Of a DNA stretch of 64,000 bases, positions 1 through 64,000 are shown one piece after another. The stretch is from Desulfobulbus oligotrophicus (GTDB lineage: Bacteria > Desulfobacterota > Desulfobulbia > Desulfobulbales > Desulfobulbaceae), in contig NZ_CP054140.1 in the NCBI RefSeq assembly GCF_016446285.1, positions 2,151,501 through 2,215,500 on the forward strand, given 5' to 3'. The notes beneath the pieces were generated by a model that made no database searches, was not told the origin of the DNA, and saw nothing but the letters and a program-made list of their open reading frames with translations. Numbering within the stretch: position 1 is the stretch's first letter; each line of letters opens with the position of its first letter. Position numbers and translations under genes: made by a program.

Positions 1-2
1 AC

Positions 3-1040
3 CGGATTTACGCCACGGTCAAGTTCTTCCTCTATACCCTGGTCGGCAGTCTGCTGATGCTGGTCGGCATCATCCTTCTCTACCAGAATGGCGGCCAGAC
101 TTTTGATGTGCTGAAGTTAGCAGGACAACCGTACTCCCTGAAACTCCAGCTGCTGCTTTTCTGGGCGTTCTTTGCAGCCTTTGCCGTCAAGGTCCCGATG
201 TGGCCGGTACACACATGGCTTCCGGATGCACATACCGAAGCCCCGACAGCTGGTTCGGTTATCCTCGCCGGTGTCCTTATCAAGATGGGAGCGTATGGTT
301 TTCTTCGCTTTTCACTGCCCATCCTGCCCATGGCCAGCCAGAAGATGCTGATGCCCATGCTGATCTTATCCGTCATTGCCATCGTGTACGGGGCTGTTAT
401 CTGCCTTGCGCAGACCGACCTTAAGCGGCTAATCGCCTACAGTTCGGTCAGCCACATGGGATTTGTGACCCTGGGGCTGTTTGCCCTGAATCAACGGGGG
501 CTGGAGGGATCTATTCTCCAGATGATCAACCACGGTCTGGTGACCGGAGCACTCTTTCTTGCGGTTGGTATGATCTATGAACGAACCCACTCGCGGGAGA
601 TCTCTGTATACGGCGGGTTGGCTTCGACCATGCCCGTTTTTGCAGGCTTTTTCATGCTCTTCACCCTGGCTGCAGTGGGCCTCCCCGGTACGAACGGATT
701 TATCGGTGAATTTCTTATTCTTTTAGGCGGGTTTGAATGCCGGCCCTGGCTGGCGGTGGTGGCCTCTTCCGGACTTATTCTCGGTGCCTGGTACATGCTG
801 TGGCTGTACCAGCGTGTTTTCTTTAATGAGGTCAAGGAATCGATGCAGGGATTGGCGCAACTCAATCTGCGTGAGATTATTATTTTAACACCGATGGTCA
901 TCTTGATTCTGTGGATCGGGCTGTTTCCCAATGGGCTGCTCAGTTTTATGCATGTTTCGGTTGGTCACCTGCTTGAGCAGGTGCACGGCAGCGGTCTGGT
1001 GCAGTCGGCTGTCATCTCCGGCCTGACAATGCATCCCTGA
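3..1040 (+). CDS. nuoM: NADH-quinone oxidoreductase subunit M, 3' part
   Basis: C-terminal about 345 residues of the antiporter-like NuoM subunit of respiratory complex I, an inner-membrane protein that couples quinone reduction to proton pumping. The frame is open from the window edge, so the start lies upstream. The segment VHTWLPDAHTEAPTAGSV and, later, LKRLIAYSSVSHMGF are typical of the Mrp-type antiporter subunits and hold conserved channel residues; several hydrophobic helices are visible. nuoN follows after 42 bp on the same strand, the usual order at the end of a nuo operon. The family is certain; the M versus L assignment rests on the position before nuoN and on motif spelling. Confidence 0.95.
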   Translation, partial: RIYATVKFFLYTLVGSLLMLVGIILLYQNGGQTFDVLKLAGQPYSLKLQLLLFWAFFAAFAVKVPMWPVHTWLPDAHTEAPTAGSVILAGVLIKMGAYGFLRFSLPILPMASQKMLMPMLILSVIAIVYGAVICLAQTDLKRLIAYSSVSHMGFVTLGLFALNQRGLEGSILQMINHGLVTGALFLAVGMIYERTHSREISVYGGLASTMPVFAGFFMLFTLAAVGLPGTNGFIGEFLILLGGFECRPWLAVVASSGLILGAWYMLWLYQRVFFNEVKESMQGLAQLNLREIIILTPMVILILWIGLFPNGLLSFMHVSVGHLLEQVHGSGLVQSAVISGLTMHP

Positions 1041-1082
1041 AATATTAATGATGTGTACTGCGCATTCATGTAAGGAGCATTC

Positions 1083-2531
1083 ATGATTGTACCTGCGGCT
1101 ATCGATTGGAGCGTTATTGTTCCCATTCTTCCCGAGCTGTTACTCGTTGGTGTTGCCATCCTTCTCATCGGTCTGGATCTTTTTCTTCCAAATGAGCATC
1201 AGCTTCTGCCCTGGCTGACCATTGTCGGCTCCCTCGCTGCCTTGATCATGGTGCTGGGGGCCAGGCCGACTGCCGGTTTTGGCGGCATGTTTCTTCTTGA
1301 CGGGTATGCAGTGGTCTTTAAAACGATCTGCCTGGCAACAGTGATTGTGATAGCACTGATGAGCGAGCAGTTCCGGAATCTGATCAGGATGCGACAGGGC
1401 GAGTACTACAGTCTGCTGATGCTCTCTCTGGTCGGCATGCTGCTGATGGCATCGGCAGGGGACCTCATGGTGCTTTATCTGGGACTTGAACTGATGGCGC
1501 TGCCTGTTTATGCACTGGTTGGGCTGCATAAACGAGGGCAGTGGACCAGTGAGGCTGCGGTTAAATATTTCCTCACCGGTGGTTTTGCTTCCGCTCTGCT
1601 GCTGTTCGGAATGTCGCTCCTGTACGGTCTGACCGGTACAACCGAGATCAGCCGGATTGCTGAGGTCATATCCAGCGGACAGCTTGCCGGCAGCTCAGCC
1701 ATGCTGGCCGCTCTGGGACTGTGTCTGGTCGGTTGCTGTTTCAAGGTGGCTGTGGCACCGTTTCACTTCTGGACGCCGGATGTGTATGAAGGTGCGCCGA
1801 CCATTATCACGGCATTTATGTCAGTGGCCCCCAAGGCAGCGGGCTTTGCCCTGTTCGGTCGGATCTTCTTCTTTGGTTTACCCCACCTGCATGATCACTG
1901 GGGACCAATCCTGGCCTGCCTGGCGTTGCTGACCATGGCCGTGGGAAACATCACCGCTCTTTGTCAGCACAACCTCAAGCGTATGCTGGCCTACTCCTCC
2001 GTTGCCCATGCCGGCTACGCGGTACTGGGTCTTCTGGCCGGTACGGCCGAGGGAATAGCCGCTACCATGACCTATCTCGTCATCTACCTCTTCATGAATC
2101 TTGGTGCCTTTGCCATTCTCATGCTGCTCACCTCAGCCGACGGCAGCGGTGACACCCTGGATGACTGCCGGGGACTTGCCACCCGCCATCCCCTGGCAGC
2201 GGCAATGATGCTGGTCTTTCTCTTTTCTCTGACCGGTATCCCGCCCACCGGTGGCTTTATCGGCAAGTTCTATCTGCTTAAATCCGCGTTCATGGCCGGA
2301 TATACACTCACCGTGGTTGGTGCAGTGCTGTTCAGCGCCATTTCCGCCTATTTTTACTTACGGGTTGTCAGGTACATGTATATGAACGAACCTGTACAGC
2401 ACAGCAGCCTGACAGTCTCTCACGGAATGCATGCAGCGCTTGTCCTGTGCGTGCTCGGTGTTTTAGGCACCGGCATCTTCCCGGGTTCTTTGCTGAACTG
2501 GACCGTTACACTGTTAACAGGTTTCCTGTGA
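1083..2531 (+). CDS. nuoN: NADH-quinone oxidoreductase subunit N
   Basis: 482-residue polytopic membrane subunit of complex I, the usual NuoN length. The antiporter signatures FHFWTPDVYEGAPT and NLKRMLAYSSVAHAGY are visible, and about 14 hydrophobic segments run through the protein. The ATG at 1083 has AAGGAG close upstream. It is the last gene of the nuo operon: about 100 bp downstream comes a strong intrinsic terminator. It is expected to form one of the proton channels beside NuoM. Confidence 0.95.
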   Translation: MIVPAAIDWSVIVPILPELLLVGVAILLIGLDLFLPNEHQLLPWLTIVGSLAALIMVLGARPTAGFGGMFLLDGYAVVFKTICLATVIVIALMSEQFRNLIRMRQGEYYSLLMLSLVGMLLMASAGDLMVLYLGLELMALPVYALVGLHKRGQWTSEAAVKYFLTGGFASALLLFGMSLLYGLTGTTEISRIAEVISSGQLAGSSAMLAALGLCLVGCCFKVAVAPFHFWTPDVYEGAPTIITAFMSVAPKAAGFALFGRIFFFGLPHLHDHWGPILACLALLTMAVGNITALCQHNLKRMLAYSSVAHAGYAVLGLLAGTAEGIAATMTYLVIYLFMNLGAFAILMLLTSADGSGDTLDDCRGLATRHPLAAAMMLVFLFSLTGIPPTGGFIGKFYLLKSAFMAGYTLTVVGAVLFSAISAYFYLRVVRYMYMNEPVQHSSLTVSHGMHAALVLCVLGVLGTGIFPGSLLNWTVTLLTGFL

Positions 2532-2636
2532 TTGCTGAGTGTTGCATTGATCAGGCTGGTTCTCTTTAGCTGCGATTTTGTCTTTTATTGAGACCTGTCC
2601 CGGCTGATTGCCGGAAAAAAGATCAAGTTTTCCAGA

Positions 2637-2676
2637 GCCCGGCAGGAAGTGCTCCTCCTGCCGGGCATCTTTTTTT
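2637..2676 (+). terminator. intrinsic terminator of the nuo operon
   Basis: Perfect 11-bp stem GCCCGGCAGGA / TCCTGCCGGGC with an 8-nt loop, followed by ATC and a run of seven T. It lies about 105 bp after the nuoN stop. The remaining intergenic DNA up to 2903 shows no convincing gene. Confidence 0.9.
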
Positions 2677-2903
2677 CTTTCAGATCTCCACCATCTTTAT
2701 CTTTTGCCGGATCCTGAACAAAGGTATTGAACAGCAAAGGACACAGGGTATGTGTCTTCTTTGCCGGTACCTGTGAAGCCGCTTTCATGGCCCTGTTCGG
2801 CGTGCTCTTTGTGGCTGGTCTGCTGGAAGTTCTATCAGTCGTCCTGGAGACCGGGTATATTGTCCGCAGTCTCCATTAAAAAAACATCGCTGTCAAGTGG
2901 ATC

Positions 2904-5117
2904 ATGGATGCTCAGGAGATGAAAGCGGGAAAAACAGAAAAGACGGGCGTATTGGACGATGCTGCCGCAGCTGCAGGTAAGGAGACCTTTGATCTCACCG
3001 CGTCCGAATGGTATCTGAACCGGGAGTTGACCTGGCTGGAGTTTAACCGACGGGTCTTTCATGAAAGTACGGATGCGCGCAATCCCTTGCTTGAGCGTAT
3101 TTTTTTCCTTGCTGTCATCGGCTCCAACCTTGATGAGTTTTTTATGAAACGCATCGGCGGCCTGAAACAACAGGTCGGTGCCGGTGTAAAGTTGCGCTCT
3201 CTGGATGGCCGAACACCGCAACAGCAGCTGAATGAGATCTATGCGGTAATCCATGATATCTTTACCAGGCAGCAGGCCACAGAGCATGAACTGCTTGCTC
3301 TTCTTGCCGGGCAGGATATTCATATTCTTCCCTGCAGCGCACTGAATGAACAGCAGCGTCACAGGGTGACCGCCTATTTCCGGGACAATATCTATCCCCT
3401 CCTGATACCGCAGGGAATGGATCCGGCGCATCCTTTTCCCTTTATCTCCAATCTTTCTCTCAATCTGCTTGTCGGCACCCGGCACGGTAAGGGTGAACAC
3501 ACCTATCTCAACCGTATCAAGGTGCCGACCACAGGTTCTGGTATACCTCGGTTTATTCAGGTTGAACCGAACCAGTTCGTTTTTGTCCTGTTTGAGGATG
3601 TGATCGCCGACAATCTGGATATTGTTTTTCCGGGTATGAAGATTGAAAGTTGTGAGCTGTTTCGCGTCACCAGAAATGCTGTTACCGAACAGTGGTCAGA
3701 TCAGGCCGTTGATCTGCTGTCCATGATTGAAACCGCACTGCAGGATCGCAAGTTTGCTGAGATCGTCCGGATTGAGGTGAACAGCGACATGACGTTGCAA
3801 CACCGGGAAATGCTCGCCTGTCAGCTTGGTGTGGACGCACACAAAGATATCTTCACGGTCAGCGGCATCATGGCAAAACGTGACCTGATGGAAATTGCTG
3901 CCATTGATAAGCCGGAGCTCCATTTCCCGCCGCATCAGCCCCTGGATCATTATAAACTGACCGGAGATTTTCCTGATATCTTTCACCTGATCCGGGAAGA
4001 GGGCCCTTTTCTGCTCCAGCATCCCTACGAGTCATTCAGCTCCACAGTGGAACGGTTTTTAAAAGAGGCGAGCACCGACCCCAGGGTTCTGGTGATCAAG
4101 ATGACCCTGTACCGGACCTCGGCTGACTCACAGATTATTCAGTACCTGCTGGATGCCGCACGTAACGGCAAACAGGTGGCGGTAGTGGTGGAGTTGCTGG
4201 CCCGTTTCGACGAATCAGCCAATATCCATTGGGCCACCCATCTGGAGGAGGCCGGTATTCATGTCACCTATAGTGTGGTGGGGTTGAAAACGCACTCCAA
4301 GGTGATTTTTGTGGCGCGGCGCGATTATGACGGGCTGAAAATATATGCCCATATCGGCACAGGTAACTACCATGCCGATACCGCCAGGACCTACAGTGAT
4401 CTTGGCCTGTTGACCTGTGATCGCGATATCGGCGACGATCTCACCGAGTTCTTCAACTTTCTTACTTTAGGATATGCGCCGGCCCGGAACTATAAAAAGC
4501 TATTCCCTTCACCTAGAATTCTCAAAAAGGTGTTGCTGGAAAACATCAGGCAGGAGATTGAACACCAGGTCAGGGGGGGCCAGGCGCTGATCCAGCTGAA
4601 AAGTAACGCCTTAACAGATGCTGATATCATCACCGCACTGTATCAGGCCTCTCAGGCCGGAGTCAGGGTGGATCTGATCATTCGTGACAGTTGTCTGCTG
4701 CGGCCCGGTATTCCGGGTCTGTCTGAAAACATCCGGGTCGTCTCAATAGTGGGCCGCTTTCTTGAGCACGCTCGTCTGTACTACTTCAAAAACAGTGGCC
4801 GGGAACAGTACTTCATCGGTTCGGCTGATCTGATGCTTCGTAATCTGGAGCATCGGGTTGAGGTGGTTGCCCCGGTGGAATCACCTGCCCTGCAAAAGCA
4901 GTTGCGGGAGATGTTAAATCTGCAGCTGGCGGATCGACGCGGGACATGGGAAATGCAACCGGATGGAACCTATGTCCAGTGTCAACCGGAAGGGAAGAAA
5001 GGAAAGCGTTCTTCCCAGGAGTTGTTGATTCAGAAGAGTGAAAAACGACTTGCTGCTGTTCGTCGGCAGCAGAGGAAGCTCTATCCCAAAAAGATGGTCA
5101 GGAGAAAAGAGGAATAA
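2904..5117 (+). CDS. ppk1: polyphosphate kinase 1
   Basis: 737-residue PPK1, which reversibly transfers the gamma-phosphate of ATP to polyphosphate. The N-terminal domain (ELTWLEFNRRVFHE from about residue 36; IGSNLDEFFMKRIGG) and the two C-terminal PLD-like catalytic domains are complete. The predicted phospho-acceptor histidine is His464 in LKTHSK; the second conserved histidine is His622 in FLEHARLYYF. GTGNYHADTARTYSDLGLLT is also typical. The length is slightly above E. coli Ppk because of a short Ala-rich N-terminal extension and a basic C-terminal tail. The ATG at 2904 is the first in frame; a later Met is possible. The gene stands alone between terminator-like hairpins. Confidence 0.95.
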   Translation: MDAQEMKAGKTEKTGVLDDAAAAAGKETFDLTASEWYLNRELTWLEFNRRVFHESTDARNPLLERIFFLAVIGSNLDEFFMKRIGGLKQQVGAGVKLRSLDGRTPQQQLNEIYAVIHDIFTRQQATEHELLALLAGQDIHILPCSALNEQQRHRVTAYFRDNIYPLLIPQGMDPAHPFPFISNLSLNLLVGTRHGKGEHTYLNRIKVPTTGSGIPRFIQVEPNQFVFVLFEDVIADNLDIVFPGMKIESCELFRVTRNAVTEQWSDQAVDLLSMIETALQDRKFAEIVRIEVNSDMTLQHREMLACQLGVDAHKDIFTVSGIMAKRDLMEIAAIDKPELHFPPHQPLDHYKLTGDFPDIFHLIREEGPFLLQHPYESFSSTVERFLKEASTDPRVLVIKMTLYRTSADSQIIQYLLDAARNGKQVAVVVELLARFDESANIHWATHLEEAGIHVTYSVVGLKTHSKVIFVARRDYDGLKIYAHIGTGNYHADTARTYSDLGLLTCDRDIGDDLTEFFNFLTLGYAPARNYKKLFPSPRILKKVLLENIRQEIEHQVRGGQALIQLKSNALTDADIITALYQASQAGVRVDLIIRDSCLLRPGIPGLSENIRVVSIVGRFLEHARLYYFKNSGREQYFIGSADLMLRNLEHRVEVVAPVESPALQKQLREMLNLQLADRRGTWEMQPDGTYVQCQPEGKKGKRSSQELLIQKSEKRLAAVRRQQRKLYPKKMVRRKEE

Positions 5118-5306
5118 CCCGTTCAACGCCAAGGGTTGTGCAGGATTGGGGCTGATCGGTGTGGTTACTGGTTGTACATGCAGTGCTTTTTCTGCACAGA
5201 GGGCACAGTCCGTGTTGGCCTGCATGGTTTGGAAGAGTGGTGCACCTGGGGAAGAGGCACCCGGTAACCAGATTTCCTTTGCGTGGTTCAGTGCTTGAGC
5301 CGGAAA

Positions 5307-5341
5307 AGGAGAATGGCTTTACCCGGCAAAACCATTCTCCT
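5307..5341. terminator. hairpin between convergent genes
   Basis: AGGAGAATGG and CCATTCTCCT form a perfect 10-bp stem (5307-5316 / 5332-5341), with extra TTT/AAA pairing possible inside. It lies between ppk1 (+) and the convergent gene at 5413 (-). It lacks a long T tract, so calling it a bidirectional terminator is an inference. Confidence 0.4.
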
Positions 5342-5412
5342 GTAAGCTGCACGACAGTTCTCAAGGTACAGACACTGTTCGCGGTCAATTGTCCATTGTC
5401 TTTGACCTGCTG

Positions 5413-5901
5413 TTATCTGGGTCTTCGATATCCCCGGTCATGCGGACGGGGGTGGTGATGGCGCCTGTCCTCGATATACACCTTTTTGGGCGGGCGACGG
5501 TCATACTTCCGGTACTCGTAGTATCTGGGTTTGTGAATAACCCGCGGAGGGGGCTGCACCCGGTGGTGTTTACGGTAGCGCGGTACGTAAACATCCTGAT
5601 ACCAGGCGTCTTCAACAAAATAAACCGGACGGCCACAGGCACCGTAACTGTCACAGTGTCTGTACCACTGCTTGACGTGGCTTGGTGGTACCCTGAGGTA
5701 GATCGGTGGATACCAGGTCCTGATCGGTCGGGCAATGACCGGTTCGCTGTAAATAAGGCGGGGTGACGGATAACCGCCGATATCCAGCCGACCGTAAAAT
5801 CCCGGGTCACCGATATTTATTGTAACACGGGCATTGCCGGAATTGGGTGCGCTGATCAGCACAGCTAGAAAGAGAATCAAAAAAACAGAGTAACGATTCA
5901 T
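5413..5901 (-). CDS. small secreted basic Tyr/Arg/Pro-rich protein
   Basis: 162 residues from the ATG at 5901, chosen because it gives a clean signal peptide (MNRYSVFLILFLAVLISAP...) and has GAGG upstream. An in-frame Met 57 bp further upstream would put a Cys-rich tail before the signal and is less likely. After the signal comes VTINIGDPGFYGRLDIGG, then a Pro/Tyr/Arg/His-rich tail (RRHHHPRPHDRGYRRPR). Similar exported small proteins that start INIGDPGFYGR and end in Arg/His-rich tails are common in proteobacterial annotation without known function. It should be periplasmic or surface-bound. No function is claimed. Confidence 0.7.
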   Translation of the reverse strand: MNRYSVFLILFLAVLISAPNSGNARVTINIGDPGFYGRLDIGGYPSPRLIYSEPVIARPIRTWYPPIYLRVPPSHVKQWYRHCDSYGACGRPVYFVEDAWYQDVYVPRYRKHHRVQPPPRVIHKPRYYEYRKYDRRPPKKVYIEDRRHHHPRPHDRGYRRPR

Positions 5902-5991
5902 ACGACCTCGCTTGCAAAATGCGATGAGATGACAGACTGGGCATGCTGTTTCATACAAACAAGCCGGGGATGGCTGCCAGGGAAGTGATCC

Positions 5992-6498
5992 TCAGCAGTT
6001 ATTAAAAAATGAGGGGTGATAGGTGACGACACCCCGTGCGTTTTCTCCGGTGAGCGACAGGGCCAGAAAATGTTCCTGGGGAAATTCGGCAAGCAGCAGG
6101 TCGGGATTGTTGGCAAAGCCGAACCGCCGGTAAAAAGAAGGATTGCCCAACAGGAGACAGCCCTGAGCTCCACGTTTGCGCAACTCTTTCAAACCTGCTT
6201 CCACCAGAGCACGGCCTATGCCTTTGCGCTGCATGGCAGGCAAAACCGACAGAGGGCCCAGCCCGTACCAGCCTGTCGAGCTGTCGGAAATATCCACTTC
6301 TGAAAAGGCGATATGTCCGACGATTTCACCGTCAACCTCGGCCAGCAGTGAAATGGCAAGGGCGTGGGTCTCTCGTAACCGATCAATGATACGGTGTTCC
6401 GTATGGTTGCTCTGCGCCTGGTTAACGAACGCGTTGAGGGTAAGAGCCCTGATGCGTTCGATATCAGCGGGCTGCTCTGGTCTGATTACAATATGCAT
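5992..6498 (-). CDS. GNAT-family N-acetyltransferase (YhbS-like)
   Basis: 168 residues from the ATG at 6498; a longer frame to 6603 adds 35 residues that do not resemble the family. The order is beta1 MHIVIRPEQPADIERIRALT, then GEIVGHIAFSEV, GLGPLSVLPAMQRKGIGRALV (acetyl-CoA loop, here QRKGIG) and GCLLLGNPSFYRRFGF. This is the layout of the YhbS subgroup, which acetylates unknown small substrates. The ribosome-binding site is weak. The gene is single and convergent with none of its neighbours. Confidence 0.85.
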   Translation of the reverse strand: MHIVIRPEQPADIERIRALTLNAFVNQAQSNHTEHRIIDRLRETHALAISLLAEVDGEIVGHIAFSEVDISDSSTGWYGLGPLSVLPAMQRKGIGRALVEAGLKELRKRGAQGCLLLGNPSFYRRFGFANNPDLLLAEFPQEHFLALSLTGENARGVVTYHPSFFNNC

Positions 6499-6775
6499 TG
6501 CAAATAAGGGGTGAGACTGTTTAACAGCCTGTACTATAGAGCATCTTGATATGATCGTCCATGTAAAAAGAGAGATGCTGCACCAATCGATCGGGCTCTT
6601 CATTGTGTTGCAGCCGGCAGACTACGGATTGAACGAACAGTGCATCACTGACAGGCTGGTGATTTATACGGTGGTCCAGGGTTCTTTCTTGGCCGGTATT
6701 GTGCTCTGTGGTATAGAGTTCTGTTCTGTCATGTGCAATTGAACAGTCATTTCGACAACAGAGAAGGAGGGAAGG

Positions 6776-7108
6776 GTGGCCTTACAGCGTATTATAGTGG
6801 CGGATCGTATTGTTCTGGACAATCTGTTTACAGAGGAAGGCTATGATCTGGAGAAGAGTGCCGACAACCTTGCGGACATGCGTGGTCAGATCATCATGAA
6901 TTACCTGGAGGAGACCTATCCAGGGGTCGAGGTCTGTGTTGACATCGGTATCCAGAAAGAACCCGGCCCTGAACAGCCGGTGGAGGTAACTGCCTACATC
7001 AGTGATGAAGAGATGGATCCTGAGCAGTCCGTCATCATTCGGAAACAGCTGGTAGAGCCGTTAACCATTACCAGGACCGATCGTACATGGGCGGTACGTC
7101 TGCCGTAA
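6776..7108 (+). CDS. conserved small hypothetical protein
   Basis: 110-residue soluble acidic protein starting with GTG at 6776. AAGGAGG at 6764-6770 sits 5 nt upstream, and this decides the start. No signal peptide, membrane segment or Cys cluster is seen. The composition (DNLFTEEGYDLEKSADNLADMRG; PVEVTAYISDEEMDPEQ) suggests a compact alpha/beta fold. I do not recognise the family. It stands alone between the GNAT gene and the barrel gene, on the opposite strand to both. Confidence 0.7.
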   Translation: MALQRIIVADRIVLDNLFTEEGYDLEKSADNLADMRGQIIMNYLEETYPGVEVCVDIGIQKEPGPEQPVEVTAYISDEEMDPEQSVIIRKQLVEPLTITRTDRTWAVRLP

Positions 7109-7175
7109 CTGGTGATCATTGTGTCGTGGATAGGTATCACTTGAGTGTTTGTCCTGTTTCTCTGCACGGTTTTTA

Positions 7176-8267
7176 TTAAAAGCCAAAACCAATGCTGGTG
7201 GTGAACCCGTGACTGTTTTCTTCTTCATTCCCCATGATCAGCGTACTGTCCTGGTAGTATTCAAGATGTAAAACAGCTGCGTCAAAAAGCATCATGGAAG
7301 CCCTGGTACTGTAGCGTTTTTCCGGTAACACAGAAAACAGGCTGTCTGATGACCGTAAATAACCAACCGCCAGAGTCGTCTCCTGCTGCAGAAACTCTGT
7401 TTGATAGGCAAGCTCGCTGTTCCAGGCAACAGGTTCATCTTCCCTGCCGATCCGGGCAAACTCTTTTAAATGGTCGGTATCCAGAGCACGAATAAACCCA
7501 CCGGTCAGGCTCACTGCCTTATAACGCGCCCCCAGGCTCAGATTCACCCCCGGCGCCGTACCCAGGGCGTTGCCGTCATCCTCATCAAAAACATCCGGCA
7601 TGTTGGTGATATGGCTGAGATTATGAATCCAGGCAACCCCTGCATTGAGAGAGGCTGTTTTGTCCACAGGATACTGGTATGCAAAAGAGGCGCGGTTCTC
7701 TTCCGCTGTGTACACGATGCTGTCCACAACATCTTGGGACCAGGCGATTGCCGGCTGTCGTCCCTGTGATGAAAAGTCGGTGGTCAGTCTGGGAGATGAA
7801 AGTTCGGTACCGGCAAACCGGTGGTGCGCTCGTGCGGTAAGCGGATGGGTAAAGAGAGGGGACCAGGGTTCTGAAACAATGAGAAGCGGACGGATACTGA
7901 TCTTTTGGGTAGATATGTCTTTCGTATTCCTCAGTGAAGTGTCCGGCAGTGTGGCAGTAACGTTTGGATCAACAAAAGGTGAAAGAGAGAGCATGTCGGC
8001 ACCATGGGTGTCGGTCGGCAATTCGTTATCAAGCGCCCATCGGCTTAAACAGACAAAGTGACTGCATGCAGGAGGGCACATCTGCTGTCTGTTACCGGTG
8101 GCGGCCGGGTTTTTCTGATTGATCTGGGTGCTGTGTACTGAAAGCGGGCCGGCGAGCGTAACCATAACAATACAGCAGGCAATGATCAGCAGCGGCAGAC
8201 GCCGATGTGTCCGGCGAGCCGGCGGGGAGTTGCTCTGTGCATGAGTGGTTAAAGAGTCCCTGTGCAT
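7176..8267 (-). CDS. outer-membrane beta-barrel protein, LbtU-like
   Basis: 363 residues with an N-terminal hydrophobic segment (LPLLIIACCIVMVTLAGPLS), a roughly 120-residue linker, then alternating polar/apolar strands ending in TTSIGFGF. The terminal Phe is typical of BAM-inserted barrels. Strand-like phrases (NLSLGARYKAVSLTGGFIRAL; TTLAVGYLRSSDSLF; VLHLEYYQDSTLI) and the Asp/Glu-rich turn resemble the LbtU siderophore-porin group often annotated in Desulfobulbaceae. That family name is an inference from overall appearance; the barrel itself is well supported. It lies alone, about 450 bp from the divergent hydrolase gene. Confidence 0.6.
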   Translation of the reverse strand: MHRDSLTTHAQSNSPPARRTHRRLPLLIIACCIVMVTLAGPLSVHSTQINQKNPAATGNRQQMCPPACSHFVCLSRWALDNELPTDTHGADMLSLSPFVDPNVTATLPDTSLRNTKDISTQKISIRPLLIVSEPWSPLFTHPLTARAHHRFAGTELSSPRLTTDFSSQGRQPAIAWSQDVVDSIVYTAEENRASFAYQYPVDKTASLNAGVAWIHNLSHITNMPDVFDEDDGNALGTAPGVNLSLGARYKAVSLTGGFIRALDTDHLKEFARIGREDEPVAWNSELAYQTEFLQQETTLAVGYLRSSDSLFSVLPEKRYSTRASMMLFDAAVLHLEYYQDSTLIMGNEEENSHGFTTSIGFGF

Positions 8268-8717
8268 ACGTGTACATCTAAACTATTCTTCTCTGAATGC
8301 AAGCAGCTTGGTACTCCGTTGGAATGTTTTTTCCACACACCGGGTGCGGTCGTCTGTAGTGTAGGTGGTGTATGACGGCACGGTCGCACCACTCTTTTTT
8401 TGACAAAGGGGTGCAGTTGGGGTATGGATCGGGTGATATCTTGTTGGATCAGCGTTTAGTTTGCATACATGCCATGGGCGGACAGGCTGCTGTTGACAGC
8501 CGCCTGCAAAGCCGTTCGTTTTAATCGGAGCGTTGTCTTGCCCGGTACAGCATCACTGTACAAGACCAATCGTCGTGTACACGGCCGACTGTGCATACCC
8601 GAGCACTTTTGCAAAGGGGTGGTTCTGCTGGTCATATCGACCCTTTTGTTTATAGAGAACACGCGTGTTTTGGCCCAACAATCAACCATTCAAACTCCAC
8701 AGTTACTGTTAACTCTT
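8268..8717. other. intergenic region, divergent promoters expected
   Basis: No gene is supported. It separates the barrel gene (-) from the hydrolase gene (+), so it should hold both promoters; I see no certain -35/-10 pair. The hydrolase frame stays open back to 8469 and includes a hydrophobic stretch, GVVLLVISTLLFIE, so a longer, exported hydrolase is a possible alternative. Confidence 0.4.
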
Positions 8718-9560
8718 ATGGATCGACCAGAAATAACCAATGTACTGTTTCACCCTGTTCAAGTTGCCAGAAACACGCCGCCGCAGGGTGCGGTTGATAT
8801 CGATGTATCGGTGGCGGAAGATGTGACCATTGCCTGTCGATTGTACAGCGCTGACCCAACGGCACCCACCATTGTATTCTTTCATGGCAACGGCGAGATC
8901 ATCCCGGATTACGATACCATCGGCCCCATGTATGTGCGTGAGCGGTTAAACTTTTTGGTTACCGAATATCGCGGCTACGGGTGGAGCACCGGCATGCCTT
9001 TGACCAGCACCCTGCTTCCGGACAGTAACACTGTTTTTCTGTCGCTGCGGCAATGGTTGAGCGACCATGCATACACCGGCCCGCTGTTTGTCATGGGGCG
9101 TTCTCTGGGCAGTGCCTGTGCCATTGATGTTGCAGTGAACCATAGCGAACTTGTTGACGGGCTGATTATAGAGTCCGGGTTTGCCAAAACCCTGCCCCTG
9201 GCCGTGGTGCTTGGTGTTGATCTGGCGCAGCTGGGCATCAGTGAAGAGCAGACCTTTAACAACAGTGCAAAAATTGCCACCTTTACAAAGCCGACCTATA
9301 TTCTTCACGGCCAGTACGATCAGCTTATCCAGCTCTGGCAGGCCGAAACTCTGCACGCCCAGTGTGATGCCAAACAGAAGGAGCTGCAGGTTGTTCCCCG
9401 GGCAGATCATAACTCCATTATCGCTGTTGCCGGGCCGCTGTACTTTCAGGAGATCAGAAAGTTTATCGAAAAGGCAACCGGTACAGCCCCGGATTGGCGG
9501 GAGTTGCGTCGGCAGTTCAAGGCCAGACAGAAGCAGGCGGCAGAAAACCATGACCGGTAA
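8718..9560 (+). CDS. alpha/beta hydrolase
   Basis: 280 residues from the ATG at 8718. Family features: oxyanion-hole motif VFFHGNGE, nucleophile elbow GRSLGSA (Ser), a late acid strand ILHGQYDQLI (Asp) and ADHNSI (His), so the Ser-Asp-His triad looks complete. This matches the BEM46/YqkD-like hydrolases of unknown substrate. The frame is open upstream to 8469, where a hydrophobic segment could act as a signal or anchor, so the start is uncertain. Its last 11 bp overlap the dCMP deaminase start, which implies co-translation. Confidence 0.8.
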   Translation: MDRPEITNVLFHPVQVARNTPPQGAVDIDVSVAEDVTIACRLYSADPTAPTIVFFHGNGEIIPDYDTIGPMYVRERLNFLVTEYRGYGWSTGMPLTSTLLPDSNTVFLSLRQWLSDHAYTGPLFVMGRSLGSACAIDVAVNHSELVDGLIIESGFAKTLPLAVVLGVDLAQLGISEEQTFNNSAKIATFTKPTYILHGQYDQLIQLWQAETLHAQCDAKQKELQVVPRADHNSIIAVAGPLYFQEIRKFIEKATGTAPDWRELRRQFKARQKQAAENHDR

Positions 9561-10044
9561 ACGTACCGATTATCTGTCCTGGGACGAGTACTTCATGGCG
9601 GTTGCTCTTTTATCCGGCCATCGTTCCAAGGATCCGAACACCCAGGTCGGCGCCTGTGTGGCCAACAGTCAGAATAAGATTGTGGGCGTCGGATACAACG
9701 GTTTTCCGTGGCGCTGTTCAGATGACGAGTTGCCGTGGGCGCGCGAAGGCGCCTACCTGGATACAAAGTATCCCTACGTGTGTCATGCGGAGCTGAACGC
9801 GGTACTCAACTCAATCTCCTTTGATCTGCGCGACTGTCGGCTGTATGTGGCGCTCTTTCCATGTAATGAGTGCACCAAGGTCATTATCCAGGCCGGTATC
9901 CGTGAAATTATCTACCTGTCCGACAAGTATAAGGATACCGATTCGGTGAGGGCGGCTAAAATTATGCTTGATAAGTCCAACACCATCTACCGTCAGTTTT
10001 TTCCGAGCAGGCAGGTGGTCACTCTTAACTTCCAGGTTGACTGA
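9550..10044 (+). CDS. deoxycytidylate (dCMP) deaminase
   Basis: 164 residues, the usual length. It converts dCMP to dUMP for thymidylate synthesis. Zinc-site motifs are CHAELN (His and the proton-shuttling Glu) and PCNEC (two Cys). N-terminal YLSWDEYFMAVALLSGHRSKDPNTQVG and GYNGFP are typical of the allosteric dCMP deaminase group. The ATG at 9550 lies inside the end of the hydrolase gene. This start begins exactly at the conserved N-terminus; longer open sequence upstream is the hydrolase read in another frame. Confidence 0.92.
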   Translation: MTGKRTDYLSWDEYFMAVALLSGHRSKDPNTQVGACVANSQNKIVGVGYNGFPWRCSDDELPWAREGAYLDTKYPYVCHAELNAVLNSISFDLRDCRLYVALFPCNECTKVIIQAGIREIIYLSDKYKDTDSVRAAKIMLDKSNTIYRQFFPSRQVVTLNFQVD

Positions 10045-10126
10045 TGGCCATTGTCTTATCGCAGATGTTGCGGGATATGCCTCATGTGTCATCCGGGTAA
10101 GGCAGCTTGGCTGCCAGGGAAAAGAC

Positions 10127-11362
10127 ATGCGATTTGACGAACTCAACCTTCCGGACTGTCTGCTGCAGGGGATTGACAGGGCCGGTTATGTGCAGTGTAC
10201 CCCGATTCAGGAACAGTCGCTGCCGCTCACTCTGGCCGGCAGGGATGTTGCCGGTCGTGGTCAAACCGGCACCGGCAAGACCGCAGCTTTTCTCATCGCC
10301 CTGTTTAATCGGCTCCTCGCCAGGCCCGAAGCCGCTGCACAACCACGGGCCCTTATTCTGGCACCAACCAGGGAGCTTGCCGTTCAGATCGAGCAGGATG
10401 CCACCCTGCTCGGCGAAGCATGCGGCTTTTCCATGCAGGCTGTGTACGGTGGGGTTGACTACAACAAACAGCGTGAGACCTTGCGGGCCGGTGTGGATGT
10501 TATTGTCGGAACTCCGGGACGTTTAATCGATTACCTCAAGCAGAAGGTATGTGATCTCAAGACGATTGAAGTACTGGTGATCGATGAGGCTGACCGCATG
10601 TTTGATCTTGGTTTTATTGCTGATCTGCGCTACATCCTGCGGCAGTTGCCACCCTTTGATCAGCGACAGAACCTGTTGTTTTCCGCAACATTGAACCGGC
10701 GGGTCATGGAGCTGGCCTACGAGTTCATGAACGAGCCGGTCAAGGTGACGGTCAGTGATAAACATCTCACTGCCGACAATATTGAGGAGGTGCTGTATCA
10801 CGTGTCCAGCAAGGAAAAGTTTCCCTTGCTGCTGGGACTGCTGCGCACGGACGACATGACACGCGTTATGATTTTTGTGAATACCAAACGTGAAGGTGAG
10901 CGTTTGCAGGCCCTGATGATCGCAAACAACTACCCCAGCCGGTTTCTGTCCGGTGATGTTGCCCAGGAAAAACGGCTGCGCATCATGCGTCAGTTCAAAG
11001 ACGGCAGGCTTTCCATACTGATTGCCACAGATGTTGCCTCCAGAGGACTGCACATTGATGATGTTTCCCATGTAATCAACTACGACCTGCCCGAAGACTG
11101 TGAAGACTATGTTCACCGTATAGGCCGCACCGCCAGGGTCGGCGCCACCGGCACGGCAATCTCATTGGCAGATGAAAAAGGGGTACTGTCGCTTGAGGCG
11201 ATTGAAGCCTATATCGGCCATCCCATTCCCACTGTCTGGGCGGAAGACCGCCTGTTTGTGACTGACTTCAAGCCTGCTGCCCAGAGATCCAGAAACTACA
11301 AAAAGAATGCCGGCCATCGTGCCGGCCGTCCGGCAAAAAAACGCAGCGCACGCCGACGATAA
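10127..11362 (+). CDS. DEAD-box ATP-dependent RNA helicase (RhlB/RhlE type)
   Basis: 411 residues. All helicase motifs are visible in order: Q motif (YVQCTPIQEQSLP), Walker A GQTGTGKT, PTRELAVQ, TPGRL, VLVIDEADRMFDLGF, SAT, MIFVNTKREGERL, IATDVASRGLHID and HRIGRTAR. The tail is basic (RAGRPAKKRSARRR), as in RNA-binding C-termini of RhlB-like enzymes. The start at 10127 gives MRFDELNLPDCLLQGI, the family's natural N-terminus. It lies 82 bp after the deaminase and may be co-transcribed with it. Confidence 0.92.
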   Translation: MRFDELNLPDCLLQGIDRAGYVQCTPIQEQSLPLTLAGRDVAGRGQTGTGKTAAFLIALFNRLLARPEAAAQPRALILAPTRELAVQIEQDATLLGEACGFSMQAVYGGVDYNKQRETLRAGVDVIVGTPGRLIDYLKQKVCDLKTIEVLVIDEADRMFDLGFIADLRYILRQLPPFDQRQNLLFSATLNRRVMELAYEFMNEPVKVTVSDKHLTADNIEEVLYHVSSKEKFPLLLGLLRTDDMTRVMIFVNTKREGERLQALMIANNYPSRFLSGDVAQEKRLRIMRQFKDGRLSILIATDVASRGLHIDDVSHVINYDLPEDCEDYVHRIGRTARVGATGTAISLADEKGVLSLEAIEAYIGHPIPTVWAEDRLFVTDFKPAAQRSRNYKKNAGHRAGRPAKKRSARRR

Positions 11363-11526
11363 AAAGACAACAACAAAGACTGCTCATCTTTTAAAGATGC
11401 GTTGACCATCTTTCCAGGTTCTCTGATGCAGAGCGCCAGGTTTTGGACACACGCATACACCAGAAAATTACTCAAGTACTATATGAAGGGCAGTGCAGAT
11501 ATACCTTTGTCTGTGTGTTTATCTGT

Positions 11527-12696
11527 TCAGAAAAGAGAGTGACCAATCCTGTTGAACAGCCAGCCAACGAGGGTAAACATCACCCACAGATAACCGATAA
11601 ACAGTGCCTGCAACTTTATCTGCATGATTTGACGCAGCATGATTATCTCCGGCAGACTGGCCGCCACCGCGCTCATGCAGAATGCCAGTGTTGTGCCTAT
11701 GGGTAACCCTTTGGTCAGCAGGCTTTCCATAATCGGTACAATTCCGGTCACATTGGAATAGAGCGGAATGGCAACAAGTACAGAGGCCGGTACAGTCCAC
11801 CATTGACCAGTTCCCAGGTTGTGTGCAAACCAGTTGTCCGGTACAAAGCCGTGCAGGGCAGCGCCAAGGCCAACACCGATAACAACCCATTTCCAGACCC
11901 GTTTAAAAATAGATGCCATCTCGTTGTAGGCAAAGTCGTGCCGCTGACGGATGGTGGGTTTTTGGAGCTTGCCGATATAGTTGATCAACTGCGGTGCAGG
12001 CCCGCTCTCCATGCGTGCAAGAACAAAAGGCTGCAACCAGCGGCCTGCCCTGAAGCCGTCCATCACAAAACCGCCGATAATACCCGCCAACATACCTGCA
12101 ACCAGATAACTGAGGGTAAACTTCCAGCCAAGCAGTCCCCACAATACAACCACGGCAATCTCGTTGATGATGGGCGAGGTGATGAGAAAGGACATGCTGA
12201 CCCCAATGGGGATACGCGCTGTTATAAAGCCTAAAAAAAGTGGAATGCTTGAGCAGGAACAAAACGGGGTCACCGCACCCAATAGCGCACCGAGAAAGTA
12301 GCCCACCACACTGCGCTTGCCGCTGAGGTACTCCCGCACTTTTTCAACCCGCATTGCTGTCCGCAGCCAGGCAATCACGTAGATGAGTGCTGCCAGCAAC
12401 AGGAGGATCTTCACTGTGTCATATATAAAAAATTCCAGTGAAAGCCCGGTTGGTGAGTTTTGAGCAAACCCGAACACGTCAAAAATAAGGTGGTTTGAAA
12501 GCGGTGCAATATGGGTGTAGGCCAGCCCCCAGAGTACGGCCAACAGCGTAAGAGCTGAGCAATAGTACATATTCCACCGGGCAGCAGGTGTGGCAGTGTC
12601 CGGCACAGGGTGGATGGGTTGTGTGCAGCAGCCGATATTGGCGTTGCTGATTCCTGAACAGCAGTCAGTGGATGTTTTATTGTTGGATGATGGCAT
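11527..12696 (-). CDS. permease, ArsP/DUF318 (YraQ-like) family
   Basis: 389-residue inner-membrane protein with about 8-10 helices. The signature TPFCSCSSIPLFLGF and the repeated PLYSNVTGIVPI half belong to the DUF318/ArsP_1 permeases, which export organoarsenicals or metal ions; the Cys pair in FCSCSS is the proposed metal/arsenic site. A short Cys-rich N-terminal tail (TDCCSGISNANIGCC) could also bind metal. The SigZ-like sigma gene starts 70 bp upstream on the same strand, a pairing that suggests stress-dependent expression. The substrate is unknown. Confidence 0.8.
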   Translation of the reverse strand: MPSSNNKTSTDCCSGISNANIGCCTQPIHPVPDTATPAARWNMYYCSALTLLAVLWGLAYTHIAPLSNHLIFDVFGFAQNSPTGLSLEFFIYDTVKILLLLAALIYVIAWLRTAMRVEKVREYLSGKRSVVGYFLGALLGAVTPFCSCSSIPLFLGFITARIPIGVSMSFLITSPIINEIAVVVLWGLLGWKFTLSYLVAGMLAGIIGGFVMDGFRAGRWLQPFVLARMESGPAPQLINYIGKLQKPTIRQRHDFAYNEMASIFKRVWKWVVIGVGLGAALHGFVPDNWFAHNLGTGQWWTVPASVLVAIPLYSNVTGIVPIMESLLTKGLPIGTTLAFCMSAVAASLPEIIMLRQIMQIKLQALFIGYLWVMFTLVGWLFNRIGHSLF

Positions 12697-12765
12697 GTCT
12701 TTCCTCTTTACACGTTCTGTAACTTGGTTCTCCTACCAAGAGGACGAACAAGGTGTAAAAAGGAT

Positions 12766-13323
12766 TCAGGCAGGGGGACGCGAAACGTGACAACACACGT
12801 GGCCTGCTTCATCAAAGCGCACCTGACAGTTGCAGATAAGACGGTCGCGCAGGCGTTTTCTGGCACGAAGCAGGCGAGATTTAGCAGCAGCCACAGTCAG
12901 GCCATTGGTTTGTGCGTAGGAACGCACGGTTTGATTGTGCAGATCGCAGGCCTCGATAATGTGTCGATCTTGAGCAGGCAGTTCGGGCAGGTTACGGGCA
13001 ATACAGGCATCAAGCTCGTCCACCGGGTCGCGCTCATCAGCCGGTTCCTGCTCCAGATGTTCGGGCAGCTCGGCAAGTGGTTTGGCCAGCCGAGCCGAGT
13101 CGATAAGGGCATTACGGGCCACCTTGAACAGCCAGGCGCGAGGGTTTTGTAGCGTACAGAAGTTTTGGCCTTGGCGCATGGACTTTAAAAAAACCTCCTG
13201 AAGAAGGTCTTCAGCGGTGTGGGGAGTGTCGGTGCGGGCAAGTAAAAAGGCAAGCAGCTCTTTCTCGTGTGCCTGCCAGGCACGCAGCACACAGGCAAAT
13301 TTTTTACTGTCCAGCGTGTTCAT
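12766..13323 (-). CDS. ECF-type RNA polymerase sigma factor, SigZ-like
   Basis: 185 residues from the ATG at 13323 (a Met four codons earlier is possible). Sigma-70 region 2 is LARTDTPHTAEDLLQEVFLK...NPRAWLFKVARNALID; region 4 is LPAQDRHIIEACDLHNQTVRSYAQTNGLTVAAAKSRLLRARKRLRDRL. The Cys/His-rich tail (CNCQVRFDEAGHVCCH) is characteristic of SigZ-like proteins and may sense metal or redox state. No anti-sigma gene is adjacent. It is followed by the permease gene on the same strand, which is its most obvious target. Confidence 0.88.
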   Translation of the reverse strand: MNTLDSKKFACVLRAWQAHEKELLAFLLARTDTPHTAEDLLQEVFLKSMRQGQNFCTLQNPRAWLFKVARNALIDSARLAKPLAELPEHLEQEPADERDPVDELDACIARNLPELPAQDRHIIEACDLHNQTVRSYAQTNGLTVAAAKSRLLRARKRLRDRLICNCQVRFDEAGHVCCHVSRPPA

Positions 13324-13505
13324 GGTTGTTTGCATGAGGTTTGAAAGAAGTTCTCCGGCGGTATTCTCAACAGCATGGGTAGATTGTTACGCTTCATCAT
13401 GGCTGGCAGCTTCCGGTGTTATGCTGCAGTACAATCTGACAGAAGTCGAGCAGAATGCAGGCAGGTCGCTTGCAAAGCTGCTCCATCTGCCGGAAGCGCC
13501 TGGGG

Positions 13506-13856
13506 TTAGTTCTTAGGGGTGTAATCAATGGCTGATCGCTGATCGGTTCGTTCAATCTTGAAAATCACCGGTCGTAGCCCGTCGTTACAGCTGCAGATCG
13601 CTACTCCGGGCTTTCGGATCCAGTCACCAAAGTAAAAAAGACCGCCATCAGCGCCGGCCCCGTGGGCAAGCGCAAAAACATACTGGTAAATGGCCTTCCA
13701 TGCCTCATTGCAAAATCCGTCGGGGCAGGCATAGTCAGCATAAAAAACCTGTCCTTCCGAGAGCATCGGGCACGGTGTCAGTCCTTTGGCACCGTATTCA
13801 GCAGCCAGCTCCTTATCAAATGTTTTCTTCAGGACGGTGATCTTGCATTTATTCAT
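13506..13856 (-). CDS. TIGR04076 family protein
   Basis: 116 residues. The start KCKITVLKKTFDKELAAEY, the middle CPDGFCNEAWKAIYQYVFAL and the end KPGVAICSCNDGLRPVIFKIER match the TIGR04076 family of small Cys-containing proteins, common in anaerobes and of unknown role. The conserved Cys residues (CPD.FC, CSCNDG) suggest metal or redox chemistry. It is a single gene on the minus strand. A GC-rich hairpin (AGCCCGGGC...) lies just upstream. Confidence 0.8.
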   Translation of the reverse strand: MNKCKITVLKKTFDKELAAEYGAKGLTPCPMLSEGQVFYADYACPDGFCNEAWKAIYQYVFALAHGAGADGGLFYFGDWIRKPGVAICSCNDGLRPVIFKIERTDQRSAIDYTPKN

Positions 13857-14026
13857 GAAAGTATCCTCTTTTTCGTTTTGCTCAGCCCGGGCTTCTCGGT
13901 GCTCCGGGCTTGTCTGATGTTGTCACCATATTGAAAAGCTGTGCAGCTGAAGACCAGGTGCTGCGGGCAGACGATCAGTTACTTTACAAAACGATCGTTG
14001 ATACTGCCAGGCAACAATGCGCGCTA

Positions 14027-14623
14027 TCAGATATCAGCGCCATCGATATCACCGGTTTCACAGTAGGTCTTTAAGGCTGTCTTTGAAAGGAGCAGAGCAA
14101 TGTATATTGCAATCGGATACCAGAATGTTGCCGCAGAAAGACCGTTTGTAAGTATTGTTGCGGCAATTGCCAGCGGCAGGTCTGCCTGACCGATGAGCCC
14201 GTTCTGGAATTTTTCGTATGGTCCGTCCTTTCCACAGATGGTCTCACGAAATTTTGCTGAGAATCTTTTGAGGAGATCGCGGCCCGGAAATCGTGTCCAT
14301 TCGTGCAGTATTGCCGGGTCACTGATGGGTGAGAGGTCAACATGCCCGGCCTCAGCAGCCGCAGTAAACCCGCTGGGCAGGCCTGCGATCTGCAAAGGTT
14401 TGAAGACCTCGGAGCCGAACTCTTCCCAGTAGTGCCGTTCAGTACTGAGCCCTTTGCTGTAGAGATCTTGAAAAAGGCGGACATCCCTGCCGCTTTTGCC
14501 TGTGGCGGCAAGGTATTCAGCGGCATCCTTTGTAAGAACAGTAAGACCGGCGCACAGCATTGAGAAATCATGATCTTTGGCCTGTTCCATCAGGTTGTGC
14601 AGGAGAGCTTCGTTGATGTGCAT
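14027..14623 (-). CDS. hypothetical protein with C-terminal membrane segment
   Basis: 198 residues. The N-terminal 140 are soluble and mixed (HINEALLHNLMEQAKDHDFSML; FPGRDLLKRFSAKFRETICGK). The C-terminus has hydrophobic stretches (LPLAIAATILTNGLSAATFWYPIAIYIALLL) that should span the membrane. AGGAGG occurs 6-8 nt before the ATG at 14623, which supports translation. The family is not recognised. The layout resembles small membrane-anchored accessory proteins, but no function can be assigned. Confidence 0.65.
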   Translation of the reverse strand: MHINEALLHNLMEQAKDHDFSMLCAGLTVLTKDAAEYLAATGKSGRDVRLFQDLYSKGLSTERHYWEEFGSEVFKPLQIAGLPSGFTAAAEAGHVDLSPISDPAILHEWTRFPGRDLLKRFSAKFRETICGKDGPYEKFQNGLIGQADLPLAIAATILTNGLSAATFWYPIAIYIALLLSKTALKTYCETGDIDGADI

Positions 14624-14815
14624 GGTGTTCCTCCTGTTTGAGAAAGGTGGGGCAGGTGCGGGAGTTCATGCTGAAAAATTAAGCAGAAGCAGAACCTTGA
14701 ACAAGTGTCCTGACAAAGAAAACCGGCAAATACTTGTGAGTTGTACCTCTTTTTGTGTTGCCGGTGACGGCTCAAAACCGGCCAGTGGAAACAATGGATG
14801 AGGCTTGTGGTGTTG

Positions 14816-15196
14816 TCAGCGGTCGGCCAGCATCTGTGCAACCGGTATATCAGCAGGTGCAAGCTGATAGTTGAGAAGCCGGCTCACCGGCACCCATGCC
14901 ATATCATCATGCACCGTAAGGACGGGTGATCCTTCTTTGATGGTGGTTTCCAGGGCGACAAGACGAATGGTGGCATGGTCATAGGTGTGGATATTTGTAC
15001 TCACCACATCACCTGCCTGCACGGTCAGCCTAAGCTCTTCGTGGATTTCGCGTTCTAAACAGGCCTGCAGGGTCTCGACGTCTTCAAGCTTACTACCTGG
15101 AAACTCCCAGTACCCTGCCAGCCACTGACCCTGTTTACGGCGGGTCAGCAGGATTGTGTTATCTTGACGGATAATGGCAGCAACAACGGTGATCAT
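14816..15196 (-). CDS. NUDIX hydrolase, MutT-like
   Basis: 126 residues from the ATG at 15196, the normal MutT length (ITVVAAIIRQDNTILLTRRKQGQWLAGYWEFPGSK...). The frame is open to 15277, but those 27 residues are unlike the family. The Nudix box is present as GSKLEDVE...LEREIHEEL: the catalytic REIHEE is intact, while the first Gly is Ser and the usual final Gly is Arg. It should hydrolyse damaged or surplus nucleoside triphosphates. No good ribosome-binding site is seen at either start. A decayed copy of its 5' end lies at 20444-20491. Confidence 0.8.
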   Translation of the reverse strand: MITVVAAIIRQDNTILLTRRKQGQWLAGYWEFPGSKLEDVETLQACLEREIHEELRLTVQAGDVVSTNIHTYDHATIRLVALETTIKEGSPVLTVHDDMAWVPVSRLLNYQLAPADIPVAQMLADR

Positions 15197-15299
15197 TGGT
15201 ATGAAAATGGGGATAACGTAAGCTTCCCCGTCAAGTAGACAGTTGAAAGTAGAGTTTTCTTTTGTTGAGTTTTGCATGAGGAACTTAGCTGGGGGGATC

Positions 15300-15465
15300 G
15301 TCTAACGATTCCTCGGAAATATACGTCATCCGCTTTTGGGAAAAGGAGGCGCGGGTGATGTATTGGGCCAAATTTTCCATGGCAAAAATTTTGCTGATAT
15401 TCTCCGCAATTAATGAGAGCATGAAACCTTGAACGGCCTGATAATTTTTACCCGCCCCTGAGTTG
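15300..15465 (-). pseudogene. IS91/IS801-type transposase C-terminal relic
   Basis: On the minus strand one frame reads ...FMLSLIAENISKIFAMENLAQYITRASFSQKRMTYISEES before running out. From memory, NLAQYI.RASFSQ.RMTY is the phrase near the C-terminus of Y2-type (IS91/IS801) transposases. Both ends are missing: the frame meets the NUDIX promoter side at about 15300 and a terminator at 15471. No catalytic residues remain. The match is from recognition of one short block only. Confidence 0.5.
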
Positions 15466-15470
15466 AGCAC

Positions 15471-15498
15471 AAAAAAAGAGGGGGCATTCAACCCCCTC
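15471..15498 (-). terminator. intrinsic terminator of the selenoprotein gene
   Basis: On the minus strand a 7-bp stem GAGGGGG/CCCCCTC with a 7-nt loop is followed by seven T. It starts 26 bp after the stop codon of the selenocysteine-containing thioredoxin gene. Confidence 0.85.
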
Positions 15499-15523
15499 AG
15501 GTAACCTGTTTTATTCTGCTTTT

Positions 15524-16093
15524 CTACAGCAGTGCATATGGCTGGGCTCGTTTGAGCCACTCACTGTCCGGATAATTGTCTTTGAGGAATTGATAGGCTT
15601 CTTTGAGAGGAGCAGGATTGTTCGTGGCCTTATATCTGCTGACTCCCAGATGAAAGGCAGCCTCAGGCGCGGCTGAACTCTGAGGATGATCCTTGATCAC
15701 TTTCTCCAGCAGAGTGATAGCAGATTCAAAGTTCTGCAGGTCAAAAGCGGTCTTGGCCTGACCCACTATCAGAAAGGGGATAAACTCTTCAGGCGGCAGA
15801 AAGCCTACACCGCGATGGTGCTCTTTGCCGGTCTCGTCCAATATTACTATGGTAGGCGTCCAGGTAATATTGAAGTCAACGGCTTCTGGTTTGGCGTTAA
15901 AAGGTAGTTGTACGGGAATGAAGTTTTGGGTGGTATAATCGCTGACTGCGGCGTTAGGGTACGTAACTGCACCCATTTGCTGACAGCCTATTCATCCGGG
16001 GTTGAAAAAATCCAGCAGCACATATTTTTTCTCGGCCGCAGCCTGCTGCAATCCGGTCTGCAGATCATTTTCCCACTTGATTTCATGACTCAT
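15524..16093 (-). CDS. thioredoxin-fold selenoprotein (Sec at codon 34) with TPR-like tail
   Basis: 189 residues if the in-frame TGA at 15992-15994 is read as selenocysteine. The ATG at 16093 has GGAGG 6 nt upstream, and the frame before the TGA reads MSHEIKWENDLQTGLQQAAA then KKYVLLDFFNPG; after it comes IGCQQMGAVTYPN. The active site is therefore U34-I-G-C37 in place of CxxC, at the exact place expected in a thioredoxin fold (…DFF.P.C.GC). The cis-Pro motif TPTIVI follows. Residues from about 110 on look tetratricopeptide-like (QNFESAITLLEKVIKDHP). No good start exists after the TGA. Expected role: thiol-disulfide exchange. A strong terminator follows. Confidence 0.85.
15960..15991 (-). promoter_or_regulatory. 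candidate SECIS hairpin after the Sec codon
   Basis: Directly 3' of the TGA, nt 4-9 (GGCTGT) can pair with nt 22-27 (GCAGTT, with G-U pairs), leaving a loop that holds GGG at nt 18-20. An alternative 3-bp stem GCA/TGC puts the same G run in the apical loop. Distance and loop G fit the bacterial SECIS rule; the stem is weak. Confidence 0.5.
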
Positions 16094-16806
16094 GGCTTAC
16101 CTCCTGGGTGATAAAAAGTTGTTTTTTTGCGACGATAGTATAGCGAGAACGGGCTTGAACGTCAAAAAAAACTGTGAACACAGCATATTGTAGTGTGGTC
16201 GGGCTAAGATGACACAATAGGTGAGTTCGAGTTCAGGACAGCCACGCATTTGGTGGAAGCGACACGTGTTCATTGATGCCGCGAAAGGAGGAAATGCTGG
16301 AGATCGGTGTTCAAGACCATCTCCAACATGGTTAGTTCATTCGTAAGCTTCACAAGGATATTGAAGCCATTGTGGCGAAGATTGAAGAGAGCAAACCATG
16401 ACAGAACGTAGATTTTATCTGCGCCATCCTGCTCGGCTAAGTCCGGTCATTCCGCATGCAGTCGTGGAGTCCATGTCTGGTACATCAAGGATGCTGGATT
16501 CTGCGACTACGACCGCTGCGCGTCCTTTGCGCAGAATGACTATTGCAGGGTGATAGGGTGATGTCTGAGCCCGATTGATGTCATGCCGCGTGGAGTCGTT
16601 GGAGTCCATGTCTGGTGTATTAAGGATGCTGGATTCTGCGACTACGGCTGCTGTGCGTCCTTCGCGCAGAATGACTGTTGCAGGATGACAGGGTGATGTC
16701 TGAGCCCGATTGATGTCATTCCGCGCGATAGTCGCGGAATCCATTGAGCAGGATCTGGATCCTGCGACTTTGCGCAGGATGACAAAAAACAAACTGTCTT
16801 CTACTC
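16094..16806. other. repeat-filled spacer with gene debris
   Basis: No intact gene. At 16292-16403 a frame preceded by AAAGGAGG reads MLEIGVQDHLQHG, stop, then FIRKLHKDIEAIVAKIEESKP; it looks like a broken gene of unknown family. The right half is filled by two tandem copies of the dispersed REP-like unit. Confidence 0.5.
16440..16790. repeat. REP-like repeat, two tandem units plus half unit
   Basis: About 125-bp units built from two imperfect palindromes: one with GTCATTCCGCGCGATAGTCG...GGAATCC, the other with GGATTCTGCGACTACG...GCGCAGAATGAC. Copies begin near 16465 and 16595, and a further half unit ends near 16785. Reverse-complement copies are at 22815-22945 and 23245-23405. Frames across it are spurious. 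Confidence 0.8.
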
Positions 16807-17250
16807 TTACAGCCCGGTCTGCTGCCGCAGCCGGGCCAGTTTCTGCATGAGTTCCGCAGGCAGATCATAGAGGTTTTCGATACTGGTCTGGTTGATTATA
16901 TCTTTTGTAAACCCGTCTTTCAGTACTTTTCCCTTATCCATCAGCAGGGTGCGACCTTCCAGAAACAGGGCATGCTCTGGATGATGGGTCGTCAGCAGGA
17001 AGGAACGCCCCTCATCGGCAAGTTCGCGAATGGTTTGCAGAAGATGAAACTGCCGGCCATAATCCAGGCTGTTGACCGGCTCATCCATGATGAAGAAGCG
17101 CGCGCCTTGCACCAGGGCTCGAGCAAGAAGCACCAGCTGCTGCTGTCCGCCGCTGAGCTGGGAATAGGGCCTTTGGGCATGCTCCTGGATCCGCATTTTT
17201 TCCATGGCCTGCTCGGCAATAAGCCGGTCTTCTTCCCTGACCTGGTACCA
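16807..17250 (-). pseudogene. ABC transporter ATPase, C-terminal half (FecE/BtuD type)
   Basis: Reads GRTAFSPWYQVREEDRLIAEQ, signature LSGGQQQ, Walker B FFIMDEPVNSLD, and H-loop LLTTHHPEHALF. This is the C-terminal two thirds of a siderophore/cobalamin-type import ATPase. Walker A and the Q-loop part are absent: upstream the frame runs straight into a permease at VLVG/GR, where both families have a similar short sequence. The half ATPase cannot bind ATP normally. In transcription order the locus is DUF364 gene, IS5 copy, TonB receptor piece, permease piece, ATPase piece. Confidence 0.8.
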
Positions 17251-17780
17251 GGGACTGAAAGCGGTGCGTCCCACCAGCACCACACTAAGTGCGCTGATCA
17301 GGGTAGCCACTATGATCAGACGCAGGCGCACAGCGCGCACATCCACCCCTAATGATGCGGCCTCCTCATCCCCCATGCTCAAGGGATTGATCAGCTTGCC
17401 GTGCAGGCAGATAAAAAAGATGCCGGCCGGCATGGGCAGACTGATCAGATAAAGAGAAGATGTTTCAACCCGGGAAAAAGTGCCCATCAGCCAGTAGACA
17501 AGTTCCGGTAACTGACGGTTGGGGTCAGCCGGAAATTTGAGCAGGGAAGTCAGGGCGGTGAAAAACGAGGTGCTGACCATGCCGCCCAGAATAAGGACCA
17601 GCAGGGAAGACTGGCGTATAAAAGAGGCCAGGAAGCAGGAGAGTCCCACTGCCAGGCAGGCAAAGAGAAAGGCCAGGATTTGCGTGGCCAGCCAGGAGGA
17701 GAGCAGCACAATTCCAAGGCCCGCCCCAAAGGAGGCACCGGCCAGGACGCCAAGGATGCCCGGAGAGACCAGGGGGCAGG
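17250..17780 (-). pseudogene. FecCD/BtuC-type permease fragment fused in frame to the ATPase
   Basis: Residues PLVSPGILGVLAGASFGAGLG, then FLASFIRQSSLLVLILGGM, YWLMGTFSRV and GDEEAASLGVDVRAVRLRLI are diagnostic of the FecCD family. Only the central helices remain. The N-terminal three helices are missing, and so is everything after LISALSVVLVG (normally ...G.IGFVGLVVPHIAR). It continues without a stop into the ATPase remnant, giving one open frame 16807-17835. The predicted start region (MCRKTSS...) is out-of-frame receptor sequence. Confidence 0.8.
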
Positions 17781-17784
17781 GACA

Positions 17785-18000
17785 TGGCTTCCCAGAGGCT
17801 TGCGGCATTGATGTGCTGGATGTCTTCCTGCACAATGCGCCGGGTGGTATCCATCTCCGCTGTTACTTCCATGGCAGGAAGCTCATACGCTGAAGAAGAT
17901 GCAAGATCACCTTCCTGGGCAAGAACCTGGGCACACAGGATCGCGGGGGAAATAATCGCCAGGACCGAACCACAAACAAGATGACGTTGCAGCGTACTGT
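17785..18000 (-). pseudogene. TonB-dependent receptor, N-terminal fragment
   Basis: In a frame different from the permease the minus strand reads a signal-like segment (LVCGSVLAIISPAILCAQVLAQ), then LPAMEVTAEMDTTRRIVQED then IQHINAASLWEAM. The last part is the usual start of a TonB-receptor plug domain (Ton-box region, then ...IT.EDI...NA.SL.EAL). The remaining plug and the whole barrel are gone. Its upstream side is cut by the IS5 copy at 18005. It was probably the outer-membrane part of a siderophore, heme or cobalamin uptake operon. Confidence 0.65.
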
Positions 18001-18008
18001 GTCTCTAG

Positions 18009-19339
18009 CAGGCTGTTGAAAAACAGGAAAACATGAGACAAGGGTTGTTTATTTGCCCTTCGATAGCTCTTTGACAGTGAGCACTTGACCGTTTTTCGTC
18101 ATGGTGTGTTGCCATTTTTTGTTTTCTGAGGCGCTTCAAGCCGCTCTGATGAGGATTTCCCCTCCTACCCGGAGGCAACTACCCCCAGATTACGCATTCG
18201 GACCATGTTGTAGGCTGCCGCTGAGAGCGTGAAGAGCCAGTCAATCTTTTCCTCACCCTTGTACCTGGCTTTGCGCAACCAGGCGACGGTCTTCATCCAG
18301 CCAAATATCTCTTCCACCCGTTTGCGTTTCTTCCGACTCACGGCATAACCTGCATGACGGGTGGTCCGGCCATCGATGGCGGAGCCTTTGACTTTCTGTG
18401 CTACATGTGGAGTAACGGTCAGGCTGCGCAGGTCATCGACGAACTCCTTGCAGTCATACCCTTTGTCCGCGCCGATGGTGACTCGATGTGTGCCCGGAAT
18501 ATCCGAAGCCATGGAAAGGGCGGCCTCGCGCTCCGCCGTCCCGGTTGCCTGGGTCAGGCGGGTATCGACGACCAAACCGTTCCGATTTTCCATCAGCACA
18601 TGCCCCATGAAGCAGAGCCTGGCCTCCTTGCCTTTTCCTTTTCTGAACAGCCGGGATTCTGGATCGGTGACCGATGCGTGCGTGTCATTGCGACGCTTTT
18701 TCCCGTGGAAATCCACTGCCGGATTGCGGTTGCCGCCGGTAGAGACCGGAGGCTCCTCATCTTTGGGCCGAAAGCTCTTCAGCGATGCCCACGTTTCGAT
18801 CAGTGTGCCGTCAACGGTGAAATGGTCGTCAGACAAGAGTCCGGCTGCCTCGGCTTGGGAACAGATGGATCGCAAGAACATCACCGCAAGATCACTGTGC
18901 AGAATGCGCTCCCTGTTTTTGGAATAGACGGAGTGATCCCAAATTGCTTCATCCATGGACAGGCCGACAAACCAGCGAAAAAGAAGATTGTAATCAAGCT
19001 GTTCCACCAACATCCGCTCGCTCCGGATCGAATAAAGGATTTGCAGCAGCAGGGAGCGAAGCAGTTGCTCGGGCGGAATCGATGGTCGTCCTGTTCGTGA
19101 GTAGAGTTCCCGAAACACGGGAGAGAGTTCCTTCAGCGCTTTATCAGCCATGATTCGGATAGGGCGCAGGGGATGCGTTTGGGGAACTCGGGATTCGGGG
19201 GAGAGATAGCTGAACAATTTCTGTTGCTGAATATCAGGTCCGCGCATATTTCCACCTGTTTGTCAGTTATTCCAAATGGTTGGATAATACACGGTATTGT
19301 TTTACATGTCCCGTTGTTTATGAGTTTTTCAACAGCCTG
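18009..19339 (-). mobile_element. IS5-type insertion sequence, copy 1 (1331 bp)
   Basis: Ends are 16-bp perfect inverted repeats, CAGGCTGTTGAAAAAC at the left and its complement at the right. CTAG flanks both sides (18005-18008, 19340-19343), which fits the 4-bp YTAR target duplication of the IS5 family. One transposase gene fills it. It interrupts the DUF364-TonB-FecCD-ABC locus. Copy 2 is at 23424-24754 in the same orientation. Confidence 0.95.
18165..19247 (-). CDS. IS5-family transposase, copy 1
   Basis: 360-residue DDE transposase. The N-terminal DUF772-type domain (GRPSIPPEQLLRSLLLQILY) is followed by the catalytic segments: HFTVDGTLIE (first Asp), GADKGYD (second Asp) and RKRVEEIFGWMKT (Glu), the spacing and spelling usual for IS5/IS1182-like enzymes. 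The protein is intact and identical to that of copy 2, so the element may be active or has moved recently. Confidence 0.95.
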   Translation of the reverse strand: MRGPDIQQQKLFSYLSPESRVPQTHPLRPIRIMADKALKELSPVFRELYSRTGRPSIPPEQLLRSLLLQILYSIRSERMLVEQLDYNLLFRWFVGLSMDEAIWDHSVYSKNRERILHSDLAVMFLRSICSQAEAAGLLSDDHFTVDGTLIETWASLKSFRPKDEEPPVSTGGNRNPAVDFHGKKRRNDTHASVTDPESRLFRKGKGKEARLCFMGHVLMENRNGLVVDTRLTQATGTAEREAALSMASDIPGTHRVTIGADKGYDCKEFVDDLRSLTVTPHVAQKVKGSAIDGRTTRHAGYAVSRKKRKRVEEIFGWMKTVAWLRKARYKGEEKIDWLFTLSAAAYNMVRMRNLGVVASG

Positions 19340-19375
19340 CTAGATGGTGTTGAGAGGTGAGGGGAAAGTGTTCTG

Positions 19376-20140
19376 TTATGATACTGTCTGATTTCTTTTA
19401 CGGACCACCTTGCACATGACCTGCTTCAGGTTGCGCATCCCCGCCCCGGTGCGTACAGCCTCAAGCACAACCTGCCGATTGCAAACCACTCTGCTGCCCA
19501 GCGAAAAACGGTCAAGCAGAAAATCGGCCAGAGGCGTGCTGGGACCGGAAATCCATACATCCGCCTCAGGGTGAATATGGGGCAGGTAGTTGTGGATGGT
19601 TTTATTGGCAAAGGTGGAGCCGGTAATCAGCACCGCATCGCAAAGAGGTAGCAGATCCACGGCACGCTCCGGCGGGAAAGTGCCGCGCAAGGGGAGGAGT
19701 TCAAAGATAATCGGCTCAAAGCCGCGATTGTGCAGCTCTTCCAAAAGCGGTCTAAAATGGCCTATCAGAGCCAACTTTTGCCCTTTTTTAAGACTATCTA
19801 TCCATTTTTCCTGGCAGGGATCTCCAGAAACAGACAACAGGAGGCTGTTTATGGCCGCCAGAGCCAAAGCGCAGTGCAATGGATCGTCTTGTAAGTAATG
19901 GGGAAGCAGAAGACGTAGCGGACAGGATTGCAGCCTTTTTTCCAGAGCCCGGATATTCGTTTGTCTGATCATTTTCCAGGCTGAATCAGTGGTAAAGGCC
20001 AGACCAACACCACGTTCAGTAGCCACGGCCACGCATTTCTTACCGATAGCGCATTCCTGAACAGTTTCATCAGCAAGAATCTCCTGAGCAGAGTGCAAAA
20101 GTTGAGAATATATCGGGTGCTGTGGATTTCCTAACTGCAT
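19376..20140 (-). CDS. DUF364-type putative heavy-metal chelation protein
   Basis: 254 residues. The N-terminal enolase-like part (ECAIGKKCVAVATERGVGLAFTT) is followed by the Rossmann-like DUF364 domain: KLALIGHFRPLLEELHNRGF, IIFELLPLRG, AVLITGSTFANKTIHNYL and VWISGPSTPLADFLLDRFSL. The family is found beside iron/siderophore or cobalamin ABC importers. Here it should have been the first gene of the operon whose remains (receptor, permease, ATPase) lie beyond the IS5 copy. It is itself intact. The upstream DNA is very AT-rich and could hold an iron-responsive promoter, but I cannot confirm a Fur box. Confidence 0.8.
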   Translation of the reverse strand: MQLGNPQHPIYSQLLHSAQEILADETVQECAIGKKCVAVATERGVGLAFTTDSAWKMIRQTNIRALEKRLQSCPLRLLLPHYLQDDPLHCALALAAINSLLLSVSGDPCQEKWIDSLKKGQKLALIGHFRPLLEELHNRGFEPIIFELLPLRGTFPPERAVDLLPLCDAVLITGSTFANKTIHNYLPHIHPEADVWISGPSTPLADFLLDRFSLGSRVVCNRQVVLEAVRTGAGMRNLKQVMCKVVRKRNQTVS

Positions 20141-20813
20141 GCAAGAGCTCTGGAGTATATCTTGAGAAAATATCCAATGATTTTATTATCAATTATTAAG
20201 TAAATACAATTATATATGGCAATCGTTATGTTTAATAGAGACTATAGTTAATAAAATATAACGTGTGGTGCAAGGATATAACGAACAGCACAAAAAAAGA
20301 GATAATCATGCCGCAAAAAACAGCACTTTCTGAAAGAGCGGACAGCTGATTCTACTCGCTACCAGGCAGCTATCCGGCTGATGGGTTCTGGTCAATGTAC
20401 AGCAGCCCCAGGGGTTGAATCTTCAGTTTTTGGGTTGCTTGTCTTACTGTTGAGTGTCTTTACAGATAATGGCGGCAGCAGCGGTGATCATTGGTTTGGG
20501 ATGGGCGAGAAAAAAGCAGGTGTCTGTCAGGCAATGATTTTGCGGCAGTGTTACTCCTCAGCAGTTTATCACTCTATTGAAGCAGATGTGGTGCCCTGAT
20601 CGATCAGTAAAGACCAGAGACCCTGGAGAAGAGGGGAGAACATGTTTGCCGCATCTTTGGTTGATTGGCGAGCAGGATGGTATCATTTCTGGGGGACTGG
20701 TTGTTGCGGCGTACGATCTTTCTTCTGTCGGAGTTGAGGAGTGGGAACTCCTGGGATTTGGCCCTGAGTCTGATGACGACAAACGTTTTGATTGTAAAGA
20801 CGGGAAGAATGAG
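20141..20813. other. intergenic, AT-rich part and gene debris
   Basis: The first 140 bp are strongly AT-rich and upstream of the DUF364 gene. At 20444-20491 the minus strand reads MITAAAAIICKDTQQ and a stop: the same start, and similar upstream DNA, as the NUDIX gene at 15196. I see nothing coding in the rest. Confidence 0.5.
20444..20491 (-). pseudogene. relic of a MutT-like gene 5' end
   Basis: 15 codons (MITAAAAIICKDTQQ) matching the N-terminus of the NUDIX protein at 14816-15196 (MITVVAAIIRQDN). The bases just before the ATG (CCA, and CCCAT further up) also agree. The frame stops at once and no Nudix box follows. Confidence 0.45.
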
Positions 20814-21374
20814 TCAGGTGTCACGCAGCGTGCGGATGACGCGGGCTGGATTTCCTGCCGCGATGACGTCGGAAGGAATATCGCGGGTAACAACACTTCC
20901 GGCGCCAATGATTGATCGATCGCCGATGGTCACTCCGGGGCAGATGATCGCACCGCCTCCCACCCACACATCAGAACCAATGGTGATCGGCTTTGCCGAT
21001 TCGAGACCCTTGCGGCGCTCAACAGCACTGAGCGGATGGGTTGCCGTGTAGATCTGCACTGCAGGGCCCAAGAGCACGTTGCTGCCGATGATCACCGGCG
21101 CAACGTCAAGCACCACGCAGTTGAAGTTGAAGAACACCTTGGTGCCCAGGACGATATTCGTGCCGTAGTCGCAGAAAAAGGGCGGCTGAACCCAGGCATC
21201 CGTCTTTTTTCCAAAGAGCTCGGCAAGCAGGCGCTGCCTCTCCTTCTTCTGATCCTCGCAGGTAGCATTGAGCTGCAGGCAGAGGTCACGGCAACGGTTG
21301 CGCTCCTGGCACAGTTGCGGGTCGAGTGGATCGTAAAGCTCGCCTGCGAGCATCTTCTCTTTTTCATTTTTCAT
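20814..21374 (-). CDS. maltose/galactoside-type sugar O-acetyltransferase
   Basis: 186 residues. The Mac domain (EKEKMLAGELYDPLDPQLCQERNR) is followed by a left-handed beta-helix of hexapeptide repeats (IVLGTKVFFNFNCVVLDVAPVIIGSNVLLGPAVQI). The catalytic His is in the TATHPL loop, and the closing IGDRSIIGAGSVVTRDIPSDVIAAGNPARVIR is typical. It acetylates sugars from acetyl-CoA. It follows an attC-like site at 21399-21448 in the same orientation, so it probably arrived as a gene cassette. No attC is visible after it. Confidence 0.9.
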   Translation of the reverse strand: MKNEKEKMLAGELYDPLDPQLCQERNRCRDLCLQLNATCEDQKKERQRLLAELFGKKTDAWVQPPFFCDYGTNIVLGTKVFFNFNCVVLDVAPVIIGSNVLLGPAVQIYTATHPLSAVERRKGLESAKPITIGSDVWVGGGAIICPGVTIGDRSIIGAGSVVTRDIPSDVIAAGNPARVIRTLRDT

Positions 21375-21398
21375 ACAGTATGAACCATCTGCCTGATG

Positions 21399-21448
21399 TC
21401 TGCACTAAACCGCACTGCAGAGCAGCGTCGGCTGGAATGAATGGTCAG
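21399..21448 (-). repeat. degenerate integron attC-like site
   Basis: On the minus strand it begins CTGACCATTCATTCCAGC, which matches the 5' half of the good attC at 22003-22061 (CTAACCATTCATCCCAGT), and it has a central CTGCTCTGCAG-type palindrome. The 3' half has lost the GTTRRRY core. It overlaps the stop codon of the upstream gene, as many attC sites do. Confidence 0.5.
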
Positions 21449-21999
21449 TCGTCATGCCCGGAAATCTGCCAGACACCGGAATCGTACATGAGCCGCATGG
21501 TGTAGTTGAGTTGCAGCGTTTGGTTACCACCACATTTTATTTTCATGGTGTCCCCGGATAGACCGGGGCCTGCAACAAGTATGGACGATTCTCCCCGAAG
21601 AGGGTCAAGAAGGCTGTACTGATACTCATTGTTCGTAAACTCGAGCCATGCATCGCCGTTTGCAGATGGGGTATACTTAAACAAGCCGAATGGTGGTTTT
21701 TTTTCTGCCGGGTAAGTCAACGTACGTTTACCGTTGCGTGATGCCCGGTACTGCATATAGCCGGATGTACGAGTCATCACACGCGATGAACAAAGTGAAA
21801 ACACCTGCTGAGGAGATTCGCACGTCCAGAGCGTGATCTCTTCTTCGGCGCAGAGCGGGCTCTGCGGGTACATGTCGCGGTAATCACTCCAGGTCGCCTT
21901 CGCAATATTCGAACCCGGCGTGCGTTCCTGTGCAGGTGCGGCCGGAGCAAGCATGCTGATGGCCAGCAGTATTAATGGCCAGATAGTACGTTGTTTCAT
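21445..21999 (-). CDS. exported hypothetical protein (cassette-borne)
   Basis: 184 residues from the ATG at 21999. This start gives a clear signal peptide (KQRTIWPLILLAISMLAPAAPAQ) and lies 3 nt after the GTTAAGT core of an attC site, the normal geometry of a cassette gene. The mature part contains LCAEEEITLWTCESPQQVFSLCSSRVMTR and WLEFTNNEYQYSLLDPLRG, and should be periplasmic. Cys residues suggest disulfides. Similar exported proteins of unknown function occur as integron cassettes, but I do not recognise a named family. Confidence 0.75.
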   Translation of the reverse strand: MKQRTIWPLILLAISMLAPAAPAQERTPGSNIAKATWSDYRDMYPQSPLCAEEEITLWTCESPQQVFSLCSSRVMTRTSGYMQYRASRNGKRTLTYPAEKKPPFGLFKYTPSANGDAWLEFTNNEYQYSLLDPLRGESSILVAGPGLSGDTMKIKCGGNQTLQLNYTMRLMYDSGVWQISGHDD

Positions 22000-22002
22000 G
22001 GC

Positions 22003-22061
22003 ACTTAACGCCTGAGTTAAGCCTGCTGCAAAGCAGCATTGACTGGGATGAATGGTTAGGG
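22003..22061 (-). repeat. integron attC recombination site
   Basis: 59-bp imperfect palindrome. In gene orientation: CCCTAAC at the 5' end, TTCATCCCAGTC, the centre CTGCTTTGCAGCAG, then GGCTTAACTCAGGC and the core GTTAAGT (consensus GTTRRRY). The 3' half is nearly the same as that of the well-known aadA attC. It lies between the GNAT gene and the exported-protein gene. Confidence 0.85.
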
Positions 22062-22073
22062 TTAAGCAACACC

Positions 22074-22613
22074 TCAGTGGCGCCGGATACGATACAAACA
22101 ATGCAGTCGGAGAGGGTGCCCCTCTGGGATTGCAGGATGTTCGAACGTACCGGACGCTTGCATGCCCAATCGCTCCATGACAGCGCGTGAGCGAAGGTTG
22201 CCGACCGCAGTGAAAGAGACGATTTCCGCAAGTTCCAGTGATTGAAAACCAACCTCAACAACCGCTTTTGCCGCCTCAGTGGCAAACCCTTTCCCCCAAT
22301 GCTCGAACGCCAAACGCCAGAGTATCTCTACACAAGGCGAGAACGGAAGCTCCAAAGATGGTGTGTGAAGACCAGCAAAGCCAATGAACCGGCCATTGGA
22401 TTGAACCTCTACTGCCCAGGGTCCCCAACCTTTCTCATGAATAAACTCTGCACAACGATCTGCTGTCAAGTCGCTTTCAATGCGTGTCAGGGTTGAAGGG
22501 AAGAACTCCATGACCCTCTGGTCGGCGTTGAGAGCAGCAAAAGGCTTGTAGTCCGTGCCCTTCCATTGTCGCAATCGAAGCCGTTTGGTATTGAACTCGA
22601 TTATGTCAACCAT
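22074..22613 (-). CDS. GNAT-family N-acetyltransferase (RimJ/RimL-like, cassette-borne)
   Basis: 179 residues. Family features: IIEFNTKRLRLRQWKGTDYKPFA, then FIGFAGLHTPSLELPFSPCVEILWRLAFEHWGKGFATEAAKA (acetyl-CoA loop HWGKGFATEA) and VGNLRSRAVMERLGMQ. These fit the RimJ/RimL-like acetyltransferase_3 group, often found as integron cassettes. The stop lies 13 bp before an attC site in the same orientation. The acetylated substrate is unknown. Confidence 0.9.
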   Translation of the reverse strand: MVDIIEFNTKRLRLRQWKGTDYKPFAALNADQRVMEFFPSTLTRIESDLTADRCAEFIHEKGWGPWAVEVQSNGRFIGFAGLHTPSLELPFSPCVEILWRLAFEHWGKGFATEAAKAVVEVGFQSLELAEIVSFTAVGNLRSRAVMERLGMQASGTFEHPAIPEGHPLRLHCLYRIRRH

Positions 22614-22653
22614 CGGCGACTACCCGCAGAGTGCTGTGCCGGATAATACCTGA

Positions 22654-22688
22654 GTCAGTGACCACCGGCTTTGCCGGTGGTCACTGAC
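22654..22688. repeat. perfect palindrome, 16-bp arms with TTT loop
   Basis: GTCAGTGACCACCGGC at 22654-22669 and its exact complement at 22673-22688. It lies 40 bp upstream of the GNAT start and has no T tract, so it is not an ordinary terminator. Confidence 0.8.
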
Positions 22689-22814
22689 TTCCAAGGAACT
22701 TCTGAAGTTATATGCCAGAATTGCGAGGTCAGAAAAAGGAAGGCTACGCCTGAAACCTTTGAAATTATTGTATGGCTGGACTAACCGCACGAGACACCAG
22801 GGGCATACTGTGGC

Positions 22815-22945
22815 ACCATCGTCATTTCGCGCGATAGTCGCGCGGAATGACATCAATTTGGCTCATACATTCCCTCCGTCACCAGCAACCGTCATTCTGC
22901 GCGAAGGACGCACAGCGACCGTAGTCGCAGAATCCATACAATCCA
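22815..22945. repeat. REP-like repeat unit
   Basis: Same two-palindrome unit as at 16440-16790, in opposite orientation: GCGCGATAGTCGCGCGGAAT, then GTCATTCTGCGCGAAGGACG...GTCGCAGAATCC. Confidence 0.8.
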
Positions 22946-23198
22946 GACTCAGATCTTTCCAATCCGGATTGTTTTTCTCAATCAAAGCAATTTTCCAGGC
23001 TCTACTTCTGGTTTTGATTTTTTTCTTCAATTCAATGACCGTATGGATATCTTCTCCAGATTTGTACCAAATCAGCAGATGAACAGCATATTTTGTGCTG
23101 AAGCTTTCAGTGTGCGCCTTGTTTTTATGTGCATACATACAGCGTTTCAGGTTGCTGGTCACCCCGGTGTAAAGCGTTCTATTTTGTTTGCTTGCTAG
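22935..23198 (-). pseudogene. GIY-YIG nuclease fragment
   Basis: One frame reads LASKQNRTLYTGVTSNLKRC, MYAHKNK, then IALIEKNNPDWKDLSL. This is the UvrC/Slx1-like single-domain GIY-YIG family, but the opening MYYVYI part with the first Tyr is missing and the C-terminus runs into a REP-like repeat. Only about 85 residues remain; not functional. Confidence 0.75.
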
Positions 23199-23244
23199 AG
23201 GTGGAGGCGTGTTTATCTTCCATATGCTGTTTCTACATTCAACT

Positions 23245-23405
23245 GGATTCCGCGACTGTCGCGCGGAATGACATCAATTTGGCTCATACATCACCTCCGT
23301 CACCTACAACAGTCATTCTGCGCGAAGGACGCGCAGCGGCCGGAGTCGCAGAATCCAGCATCCTTAATGCGCCAAACATGGACTCCGTAACTGCACGTGG
23401 AATGA
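23245..23405. repeat. REP-like repeat unit next to IS5 copy 2
   Basis: GATTCCGCGACTGTCGCGCG then GTCATTCTGCGCGAAGGACG...CAGAATCCAGCATCCTTAAT. It ends 15 bp before the CTAG target of IS5 copy 2. Confidence 0.8.
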
Positions 23406-23423
23406 CGAGTGTCCTGATGCTAG

Positions 23424-24754
23424 CAGGCTGTTGAAAAACAGGAAAACATGAGACAAGGGTTGTTTATTTGCCCTTCGATAGCTCTTTGACAGTGAGCACT
23501 TGACCGTTTTTCGTCATGGTGTGTTGCCATTTTTTGTTTTCTGAGGCGCTTCAAGCCGCTCTGATGAGGATTTCCCCTCCTACCCGGAGGCAACTACCCC
23601 CAGATTACGCATTCGGACCATGTTGTAGGCTGCCGCTGAGAGCGTGAAGAGCCAGTCAATCTTTTCCTCACCCTTGTACCTGGCTTTGCGCAACCAGGCG
23701 ACGGTCTTCATCCAGCCAAATATCTCTTCCACCCGTTTGCGTTTCTTCCGACTCACGGCATAACCTGCATGACGGGTGGTCCGGCCATCGATGGCGGAGC
23801 CTTTGACTTTCTGTGCTACATGTGGAGTAACGGTCAGGCTGCGCAGGTCATCGACGAACTCCTTGCAGTCATACCCTTTGTCCGCGCCGATGGTGACTCG
23901 ATGTGTGCCCGGAATATCCGAAGCCATGGAAAGGGCGGCCTCGCGCTCCGCCGTCCCGGTTGCCTGGGTCAGGCGGGTATCGACGACCAAACCGTTCCGA
24001 TTTTCCATCAGCACATGCCCCATGAAGCAGAGCCTGGCCTCCTTGCCTTTTCCTTTTCTGAACAGCCGGGATTCTGGATCGGTGACCGATGCGTGCGTGT
24101 CATTGCGACGCTTTTTCCCGTGGAAATCCACTGCCGGATTGCGGTTGCCGCCGGTAGAGACCGGAGGCTCCTCATCTTTGGGCCGAAAGCTCTTCAGCGA
24201 TGCCCACGTTTCGATCAGTGTGCCGTCAACGGTGAAATGGTCGTCAGACAAGAGTCCGGCTGCCTCGGCTTGGGAACAGATGGATCGCAAGAACATCACC
24301 GCAAGATCACTGTGCAGAATGCGCTCCCTGTTTTTGGAATAGACGGAGTGATCCCAAATTGCTTCATCCATGGACAGGCCGACAAACCAGCGAAAAAGAA
24401 GATTGTAATCAAGCTGTTCCACCAACATCCGCTCGCTCCGGATCGAATAAAGGATTTGCAGCAGCAGGGAGCGAAGCAGTTGCTCGGGCGGAATCGATGG
24501 TCGTCCTGTTCGTGAGTAGAGTTCCCGAAACACGGGAGAGAGTTCCTTCAGCGCTTTATCAGCCATGATTCGGATAGGGCGCAGGGGATGCGTTTGGGGA
24601 ACTCGGGATTCGGGGGAGAGATAGCTGAACAATTTCTGTTGCTGAATATCAGGTCCGCGCATATTTCCACCTGTTTGTCAGTTATTCCAAATGGTTGGAT
24701 AATACACGGTATCTTTTTGTATGTCCCGTTATTTATGAGTTTTTCAACAGCCTG
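23424..24754 (-). mobile_element. IS5-type insertion sequence, copy 2 (1331 bp)
   Basis: Same length, termini and orientation as copy 1. CTAG occurs at 23420-23423 and 24755-24758. The two copies differ by only a few bases, all seen near the right end (about 24710-24735 here), outside the transposase gene. This points to recent duplication. Confidence 0.95.
23580..24662 (-). CDS. IS5-family transposase, copy 2
   Basis: 360 residues, identical in translation to the copy at 18165-19247, with the same DDE segments (HFTVDGTLIE; GADKGYD; RKRVEEIFGWMKT). Intact. Confidence 0.95.
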   Translation of the reverse strand: MRGPDIQQQKLFSYLSPESRVPQTHPLRPIRIMADKALKELSPVFRELYSRTGRPSIPPEQLLRSLLLQILYSIRSERMLVEQLDYNLLFRWFVGLSMDEAIWDHSVYSKNRERILHSDLAVMFLRSICSQAEAAGLLSDDHFTVDGTLIETWASLKSFRPKDEEPPVSTGGNRNPAVDFHGKKRRNDTHASVTDPESRLFRKGKGKEARLCFMGHVLMENRNGLVVDTRLTQATGTAEREAALSMASDIPGTHRVTIGADKGYDCKEFVDDLRSLTVTPHVAQKVKGSAIDGRTTRHAGYAVSRKKRKRVEEIFGWMKTVAWLRKARYKGEEKIDWLFTLSAAAYNMVRMRNLGVVASG

Positions 24755-24829
24755 CTAGAGAAGGCCCCTGAGCACCCAGCGGACCATTCCGCTATAATAG
24801 GGGTATCAGCAAACCCTTTGCACGAAGGC

Positions 24830-25020
24830 CTTTTCAGGCGATTGTACACCAAACAGCACAAGCACTACTGCGGAATCGACCTGCACACCAACAAAATGTA
24901 TCTCTGCATCCTGAATCAGGAGGGAGAGATACTGCTGCACCACAACATTAGGATCGAGTTGTCTATTTCATGCTCAAGAACCGACAGGGATTCAGTCTAC
25001 AGAAATTCCTGATCGTATGA
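24830..25020 (+). pseudogene. IS110-family transposase, internally deleted
   Basis: The N-terminal block HYCGIDLHTNKMYLCILNQE (first catalytic Asp of the RuvC-like domain) is followed after a few codons, in another frame, by DRVVYFMLKNRQGFSLQKFL and a stop, which is like the C-terminal end of IS110 transposases. Roughly 250 central residues are missing. It lies directly right of IS5 copy 2. Confidence 0.7.
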
Positions 25021-25177
25021 TTGAGGGGACGGGCGAGCCCATGAATGGAATCCAAGTCAGGGCATATCTCATCGGGCAATTGGTCGGACTCAACCGGCCG
25101 CAGAGTGATGAGTTCATCGCTCCCGGATACTTTTATCTGTTGACAACCAGGGGCCTTCTAAGTGTTAGGCATGCGCT

Positions 25178-25402
25178 TTACTTTAACTTGATCCAACCGT
25201 AACTCTGAGAGCCAATTTCACGAAGCCATTTGTGTCCACATTTGGAACATTCGTAACGTCACTCGTCTGCTGGGCCGATCGCAGAAGAAACCTTCACAAA
25301 CTCTGTTTGCACAAGGTGCTCGTGAGGCGGCGTATGGCGACTTGCATCGATCAATTTATTGCACTCATCACATAAATTATCGCTCACTGCTATCTCCTGC
25401 AT
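25178..25402 (-). pseudogene. zinc-ribbon cassette gene with in-frame TGA
   Basis: 74 codons plus stop. It reads MQEIAVSDNLCDECNKLIDA, ...VSSAIGPADE, a TGA at 25259-25261, then RYECSKCGHKWLREIGSQSYGWIKLK. The two CxxC pairs (CDEC, CSKC) would make a zinc ribbon. The TGA most likely replaces a Trp codon (nonsense mutation). Selenocysteine is possible in this organism but unexpected in a zinc ribbon. The ATG follows GTTAGGC directly, the classic core of an integron attC site, and GCCTAACA follows the stop, so this was a gene cassette. Confidence 0.6.
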
Positions 25403-25420
25403 GCCTAACATATATTAGGC
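25398..25420 (-). repeat. attC core remnant at cassette start
   Basis: On the minus strand GCCTAATATATGTTAGGC ends with GTTAGGC right before the ATG at 25402. The matching start of another attC (GCCTAACACTTAG) lies at about 25158-25171, after the gene. Confidence 0.5.
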
Positions 25421-25628
25421 AGAAAGTTATACATCTCATTTTACAGATATGATTCTGATGAATTTAACGAGATATACCATTGTCGTTTATACCATTCAAT
25501 TCGAAGTACAAAGATGTCGTTTTACATGAAGCTGCTCAATGCGGGATCGACTGCGTCGAGGTACCAAAAAAGAAAATAATGGTGGTTATGGTGTTGATCT
25601 TTTTTCTTTGGTGGGTGCAATAACCACC

Positions 25629-25811
25629 ATGAATAGCAGGCAGCTTATCAAGCAACTGGAAGCGGATGGCTGGATTTTGGTCCGTGTCAAAAGATCGCAT
25701 CACCAATTCAAACACCCCGTTAAGCCGGGGTTAGTGACTGTAAAACATCCCAACAGCGACATCCCCGCTGGTACGCTGAACAATATACGCAAACAGGCGG
25801 GTTGGAAGTAG
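25629..25811 (+). CDS. hicA: HicA-type mRNA interferase toxin
   Basis: 60 residues from the ATG at 25629: MNSRQLIKQLEADGWILVRV, then KRSHHQFKHPVKPGLVTVKHP and IPAGTLNNIRKQAGW. The double-stranded-RNA-binding-like fold with the catalytic His in SHHQF is typical of HicA, which cleaves mRNA. A longer frame from 25539 adds 30 unrelated residues. hicB follows 9 bp later. Confidence 0.92.
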   Translation: MNSRQLIKQLEADGWILVRVKRSHHQFKHPVKPGLVTVKHPNSDIPAGTLNNIRKQAGWK

Positions 25812-25820
25812 GAGATTATT

Positions 25821-26213
25821 ATGAGGTTTCCTGTAGTGTTACATACTGATGACGGAATACATTTCGGGGTGACGGTACCTGATTTGCCCGGGTGTTTTTC
25901 CGGTGGAGACACTTTTGATGAGGCCCTGGATTCAGTGCTGGAAGCCATTGATCTTCACCTGGAAGGGGTGGTTGAAGAAGGTGGGGAAATTCCGGTACCA
26001 CGACCAATTGCCGATCACCAGAGCAATCCTGATTTCGCCAATGGTGTATGGGCGGTTGTTGATGTGAATGTGTCACGTTTTGAAGGGAAGGCGGAAAAAA
26101 TCAATATCACTTTGCCCCGCCGCTTGTTGGCAAAGATTGATTCGTACGCTCAAGCCCATGGAAAGACACGCTCCGGCTTTTTGGCTGATGCGGCCCGGTC
26201 GGCAATGCGTTAA
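25821..26213 (+). CDS. hicB: HicB-type antitoxin
   Basis: 130 residues. The N-terminal HicB domain (FPVVLHTDDGIHFGVTVPDLPGCFSGGDTFDEALDSVLEAI) is followed by a C-terminal ribbon-helix-helix DNA-binding domain (INITLPRRLLAKIDSYAQAHGKTRSGFLADAA). It neutralises HicA and should repress the operon. GGAG lies 7 nt before the ATG. Confidence 0.93.
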   Translation: MRFPVVLHTDDGIHFGVTVPDLPGCFSGGDTFDEALDSVLEAIDLHLEGVVEEGGEIPVPRPIADHQSNPDFANGVWAVVDVNVSRFEGKAEKINITLPRRLLAKIDSYAQAHGKTRSGFLADAARSAMR

Positions 26214-26215
26214 CC

Positions 26216-26347
26216 ATGCCCGGCCCGAACAAGAAGATCCTCAAAGCCTGCCTGATGTCGGAAGAGTCTGAGCAGGTTCGTGATATGGCAAACCAAGCCG
26301 GTGTTTCGTTGTCATCGACACCTCGGTTAAGAAATATACTCGCTTAA
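26216..26347 (+). CDS. possible small orphan gene after hicB
   Basis: 43 codons, starting 2 bp after the hicB stop: MPGPNKKILKACLMSEESEQ, then VRDMANQAGVSLSSTPRLRNILA. The composition resembles a short helix-turn-helix or ribbon-helix-helix piece. No clear ribosome-binding site; may be a relic or a chance frame. Family not recognised. Confidence 0.35.
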   Translation: MPGPNKKILKACLMSEESEQVRDMANQAGVSLSSTPRLRNILA

Positions 26348-26516
26348 CGGAAGGCCCTTTAAGAACGGGAAAGATCAGTGCGCCAACACTGAGGGCTTTT
26401 TGGTTCGCCTGGTCTGTTTCTGTAGGGCTAAAACGAAGAAAACCCCCTCAGAACACACGTTCCAAGGGAGTTTTGTATGGTGAGTTATTAGGGAAAACCT
26501 AATAATTCTATCGAGT

Positions 26517-26592
26517 TGGTGACCCCAAGGGGACTCGAACCCCTGCTGCCGGCGTGAGAGGCCGGTGTCCTAGGCCACTAGACGATGGGGCC
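26517..26592 (-). tRNA. tRNA-Glu (anticodon CTC)
   Basis: 76 nt including the encoded CCA. Acceptor GGCCCCA/TGGGGTC, anticodon stem CCGGC/GCCGG with loop CTCTCAC (anticodon CTC), and T loop GTTCGAG. The cloverleaf is complete. Confidence 0.97.
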
Positions 26593-26736
26593 GGAAGAAT
26601 GGGCACTATCTAAAATATCCCGATACCTTTGTCAAGCAGCTTCTTTGTTGGATATGTATTCAACGCTGATAATTATCGTGGGGTGACTGAAGAGAGTTTT
26701 TGAACGTCGGCAGGTTGTCAAAAGGTCGACTGTCTA

Positions 26737-29274
26737 TCAGCGCGGAACGCTGCTTTTGCGCACACCTCTTGTTGGTTTGGCCTGGAGAGGATCGTCCGGC
26801 CAGAAGTGTTTGGGATAGCGGCCCTTGAGTTCTTTTTTTACCTCAGGATAGCCTCGCTTCCAGAACCCGGCCAGATCGCTGGTTACCTGAATAGGACGGT
26901 GCGCAGGGCTGAGCAGATGAAGAAGCAGGGGGACGCTGTTGTTACAGATTGCCGGTGTTTCGGCAAGGCCGAACAGTTCCTGAAGGCGCACCGCCAACAC
27001 CGGCGGCCGGCTGTCTGACTGGTAGTTCAGGCGGATGCGTGAACCACTGGGCACGGTGTAGGTTTCGGGGGCCAGTTTCCGAAGTTGCTGTTGCTGTTCC
27101 CAGCTGAGCTGTGCAGTCAGAATGGTTTGGAGGGTAAGGTTGCGCAGTTGCTCAAGACTGTTCATGCCATCAAGGTAAGGTGCAATCCAACCAGGATCGG
27201 CATGCAGTGCCGCATCACTCACATCAGGCCAATCGGTGTCTGCCTGTCGGCTGCGCAAACAGAGAATCCGGGCCTGCAGTTGGCGTGACTCCCGGTTCCA
27301 GGGTAAACAGTCCAGGCCACGCTGGCCAATACCATCAAGCAGAGCAGCGCGCACAGCCTCCGGATTAGCGTCGGCTAACGGCTGTTCACTCAGTACAATG
27401 GCGCCCAGCCGTTCACGTTGCACAGCCAGCACCTTACCGGCAATATCGTCCCATTCCACCACCTCTTCCTTACTGAAAAGACGGGCGTGGTGATGTCGCA
27501 ACGTTTCAATATCCACAGTTTCTGCCAGGTGGATGCGTCCTTCACGCAGGCCGCCGTCAAGGCGGGCCACAACCAAATACTCGCTGTTTGCCAGCGGATC
27601 GCCAGGGGCAAGGCGCACACCGCGGCCCGAGGTCAGAAGATAACGCTCCTGCTGCCCCGGTCGTCTGCAGGCAATGCGGTCCGGATAAGCGGCTGCAAGC
27701 AGAGAGCCGATGGTTGCCGGGTCAGTGGCTTTGGTTGTCCCCTTGCACAGGTGCGACCACTGACGGGCAGCCTGATTAACCCGTTGAACGATCCAGCGGT
27801 CACCCTCCTGCGTGCTGATCGCTGTTTTACCTGTCTGTCGCCAGGCTGACAGCAGAGTAAACCGATCATGTACACTGGCAGAGGTGGATTGATAAAAAAG
27901 ATCACGTTCTGACAGAAGTGCTGCAATATCACAGGCCAGTGAGGCCATTCCATGTTTTTCAGCAGTCAGCAGCAGGTGGCCCAACCGGGGATGCAGGGGC
28001 AGGGCAGCGAGTTGCCGGCCGGTTGGAGTGATCTTCCCAGAGGTATCAATGGCGTTTAACGATTGTAATAACTCCTGTGCCTGTCGAAATGGTCCGGGGC
28101 GAGGGGGATCAAGCCACTGCAATGCTGCCGGATCGGTTACTCCCCAGAGCGCCAGTTCCAGTGTCAGGGATGCCAGGTCAACATTGAGAATCTCCGGTGG
28201 ATGAAAGGGAGGCAGGTTGTGATGTTCGGCCCTTGTCCACAGGCGAAGACAGCTTCCCGGACCAAGACGTCCGGCGCGTCCGGCGCGTTGATCTGCCGAG
28301 GCCTTGGAAACCCGCATTGTGGTCAGTCTGCTCAGGCCGGTGCGTGGATCAAAGGCGGGCAACCGCGACCAACCACTGTCAACAACACAACCAACCCCTT
28401 CGATGGTCAGACTGGTTTCAGCAATTGAAGTGGCGAGAATAATACGACGACGACCACCCGGGTCCGGGAAAAGTGCGCGATCCTGTGCCTCTTTGCCGAG
28501 ATCACCGTACAGCTGACACACAGTTGTCTCGCGGCTGAAAAGAGCGTCATTGGCAAGAAGACGTCCCACCTCTTTAATTTCACCAACACCGGGCAGGAAG
28601 GTGAGGATATCTCCCTGTTCTTCCTGAACTGCACGGCGGATGCCATGGGCAGTGATCGACGCAATCCGCCCCTGTGCAGGCCGATCCATATATCTGATAC
28701 GCACCTCATGCTGCCTGCCTGCACACGACAGCACCGGCGCATTGCCAAGTAAGTCTGCTGTTGCCTGGGTATCAAGGGTAGCGGACATCACCAGCAGGCG
28801 CAGATCATGTTTAAGGTGGCAGAGATCAAGGCAGAGGGCCAGAGCCAGATCAGCGTGAATGGAACGTTCATGGAACTCATCAAAGATGATCAGCCCCACC
28901 TTTTCCAGATCAGTATCTGTCTGTAATCGGCGGGTTAAAATGCCTTCAGTAAGCACCTCGATTCGGGTGTCCGGGCCGATCCGCCGGTCAAAACGAATAT
29001 GATACCCCACTGTTTGGCCAACTGACTCGCCTAAAAGCGATGCCATCCGTGCAGCTGCTGCTCTGGCAGCCAGTCGTCGGGGTTCCAGAAGAAGGATAGT
29101 TTTATGGGCAAGCCAGGATGCTTGAAGCAGAGCCAGTGGTACCACTGTGGTTTTACCTGTGCCGGGTGGTGCGGTCAGCAGGGCGTGTCCCCGGGAAAGG
29201 GCGGCCTGAAGATCAGGCAGGATGGTCGATAACAGCGAGGCAGGTAAAGGCATGGCTCTGGTCGTGCTGCACAC
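26737..29274 (-). CDS. hrpB: ATP-dependent helicase HrpB
   Basis: 845 residues, the normal HrpB length. A DEAH/DExH-type superfamily 2 helicase: Walker A APPGTGKTT, IIFDEFHERSIHADLAL (DEFH in place of DEAH), SATLD, LPGVGEIKEV, ATSIAETSLTIEGV and QRAGRAGRLGPG. The HrpB C-terminal domain follows (HPRLGHLLLTAEKHG...; final FWKRGYPEVKKELKGRYPKHFWPDDP). Role in RNA metabolism is unproven in most species. The Met at 29253 is an equally possible start. Single gene, divergent from the TPR-methyltransferase gene. Confidence 0.95.
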   Translation of the reverse strand: MCSTTRAMPLPASLLSTILPDLQAALSRGHALLTAPPGTGKTTVVPLALLQASWLAHKTILLLEPRRLAARAAAARMASLLGESVGQTVGYHIRFDRRIGPDTRIEVLTEGILTRRLQTDTDLEKVGLIIFDEFHERSIHADLALALCLDLCHLKHDLRLLVMSATLDTQATADLLGNAPVLSCAGRQHEVRIRYMDRPAQGRIASITAHGIRRAVQEEQGDILTFLPGVGEIKEVGRLLANDALFSRETTVCQLYGDLGKEAQDRALFPDPGGRRRIILATSIAETSLTIEGVGCVVDSGWSRLPAFDPRTGLSRLTTMRVSKASADQRAGRAGRLGPGSCLRLWTRAEHHNLPPFHPPEILNVDLASLTLELALWGVTDPAALQWLDPPRPGPFRQAQELLQSLNAIDTSGKITPTGRQLAALPLHPRLGHLLLTAEKHGMASLACDIAALLSERDLFYQSTSASVHDRFTLLSAWRQTGKTAISTQEGDRWIVQRVNQAARQWSHLCKGTTKATDPATIGSLLAAAYPDRIACRRPGQQERYLLTSGRGVRLAPGDPLANSEYLVVARLDGGLREGRIHLAETVDIETLRHHHARLFSKEEVVEWDDIAGKVLAVQRERLGAIVLSEQPLADANPEAVRAALLDGIGQRGLDCLPWNRESRQLQARILCLRSRQADTDWPDVSDAALHADPGWIAPYLDGMNSLEQLRNLTLQTILTAQLSWEQQQQLRKLAPETYTVPSGSRIRLNYQSDSRPPVLAVRLQELFGLAETPAICNNSVPLLLHLLSPAHRPIQVTSDLAGFWKRGYPEVKKELKGRYPKHFWPDDPLQAKPTRGVRKSSVPR

Positions 29275-29428
29275 GGGGAGATACAGGGTTTTGCAAAGAA
29301 GATGATGTACTCAATACCATTTCTTTTGCACTGTTTGTCATAAAAAGAGGTATGGTGAAGCCCTGTGTTGTTCAGTAGCTCTTTTGCTCCGTTGTCCGGG
29401 AGCATACCTTTATCAAAGGAAATCGTTC

Positions 29429-30655
29429 ATGTCCGATCATGGTCAACCCCTTGATGCCGACACTCTGCATCAAACGTTTGTTACCGCCTGTGCAGCGCAT
29501 GCCGATGGTCATCTGGCCGAGGCCAGACAGCACTACCAGCTGCTCCTGCAACATGCGCCGAAATCTGCCCTGGTGCACTATAACATCGGCCTGGTCTATT
29601 ACGATGAGGGCAACTATCAGCAGGCATTGAACGAATTTTCCCTTGCCGATACCCTGGCCCCGCCGGATGCGGATACTCTTTTTAACCTGGCTGTCTGTCA
29701 GAAAAAGGTCGGTGATCCCCATGCCGCCATTGCCACCTACCAGCAGTTGCTTCTGCTTGATCCCAACGATGCGGACAGTCATTACAATCTTGGTTGCTGC
29801 TATCGGGATCTGCACGATGACGACCAAGCTGTTTCCTGCTACGAGCGTACTTTAATGTTCTGCCCCACCCACCTGTCAGCCACCCGTAATCTGGCCTATC
29901 TTTATCACCGTTTCGGGCAGGTTGGACCGGCTGTTGAGTACTACAGCCGGGTGTTGGATCAGCAGCCGGAAGACAAGGCCATTGCCTATCTGCTGGCATC
30001 CCTGCAGGGTATTACACCTGCCAGTGCACCGGACGAGTATGTCCGTGAGTTTTTTGACGCCTATGCTCCGGACTTTGAGCACAACCTGGTCGACGATCTG
30101 GGCTATGATAATCCGCGTCAGTTGTATGACTGCCTGCATCAGAGCACTGCTCACCAATACAGGTTTAGCCATGGGCTTGATCTCGGCTGTGGAACCGGTT
30201 TGGGCGGTCTTGTGTTTCAGAATCTGACAACAACTCTTGACGGTGTTGATCTTTCCGCCAGGATGCTTGACCAGGCGGCTGCCAAGGGATGCTATGACCA
30301 GTTGCACCTGGACAGCATTCTGCATCACCTCAGCTCCACATCTGAAACCTACGACCTGTTTCTTGCCACAGATGTCTTTATTTATGTGGGTGATCTGGCG
30401 CCGATCTTTACGGCCGCCCGCACTGTTGCCCGACCGGACGCGCTGTTTTGCTGTACCACCGAGCATCTGCAGAGCGGTGGCTACCAACTGCTGCAAACCG
30501 GTCGATTTGCCTACACGCACACCTATATGCATGATGTGGCTCAACAGACCGGCTGGCAGGTGCTTGCCCAGGAGAGCGATCGTCTGCGGCAGGAGCGCGA
30601 CACCTGGCTTGTGGGTGATCTGTGGATTCTCAAGCTGGCCGGCCCTGCAGCCTGA
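29429..30655 (+). CDS. TPR-repeat protein with SAM-dependent methyltransferase domain
   Basis: 408 residues from the ATG at 29429 (AAAGGA upstream; the longer frame from 29384 adds unrelated residues). Residues 1-190 hold four to five tetratricopeptide repeats (LVHYNIGLVYYDEGNYQQALNEF; DSHYNLGCCYRDLHDDDQAV). The second half is a class I methyltransferase: motif I HGLDLGCGTGLGG, then LDGVDLSARMLDQAA, and YDLFLATDVFIYVGDL. TPR-methyltransferase fusions of this kind are common in proteobacteria; substrate unknown, cytoplasmic. Confidence 0.88.
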   Translation: MSDHGQPLDADTLHQTFVTACAAHADGHLAEARQHYQLLLQHAPKSALVHYNIGLVYYDEGNYQQALNEFSLADTLAPPDADTLFNLAVCQKKVGDPHAAIATYQQLLLLDPNDADSHYNLGCCYRDLHDDDQAVSCYERTLMFCPTHLSATRNLAYLYHRFGQVGPAVEYYSRVLDQQPEDKAIAYLLASLQGITPASAPDEYVREFFDAYAPDFEHNLVDDLGYDNPRQLYDCLHQSTAHQYRFSHGLDLGCGTGLGGLVFQNLTTTLDGVDLSARMLDQAAAKGCYDQLHLDSILHHLSSTSETYDLFLATDVFIYVGDLAPIFTAARTVARPDALFCCTTEHLQSGGYQLLQTGRFAYTHTYMHDVAQQTGWQVLAQESDRLRQERDTWLVGDLWILKLAGPAA

Positions 30656-30694
30656 TCACCAGCCTGCACCTGTTGTATATCTGATGCTGCCTGG

Positions 30695-31939
30695 TCAGGG
30701 GAGTGGTTGCAGATACGGGCCATTACCACTTATGCACTGATCGTACACCTGTTCAATAAGCGGTTCGCCGGAGAGGTGGTTGTATTTCTGATCAAAGTAG
30801 ACAAGTTCAACGGTCTCCCGGACACGCTCAATCGTGATTTCCGGAATTTCACTGCTCACCCGCCATGCCAACTCCTCTTCTGCCGCCGGTGGCTTGACTC
30901 CGGTATCCCGCATCCTTGCTGCAGTGGCAAAGAGTTCGCCGATCAATCGACAGCGCCGAGCTTTTGATCCGTCGACAGGTGCTGGGGCGGTATCTGTCGG
31001 CACAGCTGTTGTTGCTGTTTCCCGGGCCGGTTCGTTGTCCGGCTGCGATGACGTAGCAGATGCGGTTGGCTGCTGCACTCTGGATGTGGAACTGTCAGCG
31101 CAGGAGTACCAGATGACCTCTGTTCCTGACTGGCCCGACGCATCCGGCCTCATGCACAGTCCATAGGCATTTAACTGGTCGATATTCTCCCGCATCTTTA
31201 CACAGGCGGCATCTGCTTCCGGACCACTGGTTTCCCAGCACAGCTGGGTAAGAGTCTGATCCTGTTGAATCATTGCCAGTATTTCAGGCGGGAAACCGCC
31301 TGTGGCTGCATTTGGTTGAGAAGGCGGCGGTGCTCTGTCCAGGGCAGTTTCAAATTCGTCAGGGGAAGAGGGTGTTTGTTCTGTCTGTCCGGCAACAGCA
31401 GCCTGATCAGGACGCTCTGGTTGAGCGGGTGCTACCGCCGGTTTCGGCGGGGCAGCCACTTTGACAGCAGGCGGCATTTTCTTGACTTTCATGAAGAGAA
31501 AGCCGGACTGGTTGCTCTGGTTATATGAGAGCAGCATGTTGGTGGTCTTGCCGGGCCAGTTGTACAGCTCTTCTTTGCCCTGTCCGACTTGTGGTGTTTT
31601 GCCGAACCTGGAAAAGGCCTCATTTTTAACGGCTGTAAAATTCTTGGAACCGCTGAACAGCAGCATAACCCCCTGCAACCGCTCTTTGGTGAACGAGTAA
31701 TGGATACCGGTTAGTACAGCCTTACCATAGCGCAGGTCATCATTTTGCAGAATATAAAGTGATGTCCCATCTTTACCGCCGTCTTTGGTCAGTACCAGCG
31801 GTTTTGTCTCCTGCAGGTCGGCAAGCCGGCTTCCCCAACGCATGCCTTTAAAGCCGTTGACTTCAGCGCTGTTAACGCCGGAGGCCAGCATAAAAAAGGC
31901 CAGCATCGTTATAAACAGGACGAGAAATCTGTTGCGCAT
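30695..31939 (-). CDS. exported hypothetical protein with Pro/Ala-rich linker
   Basis: 414 residues. The signal peptide (NRFLVLFITMLAFFMLASGVNSA) is followed by a globular part of about 130 residues (GFKGMRWGSRLADLQETKPL; GVMLLFSGSKNFTAVKNEAFSRFG) similar to small periplasmic proteins annotated only as hypothetical. Then comes a Pro/Ala/Gln-rich linker, a Cys-containing segment (MIQQDQTLTQLCWETSGPEADAACVKMR), a second linker, and a C-terminal helical part with ARRCRLIGELF and VYDQCIS. Next to it (18 bp) lies another orphan gene in the same direction. No function assigned. Confidence 0.75.
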   Translation of the reverse strand: MRNRFLVLFITMLAFFMLASGVNSAEVNGFKGMRWGSRLADLQETKPLVLTKDGGKDGTSLYILQNDDLRYGKAVLTGIHYSFTKERLQGVMLLFSGSKNFTAVKNEAFSRFGKTPQVGQGKEELYNWPGKTTNMLLSYNQSNQSGFLFMKVKKMPPAVKVAAPPKPAVAPAQPERPDQAAVAGQTEQTPSSPDEFETALDRAPPPSQPNAATGGFPPEILAMIQQDQTLTQLCWETSGPEADAACVKMRENIDQLNAYGLCMRPDASGQSGTEVIWYSCADSSTSRVQQPTASATSSQPDNEPARETATTAVPTDTAPAPVDGSKARRCRLIGELFATAARMRDTGVKPPAAEEELAWRVSSEIPEITIERVRETVELVYFDQKYNHLSGEPLIEQVYDQCISGNGPYLQPLP

Positions 31940-31957
31940 GTGTTATCCGTCCTGTGG

Positions 31958-32680
31958 TTATCGGCACGTCCTTCTGGCAGGATTAACCATCAGGGCAATA
32001 CGCTCCTGGGCTGCTTTTGTCAGTTCAGGATACTGTTGTTGAAGCCAGGCGATAATGGCTGCCTTTTTGACCGGTACAGCATCTGTCTGCTCTTTGCCAA
32101 AGAGAGTCTGCCAGCATATATTTGCAGCCTGTAACTCCAGCGGCATGGTTGTCGTCATCTCAACTGCTCTGTCCGGCTGAGAAGAATCTGCTGCAGACAG
32201 GGAGGGCTTGTCTTGATGTTCAACCTCCACTGTGTCTGGTGTTCTGCTGTTGTTGCTTTCGTTTTCAATATCAAGGATATCGTCGAGCGTTGCAAACAGG
32301 GTGGTCGGTTTCAGGCCGATCATACTGTTTTCTCCCCACTCTTCACCAAGACGGTTGGTCACACCGACCTCGTTTCCCTGTTTATCAAAACAGAGCAGCT
32401 CAGCCGTGACAAATATCCGGTCTGATCGTCCGGAGATCTGCATCAGCACCTCCGGCAGGGGGCTCACCTCGATTCGGTCGTACCATTGCTTGATTGCTGT
32501 CCTTCTTTTTTTACCGGTCTCCGTTATCTTTGTGTCGGTCTTTTGAGCAAAGACATCAGTCAGGTCAATCCAGAGCGGGAAGTTGCCCTGGCCGGCCAAC
32601 TCGATGATCTGGTCGATGTTTAGATGCCATCGTTGCGCCAGATCATCAATGAAAATACGGTGGGTGTCTGGTGTTATCAT
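31958..32680 (-). CDS. hypothetical protein, operon partner of the exported protein
   Basis: 240 residues, soluble. The N-terminal TPDTHRIFIDDLAQRWHLNI, DQIIELAGQGNFPLWIDL segment looks like a helix-turn-helix module followed by beta structure. The middle is acidic and linker-like, and the last 80 residues are helical (AANICWQTLFGKEQTDAVPVKKAAIIAWLQQQYPELTKAAQERIALMV). The last part resembles short C-terminal modules that modify DNA-binding proteins. It is the first gene of a two-gene unit. Family not recognised. Confidence 0.7.
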   Translation of the reverse strand: MITPDTHRIFIDDLAQRWHLNIDQIIELAGQGNFPLWIDLTDVFAQKTDTKITETGKKRRTAIKQWYDRIEVSPLPEVLMQISGRSDRIFVTAELLCFDKQGNEVGVTNRLGEEWGENSMIGLKPTTLFATLDDILDIENESNNSRTPDTVEVEHQDKPSLSAADSSQPDRAVEMTTTMPLELQAANICWQTLFGKEQTDAVPVKKAAIIAWLQQQYPELTKAAQERIALMVNPARRTCR

Positions 32681-32799
32681 AGTGCTTTCCTGTGTGTTTT
32701 ATAAATCTTGTCAGGTGTGGCACCGCATGGATGCTTTTGTGAAACTGCGTCAGGATAGCAGGGAAATGGTGGAAAGGACAATCAAAAATGCGGCATGAC

Positions 32800-33792
32800 C
32801 TATTTGTGAGGAACAGATTGTTTTTCTTCAGCAACACCGGCCATCCGTAACGCTGTCTGCCGGATATCATCGGCAAGTGCGGGAGGAGAAAGCACTTTTG
32901 CTCCGTCACCCCATGACAAAAGCCACCGCCTTAATCCTGACAGATGGTTGACGCAAAGGGTCAGGAAAAGACTGCCGTCATCCTGTTCACTGATACGTTG
33001 GGTAGGATGCCACTGTCGCTCGCGAATATAGGCTGCAGCATGGCGGTTAAAATGAATGCAGACTTCGATCTCCTCCTCACCCCGATGGATACCGAAGTGA
33101 CTGCCGAACAGTTGTTCAAAGTTAAAGGCAGCCGGCCGGGTGAACCGTTCTGTTCCTTTTTTTGCCGCCTGTATGCGGGCCAGGCTGAATGTGCGGATGG
33201 CCTGGCGAACATGGCAGTGACCAACCACATACCAGTCACCCTCAAAGCGTACTCCCTGATACGGATCGACCCGGCGCCACATGGGCTTGCTGTTTGGACT
33301 GTGATACTCAATATCCAGCCTGGTCGATGTGCGCAAACAGTCAAAAACGGTTGCCAGCACTTCAGGTGAAATAACAGTGGTAAAGGGAGGCAGCACGGTA
33401 AACAGTTGCTGATCATTGTGCAGACAGGCGGGGGCCTTATCCGGCAGACTGTCTTCGATTTTACGGAAAACTGAACAGAGACTGTTGTATATCGGCGTGC
33501 CTTCGTACTGTGTCAGCAGTTTTTCCGCCAGGTAGATGGCAAACAGATCCCGCTCCCGGAGATGCATTGCCGGCAGCTGGTACTGTTCTTCAGTATAGTA
33601 GTAGCCCCGATACCGGGCCGAATACTCAATCGGTGCATCAAGTTCGTAGCGCATATAGTCGAGATCACGCTGGATTGTTTTATAGCTGGTTTCCCACTCC
33701 TCAGCAAGTGACTGCCGGTTGGGGTAGCGTTTTTCCCGCAGCTTCCGATCAATGAACAGAAGGCGGGCGTGCTGTGGTTTGTATTTGGCCAT
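32800..33792 (-). CDS. WYL-domain transcriptional regulator
   Basis: 330 residues from the ATG at 33792 (five extra residues are possible). The N-terminal winged helix (ARLLFIDRKLREKRYPNRQSLAEEWETSYKTIQRDLDYMR) is followed by the WYL domain (LDIEYHSPNSKPMWRRVDPYQGVRFEGDWYVVGHC...IRTFSLARIQ) and the WCX extension. Such regulators bind nucleic-acid ligands and often control CRISPR-Cas or phage-defence loci. It is divergent from the cas operon, and a perfect palindrome sits 36 bp from its start. It is a strong candidate controller of this CRISPR locus. Confidence 0.92.
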   Translation of the reverse strand: MAKYKPQHARLLFIDRKLREKRYPNRQSLAEEWETSYKTIQRDLDYMRYELDAPIEYSARYRGYYYTEEQYQLPAMHLRERDLFAIYLAEKLLTQYEGTPIYNSLCSVFRKIEDSLPDKAPACLHNDQQLFTVLPPFTTVISPEVLATVFDCLRTSTRLDIEYHSPNSKPMWRRVDPYQGVRFEGDWYVVGHCHVRQAIRTFSLARIQAAKKGTERFTRPAAFNFEQLFGSHFGIHRGEEEIEVCIHFNRHAAAYIRERQWHPTQRISEQDDGSLFLTLCVNHLSGLRRWLLSWGDGAKVLSPPALADDIRQTALRMAGVAEEKQSVPHK

Positions 33793-33827
33793 TTTTACGC
33801 TGAGCAACGGTTGAGTAAAAAAATATT

Positions 33828-33854
33828 ATGGTGGGACGCTATCTGTCCCACCAT
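33828..33854. promoter_or_regulatory. palindromic candidate operator
   Basis: ATGGTGGGAC and its exact complement GTCCCACCAT, separated by 7 nt (GCTATCT). It lies between the WYL gene (-) and the cas side (+), so it could serve both promoters. The binding protein is inferred to be the WYL regulator. Confidence 0.6.
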
Positions 33855-33913
33855 GAATGGTATCGTAGGATCAGGTAAAAAACCACTTCCTTCTACATTT
33901 TAAGGAGACAACC

Positions 33914-34219
33914 ATGGGATACCTGATCGCTTACTTCCTGCTGGTCCTGGCTGTTGACCTGGTCTGTAAAGCTCGTCAACCAGCTGCACTCAACAAAACA
34001 GTCGTTGTCCGTCGCCGGCTGTGGAATGACTCAAACTTTGATTGTTATTCCGTTGTGTTTTCAACAAAAGAGACAACCTCTGTTCCCGCAAAATCATTTT
34101 TTACTTCACCTGATTTCAACCGAAAGAACGATGCCATTCCTGGGGTGTCATTCTACAGGAATTCAAAAGCTTTGCTGCAATACAGTAGAGGGGAAAAACA
34201 GAAGTTGTTGTACAATTGA
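33914..34219 (+). CDS. possible small membrane-anchored protein before cas3
   Basis: 101 codons. The ATG has AAGGAG 7 nt upstream. The first 20 residues (MGYLIAYFLLVLAVDLVCKA) form one hydrophobic segment and the rest is polar and low in recognisable features (TKETTSVPAKSFFTSPDFNRKN). It lies between the palindrome and cas3 in the cas direction. The strong ribosome-binding site favours translation of at least the first part; the tail looks random. No family recognised. Confidence 0.4.
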   Translation: MGYLIAYFLLVLAVDLVCKARQPAALNKTVVVRRRLWNDSNFDCYSVVFSTKETTSVPAKSFFTSPDFNRKNDAIPGVSFYRNSKALLQYSRGEKQKLLYN

Positions 34220-34349
34220 AAAGAGGCATCCATGGAGTGATGAAAAACAGATACATAGCCCACACAGTTCAGACGGTACAGTTCAAGTTGTGATGTACTG
34301 AAACATCCGGTGATCATCTGTAAGCAAGGGTAAGACACGGAACTGATCT

Positions 34350-36572
34350 ATGACAATAAAAAAGGATTACACGTTTTTTGCACATTCAAAAAAAGATTGT
34401 CCCCTGTCAGAGTGGCAGCCTTTAGACCGGCATCTTGAAAATGTCGCACACCAGGCCGGTTTGTTTGCCTCTGCATTCGGAGCGTCTTCCTGGGCCCGTC
34501 TTGTCGGCATGTGGCATGACCTCGGCAAATTTTCTCCTGCGTTCCAGACGTATATTCGTCAGTCTAACGAAGCCCATATTGAGGGAAAACCCGGTCGAGT
34601 TGATCACTCAACCGCTGGAGCGCTCCACTCGGTCGAACGGTTTGGAAAAATTGGTCGTATCTTTGCCTACTGCATAAGTGGTCATCATGCAGGTTTACCG
34701 GATTGGCAAAGTGAGAGTTCCCCGCGATCTTCTCTTTCCTGGCGTCTCAATCAGCAGGAGTTGCTACATGCAGCTCGTGATGGGAATATCTCTGATGGCA
34801 TCTCCAACCAGGGGATACCATCAGAGAAAAGTAAGAGCGGTACGACTATCTCGCGTTCTTTCTGGCTGAGGATGCTTTTTTCCTGTCTTGTTGACGCAGA
34901 CTTTTTAGACACTGAGTCATTTATGGATCAGGAAAGATCACAACTCCGCACAGGATATCCGGAATTGGCTGTACTGGAACCGGTCTTTGCACAGTATATG
35001 TCAAAAAAACTGGCAAACAGTCCGGATACGTCCGTCAACCGTATACGGGCAGAGGTGTTGCAGGCATGTCAACAACGGGCACTTGATCCGCCCGGCCTGT
35101 TCACCCTCACCGTGCCGACAGGCGGTGGGAAAACGCTCTCTTCAATGGCCTTTGCTTTGCAACACGCCATTGCCCATGCAAAGCGGCGAATCATTTATGT
35201 TATTCCGTATACCAGTATTATTGAGCAGACTGCAGATCAGTTTCGCGACATTTTTGCTGACGCGGTTCTTGAACATCACAGCAATTTAGAAGTGTCCGCT
35301 GTGGAGGAGGAGAGTGCACGTAGCCGTTTGGCCTGCGAGAATTGGGATGCCCCCGTCATTGTGACGACAACGGTACAGTTTTTCGAATCATTGTTTGCAA
35401 GCAGACCCAGTCGTTGTCGCAAGCTGCATAACATTGTGAACAGTGTGGTGGTTTTAGATGAAGTACAGCTCTTGCCCACAGATTTTTTAAAACCACTTCT
35501 TGAAGTTATTCGTGAGTTGCAACGGAATTACGGTGTTACTTTTGTGCTTTCCACTGCCACTCAGCCGGCCTTTGGCCCGCAGAAGAGTCTGGATTTTAAT
35601 TTTGCCGGTTTGTCTGGTCTTTGTGAGATCGTACCCGCCTCTTTCAACCTGCATAAACGGCTGCAGCGCACAAGGGTTGAAGTGATGGACCGTTTTGCCG
35701 TTCCATTATCTTGGGATCGACTAGCCGATTGTCTAAAAACACATGAATCAGTGTTGTGTATCGTCAATCGTCGAGACGATGCCCGTACACTTTGGGAAAA
35801 GTTGCCTCCGGGCGCGTTCCATCTCTCAGCCTTGATGTGCGGCGCGCATCGGTCAAACCGCATTGCTGCAATTAAAAAAAGTCTGGATGCCGGAAAACCG
35901 ACAAGAGTTGTCAGTACGCAACTTGTTGAGGCAGGAGTGGATCTTGACTTTCCCGTTGTTTACCGGGCTCTGGCAGGTCTTGATTCGGTTGCCCAGGCAG
36001 CAGGCCGGTGTAACCGAGAAGGGGTGCTGGAAAGAGGCCTGGTATACGTGTTTCAGCCAGAAAGCAGAATACCGGCCGGCTATCTCCGACAGGCTGCAGA
36101 AATAGGTCGTCAGCTTCTGTTGCAGGGAGGAGAAGACCCGTTTGCACCACGGTTGTTTGAACAGTTTTTCCGCCTGCTTTATTGGACACAAGGAGATCGG
36201 CTGGATAAGGAAAATATCCTGGAGTTACTCGGCAATGATCCTGAGCTGCGGATCAGTTTCCGTACTGCTGCAGAAAAATTTCGTCTTATCGATGAAAAGA
36301 CATACTCTCCGGTGCTGGTCAGTTATCAAGAGGGAAAAAATTTGCTTGAAAAACTGCGACAACAAGGACCGAAACGGCAGCTTTTACGACGTGCACAGCG
36401 CTATGTGGTTAACCTGCCGCGTCATACTCATGATCGTTTGGTCCATGAGGGCGCAATTGAAGAGGTGCATCCTGGTATGTATGTGCAGGGATATGATAAT
36501 CTGTATGATGATGACCTTGGGTTCTGTGCTGATCGTTTTTGGGTCCGCGAACCCGATGAGTTGATAATTTAA
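34350..36572 (+). CDS. cas3: CRISPR-associated nuclease-helicase Cas3 (type I-C)
   Basis: 740 residues. The N-terminal HD nuclease domain (MWHDLGKFSPAFQTYI; DHSTAGALHS; SGHHAGLPDW) is followed by a superfamily 2 helicase: Walker A TVPTGGGKTLSS, Walker B box VVVLDEVQLLP, FVLSTATQPA, VSTQLVEAGVDLDFPVVYRAL and QAAGRCNREG. It degrades the displaced target strand after Cascade binding. All HD and helicase residues look intact. cas5 starts 9 bp downstream. Confidence 0.97.
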   Translation: MTIKKDYTFFAHSKKDCPLSEWQPLDRHLENVAHQAGLFASAFGASSWARLVGMWHDLGKFSPAFQTYIRQSNEAHIEGKPGRVDHSTAGALHSVERFGKIGRIFAYCISGHHAGLPDWQSESSPRSSLSWRLNQQELLHAARDGNISDGISNQGIPSEKSKSGTTISRSFWLRMLFSCLVDADFLDTESFMDQERSQLRTGYPELAVLEPVFAQYMSKKLANSPDTSVNRIRAEVLQACQQRALDPPGLFTLTVPTGGGKTLSSMAFALQHAIAHAKRRIIYVIPYTSIIEQTADQFRDIFADAVLEHHSNLEVSAVEEESARSRLACENWDAPVIVTTTVQFFESLFASRPSRCRKLHNIVNSVVVLDEVQLLPTDFLKPLLEVIRELQRNYGVTFVLSTATQPAFGPQKSLDFNFAGLSGLCEIVPASFNLHKRLQRTRVEVMDRFAVPLSWDRLADCLKTHESVLCIVNRRDDARTLWEKLPPGAFHLSALMCGAHRSNRIAAIKKSLDAGKPTRVVSTQLVEAGVDLDFPVVYRALAGLDSVAQAAGRCNREGVLERGLVYVFQPESRIPAGYLRQAAEIGRQLLLQGGEDPFAPRLFEQFFRLLYWTQGDRLDKENILELLGNDPELRISFRTAAEKFRLIDEKTYSPVLVSYQEGKNLLEKLRQQGPKRQLLRRAQRYVVNLPRHTHDRLVHEGAIEEVHPGMYVQGYDNLYDDDLGFCADRFWVREPDELII

Positions 36573-36581
36573 GGAGGAAGC

Positions 36582-37265
36582 ATGGACAGTGAAAAAAAAC
36601 TAAGCCATCCGTTCCGCCTCAAAGTATGGGGTCAAAACGCCTGTTTCACCCGCCCTGAGATGAAGGTGGAACGCGTTTCGTATGATGTGATGACTCCTTC
36701 TGCGGCACGAGGCGTGTTAGAGGCCGTTTTATGGAAACCGGCAATTCGCTGGCTGGTGGAGCGTATTGATGTTTTGCAGCCTATTCGGTGGGAGTCCGTT
36801 CGCCGAAATGAAGTGGGCAGCCTTATGTCACCACGTTCCGATGGTCTGTTCATTGAGGAAAAACGCCAGCAACGCGCCGGGATGTTTCTGCGTGAGGTTG
36901 CCTATACTATCCATGCTCGTTTTACTTTAACAGATAGGGCCGGTTCGGAAGACACTATCACGAAATTTCAGGAAATGTTTCTGCGGCGGGCAGAAAAAGG
37001 TCAATGTTTTCATCGCCCTTACCTTGGCTGTCGAGAGTTTTCCGCTGATTTCAAGCTCATACGCTTAGAGGAGCCATTACCTCAACCGGTTTCAGTGAGC
37101 TGTGATCTCGGGTGGATGCTGTACGATATCTGCCATGACAACCGCGCCGACAAGGATCATGTCCACTCATGTACTGACAGGTGCCGACCCTCTTTTTTCC
37201 GGGCGCAGTTACAAGAGGGGATGCTGTTGGTTCCGCATCCAGATAGTCAGGAGGTCAAATCATGA
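36582..37265 (+). CDS. cas5c: Cas5 of type I-C (Cas5d), crRNA-processing subunit
   Basis: 227 residues. The family N-terminus FRLKVWGQNACFTRPEMKVERVSYDVMTPSAARGVLEAVLWKPAI holds the glycine-helix region; RWESVRRNEVGSLM and GCREFSADF follow. In type I-C, Cas5 replaces Cas6 and cuts the precursor at the repeat hairpin. AAGGAGG precedes the ATG; it overlaps cas8c by 4 bp. Confidence 0.96.
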   Translation: MDSEKKLSHPFRLKVWGQNACFTRPEMKVERVSYDVMTPSAARGVLEAVLWKPAIRWLVERIDVLQPIRWESVRRNEVGSLMSPRSDGLFIEEKRQQRAGMFLREVAYTIHARFTLTDRAGSEDTITKFQEMFLRRAEKGQCFHRPYLGCREFSADFKLIRLEEPLPQPVSVSCDLGWMLYDICHDNRADKDHVHSCTDRCRPSFFRAQLQEGMLLVPHPDSQEVKS

Positions 37266-39010
37266 TTTTACACGCATTGACAAGGTATTATCAGCGTATA
37301 TCCCAAGAGAGAGCAGATGAAGTTGCACCTGAAGGTTTTGAAAGAAAAGAGATTCCATTTGTTATTGTTCTCGATCATTCGGGAAATTTTGTTGGTTTGG
37401 AAGACACCAGAGAGGGTACAGGAAAAAAGAAACAAGCTAGGGTTTTCATTGTGCCCAAAGGAGCAAAAAAAACGAGCGGCATTGTTGCGAACCTGTTTTG
37501 GGATACTCCGGCCTATGCTGTCGGCCGACCTAAACCGGACCCTAAAAAAGATCCTGTGGAGTTGGCAGAGCGCGCAGAGAAACAGTTTTTTTGTTTTCAG
37601 CAGACTATTCGCGATGCTTGTTGCACAGGAGAATCCCAGGACGAGGCTGTCCTTGCCCTGTTACGATTTCTCGAGAAACAGGATTTTGAACAGCTCTTTT
37701 TGCATCCAGGATGGGAAGAAGTTGAAGAAAAGGGGATGAATGTGTCTTTCCGTCTTAATACCGATCATTCTTTAATCTGCCAACGTCCGGATGTTGTGTC
37801 GCAACTCGCAAGCAGTCTGTCTGTCCTGGGAGAGGATGATACCCGGCAGGTATGTTTAGTTTCAGGGAAATCCGAAGCACCTGCCCGTTTGCATACCGCT
37901 ATAAAAGGAGTGTGGGGCGCACAGACATCCGGTGCAAATATTGTTTCTTTTAATCTCGGTGCTTTTTGCTCGTACGGTAAAAAACAGGGCTTAAATGCAC
38001 CTGTCGGCAGGAACGCAGAAACAGCCTACACCACGGCATTAAATACTTTGTTGGTCAAAGGGTCTAAGCAGAGGATGCAGGTTGGCGATGCTTCCACGGT
38101 GTTTTGGGCGGAAGAAAAAAACGATCTTGAAGATGTTTTTGCCGACATCTTTGGGGATTCGGCCAAGGAAAACCCCGAGCAGGCCAACAAGGCAGTCCGT
38201 ATTTTATACGAATCTCCCAAAGCAGGAACACCTTCCATCACAGAAGATTACACCCCGTTTTTTGTTCTGGGTCTTTCACCGAATGCCTCCCGTATTGCGG
38301 TACGCTTTTGGCACGCTGGAACTGTTGGTGAAACAGCCCTCCATATTCGGCAGCACTTTGAAGATTGTCAAATAGTGCGGCGACCAAAAGACCCTGAACA
38401 TCTGTCTCTTTTCCGCCTGCTTGTCTCCACTGCCTTGCAGGGAAAATCAGAAAATATCGCACCGAATCTTGGCGGTGAGTGCATGAAGGCAATTCTTACC
38501 GGTACCCCGTATCCGCAAACCCTTTTGGCAGCAGTGGTTCGTCGTTGCCGTGCGGAGCGTGAAGTAACATATCCTCGTGCCGCGCTTCTGAAGGCAGTGT
38601 TGGTTCGGGCAGCACGATATTATCGACAATCAGAACAGGAGGTAGGTATGGCCCTGGATATCAACAACACAAACATCGGCTATCGGCTCGGCCGATTATT
38701 TGCGACTCTCGAAAAAATTCAGGAAGAGGCAAGTCCCGGCATCAACGCCACTATTCGCGATCGTTTTTATGGGGGGGCTTCCGGAAGTCCTGTCACAGCT
38801 TTTCCCCATCTTATGAAATTAAAAAACCATCATCTGGCCAAGATAGAAAACCGGGGTCGTGTTGTAAATCTTGAAAAGATTATTGGCGAGATCATGAGTG
38901 GTATTGTTGATTTTCCAACACATCTTTCTCTGCAGGATCAGGGACGTTTTGCGGTCGGTTACTATCACCAGCGACGAGCCCTCTTCACAAAACATGAAAC
39001 CAACGAATAG
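37262..39010 (+). CDS. cas8c: Cas8c (Csd1), large subunit of the type I-C effector
   Basis: 582 residues. Csd1-family phrases: [13 protein letters not shown] at the start, [57 protein letters not shown] and [18 protein letters not shown]. It recognises the PAM and helps load target DNA. The last 120 codons form a helical domain that is also expected to be made separately as Cas11c. Confidence 0.96.
38648..39010 (+). CDS. cas11c: Cas11c small subunit, internal start within cas8c
   Basis: 120 residues in the same frame as cas8c. AGGAGGT lies directly 5 nt before the ATG at 38648, an unusually strong ribosome-binding site inside a coding region. The product ([27 protein letters not shown]...[15 protein letters not shown]) is wholly helical, like the small subunits of Cascade. 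Internally translated Cas11 is established for type I-C and related systems. It should line the effector beside the Cas7 backbone. Confidence 0.8.
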
Positions 39011-39030
39011 AAAAAATGGAGGATATATCT

Positions 39031-39891
39031 ATGAGCAAGCCCATTGAGAACCGTTATGATTTTGTTCTGTTGTTCGACGTTAAAGACGGTAATCCGAACG
39101 GTGATCCAGATGCCGGTAACCTTCCACGTATTGATCCGGAGACAGGACACGGTCTTGTCACGGATGTCTGTATAAAACGAAAAATACGAAATTATGTGCA
39201 GCTGGAACACGGTAGCAGTGCCACCCATGATATTTTTATCAAGGAAAAGGCTGTTCTTAACAACCTCATTGATGAGGCTCACGAGCAAGAGGCTGTTAAG
39301 AGTAAAGAAAAGGGTGAAAAAACCGAAGCAGCCCGCCGGTTCATGTGCAGTAGATATTATGATGTTCGCACTTTTGGCGCAGTTATGTCCACCGGTAAAA
39401 ACGCTGGCCAGGTACGCGGGCCGGTACAGTTTACCTTTGCACGAAGTATTGATCAGATTGTGCCGTTGGAACACAGCATCACCCGTATGGCTGTAGCCAC
39501 AGAGGCAGAGGCGGAAAAACAACAGGGGGATAACCGGACCATGGGGAGAAAGTTTACTGTTCCTTATGCACTGTACAGTTGCTACGGGTTCATTTCTGCC
39601 CCTTTAGCTCAGCAAACCGGTTTTAATGAAGATGATCTCGAACTGTTCTGGCAGGCTGTTATTAACATGTTTGAACACGACCGTTCAGCTGCCCGTGGTT
39701 TAATGAGCTGTCGTAAGTTGTTTGTATTTAAACACAACAATAAGCTCGGCAATGCTCCGGCTCACAAGCTGTTCGACCTGATTACGGTTACCCGGGCAGA
39801 GGACTCCAGTGGGCCTGCGCGTTCATTCACTGATTATACAATTCAAGTTAGTGATGTTCCGACAGGTGTTACCTTACAGGAAAAACTGTAA
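39031..39891 (+). CDS. cas7c: Cas7 (Csd2) of type I-C, crRNA backbone subunit
   Basis: 286 residues from the ATG at 39031, which has GGAGG 8 nt upstream; an in-frame ATG 15 bp earlier is less favoured. Family motifs: [70 protein letters not shown] and [16 protein letters not shown]. Several copies coat the crRNA spacer in the effector complex. Confidence 0.96.
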
Positions 39892-40061
39892 AAATGGAGT
39901 GAGGCAAGAATGGCCGGAGCAGAACACTGTTTTCGCTGTCAAAACCTGTTTCATCCGGCCTTACTTGCATTCCGCGCCTGTTTTGTTTGAAAAAATGACT
40001 CTGGTAGGTTGGCAATCAACAGTATTTTGTACCGTACATCAGGAATTAAGGACAGTATTCC

Positions 40062-40742
40062 ATGCATGAAAGTACAGATAGACACTGCGACGATCATTCT
40101 CCTTTAGAGGTAAAACTGTACGATGAAGATGATCTTATAATGATTTCCTCTCTACAACACTATCTGTTCTGCACACGGCAGTGCGCTCTCATCTACCTCG
40201 AGCAGCAGTGGCTGGAAAACCGGTTTACAGCTGAGGGGCGTGTTCTCCACGAACGGGTGCATACCAGTGGTCGCGAATCGCGCCGTAAGCTGCGTATCGA
40301 GTATGATGTGCCCATTCGTTCGCTGCAGCTCGGCGTTGCCGGCCGAGCCGACATCGTTGAATTTCATCGTCAAGACAATGGGTTGTGGCAACCATTTCCA
40401 GTGGAATATAAGCGTGGCCGTCCCAAAAAAGACGACACCGATCGGGTGCAGTTGTGCGCGCAGGCCCTCTGTCTGGAAGAGATGCTGGAGTGCGCGGTGC
40501 CCGAAGGCGCACTCTATTATGGGGAGAAGAAGCGGCGGACGAGTGTGATCTTTGACGCATCTCTGCGAGAGAAGACCGCACAGACAGCGGCTGCTGTCCA
40601 TGCTCTGCTGACAGAGGCAAAAACACCGCCGCCTCATTATGACAAACGTTGTGAAAGCTGCTCACTCCTGGCGTTATGCCTGCCCACAGTGGCAACCCGA
40701 AAACAGGTCGGTCGTTATCTGCGCAAAATGGTGGAACTGTGA
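40062..40742 (+). CDS. cas4: Cas4 nuclease of the adaptation module
   Basis: 226 residues. The RecB-like nuclease core (VAGRADIVEF; FPVEYKRGRPK; QLCAQALCLEEM) has Asp, Glu and Lys catalytic residues in place. The Fe-S cluster Cys residues are in LFCTRQC and CESCSLLALC. Cas4 selects and trims prespacers with the correct PAM. It is separated from cas7 by 170 bp without a clear gene, and overlaps cas1 by 4 bp (GTGA). Confidence 0.95.
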   Translation: MHESTDRHCDDHSPLEVKLYDEDDLIMISSLQHYLFCTRQCALIYLEQQWLENRFTAEGRVLHERVHTSGRESRRKLRIEYDVPIRSLQLGVAGRADIVEFHRQDNGLWQPFPVEYKRGRPKKDDTDRVQLCAQALCLEEMLECAVPEGALYYGEKKRRTSVIFDASLREKTAQTAAAVHALLTEAKTPPPHYDKRCESCSLLALCLPTVATRKQVGRYLRKMVEL

Positions 40743-41767
40743 AAAAACATCTGAATACCCTCTTTGTGACCACTCAGGGAGCATACCTTGCTAAAGACGG
40801 CGAAACCGTTGCTGTGCGCATTGAAGGGGAAACCGCTTTGCGAGTGCCGTTGCATACACTGGAATCGATTGTCTGTTTCGGCAATGTGGGGTGCAGTCCG
40901 TTTTTAATGGGATCGTGCGGCCAGCGAAATGTTGGCTTGAGTTTTCTCAGTGAACAGGGCCGTTTTTTAGCAAGAGTGCACGGCCCGGTAACCGGTAATG
41001 TGCTGCTGCGGCGCGAACAGTACCGACGCGCTGATGATCTTGACTTTTCGGCCGCTGTGGCCACAGCCTGTGTTTTAGGCAAAGTTGTCAACAGTCGGAC
41101 CGTGTTGCTTCGGGCTCTCCGCGATCATGGCGACAAGATCGATGCCCAGGTGGTACAGGAGTCCATCAATCGGTTGGGTGCGGCTGCCCGCAGGTTACAA
41201 GAGGGGTTATCTCTTGCCGAGATTCGCGGCGTGGAAGGCGATGGCGCACGTACCTACTTCAGCGCCTTTGATCATCTTATTGTCCGTGATAAGGCCAATT
41301 TCTTCATGCACCGTCGCAGTCGCCGCCCACCGCTGGACCGTATCAACTGCCTGCTTTCCTTTGTTTACACCCTGCTTCTTCATGATATACGTTCAGCTCT
41401 GGAAACAGTGGGGCTTGATCCGGCTGTAGGTTATCTGCATCGCGATCGACCGGGACGAGCGGGGCTGGCGCTTGATCTGATGGAAGAGTTTCGCCCCATG
41501 GCTGATCGGCTGGTAGTTTCTCTGGTCAACCTGGCGCAACTGCGTTGTGATGATTTTGTCTGTAGCGATGGCGGAGGTGTGCGCATGAGCGACACGGCCC
41601 GTAAAACCGTCCTGGTTGCCTATCAGAAACGTAAGCAGGAGGAGATGACCCATCCGTTTGTTGAGGAAAAGATGACAATAGGCCTGTTCTTTCACATGCA
41701 GGCCCTCTTGTTTGCCCGGTACCTGCGGGACGAGTTGGATGGTTATCCACCGGTAATCTGGAGGTAG
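40739..41767 (+). CDS. cas1: Cas1 integrase (type I-C)
   Basis: 342 residues, starting at GTG 40739 that overlaps the cas4 stop. Landmarks: TLFVTTQGAYLAKDGETVAVRIEG, IRGVEGDGARTYFSAFDHLI (catalytic Glu), LLSFVYTLLLHDIRSALETVGLDPAVGYLHRDRPGRAGLALDLMEEFRP (catalytic His and Asp). It catalyses spacer insertion with Cas2. Confidence 0.97.
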   Translation: MKKHLNTLFVTTQGAYLAKDGETVAVRIEGETALRVPLHTLESIVCFGNVGCSPFLMGSCGQRNVGLSFLSEQGRFLARVHGPVTGNVLLRREQYRRADDLDFSAAVATACVLGKVVNSRTVLLRALRDHGDKIDAQVVQESINRLGAAARRLQEGLSLAEIRGVEGDGARTYFSAFDHLIVRDKANFFMHRRSRRPPLDRINCLLSFVYTLLLHDIRSALETVGLDPAVGYLHRDRPGRAGLALDLMEEFRPMADRLVVSLVNLAQLRCDDFVCSDGGGVRMSDTARKTVLVAYQKRKQEEMTHPFVEEKMTIGLFFHMQALLFARYLRDELDGYPPVIWR

Positions 41768-41776
41768 GAAGCTGTT

Positions 41777-42067
41777 ATGATGATATTGGTAAGTTATGAT
41801 GTGCAAACAAGTGATCCAGGCGGTGCCAAACGACTGCGCCGGATAGCCAAAGTGTGTCGTAACTTTGGTCAACGGGTGCAGTTTTCCGTGTTTGAATGCC
41901 TGGTGGATCCTGCACAATGGACAAAGTTACGCCAGTCGTTGATTGATGAGATGGATCAGGAGACGGATAGTCTGCGATTTTATTTTCTTGGTGCCAACTG
42001 GCGTAAACGGGTAGAACATGTTGGCGCCAAGGCAGGCTTGGATCAGGAAGGCCCGCTTATTGTGTAA
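41777..42067 (+). CDS. cas2: Cas2 (type I-C)
   Basis: 96 residues, ferredoxin-like fold: MILVSYDVQTSDPGGAKRLRRIAKVCRNFGQRVQFSVFECLVDPAQ. The Asp in SYDV is the conserved residue. It bridges Cas1 dimers in the adaptation complex. It lies 9 bp after cas1 and is followed by the leader and array. Confidence 0.96.
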   Translation: MMILVSYDVQTSDPGGAKRLRRIAKVCRNFGQRVQFSVFECLVDPAQWTKLRQSLIDEMDQETDSLRFYFLGANWRKRVEHVGAKAGLDQEGPLIV

Positions 42068-42250
42068 TATGTGTAATATGGTTTCGCGAACCATCCGTAC
42101 CCAGCAGAACCCGGCTGCTTCGCGCTCTATGAAAATGCGATGATTGATCAGGAAATACACCTGTACAGAGGAGGAGATAAAGACAGGTAGATCAACCTTC
42201 GCGGAAAGTGCTGGAAAAGCTGATTTGTTACATCGTGTTACGAATCAGCA
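42068..42250 (+). promoter_or_regulatory. CRISPR leader region
   Basis: 183 bp between cas2 and the first repeat, without a gene. It begins with a partial palindrome (GGTTTCGCGAACC at about 42079), a feature seen in other type I-C leaders. It should carry the promoter of the crRNA precursor and the Cas1-Cas2 recognition sites. Confidence 0.75.
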
Positions 42251-47000
<4,750 letters not shown>

Positions 47001-47405
47001 CCGCTTTTTGATCATGGCTGAAGACTTTACCACCTACAGTTCATCTCAAGCTCTCTGTCAGGTTTGCATTAGAGTAATGAATGATATCTGTATCTGAAGT
47101 GTGTGAATTACCAGTTGAAATTATTATGATCAATGCGGAGTGAAAACGTTTTTTTCAGAAGACTGGATTGTTCGGGTTTTAAAAGAAGCTGGTACTGGTT
47201 GTCAGGTGTGGATATGTGCCAAAGACATAAACGTGCAGCAGGTGAAATCCGGATGTGGAGGAAGTAAAATATAGGGCAGAAATGGAAAGATATTGAGGTG
47301 TGGTCGATGAAAAACAGACAAACCGACTCTTGAGTTGCTCAGTGTGGTTTTGCCATATGTGCATTCCACTTCCGGCTTCATAGACACGGCTTCAGCAGGA
47401 TATTT
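47001..47405. other. intergenic, trailer side of the array
   Basis: No gene, tRNA or clear terminator seen. A T-rich stretch (GTTTTTTTCAG near 47150) and short frames only. Confidence 0.4.
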
Positions 47406-48440
47406 TTATTCTTTGCCGGTAACGTTGTCCTGTTGAGCGCAATGTGACAGTGTCACAAGACAGTTTCGACCCGCTTCTTTTGCAGCGTACAGAGCATTAT
47501 CCGCTGTCTTGATAACAGATTTAAAGAAAATGGTGTCCTGACACAGGCCCTGTTGCGGCATGACGTGCGCAAGACCAATGCTGACAGTCATGTGAATCGT
47601 GCCTGTCGATGTTTTGAAAGGCGCTTGGGCAACTTGCTTGCGCAGCCTGTCGACAATCTTTTTGGTGGTTTTAAGGTCCAGGCCCGGGAGTAAAACCACG
47701 AACTCATCACCACCGTACCTGCCGATAATACCACCATGCCGTAACGAAGATTTAATGGTTTTGGTAATGTGTCTGAGCACATCGTCACCCTGGAGATGTC
47801 CGCAGGTATCATTGATCTGTTTGAAAAAGTCGATATCAATGATGGCAAGACTGCAGGGGTAACCTTTTTCTTCCGCACGTTTAAATTCAGCGCAAGCCAG
47901 CTCGTAAAAAGAGCGCCTGTTCAGCACACCCGTGAGCGCATCGTGTTCTGCCAGGTGTTTGAACTGAGCTTCTTTTTTCCGTAAGACGGCCAGAGCCTCC
48001 TCTTTTTCAGCAATCTCGACCCGTAACGCCTCCGTCAGCTTTGTGAGTTCTTCTTCCTTCTGCCGAAGCGAGGTAAGCGCATTATCCAGCTGCGTGACCA
48101 TACTGTTGAAGGCAGCGGCATATTCACCCATAAAGTCCACCCGCTGGGTGAAGTCGCCTGCGGCAACCTGCTGGATCTGCCAGGTGAGATGCATAAGATT
48201 GGCCTGTAACGCCTTGAGGCGCCCGGCGATGACTCCATGGATATCGACGGGGAATTGAAGATCGCCGGTGGCAAACGCGTTGAGAGTGGTACGTAAAGTG
48301 ACAAGGTAGTTGTGAATGGCGTGCAGCTTGTCTTCCTTGTCCGCCTCGGCTGGAAATTCCGGCAGAGCAGGCGAGTGAAGAAGTTTTTCAATATGTTCTA
48401 AGATACTGTCCTGCAAAACGGTGCTTTCCTGAGGGATCAT
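47406..48440 (-). CDS. diguanylate cyclase (GGDEF) with HAMP-like N-terminus
   Basis: 344 residues. The C-terminal GGDEF domain is complete: HDALTGVLNRRSFYELA, IIDIDFFKQINDTCGHLQGDDVL and GRYGGDEFVVLLPG. It should make c-di-GMP from GTP. The RxxD inhibitory site usually found five residues before GGDEF is absent (here RHGG). The N-terminal half is helical with a HAMP-like piece (AAGDFTQRVDFMGEYAAAFNSMVTQLD) and a coiled coil (LRQKEEELTKLTEALRVEIAEKEEAL), but has no transmembrane helix. Its ATG follows directly on the stop codon of the V4R gene (TAAATG), so the two are co-translated. Confidence 0.93.
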   Translation of the reverse strand: MIPQESTVLQDSILEHIEKLLHSPALPEFPAEADKEDKLHAIHNYLVTLRTTLNAFATGDLQFPVDIHGVIAGRLKALQANLMHLTWQIQQVAAGDFTQRVDFMGEYAAAFNSMVTQLDNALTSLRQKEEELTKLTEALRVEIAEKEEALAVLRKKEAQFKHLAEHDALTGVLNRRSFYELACAEFKRAEEKGYPCSLAIIDIDFFKQINDTCGHLQGDDVLRHITKTIKSSLRHGGIIGRYGGDEFVVLLPGLDLKTTKKIVDRLRKQVAQAPFKTSTGTIHMTVSIGLAHVMPQQGLCQDTIFFKSVIKTADNALYAAKEAGRNCLVTLSHCAQQDNVTGKE

Positions 48441-48965
48441 TTATGGCAGCGTGGCTTTAAAGCGACACGTGCGCGCACCGGAGCACCAGCAATCCACTTC
48501 TTGCACTGTGAAATCTTTACCGGTGAACGAGTCGAAAATGCCTTTGATAAAACCTTCATCGTAAACACAGATATGGTCGGAGGTATCGGGCAGGCCCGAG
48601 CAATCAAGATCTTCATCCACAGTGAGCTGGAAGGTCATGGTTTTGGTATCGGTCTTTTCAAAGCGGACAATGCCGATACCAAGGGTCCGGAATTCTTGCT
48701 GAATCGTTTTTACAAGCGAGGGGATATCGGTTGCATCAGCACAGTACCGCTCAAAAAAGGCTTTGCCCGCCAGGGTACCTGCTTCACGAAAGATCTCGTC
48801 CGCGGCTTTGGTCCCATACCGGGATTCCAGAACATCGCGGAGCGTGAACTGCAAAAGCCGGTACACTTCAAAGGAGGTGTACAGGCCGAGAGCAGGGCGG
48901 GCCTCCTGCACATCAGTGCCGATAACGTCCCAGTTGAAGGCGTATTTCCTGGGCAGGGTGTTCAT
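48441..48965 (-). CDS. V4R-domain (4-vinyl reductase-like) sensor protein
   Basis: 174 residues from the ATG at 48965, which has GAGGAG upstream. The C-terminal V4R signature is clear: VYDEGFIKGIFDSFTGKDFTVQEVDCWCSGARTCRFKA, with the Cys-rich CWCSGARTC end. V4R domains bind small hydrophobic molecules, heme or metals and often feed signalling proteins. Here the partner is the downstream diguanylate cyclase, which lacks its own sensor, so the V4R protein probably sets c-di-GMP output. Confidence 0.85.
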   Translation of the reverse strand: MNTLPRKYAFNWDVIGTDVQEARPALGLYTSFEVYRLLQFTLRDVLESRYGTKAADEIFREAGTLAGKAFFERYCADATDIPSLVKTIQQEFRTLGIGIVRFEKTDTKTMTFQLTVDEDLDCSGLPDTSDHICVYDEGFIKGIFDSFTGKDFTVQEVDCWCSGARTCRFKATLP

Positions 48966-49347
48966 CACTTTTCTCCTCTGATTGAATGAGCACACAAAAC
49001 TGTTGCGGATAAATAAAAGATGGTCCTGATAATGTCCAGCGTATTCTGCCCAAACTTATTCCTGCAACTGAGAGCGAGACGTCAAAAACATGCACGATAA
49101 GACAGGTTGCCCTGAAGTGCCGTGAGGTTGACGTCCTGACGGCGCAAGGTGCAAGTATCGCCGGCATTGGTGAAATTTCGATGCTGAGAGAGACTTCCTG
49201 GAAAGGTGTGCCTGATACCATTGACAGCCATCTTTCCCCATGGCATATTTCTTTTCTTAAATACGTCAGGTCTGTACCGTTCTTACGGACAGATCCACTC
49301 TGTCGGCAGGGAAACGTCATGTCCTATCATGTGTTTTTCATCAGGCT

Positions 49348-49555
49348 GACGGGCGGGAAGACATGAGGGCTATCTCCCCTCCAGGTTGGAGGGTCTCCTG
49401 CGCGTCACCATGCACACTCGATTGTGCATACCTTTGGCGAACACGCTTCACAGCGGGGTCTTTTTCTGATGTAGACACAACTGTCTGCCCTATAATTTTT
49501 CTACTGAAACAGTAGCTTATACCCCTTTGGTCTTTTGGCCAAAGGGGTTTTTTTG
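49348..49555 (+). ncRNA. candidate structured RNA or attenuated leader
   Basis: Four hairpins in 200 bp. (1) GACGGGCGGGA (49348-49358) pairs with TCCTGCGCGTC (49396-49406), enclosing CCCTCCA-GGT-TGGAGGG (49377-49393). (2) ATGCACA/TGTGCAT (49410-49429). (3) CTACTG-AAA-CAGTAG (49501-49515). (4) Terminator CCCCTTTGG/CCAAAGGGG (49522-49547) and seven T. A TATAAT at 49491 may be a promoter for the last part only. No known RNA family is recognised. Confidence 0.4.
49522..49555 (+). terminator. intrinsic terminator upstream of the selenium operon
   Basis: 9-bp perfect stem CCCCTTTGG/CCAAAGGGG, 8-nt loop, then TTTTTTT. No protein gene ends before it on this strand, so it terminates a short RNA or acts as an attenuator for the operon at 49668. 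Confidence 0.85.
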
Positions 49556-49644
49556 TTGCGTAAACCGCCCGGAAAAACCAAGCAAGCCAGGAAGCGCAGT
49601 AAGGTCGTACCGGGTACAATCCGTTCAGCAGAAGGAGTTTTGAA

Positions 49645-49671
49645 ATGGTAAGGAGATGCACATGCAAATGA
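49645..49671 (+). CDS. possible leader peptide MVRRCTCK
   Basis: AAGGAG at 49632-49637, then ATG at 49645 and eight codons ending in TGA at 49669. The TGA overlaps the ATG at 49668 of the YedE-like gene (ATGA). Two of eight codons are Cys. It may couple translation to the membrane protein or be accidental. Confidence 0.3.
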   Translation: MVRRCTCK

Positions 49672-50756
49672 AAAAGAACTGGTTTGCCGGAGGTTCCGGT
49701 ATTGCGGTAAGTGGCGCAATCATGGCGGTTATTGCGGTGGGATTACAGTATTTCGGCAATCCGGCCAATATGGGACTTTGCGTCGCATGCTTTGAAAGGG
49801 ATATTGCCGGTGCTCTTGGTCTGCACCGGGCGGAAGTTGTTCAGTATCTTCGTCCGGAAATCCCGGCGCTTTTGCTGGGGTCGTTCCTTGCGGCCCTGTG
49901 CTTTGGCGAGTTCAAACCCAGAGCTGGTTCGGCGCCGCTGGTGCGCTTTATTCTCGGCATGTGCGCCATGATCGGAGCCCTGGTCTTCCTTGGCTGCCCC
50001 TGGCGTGCTCTTCTGCGTCTTGCCGGCGGTGATCTGAATGCTGTTGTCGGACTGGCAGGACTCATAGCCGGTGTTGGTATAGGCACCGTGTTTTTCCGAC
50101 GCGGCTATTCTCTGGGAAGAAACACTCCCCAGCATACAGGAGCCGGATATATCATGCCGGCACTGATGCTGGGCATACTTGCACTCCTCCTGGTCTTTCC
50201 ACAGGTGGCTGGAGAGGGCAAAAGCGGTGTTGTCTTTTATTCCGTCAAGGGTCCGGGCTCCATGCACGCACCGTTTCTGTACTCTCTTGGCGGCGCGCTC
50301 GTTGTCGGTTTTCTTGCCCAGCGCAGCCGCTTCTGCACCATGGGGGCATTTCGGGATTTGCTCATGTTTCGTCATTTTCATCTGCTGCTCGGCATTCTTG
50401 CCTTTGTGGCAGCGGCCTTTGTCCTGAACCTGGTGCTTGGTAAGGTCAGCATAGGCTTTGCAAATCAGCCCGTGGCCCATACCAATCATCTATGGAATTT
50501 TCTGGGCATGCTGACCGCCGGATGGGCCTTTGCTTTGGCTGGCGGCTGTCCGGGACGACAGATTTTCATGGCCGGTGAGGGTGATGCTGATGCCGGACTC
50601 TTTGTACTCGGCATGATCGTGGCTGCTGCCTTTGCCCATAATTTCGAGCTGGCAAGCTCCCCGACCGGAATCGGAGCAAACGGTGATGTGGCTGTTTATT
50701 TTTGTCTGGCAGTCCTGCTGTGTCTGTCGTTGATACATATCCGCAAGGTCGCTTAA
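49668..50756 (+). CDS. yedE: YedE-like (YeeE/YedE family) selenium-associated transporter
   Basis: 362 residues from the ATG at 49668; in-frame ATGs at 49656 and 49662 are alternatives with AAGGAG nearby. About ten membrane helices in two halves. Cys motifs mark the family: MGLCVACFERDIAGALGLH, FLGCPWRALLRLAGGD, AQRSRFCTMGAFRDLL and AGGCPGRQIFMAGEGD. This is the form annotated as selenium metabolism membrane protein YedE/FdhT rather than the shorter thiosulfate YeeE. It is followed at once by TusA-like and DUF3343-type genes, the usual selenium cluster, and probably moves a sulfur or selenium compound. Confidence 0.85.
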   Translation: MKKNWFAGGSGIAVSGAIMAVIAVGLQYFGNPANMGLCVACFERDIAGALGLHRAEVVQYLRPEIPALLLGSFLAALCFGEFKPRAGSAPLVRFILGMCAMIGALVFLGCPWRALLRLAGGDLNAVVGLAGLIAGVGIGTVFFRRGYSLGRNTPQHTGAGYIMPALMLGILALLLVFPQVAGEGKSGVVFYSVKGPGSMHAPFLYSLGGALVVGFLAQRSRFCTMGAFRDLLMFRHFHLLLGILAFVAAAFVLNLVLGKVSIGFANQPVAHTNHLWNFLGMLTAGWAFALAGGCPGRQIFMAGEGDADAGLFVLGMIVAAAFAHNFELASSPTGIGANGDVAVYFCLAVLLCLSLIHIRKVA

Positions 50757-50766
50757 GGAGGAAAAA

Positions 50767-50991
50767 ATGAGTAAGATAATCATCGATGTTCGCGGACTGG
50801 CCTGCCCGGAACCGCTTATTGCTTTTACGAACGCCATAAAACAGACCGATGCCGCGGAACTGGAGATCAGCTTTGACTGTCCCGCTGCCAGGGACAACAT
50901 TATCCGGGCAGCGGATTCAACAGGATGGACGGTCGTTTCGGTGGCCGACACCCTGAACTATACGGTCATGAACCTGACAAAAAAATCATGA
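50767..50991 (+). CDS. TusA/SirA-like sulfurtransferase (YedF N-terminal type)
   Basis: 74 residues. DVRGLACPEPLIAFTNAI carries the CPxP motif with the single active Cys of TusA-fold proteins, which pass persulfide sulfur or, in selenium clusters, perhaps selenium. AAGGAGG lies 5 nt before the ATG. In many genomes this domain is fused to a DsrE-like part in YedF; here it is alone. Stop and next start overlap (ATGA). Confidence 0.9.
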   Translation: MSKIIIDVRGLACPEPLIAFTNAIKQTDAAELEISFDCPAARDNIIRAADSTGWTVVSVADTLNYTVMNLTKKS

Positions 50992-51596
50992 CGCTGTTAT
51001 CGCGTCTGCGTTCCGCCTTTTCCGGATCCATCTTTTCAGGGCGTCTTTCGCCTGCACAGGACAGGAGAAGGGCGGAACCCTCTGCCAACCCCAATGCCGA
51101 GGCCTTCCTCACCTTTGCGGGCACAGGTGAGGTTGTCCAGGCGGAGAGTATACTGCAAGCCGAGGGGCTGGATGCCCGGGTTATGGCGCCGCCCGCAACC
51201 CTGCGAACAGGGTGTGATATGGTTATTGTCACCTCTCTGATGCATGCTTTCCGGGCCGTCAGTATCTTAAAAGCGTATCAGCTGACCCCTTTGCAGATGA
51301 CACCTGTTGGAGAAGATCTCCTTGAGCCGGTCTCCCTGTTTCAGCACAAGGATTTTGGGGACTGGCTCATGGTTCGCGCCGCAAATATGAAGATCACTGT
51401 GGAAAAGGCTTCCGGACGGATCGTCAACGTCTCCGGCGGCGGTTGTCCGGATGTGCCCTACCTGGCAGCACAGTTGATTGGAAAAAATATTTACGAAACA
51501 GATTCGGACAGGAAAGACGGTCAGACATTGTGTGGGTATGCGCTTCACCTGGCGGCCCAGGAATTGCGCAGGGTGCAGAAGAGTGCAGGAGGATGA
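50988..51596 (+). CDS. DUF3343-type putative Se/S carrier with C-terminal extension
   Basis: 202 residues from the ATG at 50988. The DUF3343 part is FLTFAGTGEVVQAESILQAE, then GLDARVMAPPATLRTGCDMVIVTS, with the single conserved Cys in the TGCDM segment. After about residue 105 comes an extension with WLMVRAANMKITVEKASGRIVNVSGGGCPDVPYLAAQLIG and a final Cys in GQTLCGYALHLAAQEL. The extension is not part of the short DUF3343 proteins I know and may be a second domain. The gene overlaps the TusA-like gene by 4 bp. Confidence 0.75.
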   Translation: MTLLSRLRSAFSGSIFSGRLSPAQDRRRAEPSANPNAEAFLTFAGTGEVVQAESILQAEGLDARVMAPPATLRTGCDMVIVTSLMHAFRAVSILKAYQLTPLQMTPVGEDLLEPVSLFQHKDFGDWLMVRAANMKITVEKASGRIVNVSGGGCPDVPYLAAQLIGKNIYETDSDRKDGQTLCGYALHLAAQELRRVQKSAGG

Positions 51597-51597
51597 C

Positions 51598-52494
51598 ATG
51601 ACAACGCCTGCTGCTCCCTGGCTTTTTGTCGGAACCATACCTGCTGCCGACTTCCCGCTGACGCTGGCGCCGTTTACCATGAAAGAGACACAACTTTTTT
51701 CAGGCGCGCATTCCTGCCCTGTCAACCGTGGCACTCCGGCCCTGCTGGCAACAGCTTTTCTTACCTGTACCCATCTGGGATCTGGTGCAAACACAAGTGA
51801 GCTGTATATGCTGGCTGCCGGAGATACCGGAAAGGGGGAGGGATCAAGGCAGGTTTACCAGAGGCTGGTTGAGGTTTTGCGGGAACTGCGCCCGCGTGGA
51901 ATCACCTTTCACTATCTTCTGCCCGATGTGGACTGGCACAACCGGGTGCTGCTGGAGATCGAAAAACTTCCGGAACGTCCGCTGCTGGTTGCTGATGCGG
52001 GTTACATGTATGCGGCCAAAATGTCCGGCTATGCGGCAAGCTATGATCTTTTTACCCCGGATATCGGCGAGTTGGCGTTTCTTGCAGACGAAACAGCACC
52101 GCATCCCTTTTACACCCGTCATTTTTTCCTTGCTGATGAAGAACAGGCCGAAGACCTGATCGTCAAAGCATATGTAGGCAGCAATGCCGCGTCGCACATG
52201 CTGGTCAAAGGTAAGGTTGATCGCTATGTGCACGACGGCAAAATTGTGGAAACGGTGGATGCACCGGACGTTCCGGTGCTGGAGTGCATCGGCGGTACCG
52301 GGGATACGCTGACCGGTATTGTCAGTGGATTGCTGGCTTTGGGTACGGATATGCAGATCGCATGCAGCACTGCCTTCCACATCAATCGCTGCATGGGGTT
52401 GTTGGCAAGGCCGACCCCAGCCTCTTCAGTTGTCGATTTATTGGCGGTTTTTCCGCTGGCAGTTCAAAAAGAAATGCTCCGCACCAAGGTATAA
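51598..52494 (+). CDS. carbohydrate-kinase-like (NAD(P)HX dehydratase fold) protein of the selenium cluster
   Basis: 298 residues. The C-terminal ECIGGTGDTLTGIVSGLLAL is the ATP/oxyanion motif of the ribokinase-like CARKD/NAD(P)HX-dehydratase group; LLVADAGYMYAAK and LFTPDIGELAFLAD precede it. The N-terminal 80 residues differ from true NAD(P)HX dehydratases. Genes of this kind travel with yedE/DUF3343 in selenium-using anaerobes, from memory, but the reaction is unknown. It begins 1 bp after the DUF3343 stop, with GGAGG upstream. Confidence 0.75.
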   Translation: MTTPAAPWLFVGTIPAADFPLTLAPFTMKETQLFSGAHSCPVNRGTPALLATAFLTCTHLGSGANTSELYMLAAGDTGKGEGSRQVYQRLVEVLRELRPRGITFHYLLPDVDWHNRVLLEIEKLPERPLLVADAGYMYAAKMSGYAASYDLFTPDIGELAFLADETAPHPFYTRHFFLADEEQAEDLIVKAYVGSNAASHMLVKGKVDRYVHDGKIVETVDAPDVPVLECIGGTGDTLTGIVSGLLALGTDMQIACSTAFHINRCMGLLARPTPASSVVDLLAVFPLAVQKEMLRTKV

Positions 52495-52741
52495 AGTGCC
52501 GCGCACACACAGGGGCATCCGATTTCCAACAGCCTGTGAGAGTCTGTACTGTTCGCCTCATCTGTGTCCATTCTCGAACAGGGAGAGGGCGGTGGTTTTG
52601 TTGAAAAGGACCGCCCGAAAGGCCATTACAGTGCATCTGAACAGCAGGAGAGTTGCTGTTGATCGATTTTTCTTAAAAAAGCAATAGATAACAGTTGTAT
52701 CTCTGTTGAAACGGATGGCTGAGAGGTGGAGAAAGAGGATG

Positions 52742-52790
52742 AAGCATCAATCGTAACACTTTGATGTTGCGATTGATGCTTGATTTTTAT
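52742..52790. terminator. bidirectional terminator
   Basis: AAGCATCAATCGTAACA (52742-52758) pairs with TGTTGCGATTGATGCTT (52765-52781) apart from one mismatch; GATTTTTATTG follows. It lies between the kinase-like gene (+) and the CMD gene (-). Confidence 0.75.
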
Positions 52791-53104
52791 TGTTTTTGCA
52801 AAGTTTCATTGGCCCATGATAAGGCGGCCATTGCCTGGGGAAAGCCGATGGTCGTCATCAGGAGCAGCAGGGTGTGCGTGATCTCCTCAGCAGTGGCACC
52901 TGCCTGTAAGGCTCGGCGTACATGCGAATGCACAGATCCTTCTGACTGCGATGCAGCAGCAGCAGCCAGCTGAACCAGGTGTGAAGTTTTTTCGTCTAAT
53001 GGTCCGGCCGTACGCAGAGTGACGCCAAGCTGCTCCACAGCACTGATGACCTCCGGAAATTTCTCACGGGTCTCTCTGTATAATGATGGCTTGCTGTTTG
53101 ACAT
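52787..53104 (-). CDS. carboxymuconolactone decarboxylase-family protein lacking CxxC
   Basis: 105 residues from the ATG at 53104, chosen for the GGAGG 5 nt upstream; the frame extends to 53215 without family similarity. The AhpD/CMD fold is clear: FPEVISAVEQLG, LDEKTSHLVQLAAAAASQSEG, SVHSHVRRALQAGATAEEITHTLLLLMTTIGFPQAMAALSWA. In AhpD-type enzymes the helix start holds CxxCH; here it is SVHSH, so peroxidase activity through a Cys pair is not possible. It may be a decarboxylase-type or structural member. Confidence 0.85.
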   Translation of the reverse strand: MSNSKPSLYRETREKFPEVISAVEQLGVTLRTAGPLDEKTSHLVQLAAAAASQSEGSVHSHVRRALQAGATAEEITHTLLLLMTTIGFPQAMAALSWANETLQKQ

Positions 53105-53211
53105 GATAACCTCCTGAAGGAAGAAGAGTATGGGGTGTACGGTTACATACTGGTAAGACGATCGCGCCTGGAGCTGAAGCGGCGAGTAGCCGGCAGCGGC
53201 GGCCGGTTTTT

Positions 53212-53670
53212 TCAACGTCGTTCGTTTTGCTGAACAGGGCTGTTGTTCCTGTCTGTTTTGATGAGTTTACTCCGGCTGCCGAACACGCTTTGCAGCGCCT
53301 GTTTTATTGCATGCCGATCGGTCGTGCTCAGGGACACGATTTTTGCGCCGGTCTGCATGAGGGCCATGGTCAGAAGGGCGCACACCAGTACACCGCAACA
53401 GTAAACGATGAGAGCTATCATTCGTGCCACCGGCACGACCCGATCTGATAACTGGATATCAAAGGCGGTTCCCCCGAAACTTTCTGCAAGTTGTTGCACA
53501 GGTTCGGTCAGGGTGAGTGGTGATTTGAGGATGACAAAGATGAAGCCAAAGATGTCAATGGCGTATTTCAGACCGATGAGTATCACCACAAGACCTATAC
53601 AGGTGGTTATACACCCGATGACTGTTTTGATTGTTTCTGCTGAGAACGTTGGATGCGTATTGCCGGTCAT
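53212..53670 (-). CDS. small integral membrane protein, unknown
   Basis: 152 residues with two strong hydrophobic segments (TVIGCITTCIGLVVILIGLKYAIDIFGFIFVIL and MIALIVYCCGVLVCALLTMALM) and a polar C-terminal tail. This layout (two helices joined by a roughly 35-residue loop) is seen in small inner-membrane proteins of unknown role. Located 107 bp upstream of, and on the same strand as, the CMD gene. Confidence 0.7.
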   Translation of the reverse strand: MTGNTHPTFSAETIKTVIGCITTCIGLVVILIGLKYAIDIFGFIFVILKSPLTLTEPVQQLAESFGGTAFDIQLSDRVVPVARMIALIVYCCGVLVCALLTMALMQTGAKIVSLSTTDRHAIKQALQSVFGSRSKLIKTDRNNSPVQQNERR

Positions 53671-54094
53671 TTTGTTTTTGATAGTATGGATGATATTTTA
53701 AGATGTTACGCCTTAACTCCAAGGTATGGATACAGGACAGAGCAGCAGATACCGTTGGCTGTGCAGTCCATTGACCCACTCCGCAGATGTCGGGCAAACA
53801 GTGTGCAACGGCCTGTCCGGACGGGTAGACAGCATGGCTGCACCATTGAAACCGCACAACCAGTCACTCTCCTGCATCCCATATCCTCAGGATTGGAATA
53901 AATTGCAATGGCATTTTCTATTTTTTGCCGGATCCCGGTGCTGAGCCCTGCTGTCAGAGGGGAGAATAAAAGACAGGGGACCCGGTCTGCGCAGCCTGTG
54001 CTCTTTTTTTGGTTGACGTTGTATTGTGCTAATATTTTTGAACAGTCCATCCGAAGAGAAGGTATCAGGTTTTCTATCCGTGTCTTGAGGGTAT
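53671..54094. other. intergenic region between divergent genes
   Basis: No gene recognised; short frames only. The T-rich sequence near 54003-54035 (TTTTTTTGGTTGACG...) is likely to include the promoter of the lipoprotein pair. Confidence 0.4.
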
Positions 54095-54808
54095 ATGCAC
54101 AATCAACTTTTCAGACTGCTCTTTGTCATGCTGCTGTGCACCTTCACCGGGTGCGCAAAGGACCGGTACAGTGGTGGTTCGGCAATGCGGGGCAGTATGG
54201 AGTCAACCGAGCAGTGGAATGTGCTTGCCAACCACGTTGCCGATCGGATCAACAACGAGCTGATCCGGCAGCAACGTCTTGATGCCACGGTGTATGTCCG
54301 GCACAGTTGCGGACAGGCAGGTATATGCGGCAGCCATGATTCCTTTCCCTTTGATGAGGGATTCAACGATCTGTTGACCACGCAGCTGGTCAACTTCGGT
54401 GTGCATACGGTACGCACACCGGAAAAAAAGAGCCTTGTCATCGAGTACAAGGTGCAGACTGTGTATCATCCGTCTGAGTATCGCGCATGGAGCTGGCCGA
54501 AACCCGGCGCTCTGATCGCTTTGGCGGCAGGTATCGTTGTTTTTGAGGATGCACCCTGGGAGCTTATTGCCGCGGCCACAGCTATCGATGTTTTTCGGAG
54601 CAACTACCAATCCGGCGGCCATTATGAGGTGATCATCACCACCTCGATTCTTGATAAGCACCACTACCTTATGCGGTCGTCCGATATTTATTACATCAAA
54701 AACGCTGACTACTGGCACTATCAGGCAGCTCTTCCTGCCACAGAGATTCGACTGACCGGTTCGAAGTCGTCTGTCGCACCACCGCCACCACAAAAGACCG
54801 CTTTATAA
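54095..54808 (+). CDS. lipoprotein, unknown function
   Basis: 237 residues. Signal peptide with lipobox LLCTFTGC; the Cys is the acylated residue. The mature part has WNVLANHVADRINNELIRQQ and LLTTQLVNFGVHTVRTPEKKSLVIEYKVQTV, typical of periplasm-facing lipoproteins. A hydrophobic stretch (ALIALAAGIVVFEDAPWELIAAA) lies in the middle, and the C-terminus is Pro-rich. It forms a pair with the FlgO-like gene 4 bp downstream. Confidence 0.8.
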   Translation: MHNQLFRLLFVMLLCTFTGCAKDRYSGGSAMRGSMESTEQWNVLANHVADRINNELIRQQRLDATVYVRHSCGQAGICGSHDSFPFDEGFNDLLTTQLVNFGVHTVRTPEKKSLVIEYKVQTVYHPSEYRAWSWPKPGALIALAAGIVVFEDAPWELIAAATAIDVFRSNYQSGGHYEVIITTSILDKHHYLMRSSDIYYIKNADYWHYQAALPATEIRLTGSKSSVAPPPPQKTAL

Positions 54809-54812
54809 GCCC

Positions 54813-55454
54813 ATGGTACATCGGACATTTTTTGTGCAAACAGTTCTTCTCCTTCTTGCTTTTGTGCTTGGTGGCTGCAGTCAGCTCAACGGCACCCGGC
54901 TGGAACCGTTTTTAGGAAGTGATGTTGATCTGGTTGCTTTGGGCGATGAGGTGGCTGAACAGCTGGTCAGGCAGCCTGTACCGCCGCTTCTCCCGTATCA
55001 GCCGGAACAGCCTGTTTTGGTTGCTACCCTGGTGAACAACGATAACCTGAACGATACGTCGAGTTTTGGACGTAGTTTTCAGAACAATCTGATTGCCGGC
55101 TTTGTCAGTCGGGGCTATGCCGTCAAGGAGATCAAGCTGCGACAGCAACTGCTTGTTGAAGAACACAGCGGCGAATTCATGTTAAGTCGTGATCTCCGGC
55201 AGTTAGCCGCCACCCAGCGTGCCCAGGCCGTGGTTGTCGGAACATACACCCTGGTCAATCGGGTGCTCTATCTCTCTGTGCGCCTTGTTTCTCCGCAGAA
55301 CCAGACCATCCGGGCCGTGTATGAGGAGAAACTGTACTTAGATGACAACAACCTTCGTTTACTTGGCTTCAGGTTCAAAAACAGCGTTGACAACGATCCT
55401 GCGCAGCCGGTTCTCCCCCCCAGCCCTTCAGTACTTGACTCGCTTTTGTATTAA
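54813..55454 (+). CDS. FlgO-like lipoprotein
   Basis: 213 residues. Lipobox LLAFVLGGC. The mature part follows the FlgO domain: LGDEVAEQLVRQPVPPLLPYQ, then VLVATLVNNDNLNDTSSFGRSFQNNLIAGFVSRGYAVKEIKLRQQL and VVVGTYTLVNRVLYLSVRLVSPQNQTI. FlgO-domain lipoproteins are outer-membrane associated; the original member supports the Vibrio flagellum, but no flagellar genes are here. Forms an operon with the preceding lipoprotein. Confidence 0.85.
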   Translation: MVHRTFFVQTVLLLLAFVLGGCSQLNGTRLEPFLGSDVDLVALGDEVAEQLVRQPVPPLLPYQPEQPVLVATLVNNDNLNDTSSFGRSFQNNLIAGFVSRGYAVKEIKLRQQLLVEEHSGEFMLSRDLRQLAATQRAQAVVVGTYTLVNRVLYLSVRLVSPQNQTIRAVYEEKLYLDDNNLRLLGFRFKNSVDNDPAQPVLPPSPSVLDSLLY

Positions 55455-55532
55455 CCCGCCGTACACTGATACAGTGTGCATTGTGCCAATCAAATCGGGC
55501 AGGACGGTTTTTTGGTTGTAAGTGTGCAGAAC

Positions 55533-58500
55533 TTAAAAGGTAACAACCTCTGCAGATTTCACCAGTTCTTCCAGTTCGTTACGCCAGCTGTCGCCGCCCA
55601 GGTTCTCTGCCAGAAGAACAGCCAGATGCTGCGGTGTAACGCCTCTGTCACGGTTACGTCCAAGCCCTGAGAGACAGGAAGGGCAGTTGGTGGCAATAAC
55701 AGTGGCCGAGTTCTCCCTGCTGATGGCAGAATCAAGTTCATCGCGTTTACGTTTGAGCATGGCACCGGTGATATCCGGTCGTGACAGGGCAAGTGTTCCT
55801 GCTTCAGAACAGCATCCCGGCACACTGGTGACCTGCCCGCCGATCTGCCGCAGCATCAACGGACCCTCGCCTTGTAAAGAGTCGTGACAGGGTGCGTGGT
55901 AGAAGAACGATCGGGTCGGTGTCTTTGTAAAGTGTTCGGGTGCATGCTCAAGAACAAAAAAGGCGATATCCATCAGGCTGCACTGAAAGATTGTTTCTGC
56001 GCCCAGTTCCCGCAATGCTTCTCTGCAGGTGCCGCAACTTACAACAAGGGCCTCAAAGTTGATGTAACCGAACATATCCCGAATCTGGCTGAGGATAATG
56101 GTATCTCGGAGGGTGACATCACTGTGCATGCGTTGTTTGGCATTGGCCCGGTGCGGAAAACCGCAGCAGAGATGGGCCGGTGGCAGTACGACCCTGGTCC
56201 CGGTCTTGAGCAGGTCGTAGAGAGCGGCCTCGGCAATATCACCGTAGAGTCGCTCAGACCCGCAGCCCGGGAAATAAAAGACCGTGTTTCTGATCGGTCC
56301 CCTGGGCGTGAAGAGCAGGGTTTCGTTGAGCGTGGTTTTGGGCAGCAGGTCTCTTAATGGTCGACTGGAAGGGGGCAGCATGGATGATTTGAGTATCTGC
56401 ACCGTATGCCATGGCAGAGAGCGGACTTTCTCCGGAGCCTTTTGCAGCAGACCGGCGGCATACTGCTGCACGCGCGCCCCCCATTTCACCACAGTGGTTC
56501 GAAAAACAGTGTTATAGGTCTGGTTGCGGGTTTTAAGGTAATAAAGAGAGAGTTTTGTCGGCAGGGGAGTGTGCTTATACCCCCGCTCACTGAGAATTTC
56601 CCGTTCTAAAATAGAGACCTGGGCTGTATCAATATCCACTGGGCACGGCTTGAGGCACTTGCCGCACAGGGTACAGTGATCGGCAATCTGCTCAAGGTTT
56701 TTCAACTGATTGAACCGGGGAAAATGGGAGCGCTGCATGTCGTAGAGCAGGGCTTCAATTAACGAACCAATGGCCAGATTTTTGTTGCGGGGGTGAAAGA
56801 AGAGGGAGCTGCCCGGATAAAACACACAGCAGTCTGCCTTGCATTTACCGCAACGAATACACTTGGATATTTTCAGAGACAGGGTCTCAAGAGACCCGTG
56901 CTGCAGGATCCGCGCTTCCAGCTCAAGCAGGTTGAAAGAAGGCGTGAAGACCTTGTTGATAATATCCGGATCCACCAGTTTACCCGGGTTCATTACACCG
57001 CGTGGATCGATCCGCCGGCGGTATTCACTGAGTTCGTCTATGAGATACTCGTCAAGGAACTTCATCTTGGTGATGCCGATACCATGCTCCCCACTGACCA
57101 CACCACCCAGGGTCACCGCCTTGCCCATAACCGTATCCGCGGTCTCTGCCGCCCGTTGCATCATGAGCCGGTCATTGGAAAAGACCGGGATGTTCACATG
57201 GACGTTGCCGTCACCGGCATGCATGTGGGTGGCGATAATGATCCGGCGTTGACGTGTTTCATCAACAATGCGGCGGATGTTGCTGCTGATGCGTGGATAA
57301 CCCCGGAAGAGTTCCAGGAGGTTGTTCGTCAGGGTCTGCAGGTGTTTTTCGTTACGAAGCAGCGTGTTTTCCGTGGTTTCCAGGGCGGTCAGTGCTGTGG
57401 TGCAGTACTCATCGGCCTTGGGGATCTTGGCCTCCATCCAGTCCGGGTCTTCAAGCGGCTCAGCCACCTGGAGATAGGCCATGATCGCATGCACCACACT
57501 CTGTTGATTGTACCGATCTTCCTCGATGTTGGTGGCATCGACAAAACGGGCAAATTCCGCCAGCATGGGCAGGGGAAGAACAATATCCTCATTCAGTTTG
57601 AAGGCGTTGGTGCGGGCGGCTATGGCGCCCAGCTTCTTGCGGTCGCGCCAGAATCGATCAGCCTCATCAGCGTCACTGGCCACAAAAATTTCAGTATTTG
57701 TGTACTGTGCCAGCAGGTTAAGCAGAGTCTGTTTGCCGCGAAGAACCTGTTCGGTGGTGTGACCAACCATATCGATCAGAAGAACAGCCTTCGGCATCTC
57801 GCTCCGGGCGGCCTTTACCTTGTAGTTGATGGCCTTGATATACTCTTCATCAAAGTGTTCCAGCGCCATCAGCGCCTCTTCACCACGGTTGACAAACTGT
57901 TCTGATATTTCAACAATAACCCGGCTGGCTTCGTCCATGTCAGGGCCGAAAAATTCAAGGCAGCACGTCAGTTTCTTTTTGTAGGCAGGGTAGAGAATAA
58001 ACTCGGCGGAAGTGATAATGCCGTCGGTTCCTTCTTTTTGTACCCCGGGCAGGCCGCTCAGGGCCTTGTTGGTAATGTCTTTCCACAGCCCTTTCTTACG
58101 GATGGCATCACCGCGCAGTTCGATGCGTTGCAGCAACCGGTCCTGGTCGTCTCTGATTTCATAGATCACCTCGTCGTCAGGCATGATCTTACGCATAGGG
58201 TGATTGATGCGTTGAACACGCAGCAGTCCGCTCTCCGGCATGGCAATGGTATATCCCAACAGGTTGTCGATGGCCGTTCCCCAGAGAACAGCTGTCTTGC
58301 CACCGGCATTTTCAGCGATATTACCACCAATGGTGGAAGCCCAGGCACTGGTCGGGTCAGTGGCAAAGACTAGATTGTGCTGTTCGGCGTACTGCATGGC
58401 ATCCTGGGTAATAACACCGGATTCAAGCCGGAGAACCGGCATCTGCCGGACATTGCCATCCTCAGCGGTGAACGCACGATGGCTGATACCGTGAATGCGA

Positions 58501-59177
58501 TTCAGTTTTTCCGTGTTGATCATGACACAGTCCGCGCTGACCGGTACAGCACCACCGGTCAACCCGGTACCCCCGCCGCGCGGGATGATGTACAGCCCCA
58601 GGTCAGCTATGGCGGCAAGGAGTGGCGGCATCTGCTCTTCGGTATCAGGACGGACCACAGCCACCGGCAGGTGCAATCGCCAGTCAGTGGCATCAGTGGC
58701 ATGACTGATGATGCTGAACGGGTCAAAATAAACGTTTTCCTGGCCGATGATGGCACCAAGACGTTTGCGCAGTGTATTTCGGCGTGCGGTGGCGTTGCTG
58801 ATCTCTTTGTGAAGGTTGTGCATGCGCTCGCGGCAGAGCCGGACTAGGTTGACCACCTTGTCGGTCCGCTCCTGGTCAACAGTTACTTTTTTTGCCGTGT
58901 GTTCAATGATATTGAGATCCTTCTTCATGGTTTTGAAGAAGAACCGGCGGCGGCGCGGCGAGTCGATCAGCTCCTGATAGAGAAAAGGATTGCGATGGAG
59001 AATAAAGAGATCGCCGATACAGCGCATGACCAGTCTGGCCGACCGGCCGGTTACTCTCTGACTCCGCAGTTCTTCCAGGTCTTCCCAGACAGCGGCGCCG
59101 AAAAAATGACGGATGATAAGCTGGTCGTCGGCAGAGGTGAAATTATAAGGAATTTCTCGATAATTTGTCGGATTCAT
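55533..59177 (-). CDS. FAD-linked oxidase / Fe-S oxidoreductase fusion with DUF3683-type N-terminus
   Basis: 1214 residues. In order: an N-terminal DUF3683-type domain (1 to about 130; REIPYNFTSADDQLIIRHFFG), an FAD-binding PCMH domain (about 150-370; PRGGGTGLTGG at about 200), an FAD-oxidase C-terminal domain (to about 740; ATHMHAGDGNVHVNIPVF, GVVSGEHGIG), two 4Fe-4S clusters (CIRCGKCKADCC at about 773, CTLCGKCLKPCP at about 835) and two CCG domains (LCCGFPH at about 1004, APCHDS then CC at about 1097-1123). The build equals GlcD plus GlpC/LldE-like parts in one chain, so it should oxidise a 2-hydroxy acid such as lactate or glycolate and pass electrons to quinone. The exact substrate is unknown. 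Confidence 0.9.
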   Translation of the reverse strand: MNPTNYREIPYNFTSADDQLIIRHFFGAAVWEDLEELRSQRVTGRSARLVMRCIGDLFILHRNPFLYQELIDSPRRRRFFFKTMKKDLNIIEHTAKKVTVDQERTDKVVNLVRLCRERMHNLHKEISNATARRNTLRKRLGAIIGQENVYFDPFSIISHATDATDWRLHLPVAVVRPDTEEQMPPLLAAIADLGLYIIPRGGGTGLTGGAVPVSADCVMINTEKLNRIHGISHRAFTAEDGNVRQMPVLRLESGVITQDAMQYAEQHNLVFATDPTSAWASTIGGNIAENAGGKTAVLWGTAIDNLLGYTIAMPESGLLRVQRINHPMRKIMPDDEVIYEIRDDQDRLLQRIELRGDAIRKKGLWKDITNKALSGLPGVQKEGTDGIITSAEFILYPAYKKKLTCCLEFFGPDMDEASRVIVEISEQFVNRGEEALMALEHFDEEYIKAINYKVKAARSEMPKAVLLIDMVGHTTEQVLRGKQTLLNLLAQYTNTEIFVASDADEADRFWRDRKKLGAIAARTNAFKLNEDIVLPLPMLAEFARFVDATNIEEDRYNQQSVVHAIMAYLQVAEPLEDPDWMEAKIPKADEYCTTALTALETTENTLLRNEKHLQTLTNNLLELFRGYPRISSNIRRIVDETRQRRIIIATHMHAGDGNVHVNIPVFSNDRLMMQRAAETADTVMGKAVTLGGVVSGEHGIGITKMKFLDEYLIDELSEYRRRIDPRGVMNPGKLVDPDIINKVFTPSFNLLELEARILQHGSLETLSLKISKCIRCGKCKADCCVFYPGSSLFFHPRNKNLAIGSLIEALLYDMQRSHFPRFNQLKNLEQIADHCTLCGKCLKPCPVDIDTAQVSILEREILSERGYKHTPLPTKLSLYYLKTRNQTYNTVFRTTVVKWGARVQQYAAGLLQKAPEKVRSLPWHTVQILKSSMLPPSSRPLRDLLPKTTLNETLLFTPRGPIRNTVFYFPGCGSERLYGDIAEAALYDLLKTGTRVVLPPAHLCCGFPHRANAKQRMHSDVTLRDTIILSQIRDMFGYINFEALVVSCGTCREALRELGAETIFQCSLMDIAFFVLEHAPEHFTKTPTRSFFYHAPCHDSLQGEGPLMLRQIGGQVTSVPGCCSEAGTLALSRPDITGAMLKRKRDELDSAISRENSATVIATNCPSCLSGLGRNRDRGVTPQHLAVLLAENLGGDSWRNELEELVKSAEVVTF

Positions 59178-59590
59178 ACGTTTTTTATTTCAGAAGATAA
59201 AGCGGAGAAACACAGTGTCCCCTGTCGGTCAAACAGGGTGAGCAACAGCTAAGCAGCAGTGTGGCCGCATAAGGGGGCAAACAGTCATATACCATAGACT
59301 CTGTTCTGGAAAAAGGCCGGGGAAAATGTGCCATTGTATAGAAAATAAAGTGTGTGTCTTCCGGGATTACCCGGCAGCGATCATCTGGATGTTTGCGCAT
59401 GTGCAGCACAGACATGAGCCCGATATCACCGACGCTGATGTGTGCACCGTTGTCCAGTGTTCAGTACGGCGGATATTGTCGGAGCCGGAGTCAACACGCT
59501 GTTTTCTGCCCCTGATCTTGGTAGTGGAGTGCACCCGGGTAAAAACTCTCTTTCCTGTTCAGACATCGGGCACAGGTTATCGGGCCGGTT
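59178..59590. other. intergenic region
   Basis: No supported gene. It lies between two minus-strand genes and should hold the promoter of the FAD/Fe-S oxidoreductase at its left side. Confidence 0.4.
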
Positions 59591-60976
59591 TCAGTCGGAA
59601 TCAGAGTGTGTTGTCAGTCGATAGCAGGGCTGATAGGTCGTGGTCGGGAGTTTCATTCGCTGCTGTTCGACAAAGGTGGTGAGGAGCGTGTCGAGCGGGT
59701 TCATGACGGTCGTGTCACCACAGAGTTCAAAAGCCCCTTTTTCCTCGATGAGCCGGATGCCGGCCTCTTTCACATTGCCGCTGACTATGCCGGAAAAGGC
59801 ACGTCGTAAATTTGAGGCAAGCAGATGCGGCGGCTGGTCGCGGTGCAGGTTGAGGCTGTGCATATTTTCGTGGGTCGGGACAAAGGGCAGTTGCAAACTC
59901 AGATCAATGTTGAGCAGCCAGTTAAAATAGTAGGCGTCACCTGTTTTCAGTCGAAACCGGCGTACCTGATCAATCCCCTTCACTACCTGTCTGGCAACAG
60001 CCTCAGGGTCGTTGATGATGATACTGTACATCTGACGAGCCGCCGGACCAAGGGTCTCGATGATGAAATGATCGATCATCTCAAAGTAGTCTGCAGCACT
60101 GTCCGGACCGGTAAAGATAAGAGGCAGTGGAATTCGTGAGTTGGACGGATCCAGGAGTATGGAGAGGATGTATAAGATCTCCTCGGCAGTGCCGACGCCA
60201 CCGGGGAAGACGATAATGGCGTGGCCGATACGAACAAAGGCTTCCAGACGTTTTTCAATGTCCGGCATGATCACCAGGTCGTTGACAATCGGATTTGGTG
60301 ATTCGGAGGCAATGATACCCGGTTCGGTTATCCCCAGGTACTGGCCGGTGTAAATACGCTGTTTGGCATGACCGATGGTGGCGCCCTTCATTGGACCTTT
60401 CATGGCTCCGGGACCGCATCCTGTGCAGATATCAAAGCCACGCAGCCCCAGCTCATAACCAACCTCTTTACTGTAGTCGTATTCGTGCGGAGTGATGGAA
60501 TGCCCTCCCCAGCACACTGCCAGATGAGGCTCGGTTCGGGGTTGCATGATGCCGGCATTGCGGAGAATATGAAAGACTGCATTGGTAATGCCGTCCGAAG
60601 TGGTCAGGTCAAACCGGGGATTGTTGTTAATGGTGTCATCAACATAGACAATGTCACGGAGCACGGCAAAGAGGTGTTCGTTGATGCCGCGAATTATTGT
60701 GCCGTCAACAAAAGCACTTGCCGGCGCGTTGCGAAGATGCAGCTTAAGCCCGCGTTCTTCCTGGATAACCCGGATATCAAAATCTTTGTACCGTTCCAGC
60801 AGTTCGCGACCGTCATCCAGATAATCACCATAGTTGAGTACGGCCAGAGAACTGTTGCGGAAGAGGGGATAGAGAACACCCTGGCTGGTGTCAAGTAATT
60901 TCCCCACCTCCAGTCGGGAGAGGAGATCGAGGTTGCCATGGGGACTGATACGGGCATCAAGAACTTGTTGCGGCAT
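59591..60976 (-). CDS. ppnN: PpnN (YgdH-like), pyrimidine/purine-5'-nucleotide nucleosidase
   Basis: 461 residues, the usual PpnN length. It hydrolyses nucleoside 5'-monophosphates to base and ribose 5-phosphate; in E. coli it is controlled by (p)ppGpp. The central LOG/Rossmann domain has CTGCGPGAMKGPMKG and FPGGVGTAEEI, with the catalytic Glu and the phosphate loop. The N-terminal (ISPHGNLDLLSRLEVGKL) and C-terminal (FVPTHENMHSL...RRAFSGIVSGNVKE) domains are those of long LOG proteins, not of the short cytokinin-type ones. Confidence 0.92.
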   Translation of the reverse strand: MPQQVLDARISPHGNLDLLSRLEVGKLLDTSQGVLYPLFRNSSLAVLNYGDYLDDGRELLERYKDFDIRVIQEERGLKLHLRNAPASAFVDGTIIRGINEHLFAVLRDIVYVDDTINNNPRFDLTTSDGITNAVFHILRNAGIMQPRTEPHLAVCWGGHSITPHEYDYSKEVGYELGLRGFDICTGCGPGAMKGPMKGATIGHAKQRIYTGQYLGITEPGIIASESPNPIVNDLVIMPDIEKRLEAFVRIGHAIIVFPGGVGTAEEILYILSILLDPSNSRIPLPLIFTGPDSAADYFEMIDHFIIETLGPAARQMYSIIINDPEAVARQVVKGIDQVRRFRLKTGDAYYFNWLLNIDLSLQLPFVPTHENMHSLNLHRDQPPHLLASNLRRAFSGIVSGNVKEAGIRLIEEKGAFELCGDTTVMNPLDTLLTTFVEQQRMKLPTTTYQPCYRLTTHSDSD

Positions 60977-61317
60977 GATTATCTGACTGTTTGGATAAGG
61001 CGAGTGTGGGTTGATAGTTCGGATGTCGGCTCGTCTGCATCCATGCGGATGGGAAAGCCGGATACAGACGGTCTTTCTTTATAAAAAGGTTGCTGCATTT
61101 GCACAAGCACTCTTTATATACGAAGTTTTTATCTTCAATTCAAGATGATACAGATGCACCATCTTCTGCAGGTTGCTGTTTGCAGGCTGACAAGTGGAAA
61201 GAGCTGTTTGCAAGACTTTCAACCAATGGTAAGTAAGAAACAGTGCGTTACCTGTCCGCATAACCTGTTCACCACTTTTTCCCGTCTTTCACCTGTTTCT
61301 GTTAACTCGGTTGTTGC
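60977..61317. other. intergenic region between divergent genes
   Basis: No supported gene or RNA. AT-rich around 61075-61140. Should carry the promoters of ppnN (-) and the MFS gene (+). Confidence 0.4.
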
Positions 61318-62523
61318 ATGTTCAATCGTATCTTAATCACCGTGGCTCTTTCGGTGTTCATCGCTCTTCTAGGCGTGGGAATCATCATTCCTGTTTTACC
61401 GGTGTGGGCAACCGAACTCGGGGCTTCCGGTTTTGCCCTGGGCATGATAACCGCAACCTTCTCTTTAAGCCGGGGGCTGCTGCAACCGGTTGTGGGTAAT
61501 CTTTCTGACCGGTGGGGACGAAAAGGATTTTTAGTCACAGGGCTGTTTATTTACGGCCTGGTCGGGTTGCTGATTCCACAGGCTCAAGGGGTTGTGCATC
61601 TGGTGATTATCCGCACCTTTCAGGGAGTCGGGGCAGCAATGATTGTGCCGGTGGCCATGGCCTATGCCAGTTTTCTCGCTCCTCCCGGACAGGAGGGGCG
61701 TTACATGGGTGTGGTCAACATTGCAATTTTCAGTGGTATCGGCTGCGGCCCCATATTGGGAGGACTGTTTTCCGATCTCTGGGGCTTGGGTGCAGTGTTT
61801 TATATGATGGCCGGCTTATGTTTTATTGCCTTTATCTTTGTGTGGTTCAACATGCCGGTATTCTGCCCCCTGGAGCGTAAGGGACAGACCGGTCTGTTTG
61901 ACAGTCTGTACCGGATATTTTTGAGACAGCGTACCGTCGGTATCCTGATTGCCCGCTATGCCACCATGTTGATGATGGTACCGACCATGGCATTCTTACC
62001 GGTGATGATGGCGGACTGGTCCGGATCCAGCGGAGTACAAACCGGTATTGTGATTGCCAGTCGGACCCTGATGAATGCGGTTTTGCAGTATCCTTTTGGT
62101 AAGCTGGCAGATTACGGCAATAAAAAACTTTTGTTGCTTGCCGGTGCCCTGTGCATGAGTTGTGCTGTTTTTCTGATCCCCTCGGCAACAGACTTTCTGA
62201 CCATGATCGGTTTGTATCTGTTTTTGGGATTTGGCGAGGCGGTACTGTGGCCGGTGCTCGGTGCCTACGCTGTGGAGGAGGGGCGAAACCATTTCGGCCA
62301 TGGGACCATGATGGGTGTCTTTAATCTGGCAATGAGCGCCGGTGTCTTTACCGGTGCCATGATGGCCGGTATCAGTATGGATACGCTTGGCGTACGGCAC
62401 TCCTTTGTTCTGACAAGCGGGGCAATTCTTGGACTTTGTCTGTTTGCCGTCTTGCTCATCCGAGCCGGTGAAAAGAAGGATTCTCTTGATGCGGATCGTT
62501 CTCTTTCCTCCTCTGCCGGGTAA
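61318..62523 (+). CDS. MFS transporter (drug-efflux type)
   Basis: 401 residues, 12 predicted helices. MFS landmarks: motif A NLSDRWGRKGFLV between helices 2 and 3, IRTFQGVGAAMIVPVAMAYASFLAPPGQEGRYMG (motif B/C region) and a second loop GKLADYGNKKLL. The type is that of TetA/NorA-like proton antiporters; substrate not known. The C-terminus is short and acidic. Single gene, followed by a long nested hairpin. Confidence 0.88.
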   Translation: MFNRILITVALSVFIALLGVGIIIPVLPVWATELGASGFALGMITATFSLSRGLLQPVVGNLSDRWGRKGFLVTGLFIYGLVGLLIPQAQGVVHLVIIRTFQGVGAAMIVPVAMAYASFLAPPGQEGRYMGVVNIAIFSGIGCGPILGGLFSDLWGLGAVFYMMAGLCFIAFIFVWFNMPVFCPLERKGQTGLFDSLYRIFLRQRTVGILIARYATMLMMVPTMAFLPVMMADWSGSSGVQTGIVIASRTLMNAVLQYPFGKLADYGNKKLLLLAGALCMSCAVFLIPSATDFLTMIGLYLFLGFGEAVLWPVLGAYAVEEGRNHFGHGTMMGVFNLAMSAGVFTGAMMAGISMDTLGVRHSFVLTSGAILGLCLFAVLLIRAGEKKDSLDADRSLSSSAG

Positions 62524-62546
62524 CCCTTCATCCGGATCGAAAATTT

Positions 62547-62630
62547 GCGGGTAAAAGCGGTAAGGAGACAGAGTTCTGTTGAACAGAACCGTGGAGCTGA
62601 CGGATGTCGATCTTACCGGCTTTTACCGCT
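62547..62630 (+). other. long nested hairpin after the MFS gene
   Basis: Left arm GCGGGTAAAAGCGGTAAG (62547-62564) pairs with CTTACCGGCTTTTACCGC (62612-62629), with a one-base bulge. Inside it GTTCTG-TTGAA-CAGAAC (62573-62589) forms a second stem. No T tract follows. Confidence 0.6.
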
Positions 62631-62731
62631 TCTGTGTAATGCCTTGGATTTCTGGGTAATCCGATTTTTTCAACCGATGGATCACTTGACGTAAACAAGA
62701 TTCTTGGTTATTTGTACACGGTTAACACATT

Positions 62732-62816
62732 GCGAGGGTGGTGAAATTGGTAGACGCACTGGACTTAGGATCCAGCGGGCTTGCCCATGGGGGTTCGACT
62801 CCCCCCTCTCGCACCA
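62732..62816 (+). tRNA. tRNA-Leu (anticodon TAG)
   Basis: 85 nt including the encoded CCA, with a long variable arm. Anticodon stem CTGGA/TCCAG with loop CTTAGGA (anticodon TAG), D-loop AAATTGGTAGACGC as in leucine tRNAs, T loop GTTCGAC. Confidence 0.97.
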
Positions 62817-62922
62817 ATCCCCAGTTATCAGATACGGCCCTGAGTTGTGAAATGCAGGGCTGGAAAGAATCAACGCCACTGCTAAGTACATCGTGGCAAA
62901 CCGATATGAGGAAGAGCAGTCC

Positions 62923-64000
62923 ATGGATATCGTTGTCGAACAAATCTCAGAGCTGACAAGAAAACTGACCATCACCCTGCCTAAAGAAACCGTGGAGCCT
63001 GCCCTTGCCAAGGCCTATGCCAAGATCAACAAGGAGGTCAAACTGAAAGGCTTTCGCCGCGGTAAAATTCCTCAAAGTGTTCTTGAGAAAAATTTCAAAG
63101 AACAGGTACAGGGCGAGACTGGTGAAAAGTTTGTGCAAGAGACGTACTTTGACGCGGTTGAACAAGAAAAACTCGACCCTGTCGTTCATCCCGAAATAAC
63201 GGAACATCGTTTTCCTGAAGACGGTTCTTTTGTCTATGTGGCCATGGTTGATATCAAACCCCAGTTTGAACTCAAAGAGTACAAAGGACTGGAAGTTGAA
63301 AAACCGGTGATCACAGTGAATGACGAAGAGGTCGATAAGGAAATCAAACTGCTGCAGCGGCACCAGGCAATGCTGCAGACCGCTGAAGAGGGGCATACCA
63401 TTGCTCTGGACGATGTCGCTGTCGTCGATTTTCAGGGGTTTCATAATGGCAAGGCAATGAAAGAGGTGTTCAATGAAAACTTCACTGTTGACATCGGTAT
63501 GCATCGCCTTGGCAAGGAGTTTGAAGAAAAGTTGATTGGTCTGAAAAGTGGCGATAAGACCCTCTACGAGATCACGTTCCCCGATGACTATCCCAATCCG
63601 CTGCTGGCAGGGAAAAATGTTGAGTTCAAGGTGGATGTCAAAGATGTCAAGGTCCGGATTAAACCGGAACTTGATGACGAATTTGCCAAGGATATCAAAC
63701 CGGAATTAAATACTCTGGCAGAGTTGAAAGAAGATATTCGCAAGCGACTGCAGAAAGAAAAAGATGACGCTCTTCAGGGTGATGTTGATGACCAGCTCAT
63801 GCACAGGCTGATTGAGCTGAATCCTTTTGAAGTTCCGCAACGTCTTGTCAACTTCGAAATCCAGGAGATGCTGAAACAGACCGAAGAAAATTTAAAGCGA
63901 AGCGGTCTGTCCTTTGAGTCAGCGGGTATCGATCTCAACGATCTGGTTGAAAAAAACAGGGAGATTGCCGTCAAACGGGTCAAGGGAGATTTTATCCTGA
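62923..64000 (+). CDS. tig: trigger factor, 5' part
   Basis: 359 residues are visible and the frame runs off the window. The ribosome-docking motif GFRRGKIP is at residues 43-50, as in E. coli. The PPIase (FKBP-like) domain follows from about 155 (VAVVDFQGFHNGKAM; LGKEFEEKLIGLKSGD; FPDDYPNPLLAGKNVEFKV), then the start of the helical chaperone domain (NPFEVPQRLVNFEIQEML). It folds nascent chains on the ribosome. In many bacteria clpP and clpX come next, just outside this window. It starts 107 bp after tRNA-Leu. Confidence 0.96.
   Translation, partial: MDIVVEQISELTRKLTITLPKETVEPALAKAYAKINKEVKLKGFRRGKIPQSVLEKNFKEQVQGETGEKFVQETYFDAVEQEKLDPVVHPEITEHRFPEDGSFVYVAMVDIKPQFELKEYKGLEVEKPVITVNDEEVDKEIKLLQRHQAMLQTAEEGHTIALDDVAVVDFQGFHNGKAMKEVFNENFTVDIGMHRLGKEFEEKLIGLKSGDKTLYEITFPDDYPNPLLAGKNVEFKVDVKDVKVRIKPELDDEFAKDIKPELNTLAELKEDIRKRLQKEKDDALQGDVDDQLMHRLIELNPFEVPQRLVNFEIQEMLKQTEENLKRSGLSFESAGIDLNDLVEKNREIAVKRVKGDFIL

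Follow-up and report, generated by a model that had tools for sequence, protein, structure and literature searches.

Gene, Reading Frame, and Local Signals

The window, by which we mean the whole analyzed stretch of 64,000 nucleotides from the Desulfobulbus oligotrophicus genome, carries on its minus strand a gene with an in-frame TGA codon. The features at the locus, numbered from the first letter of the window, are as follows.

15524..16093, minus strand: predicted selenoprotein gene, 189 amino acids, thioredoxin fold followed by C-terminal TPR-type helices, TAG stop (translation, Pfam, AlphaFold2 model)
15992..15994, minus strand: TGA codon predicted to be read as selenocysteine 34 in a U-I-G-C motif (translation, alignment of homologues)
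15983..15985, minus strand: TGT codon of Cys-37, the presumed resolving residue (translation; Cys in 72/72 TGA-form loci)
15957..15974, minus strand: bSECIS-type hairpin, arms 15974-15969 and 15962-15957, loop 15968-15963 with G second in the loop (folding, conservation)
16100..16105, minus strand: Shine-Dalgarno-like AGGAGG, 6 nt 5' of the ATG (sequence inspection)
16137..16165, minus strand: sigma-70-like promoter TTGACG-17-TATACT (consensus match only)
15478..15498, minus strand: intrinsic-terminator-like hairpin and T run, 3' of the stop codon (consensus match only)

The frame from 16093 to 15524 runs from ATG to TAG over 189 codons and is interrupted solely by the TGA at codon 34, placing the predicted selenocysteine (Sec) in the context NPGUIGCQQM. 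This is the single thioredoxin-like frame with a U-I-G-C motif proposed in the first-pass annotation, and the ribosome-binding site that it placed upstream is found as AGGAGG at 16105–16100, 6 nt 5' of the ATG. The mechanical list of open reading frames gives just 15524–15976, a 150-amino acid product beginning at Met-40 from which Sec-34 and Cys-37 are both lost, as had been foreseen for a start at this position. The Met-40 codon starts at 15976, and its last base is the first base of the SECIS-type stem. The window protein scores below the cut-off of every NCBIfam model, so that automatic annotation may well start at Met-40 and lose the active site. For the promoter and terminator assignments, two promoter-type matches were observed between 15200 and 16400 compared with 1.3 expected in shuffles, and four terminator-type matches compared with 1.5.

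The pN/pS ratio for codons 1–33 is 0.25 and 0.28 relative to the close relatives L017 and L042, respectively, with values of 0.18 and 0.10 against the same relatives for codons 35–189. The low ratio for codons 1–33 indicates constraint at the protein level 5' of the TGA. L042, a copy with 92% identity, is located on a contig of 5 kb from a MAG that bears the label Desulfovibrionales, and an 85% copy is labelled Desulfobulbus; the placement of L042 reflects either transfer or mis-binning.

Homologues and the Exchange of TGA and Cys

Matches to the window protein were found in 19 of 55 genomes of relatives at 1e-3, in 70 of 257 genomes of the class at 1e-15, and in 85 of 395 genomes of the phylum sample at 1e-15, where at most eight candidates were scored per genome. 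A TGA-form match is present in 75 of these 85 genomes; in the class and phylum searches its location at residue 34 is established for the loci examined, and elsewhere the count refers to one TGA in frame. The Sec form therefore outnumbers the non-Sec form by 75 genomes to 9 in the 395-genome sample, counting matches that cover the site and with one fragment dropped.

Eighty-seven loci were examined, comprising 72 TGA forms, 13 non-TGA loci covering the site, and two fragments that do not cover it. The TGA forms include the window's own locus and one duplicate, leaving 71 that are distinct around the TGA. In all 72 the matched stretch contains a single TGA, which aligns to residue 34, and residue 37 is Cys. 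Among the 13 non-TGA loci, 11 encode Cys at residue 34 by TGC or TGT, five of them as CxxC and six as CxxS. Both halves of the exchange anticipated in the first-pass annotation, Cys in homologues and TGA in related genomes at position 34, are thus present. The remaining two loci, L099 and L104 of family f72, have neither Cys nor Sec at residue 34 and a Ser at the Cys-37 site, the residue at the site in L104 being unsure owing to an adjacent gap; these are apparently redox-dead members, found beside CxxS forms of the same family.

Two genomes of one genus illustrate the exchange directly, with G605 having the Sec form together with selA and G533 having the Cys form, the proteins being identical at 129 of 186 residues. 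The pair constitutes a natural test of what Sec contributes to a thioredoxin–TPR protein. In a quick tree, from which L042, L043, L108, and L109 were omitted and for which branch support is SH-aLRT only, the Sec label needs four changes, two of which are forced by well-supported branches. A plasmid search with the protein gave no match at 1e-15.

A Conserved Hairpin Downstream of the TGA Codon

Beyond the scope of the first-pass annotation, a bSECIS-type hairpin lies 23 nt after the UGA with a 6-bp stem and the 6-nt loop AGUUAC, modelled under constraints taken from section 5 of PMC13188914. Calculated folding energies are -16.2 kcal/mol over the 47 nt that follow the UGA and -9.6 kcal/mol over the 22 nt around the hairpin. 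Measured by energy alone the window's fold is modest (z −1.33, with 18 of 200 shuffles as good), and for this reason conservation and synonymous resampling were used instead.

Pairing is kept in 414 of 426 stem cells across the 71 distinct sequences, compared with 279 for the best slid version of the stem. None of 2000 column shuffles reached 414, with the shuffles averaging 401 because the columns are so conserved, which places this control near saturation. Codon choice in the stem is informative in two places. The third base of codon 44 (Thr, Ala, or Ser) is G in 71/71 sequences, compared with a background of 18–24% G for such codons in the remainder of the genes. Where codon 41 is Asp GAT, the paired Tyr codon is TAT in 54/54 sequences, and where it is Gly GGT the Tyr codon is TAC in 7/8, restoring the pair; five of the 71 sequences combine GAC with TAC and have two of the six pairs broken. 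In synonymous resampling 55 of 71 sequences fall in the lowest 5%, with 7 of 200 for the window, and the exact 6-bp hairpin is part of the minimum free energy structure of the 47 nt after the UGA in 62 of 71 sequences and absent from it in nine. The same columns of the 13 non-TGA loci form 6, 1, 4, 2, 1, 4, 2, 2, 2, 2, 1, 2, and 3 of the six pairs, that is three or fewer in 10 of the 13, a contrast with the TGA forms that is partly phylogenetic since the non-TGA sequences are more distant. An Rfam search of the window at gathering thresholds returned two tRNAs and nothing else. The hairpin, the pN/pS ratios on both sides of the TGA, and the invariance of the TGA column bear out the earlier argument that a chance nonsense mutation hardly accounts for the codon.

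Selenocysteine Machinery

The D. oligotrophicus genome is a single contig of 3,102,012 bases with a completeness of 99.99%. All the components for which the first-pass annotation had advised a search were found: selA (619.2 bits, cut-off 268), selB (347.7 bits, cut-off 242), selD (361.5 bits, cut-off 125), and a tRNA-Sec with the anticodon tca (71.5 bits, gathering threshold 47). The selD gene of this genome (G000:C1:1078205-1079146, L012) has an in-frame TGA as well, and its product is probably a selenoprotein too.

In the phylum sample selA is over its cut-off in 355 of 395 genomes. The proportion is 71/75 for TGA-form genomes compared with 5/9 for non-TGA genomes covering the site (Fisher p = 0.0037), the genome G461 having been dropped from the latter as its match does not cover the site; the counts were upheld when the four TGA-form exceptions and all nine non-TGA genomes were searched again for selA. 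Compared with all other genomes of the sample, TGA-form genomes show no selA enrichment (p = 0.14), Sec use being common in the phylum. Three of the four exceptions belong to a single genus and are 62–79% complete; the fourth, G403, gives a partial match to selA (96.5 bits, positions 329–453). Of these four genomes, all but G297 have selB over its cut-off. On the non-TGA side, selA gives no match at 1e-3 in G446, G528, G533, and G619, and selB does not exceed its cut-off in any of them.

G141, which is a single contig, gives no match to selA at 1e-3 although its selB scores 385 bits, illustrating that a missing selA match is not proof that Sec decoding is absent. There is likewise no selA match at 1e-3 in G261, G297, and G332 (family f20), where selB is over the cut-off in G261 (two matches) and G332. 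The archaeal-type Sec synthase (PF05889, SepSecS) was found in none of six genomes searched, these being the four TGA-form genomes without selA over the cut-off, G141, and the D. oligotrophicus genome (G000). The absence of selA in G141, G261, G297, and G332 may be due to gaps in the data, to masking, or to an unusual Sec synthase.

Sequence comparison establishes the coding frame, the conserved exchange of TGA and Cys among homologues, the presence of the decoding machinery, and the hairpin. Together these features argue for a genuine selenoprotein, in which the TGA is very probably read as Sec at codon 34.

Domain Architecture and Structural Model

Pfam assigns Thioredoxin_2 (PF13098) to residues 18–107 (49.2 bits, cut-off 27) and TPR_6 (PF13174) to the C-terminal region (37.1 bits, cut-off 26.3) with the best stretch at 112–139, the TPR region being an addition to the thioredoxin-like protein described in the first-pass annotation. 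The AlphaFold2 model, built from 47 aligned sequences with Cys substituted for Sec, has a mean pLDDT of 97.5 and a pTM of 0.92 and shows a thioredoxin fold to approximately residue 100 followed by six helices, two of which comprise 5 residues. Eight columns are invariant in the 47 sequences (Trp-7, residue 34, Gly-36, Thr-79-Pro-80, Gly-97, Leu-163, and Trp-179); this alignment excludes L099 and L104, and the invariance of column 34 refers to the chosen rows only. The N terminus, judged by eye, has no signal-like character.

The top two Foldseek matches are the YbbN/CnoX entries 3qdn and 3qou with TMq values of 0.43–0.45 and an rmsd of 11–12, so that what is common with YbbN/CnoX is mainly the order of the domains. 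For the thioredoxin part, VIA-align gives 3f9u (Z 16.9) and the DsbD γ domain (1uc7, Z 14.8 over 110 residues). By sequence profile the thioredoxin domain resembles DsbD-γ and PDI and the tail resembles the TPRs of CpoB, YbgF, and BamD, with YbbN absent from the best 60 of 97 profile matches and also from the best 50 VIA-align rows listed.

Comparison with Known Families

A predicted selenoprotein family named "Thiol:disulfide interchange protein," with PF13098, a UxxC motif, and WP_011366075.1 as an example, has been described (PMC9312934, PMC13188914). The family is also recorded from two Geobacter species and from Syntrophus aciditrophicus (PMC1794560), and it is entered as "Trx-like 2," cd02953, in PMC2398784. 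The present family fits this published description in having PF13098 over its cut-off, a UxxC motif (here UIGC), and an anaerobic deltaproteobacterial setting, a likeness at the level of the published descriptions. Neither "TPR" nor "tetratricopeptide" appears in the main text of PMC9312934 or PMC13188914. Among the open-licence articles searched we found no related paper on a UIGC selenoprotein, no Sec thioredoxin-tetratricopeptide protein of sulfate reducers, and no Desulfobulb proteomics of one. The gene represents an already known kind of protein, as the Sec form of an established redox protein type, and is a solid case with wide conservation.

The window protein resembles CnoX/YbbN in combining an N-terminal thioredoxin fold with C-terminal TPRs. 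It differs in its length (189 amino acids compared with 280-285 for YbbN chains), in its shorter TPR tail, in having Sec in place of the S/CxxC motif, and in the poor whole-length superposition. The TPR part of Escherichia coli CnoX is formed by two five-helix subdomains (PMC8129009), whereas six helices follow residue 100 in the model of the window protein. Membership of the CnoX group is not claimed. The C-terminal (γ) domain of DsbD has the thioredoxin fold in common with the window protein and the DsbD model matches with an E-value of 2.1e-9, a match that falls short of the model cut-off; Pfam identifies no further DsbD domain in the window protein, which adds the TPR tail. TsoB (NF045694) and VPGUxxT (NF041383) have a related thioredoxin-like domain and Sec, but the window protein scores only 40.5 bits against a cut-off of 805 and 33.3 bits against a cut-off of 275, respectively, and judged by their names these families have a different architecture and motif.

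Proposed Activity and Genomic Context

The product is probably a cytosolic thiol/selenol oxidoreductase. SelB would deliver Sec-tRNA to the UGA at codon 34, helped by the hairpin just downstream, yielding the 189-residue protein. Sec-34 would then attack disulfides or other oxidized sulfur species on substrates, with Cys-37 resolving and a cellular reductase recycling the enzyme, and the TPR-type tail of approximately 80 residues may bind a partner or substrate.

Genomic context was assessed by clustering the neighbours of 86 loci, with flanks covering 47–3006 nt (median 1500) and neighbours named by Pfam on one representative each. There is no universal operon and no cluster exceeds eight loci, so that context gives hints only, and an operon-based assignment of function was rejected on this ground. 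The largest neighbour cluster has mixed positions and contains proteins looking like response regulators. A desulfoferrodoxin gene is co-directional and 42-79 nt downstream in four loci, a rubrerythrin-family gene is co-directional and 181-1077 nt downstream in four, and a Pyr_redox flavoprotein gene is co-directional and 103-153 nt upstream in three. These neighbours are consistent with a more specific function for the same gene, in which the protein serves as the reductant for a particular enzyme of oxidant defence (peroxide or superoxide) or of sulfur metabolism and the TPR tail docks the partner. This possibility is put forward tentatively, as 77 of the 86 loci, including that of the window, have none of the three genes in the flank.

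A second specific function for the same gene, which we consider rather unlikely, is that of a Sec-containing chaperedoxin similar to CnoX/YbbN, in which the TPR tail would hold unfolded or oxidized clients and the Sec site would reduce or protect their cysteines. The domain order and the two best Foldseek matches point in this direction, and a few relatives are adjoined by co-directional genes for Hsp20 (33-128 nt downstream in three of 86 loci) or FKBP (16 and 179 nt upstream in two); a CnoX acting as a CxxC reductase has been described in Caulobacter (PMC6282202, PMC8129009). Against this stand the poor superposition over the whole length of YbbN, a tail of some 80 residues compared with the two subdomains in the E. 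coli protein, the sequence likeness to DsbD-γ/PDI and to the TPRs of other proteins, and the lack of a universal neighbour. Still less likely is that the phylum harbors a family of Sec thioredoxin–TPR chaperedoxins of an origin independent of CnoX, having Sec as the rule and Cys as the exception; if true, such a family would connect selenium with the control of protein quality during oxidant stress. A pseudogene or sequencing error, with the TGA acting as a genuine stop and just the 150-amino acid fragment from Met 15976 being produced, would agree with the mechanical ORF caller yielding exactly that fragment, but is rejected as extremely improbable by the TGA in 72/72 loci, codon selection 5' of the TGA, conservation of the hairpin, and the full Sec machinery.

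Other Features Flanking the Gene

Further features are apparent on the 5' side of the thioredoxin–TPR gene in the window. An ORF at 16807-17835 (minus strand) encodes 342 amino acids, with a FecCD-type permease stretch (amino acids 21-193) running directly into the C-terminal half of an ABC ATPase (amino acids 202-255), which suggests a deletion that fused parts of an iron-type ABC transporter. Two ORFs at 18165-19247 and 23580-24662 (both minus strand) have the same 360-amino acid translation and an identical 300-nt stretch past their 3' ends; from our own reading we take these to be transposase-like. Pairs of direct repeats of 107-126 nt, which are 91% alike, are located at 16465-16725, 22830-22936, and 23251-23357 and have frames with similar peptide strings, probably representing a dispersed non-coding repeat.
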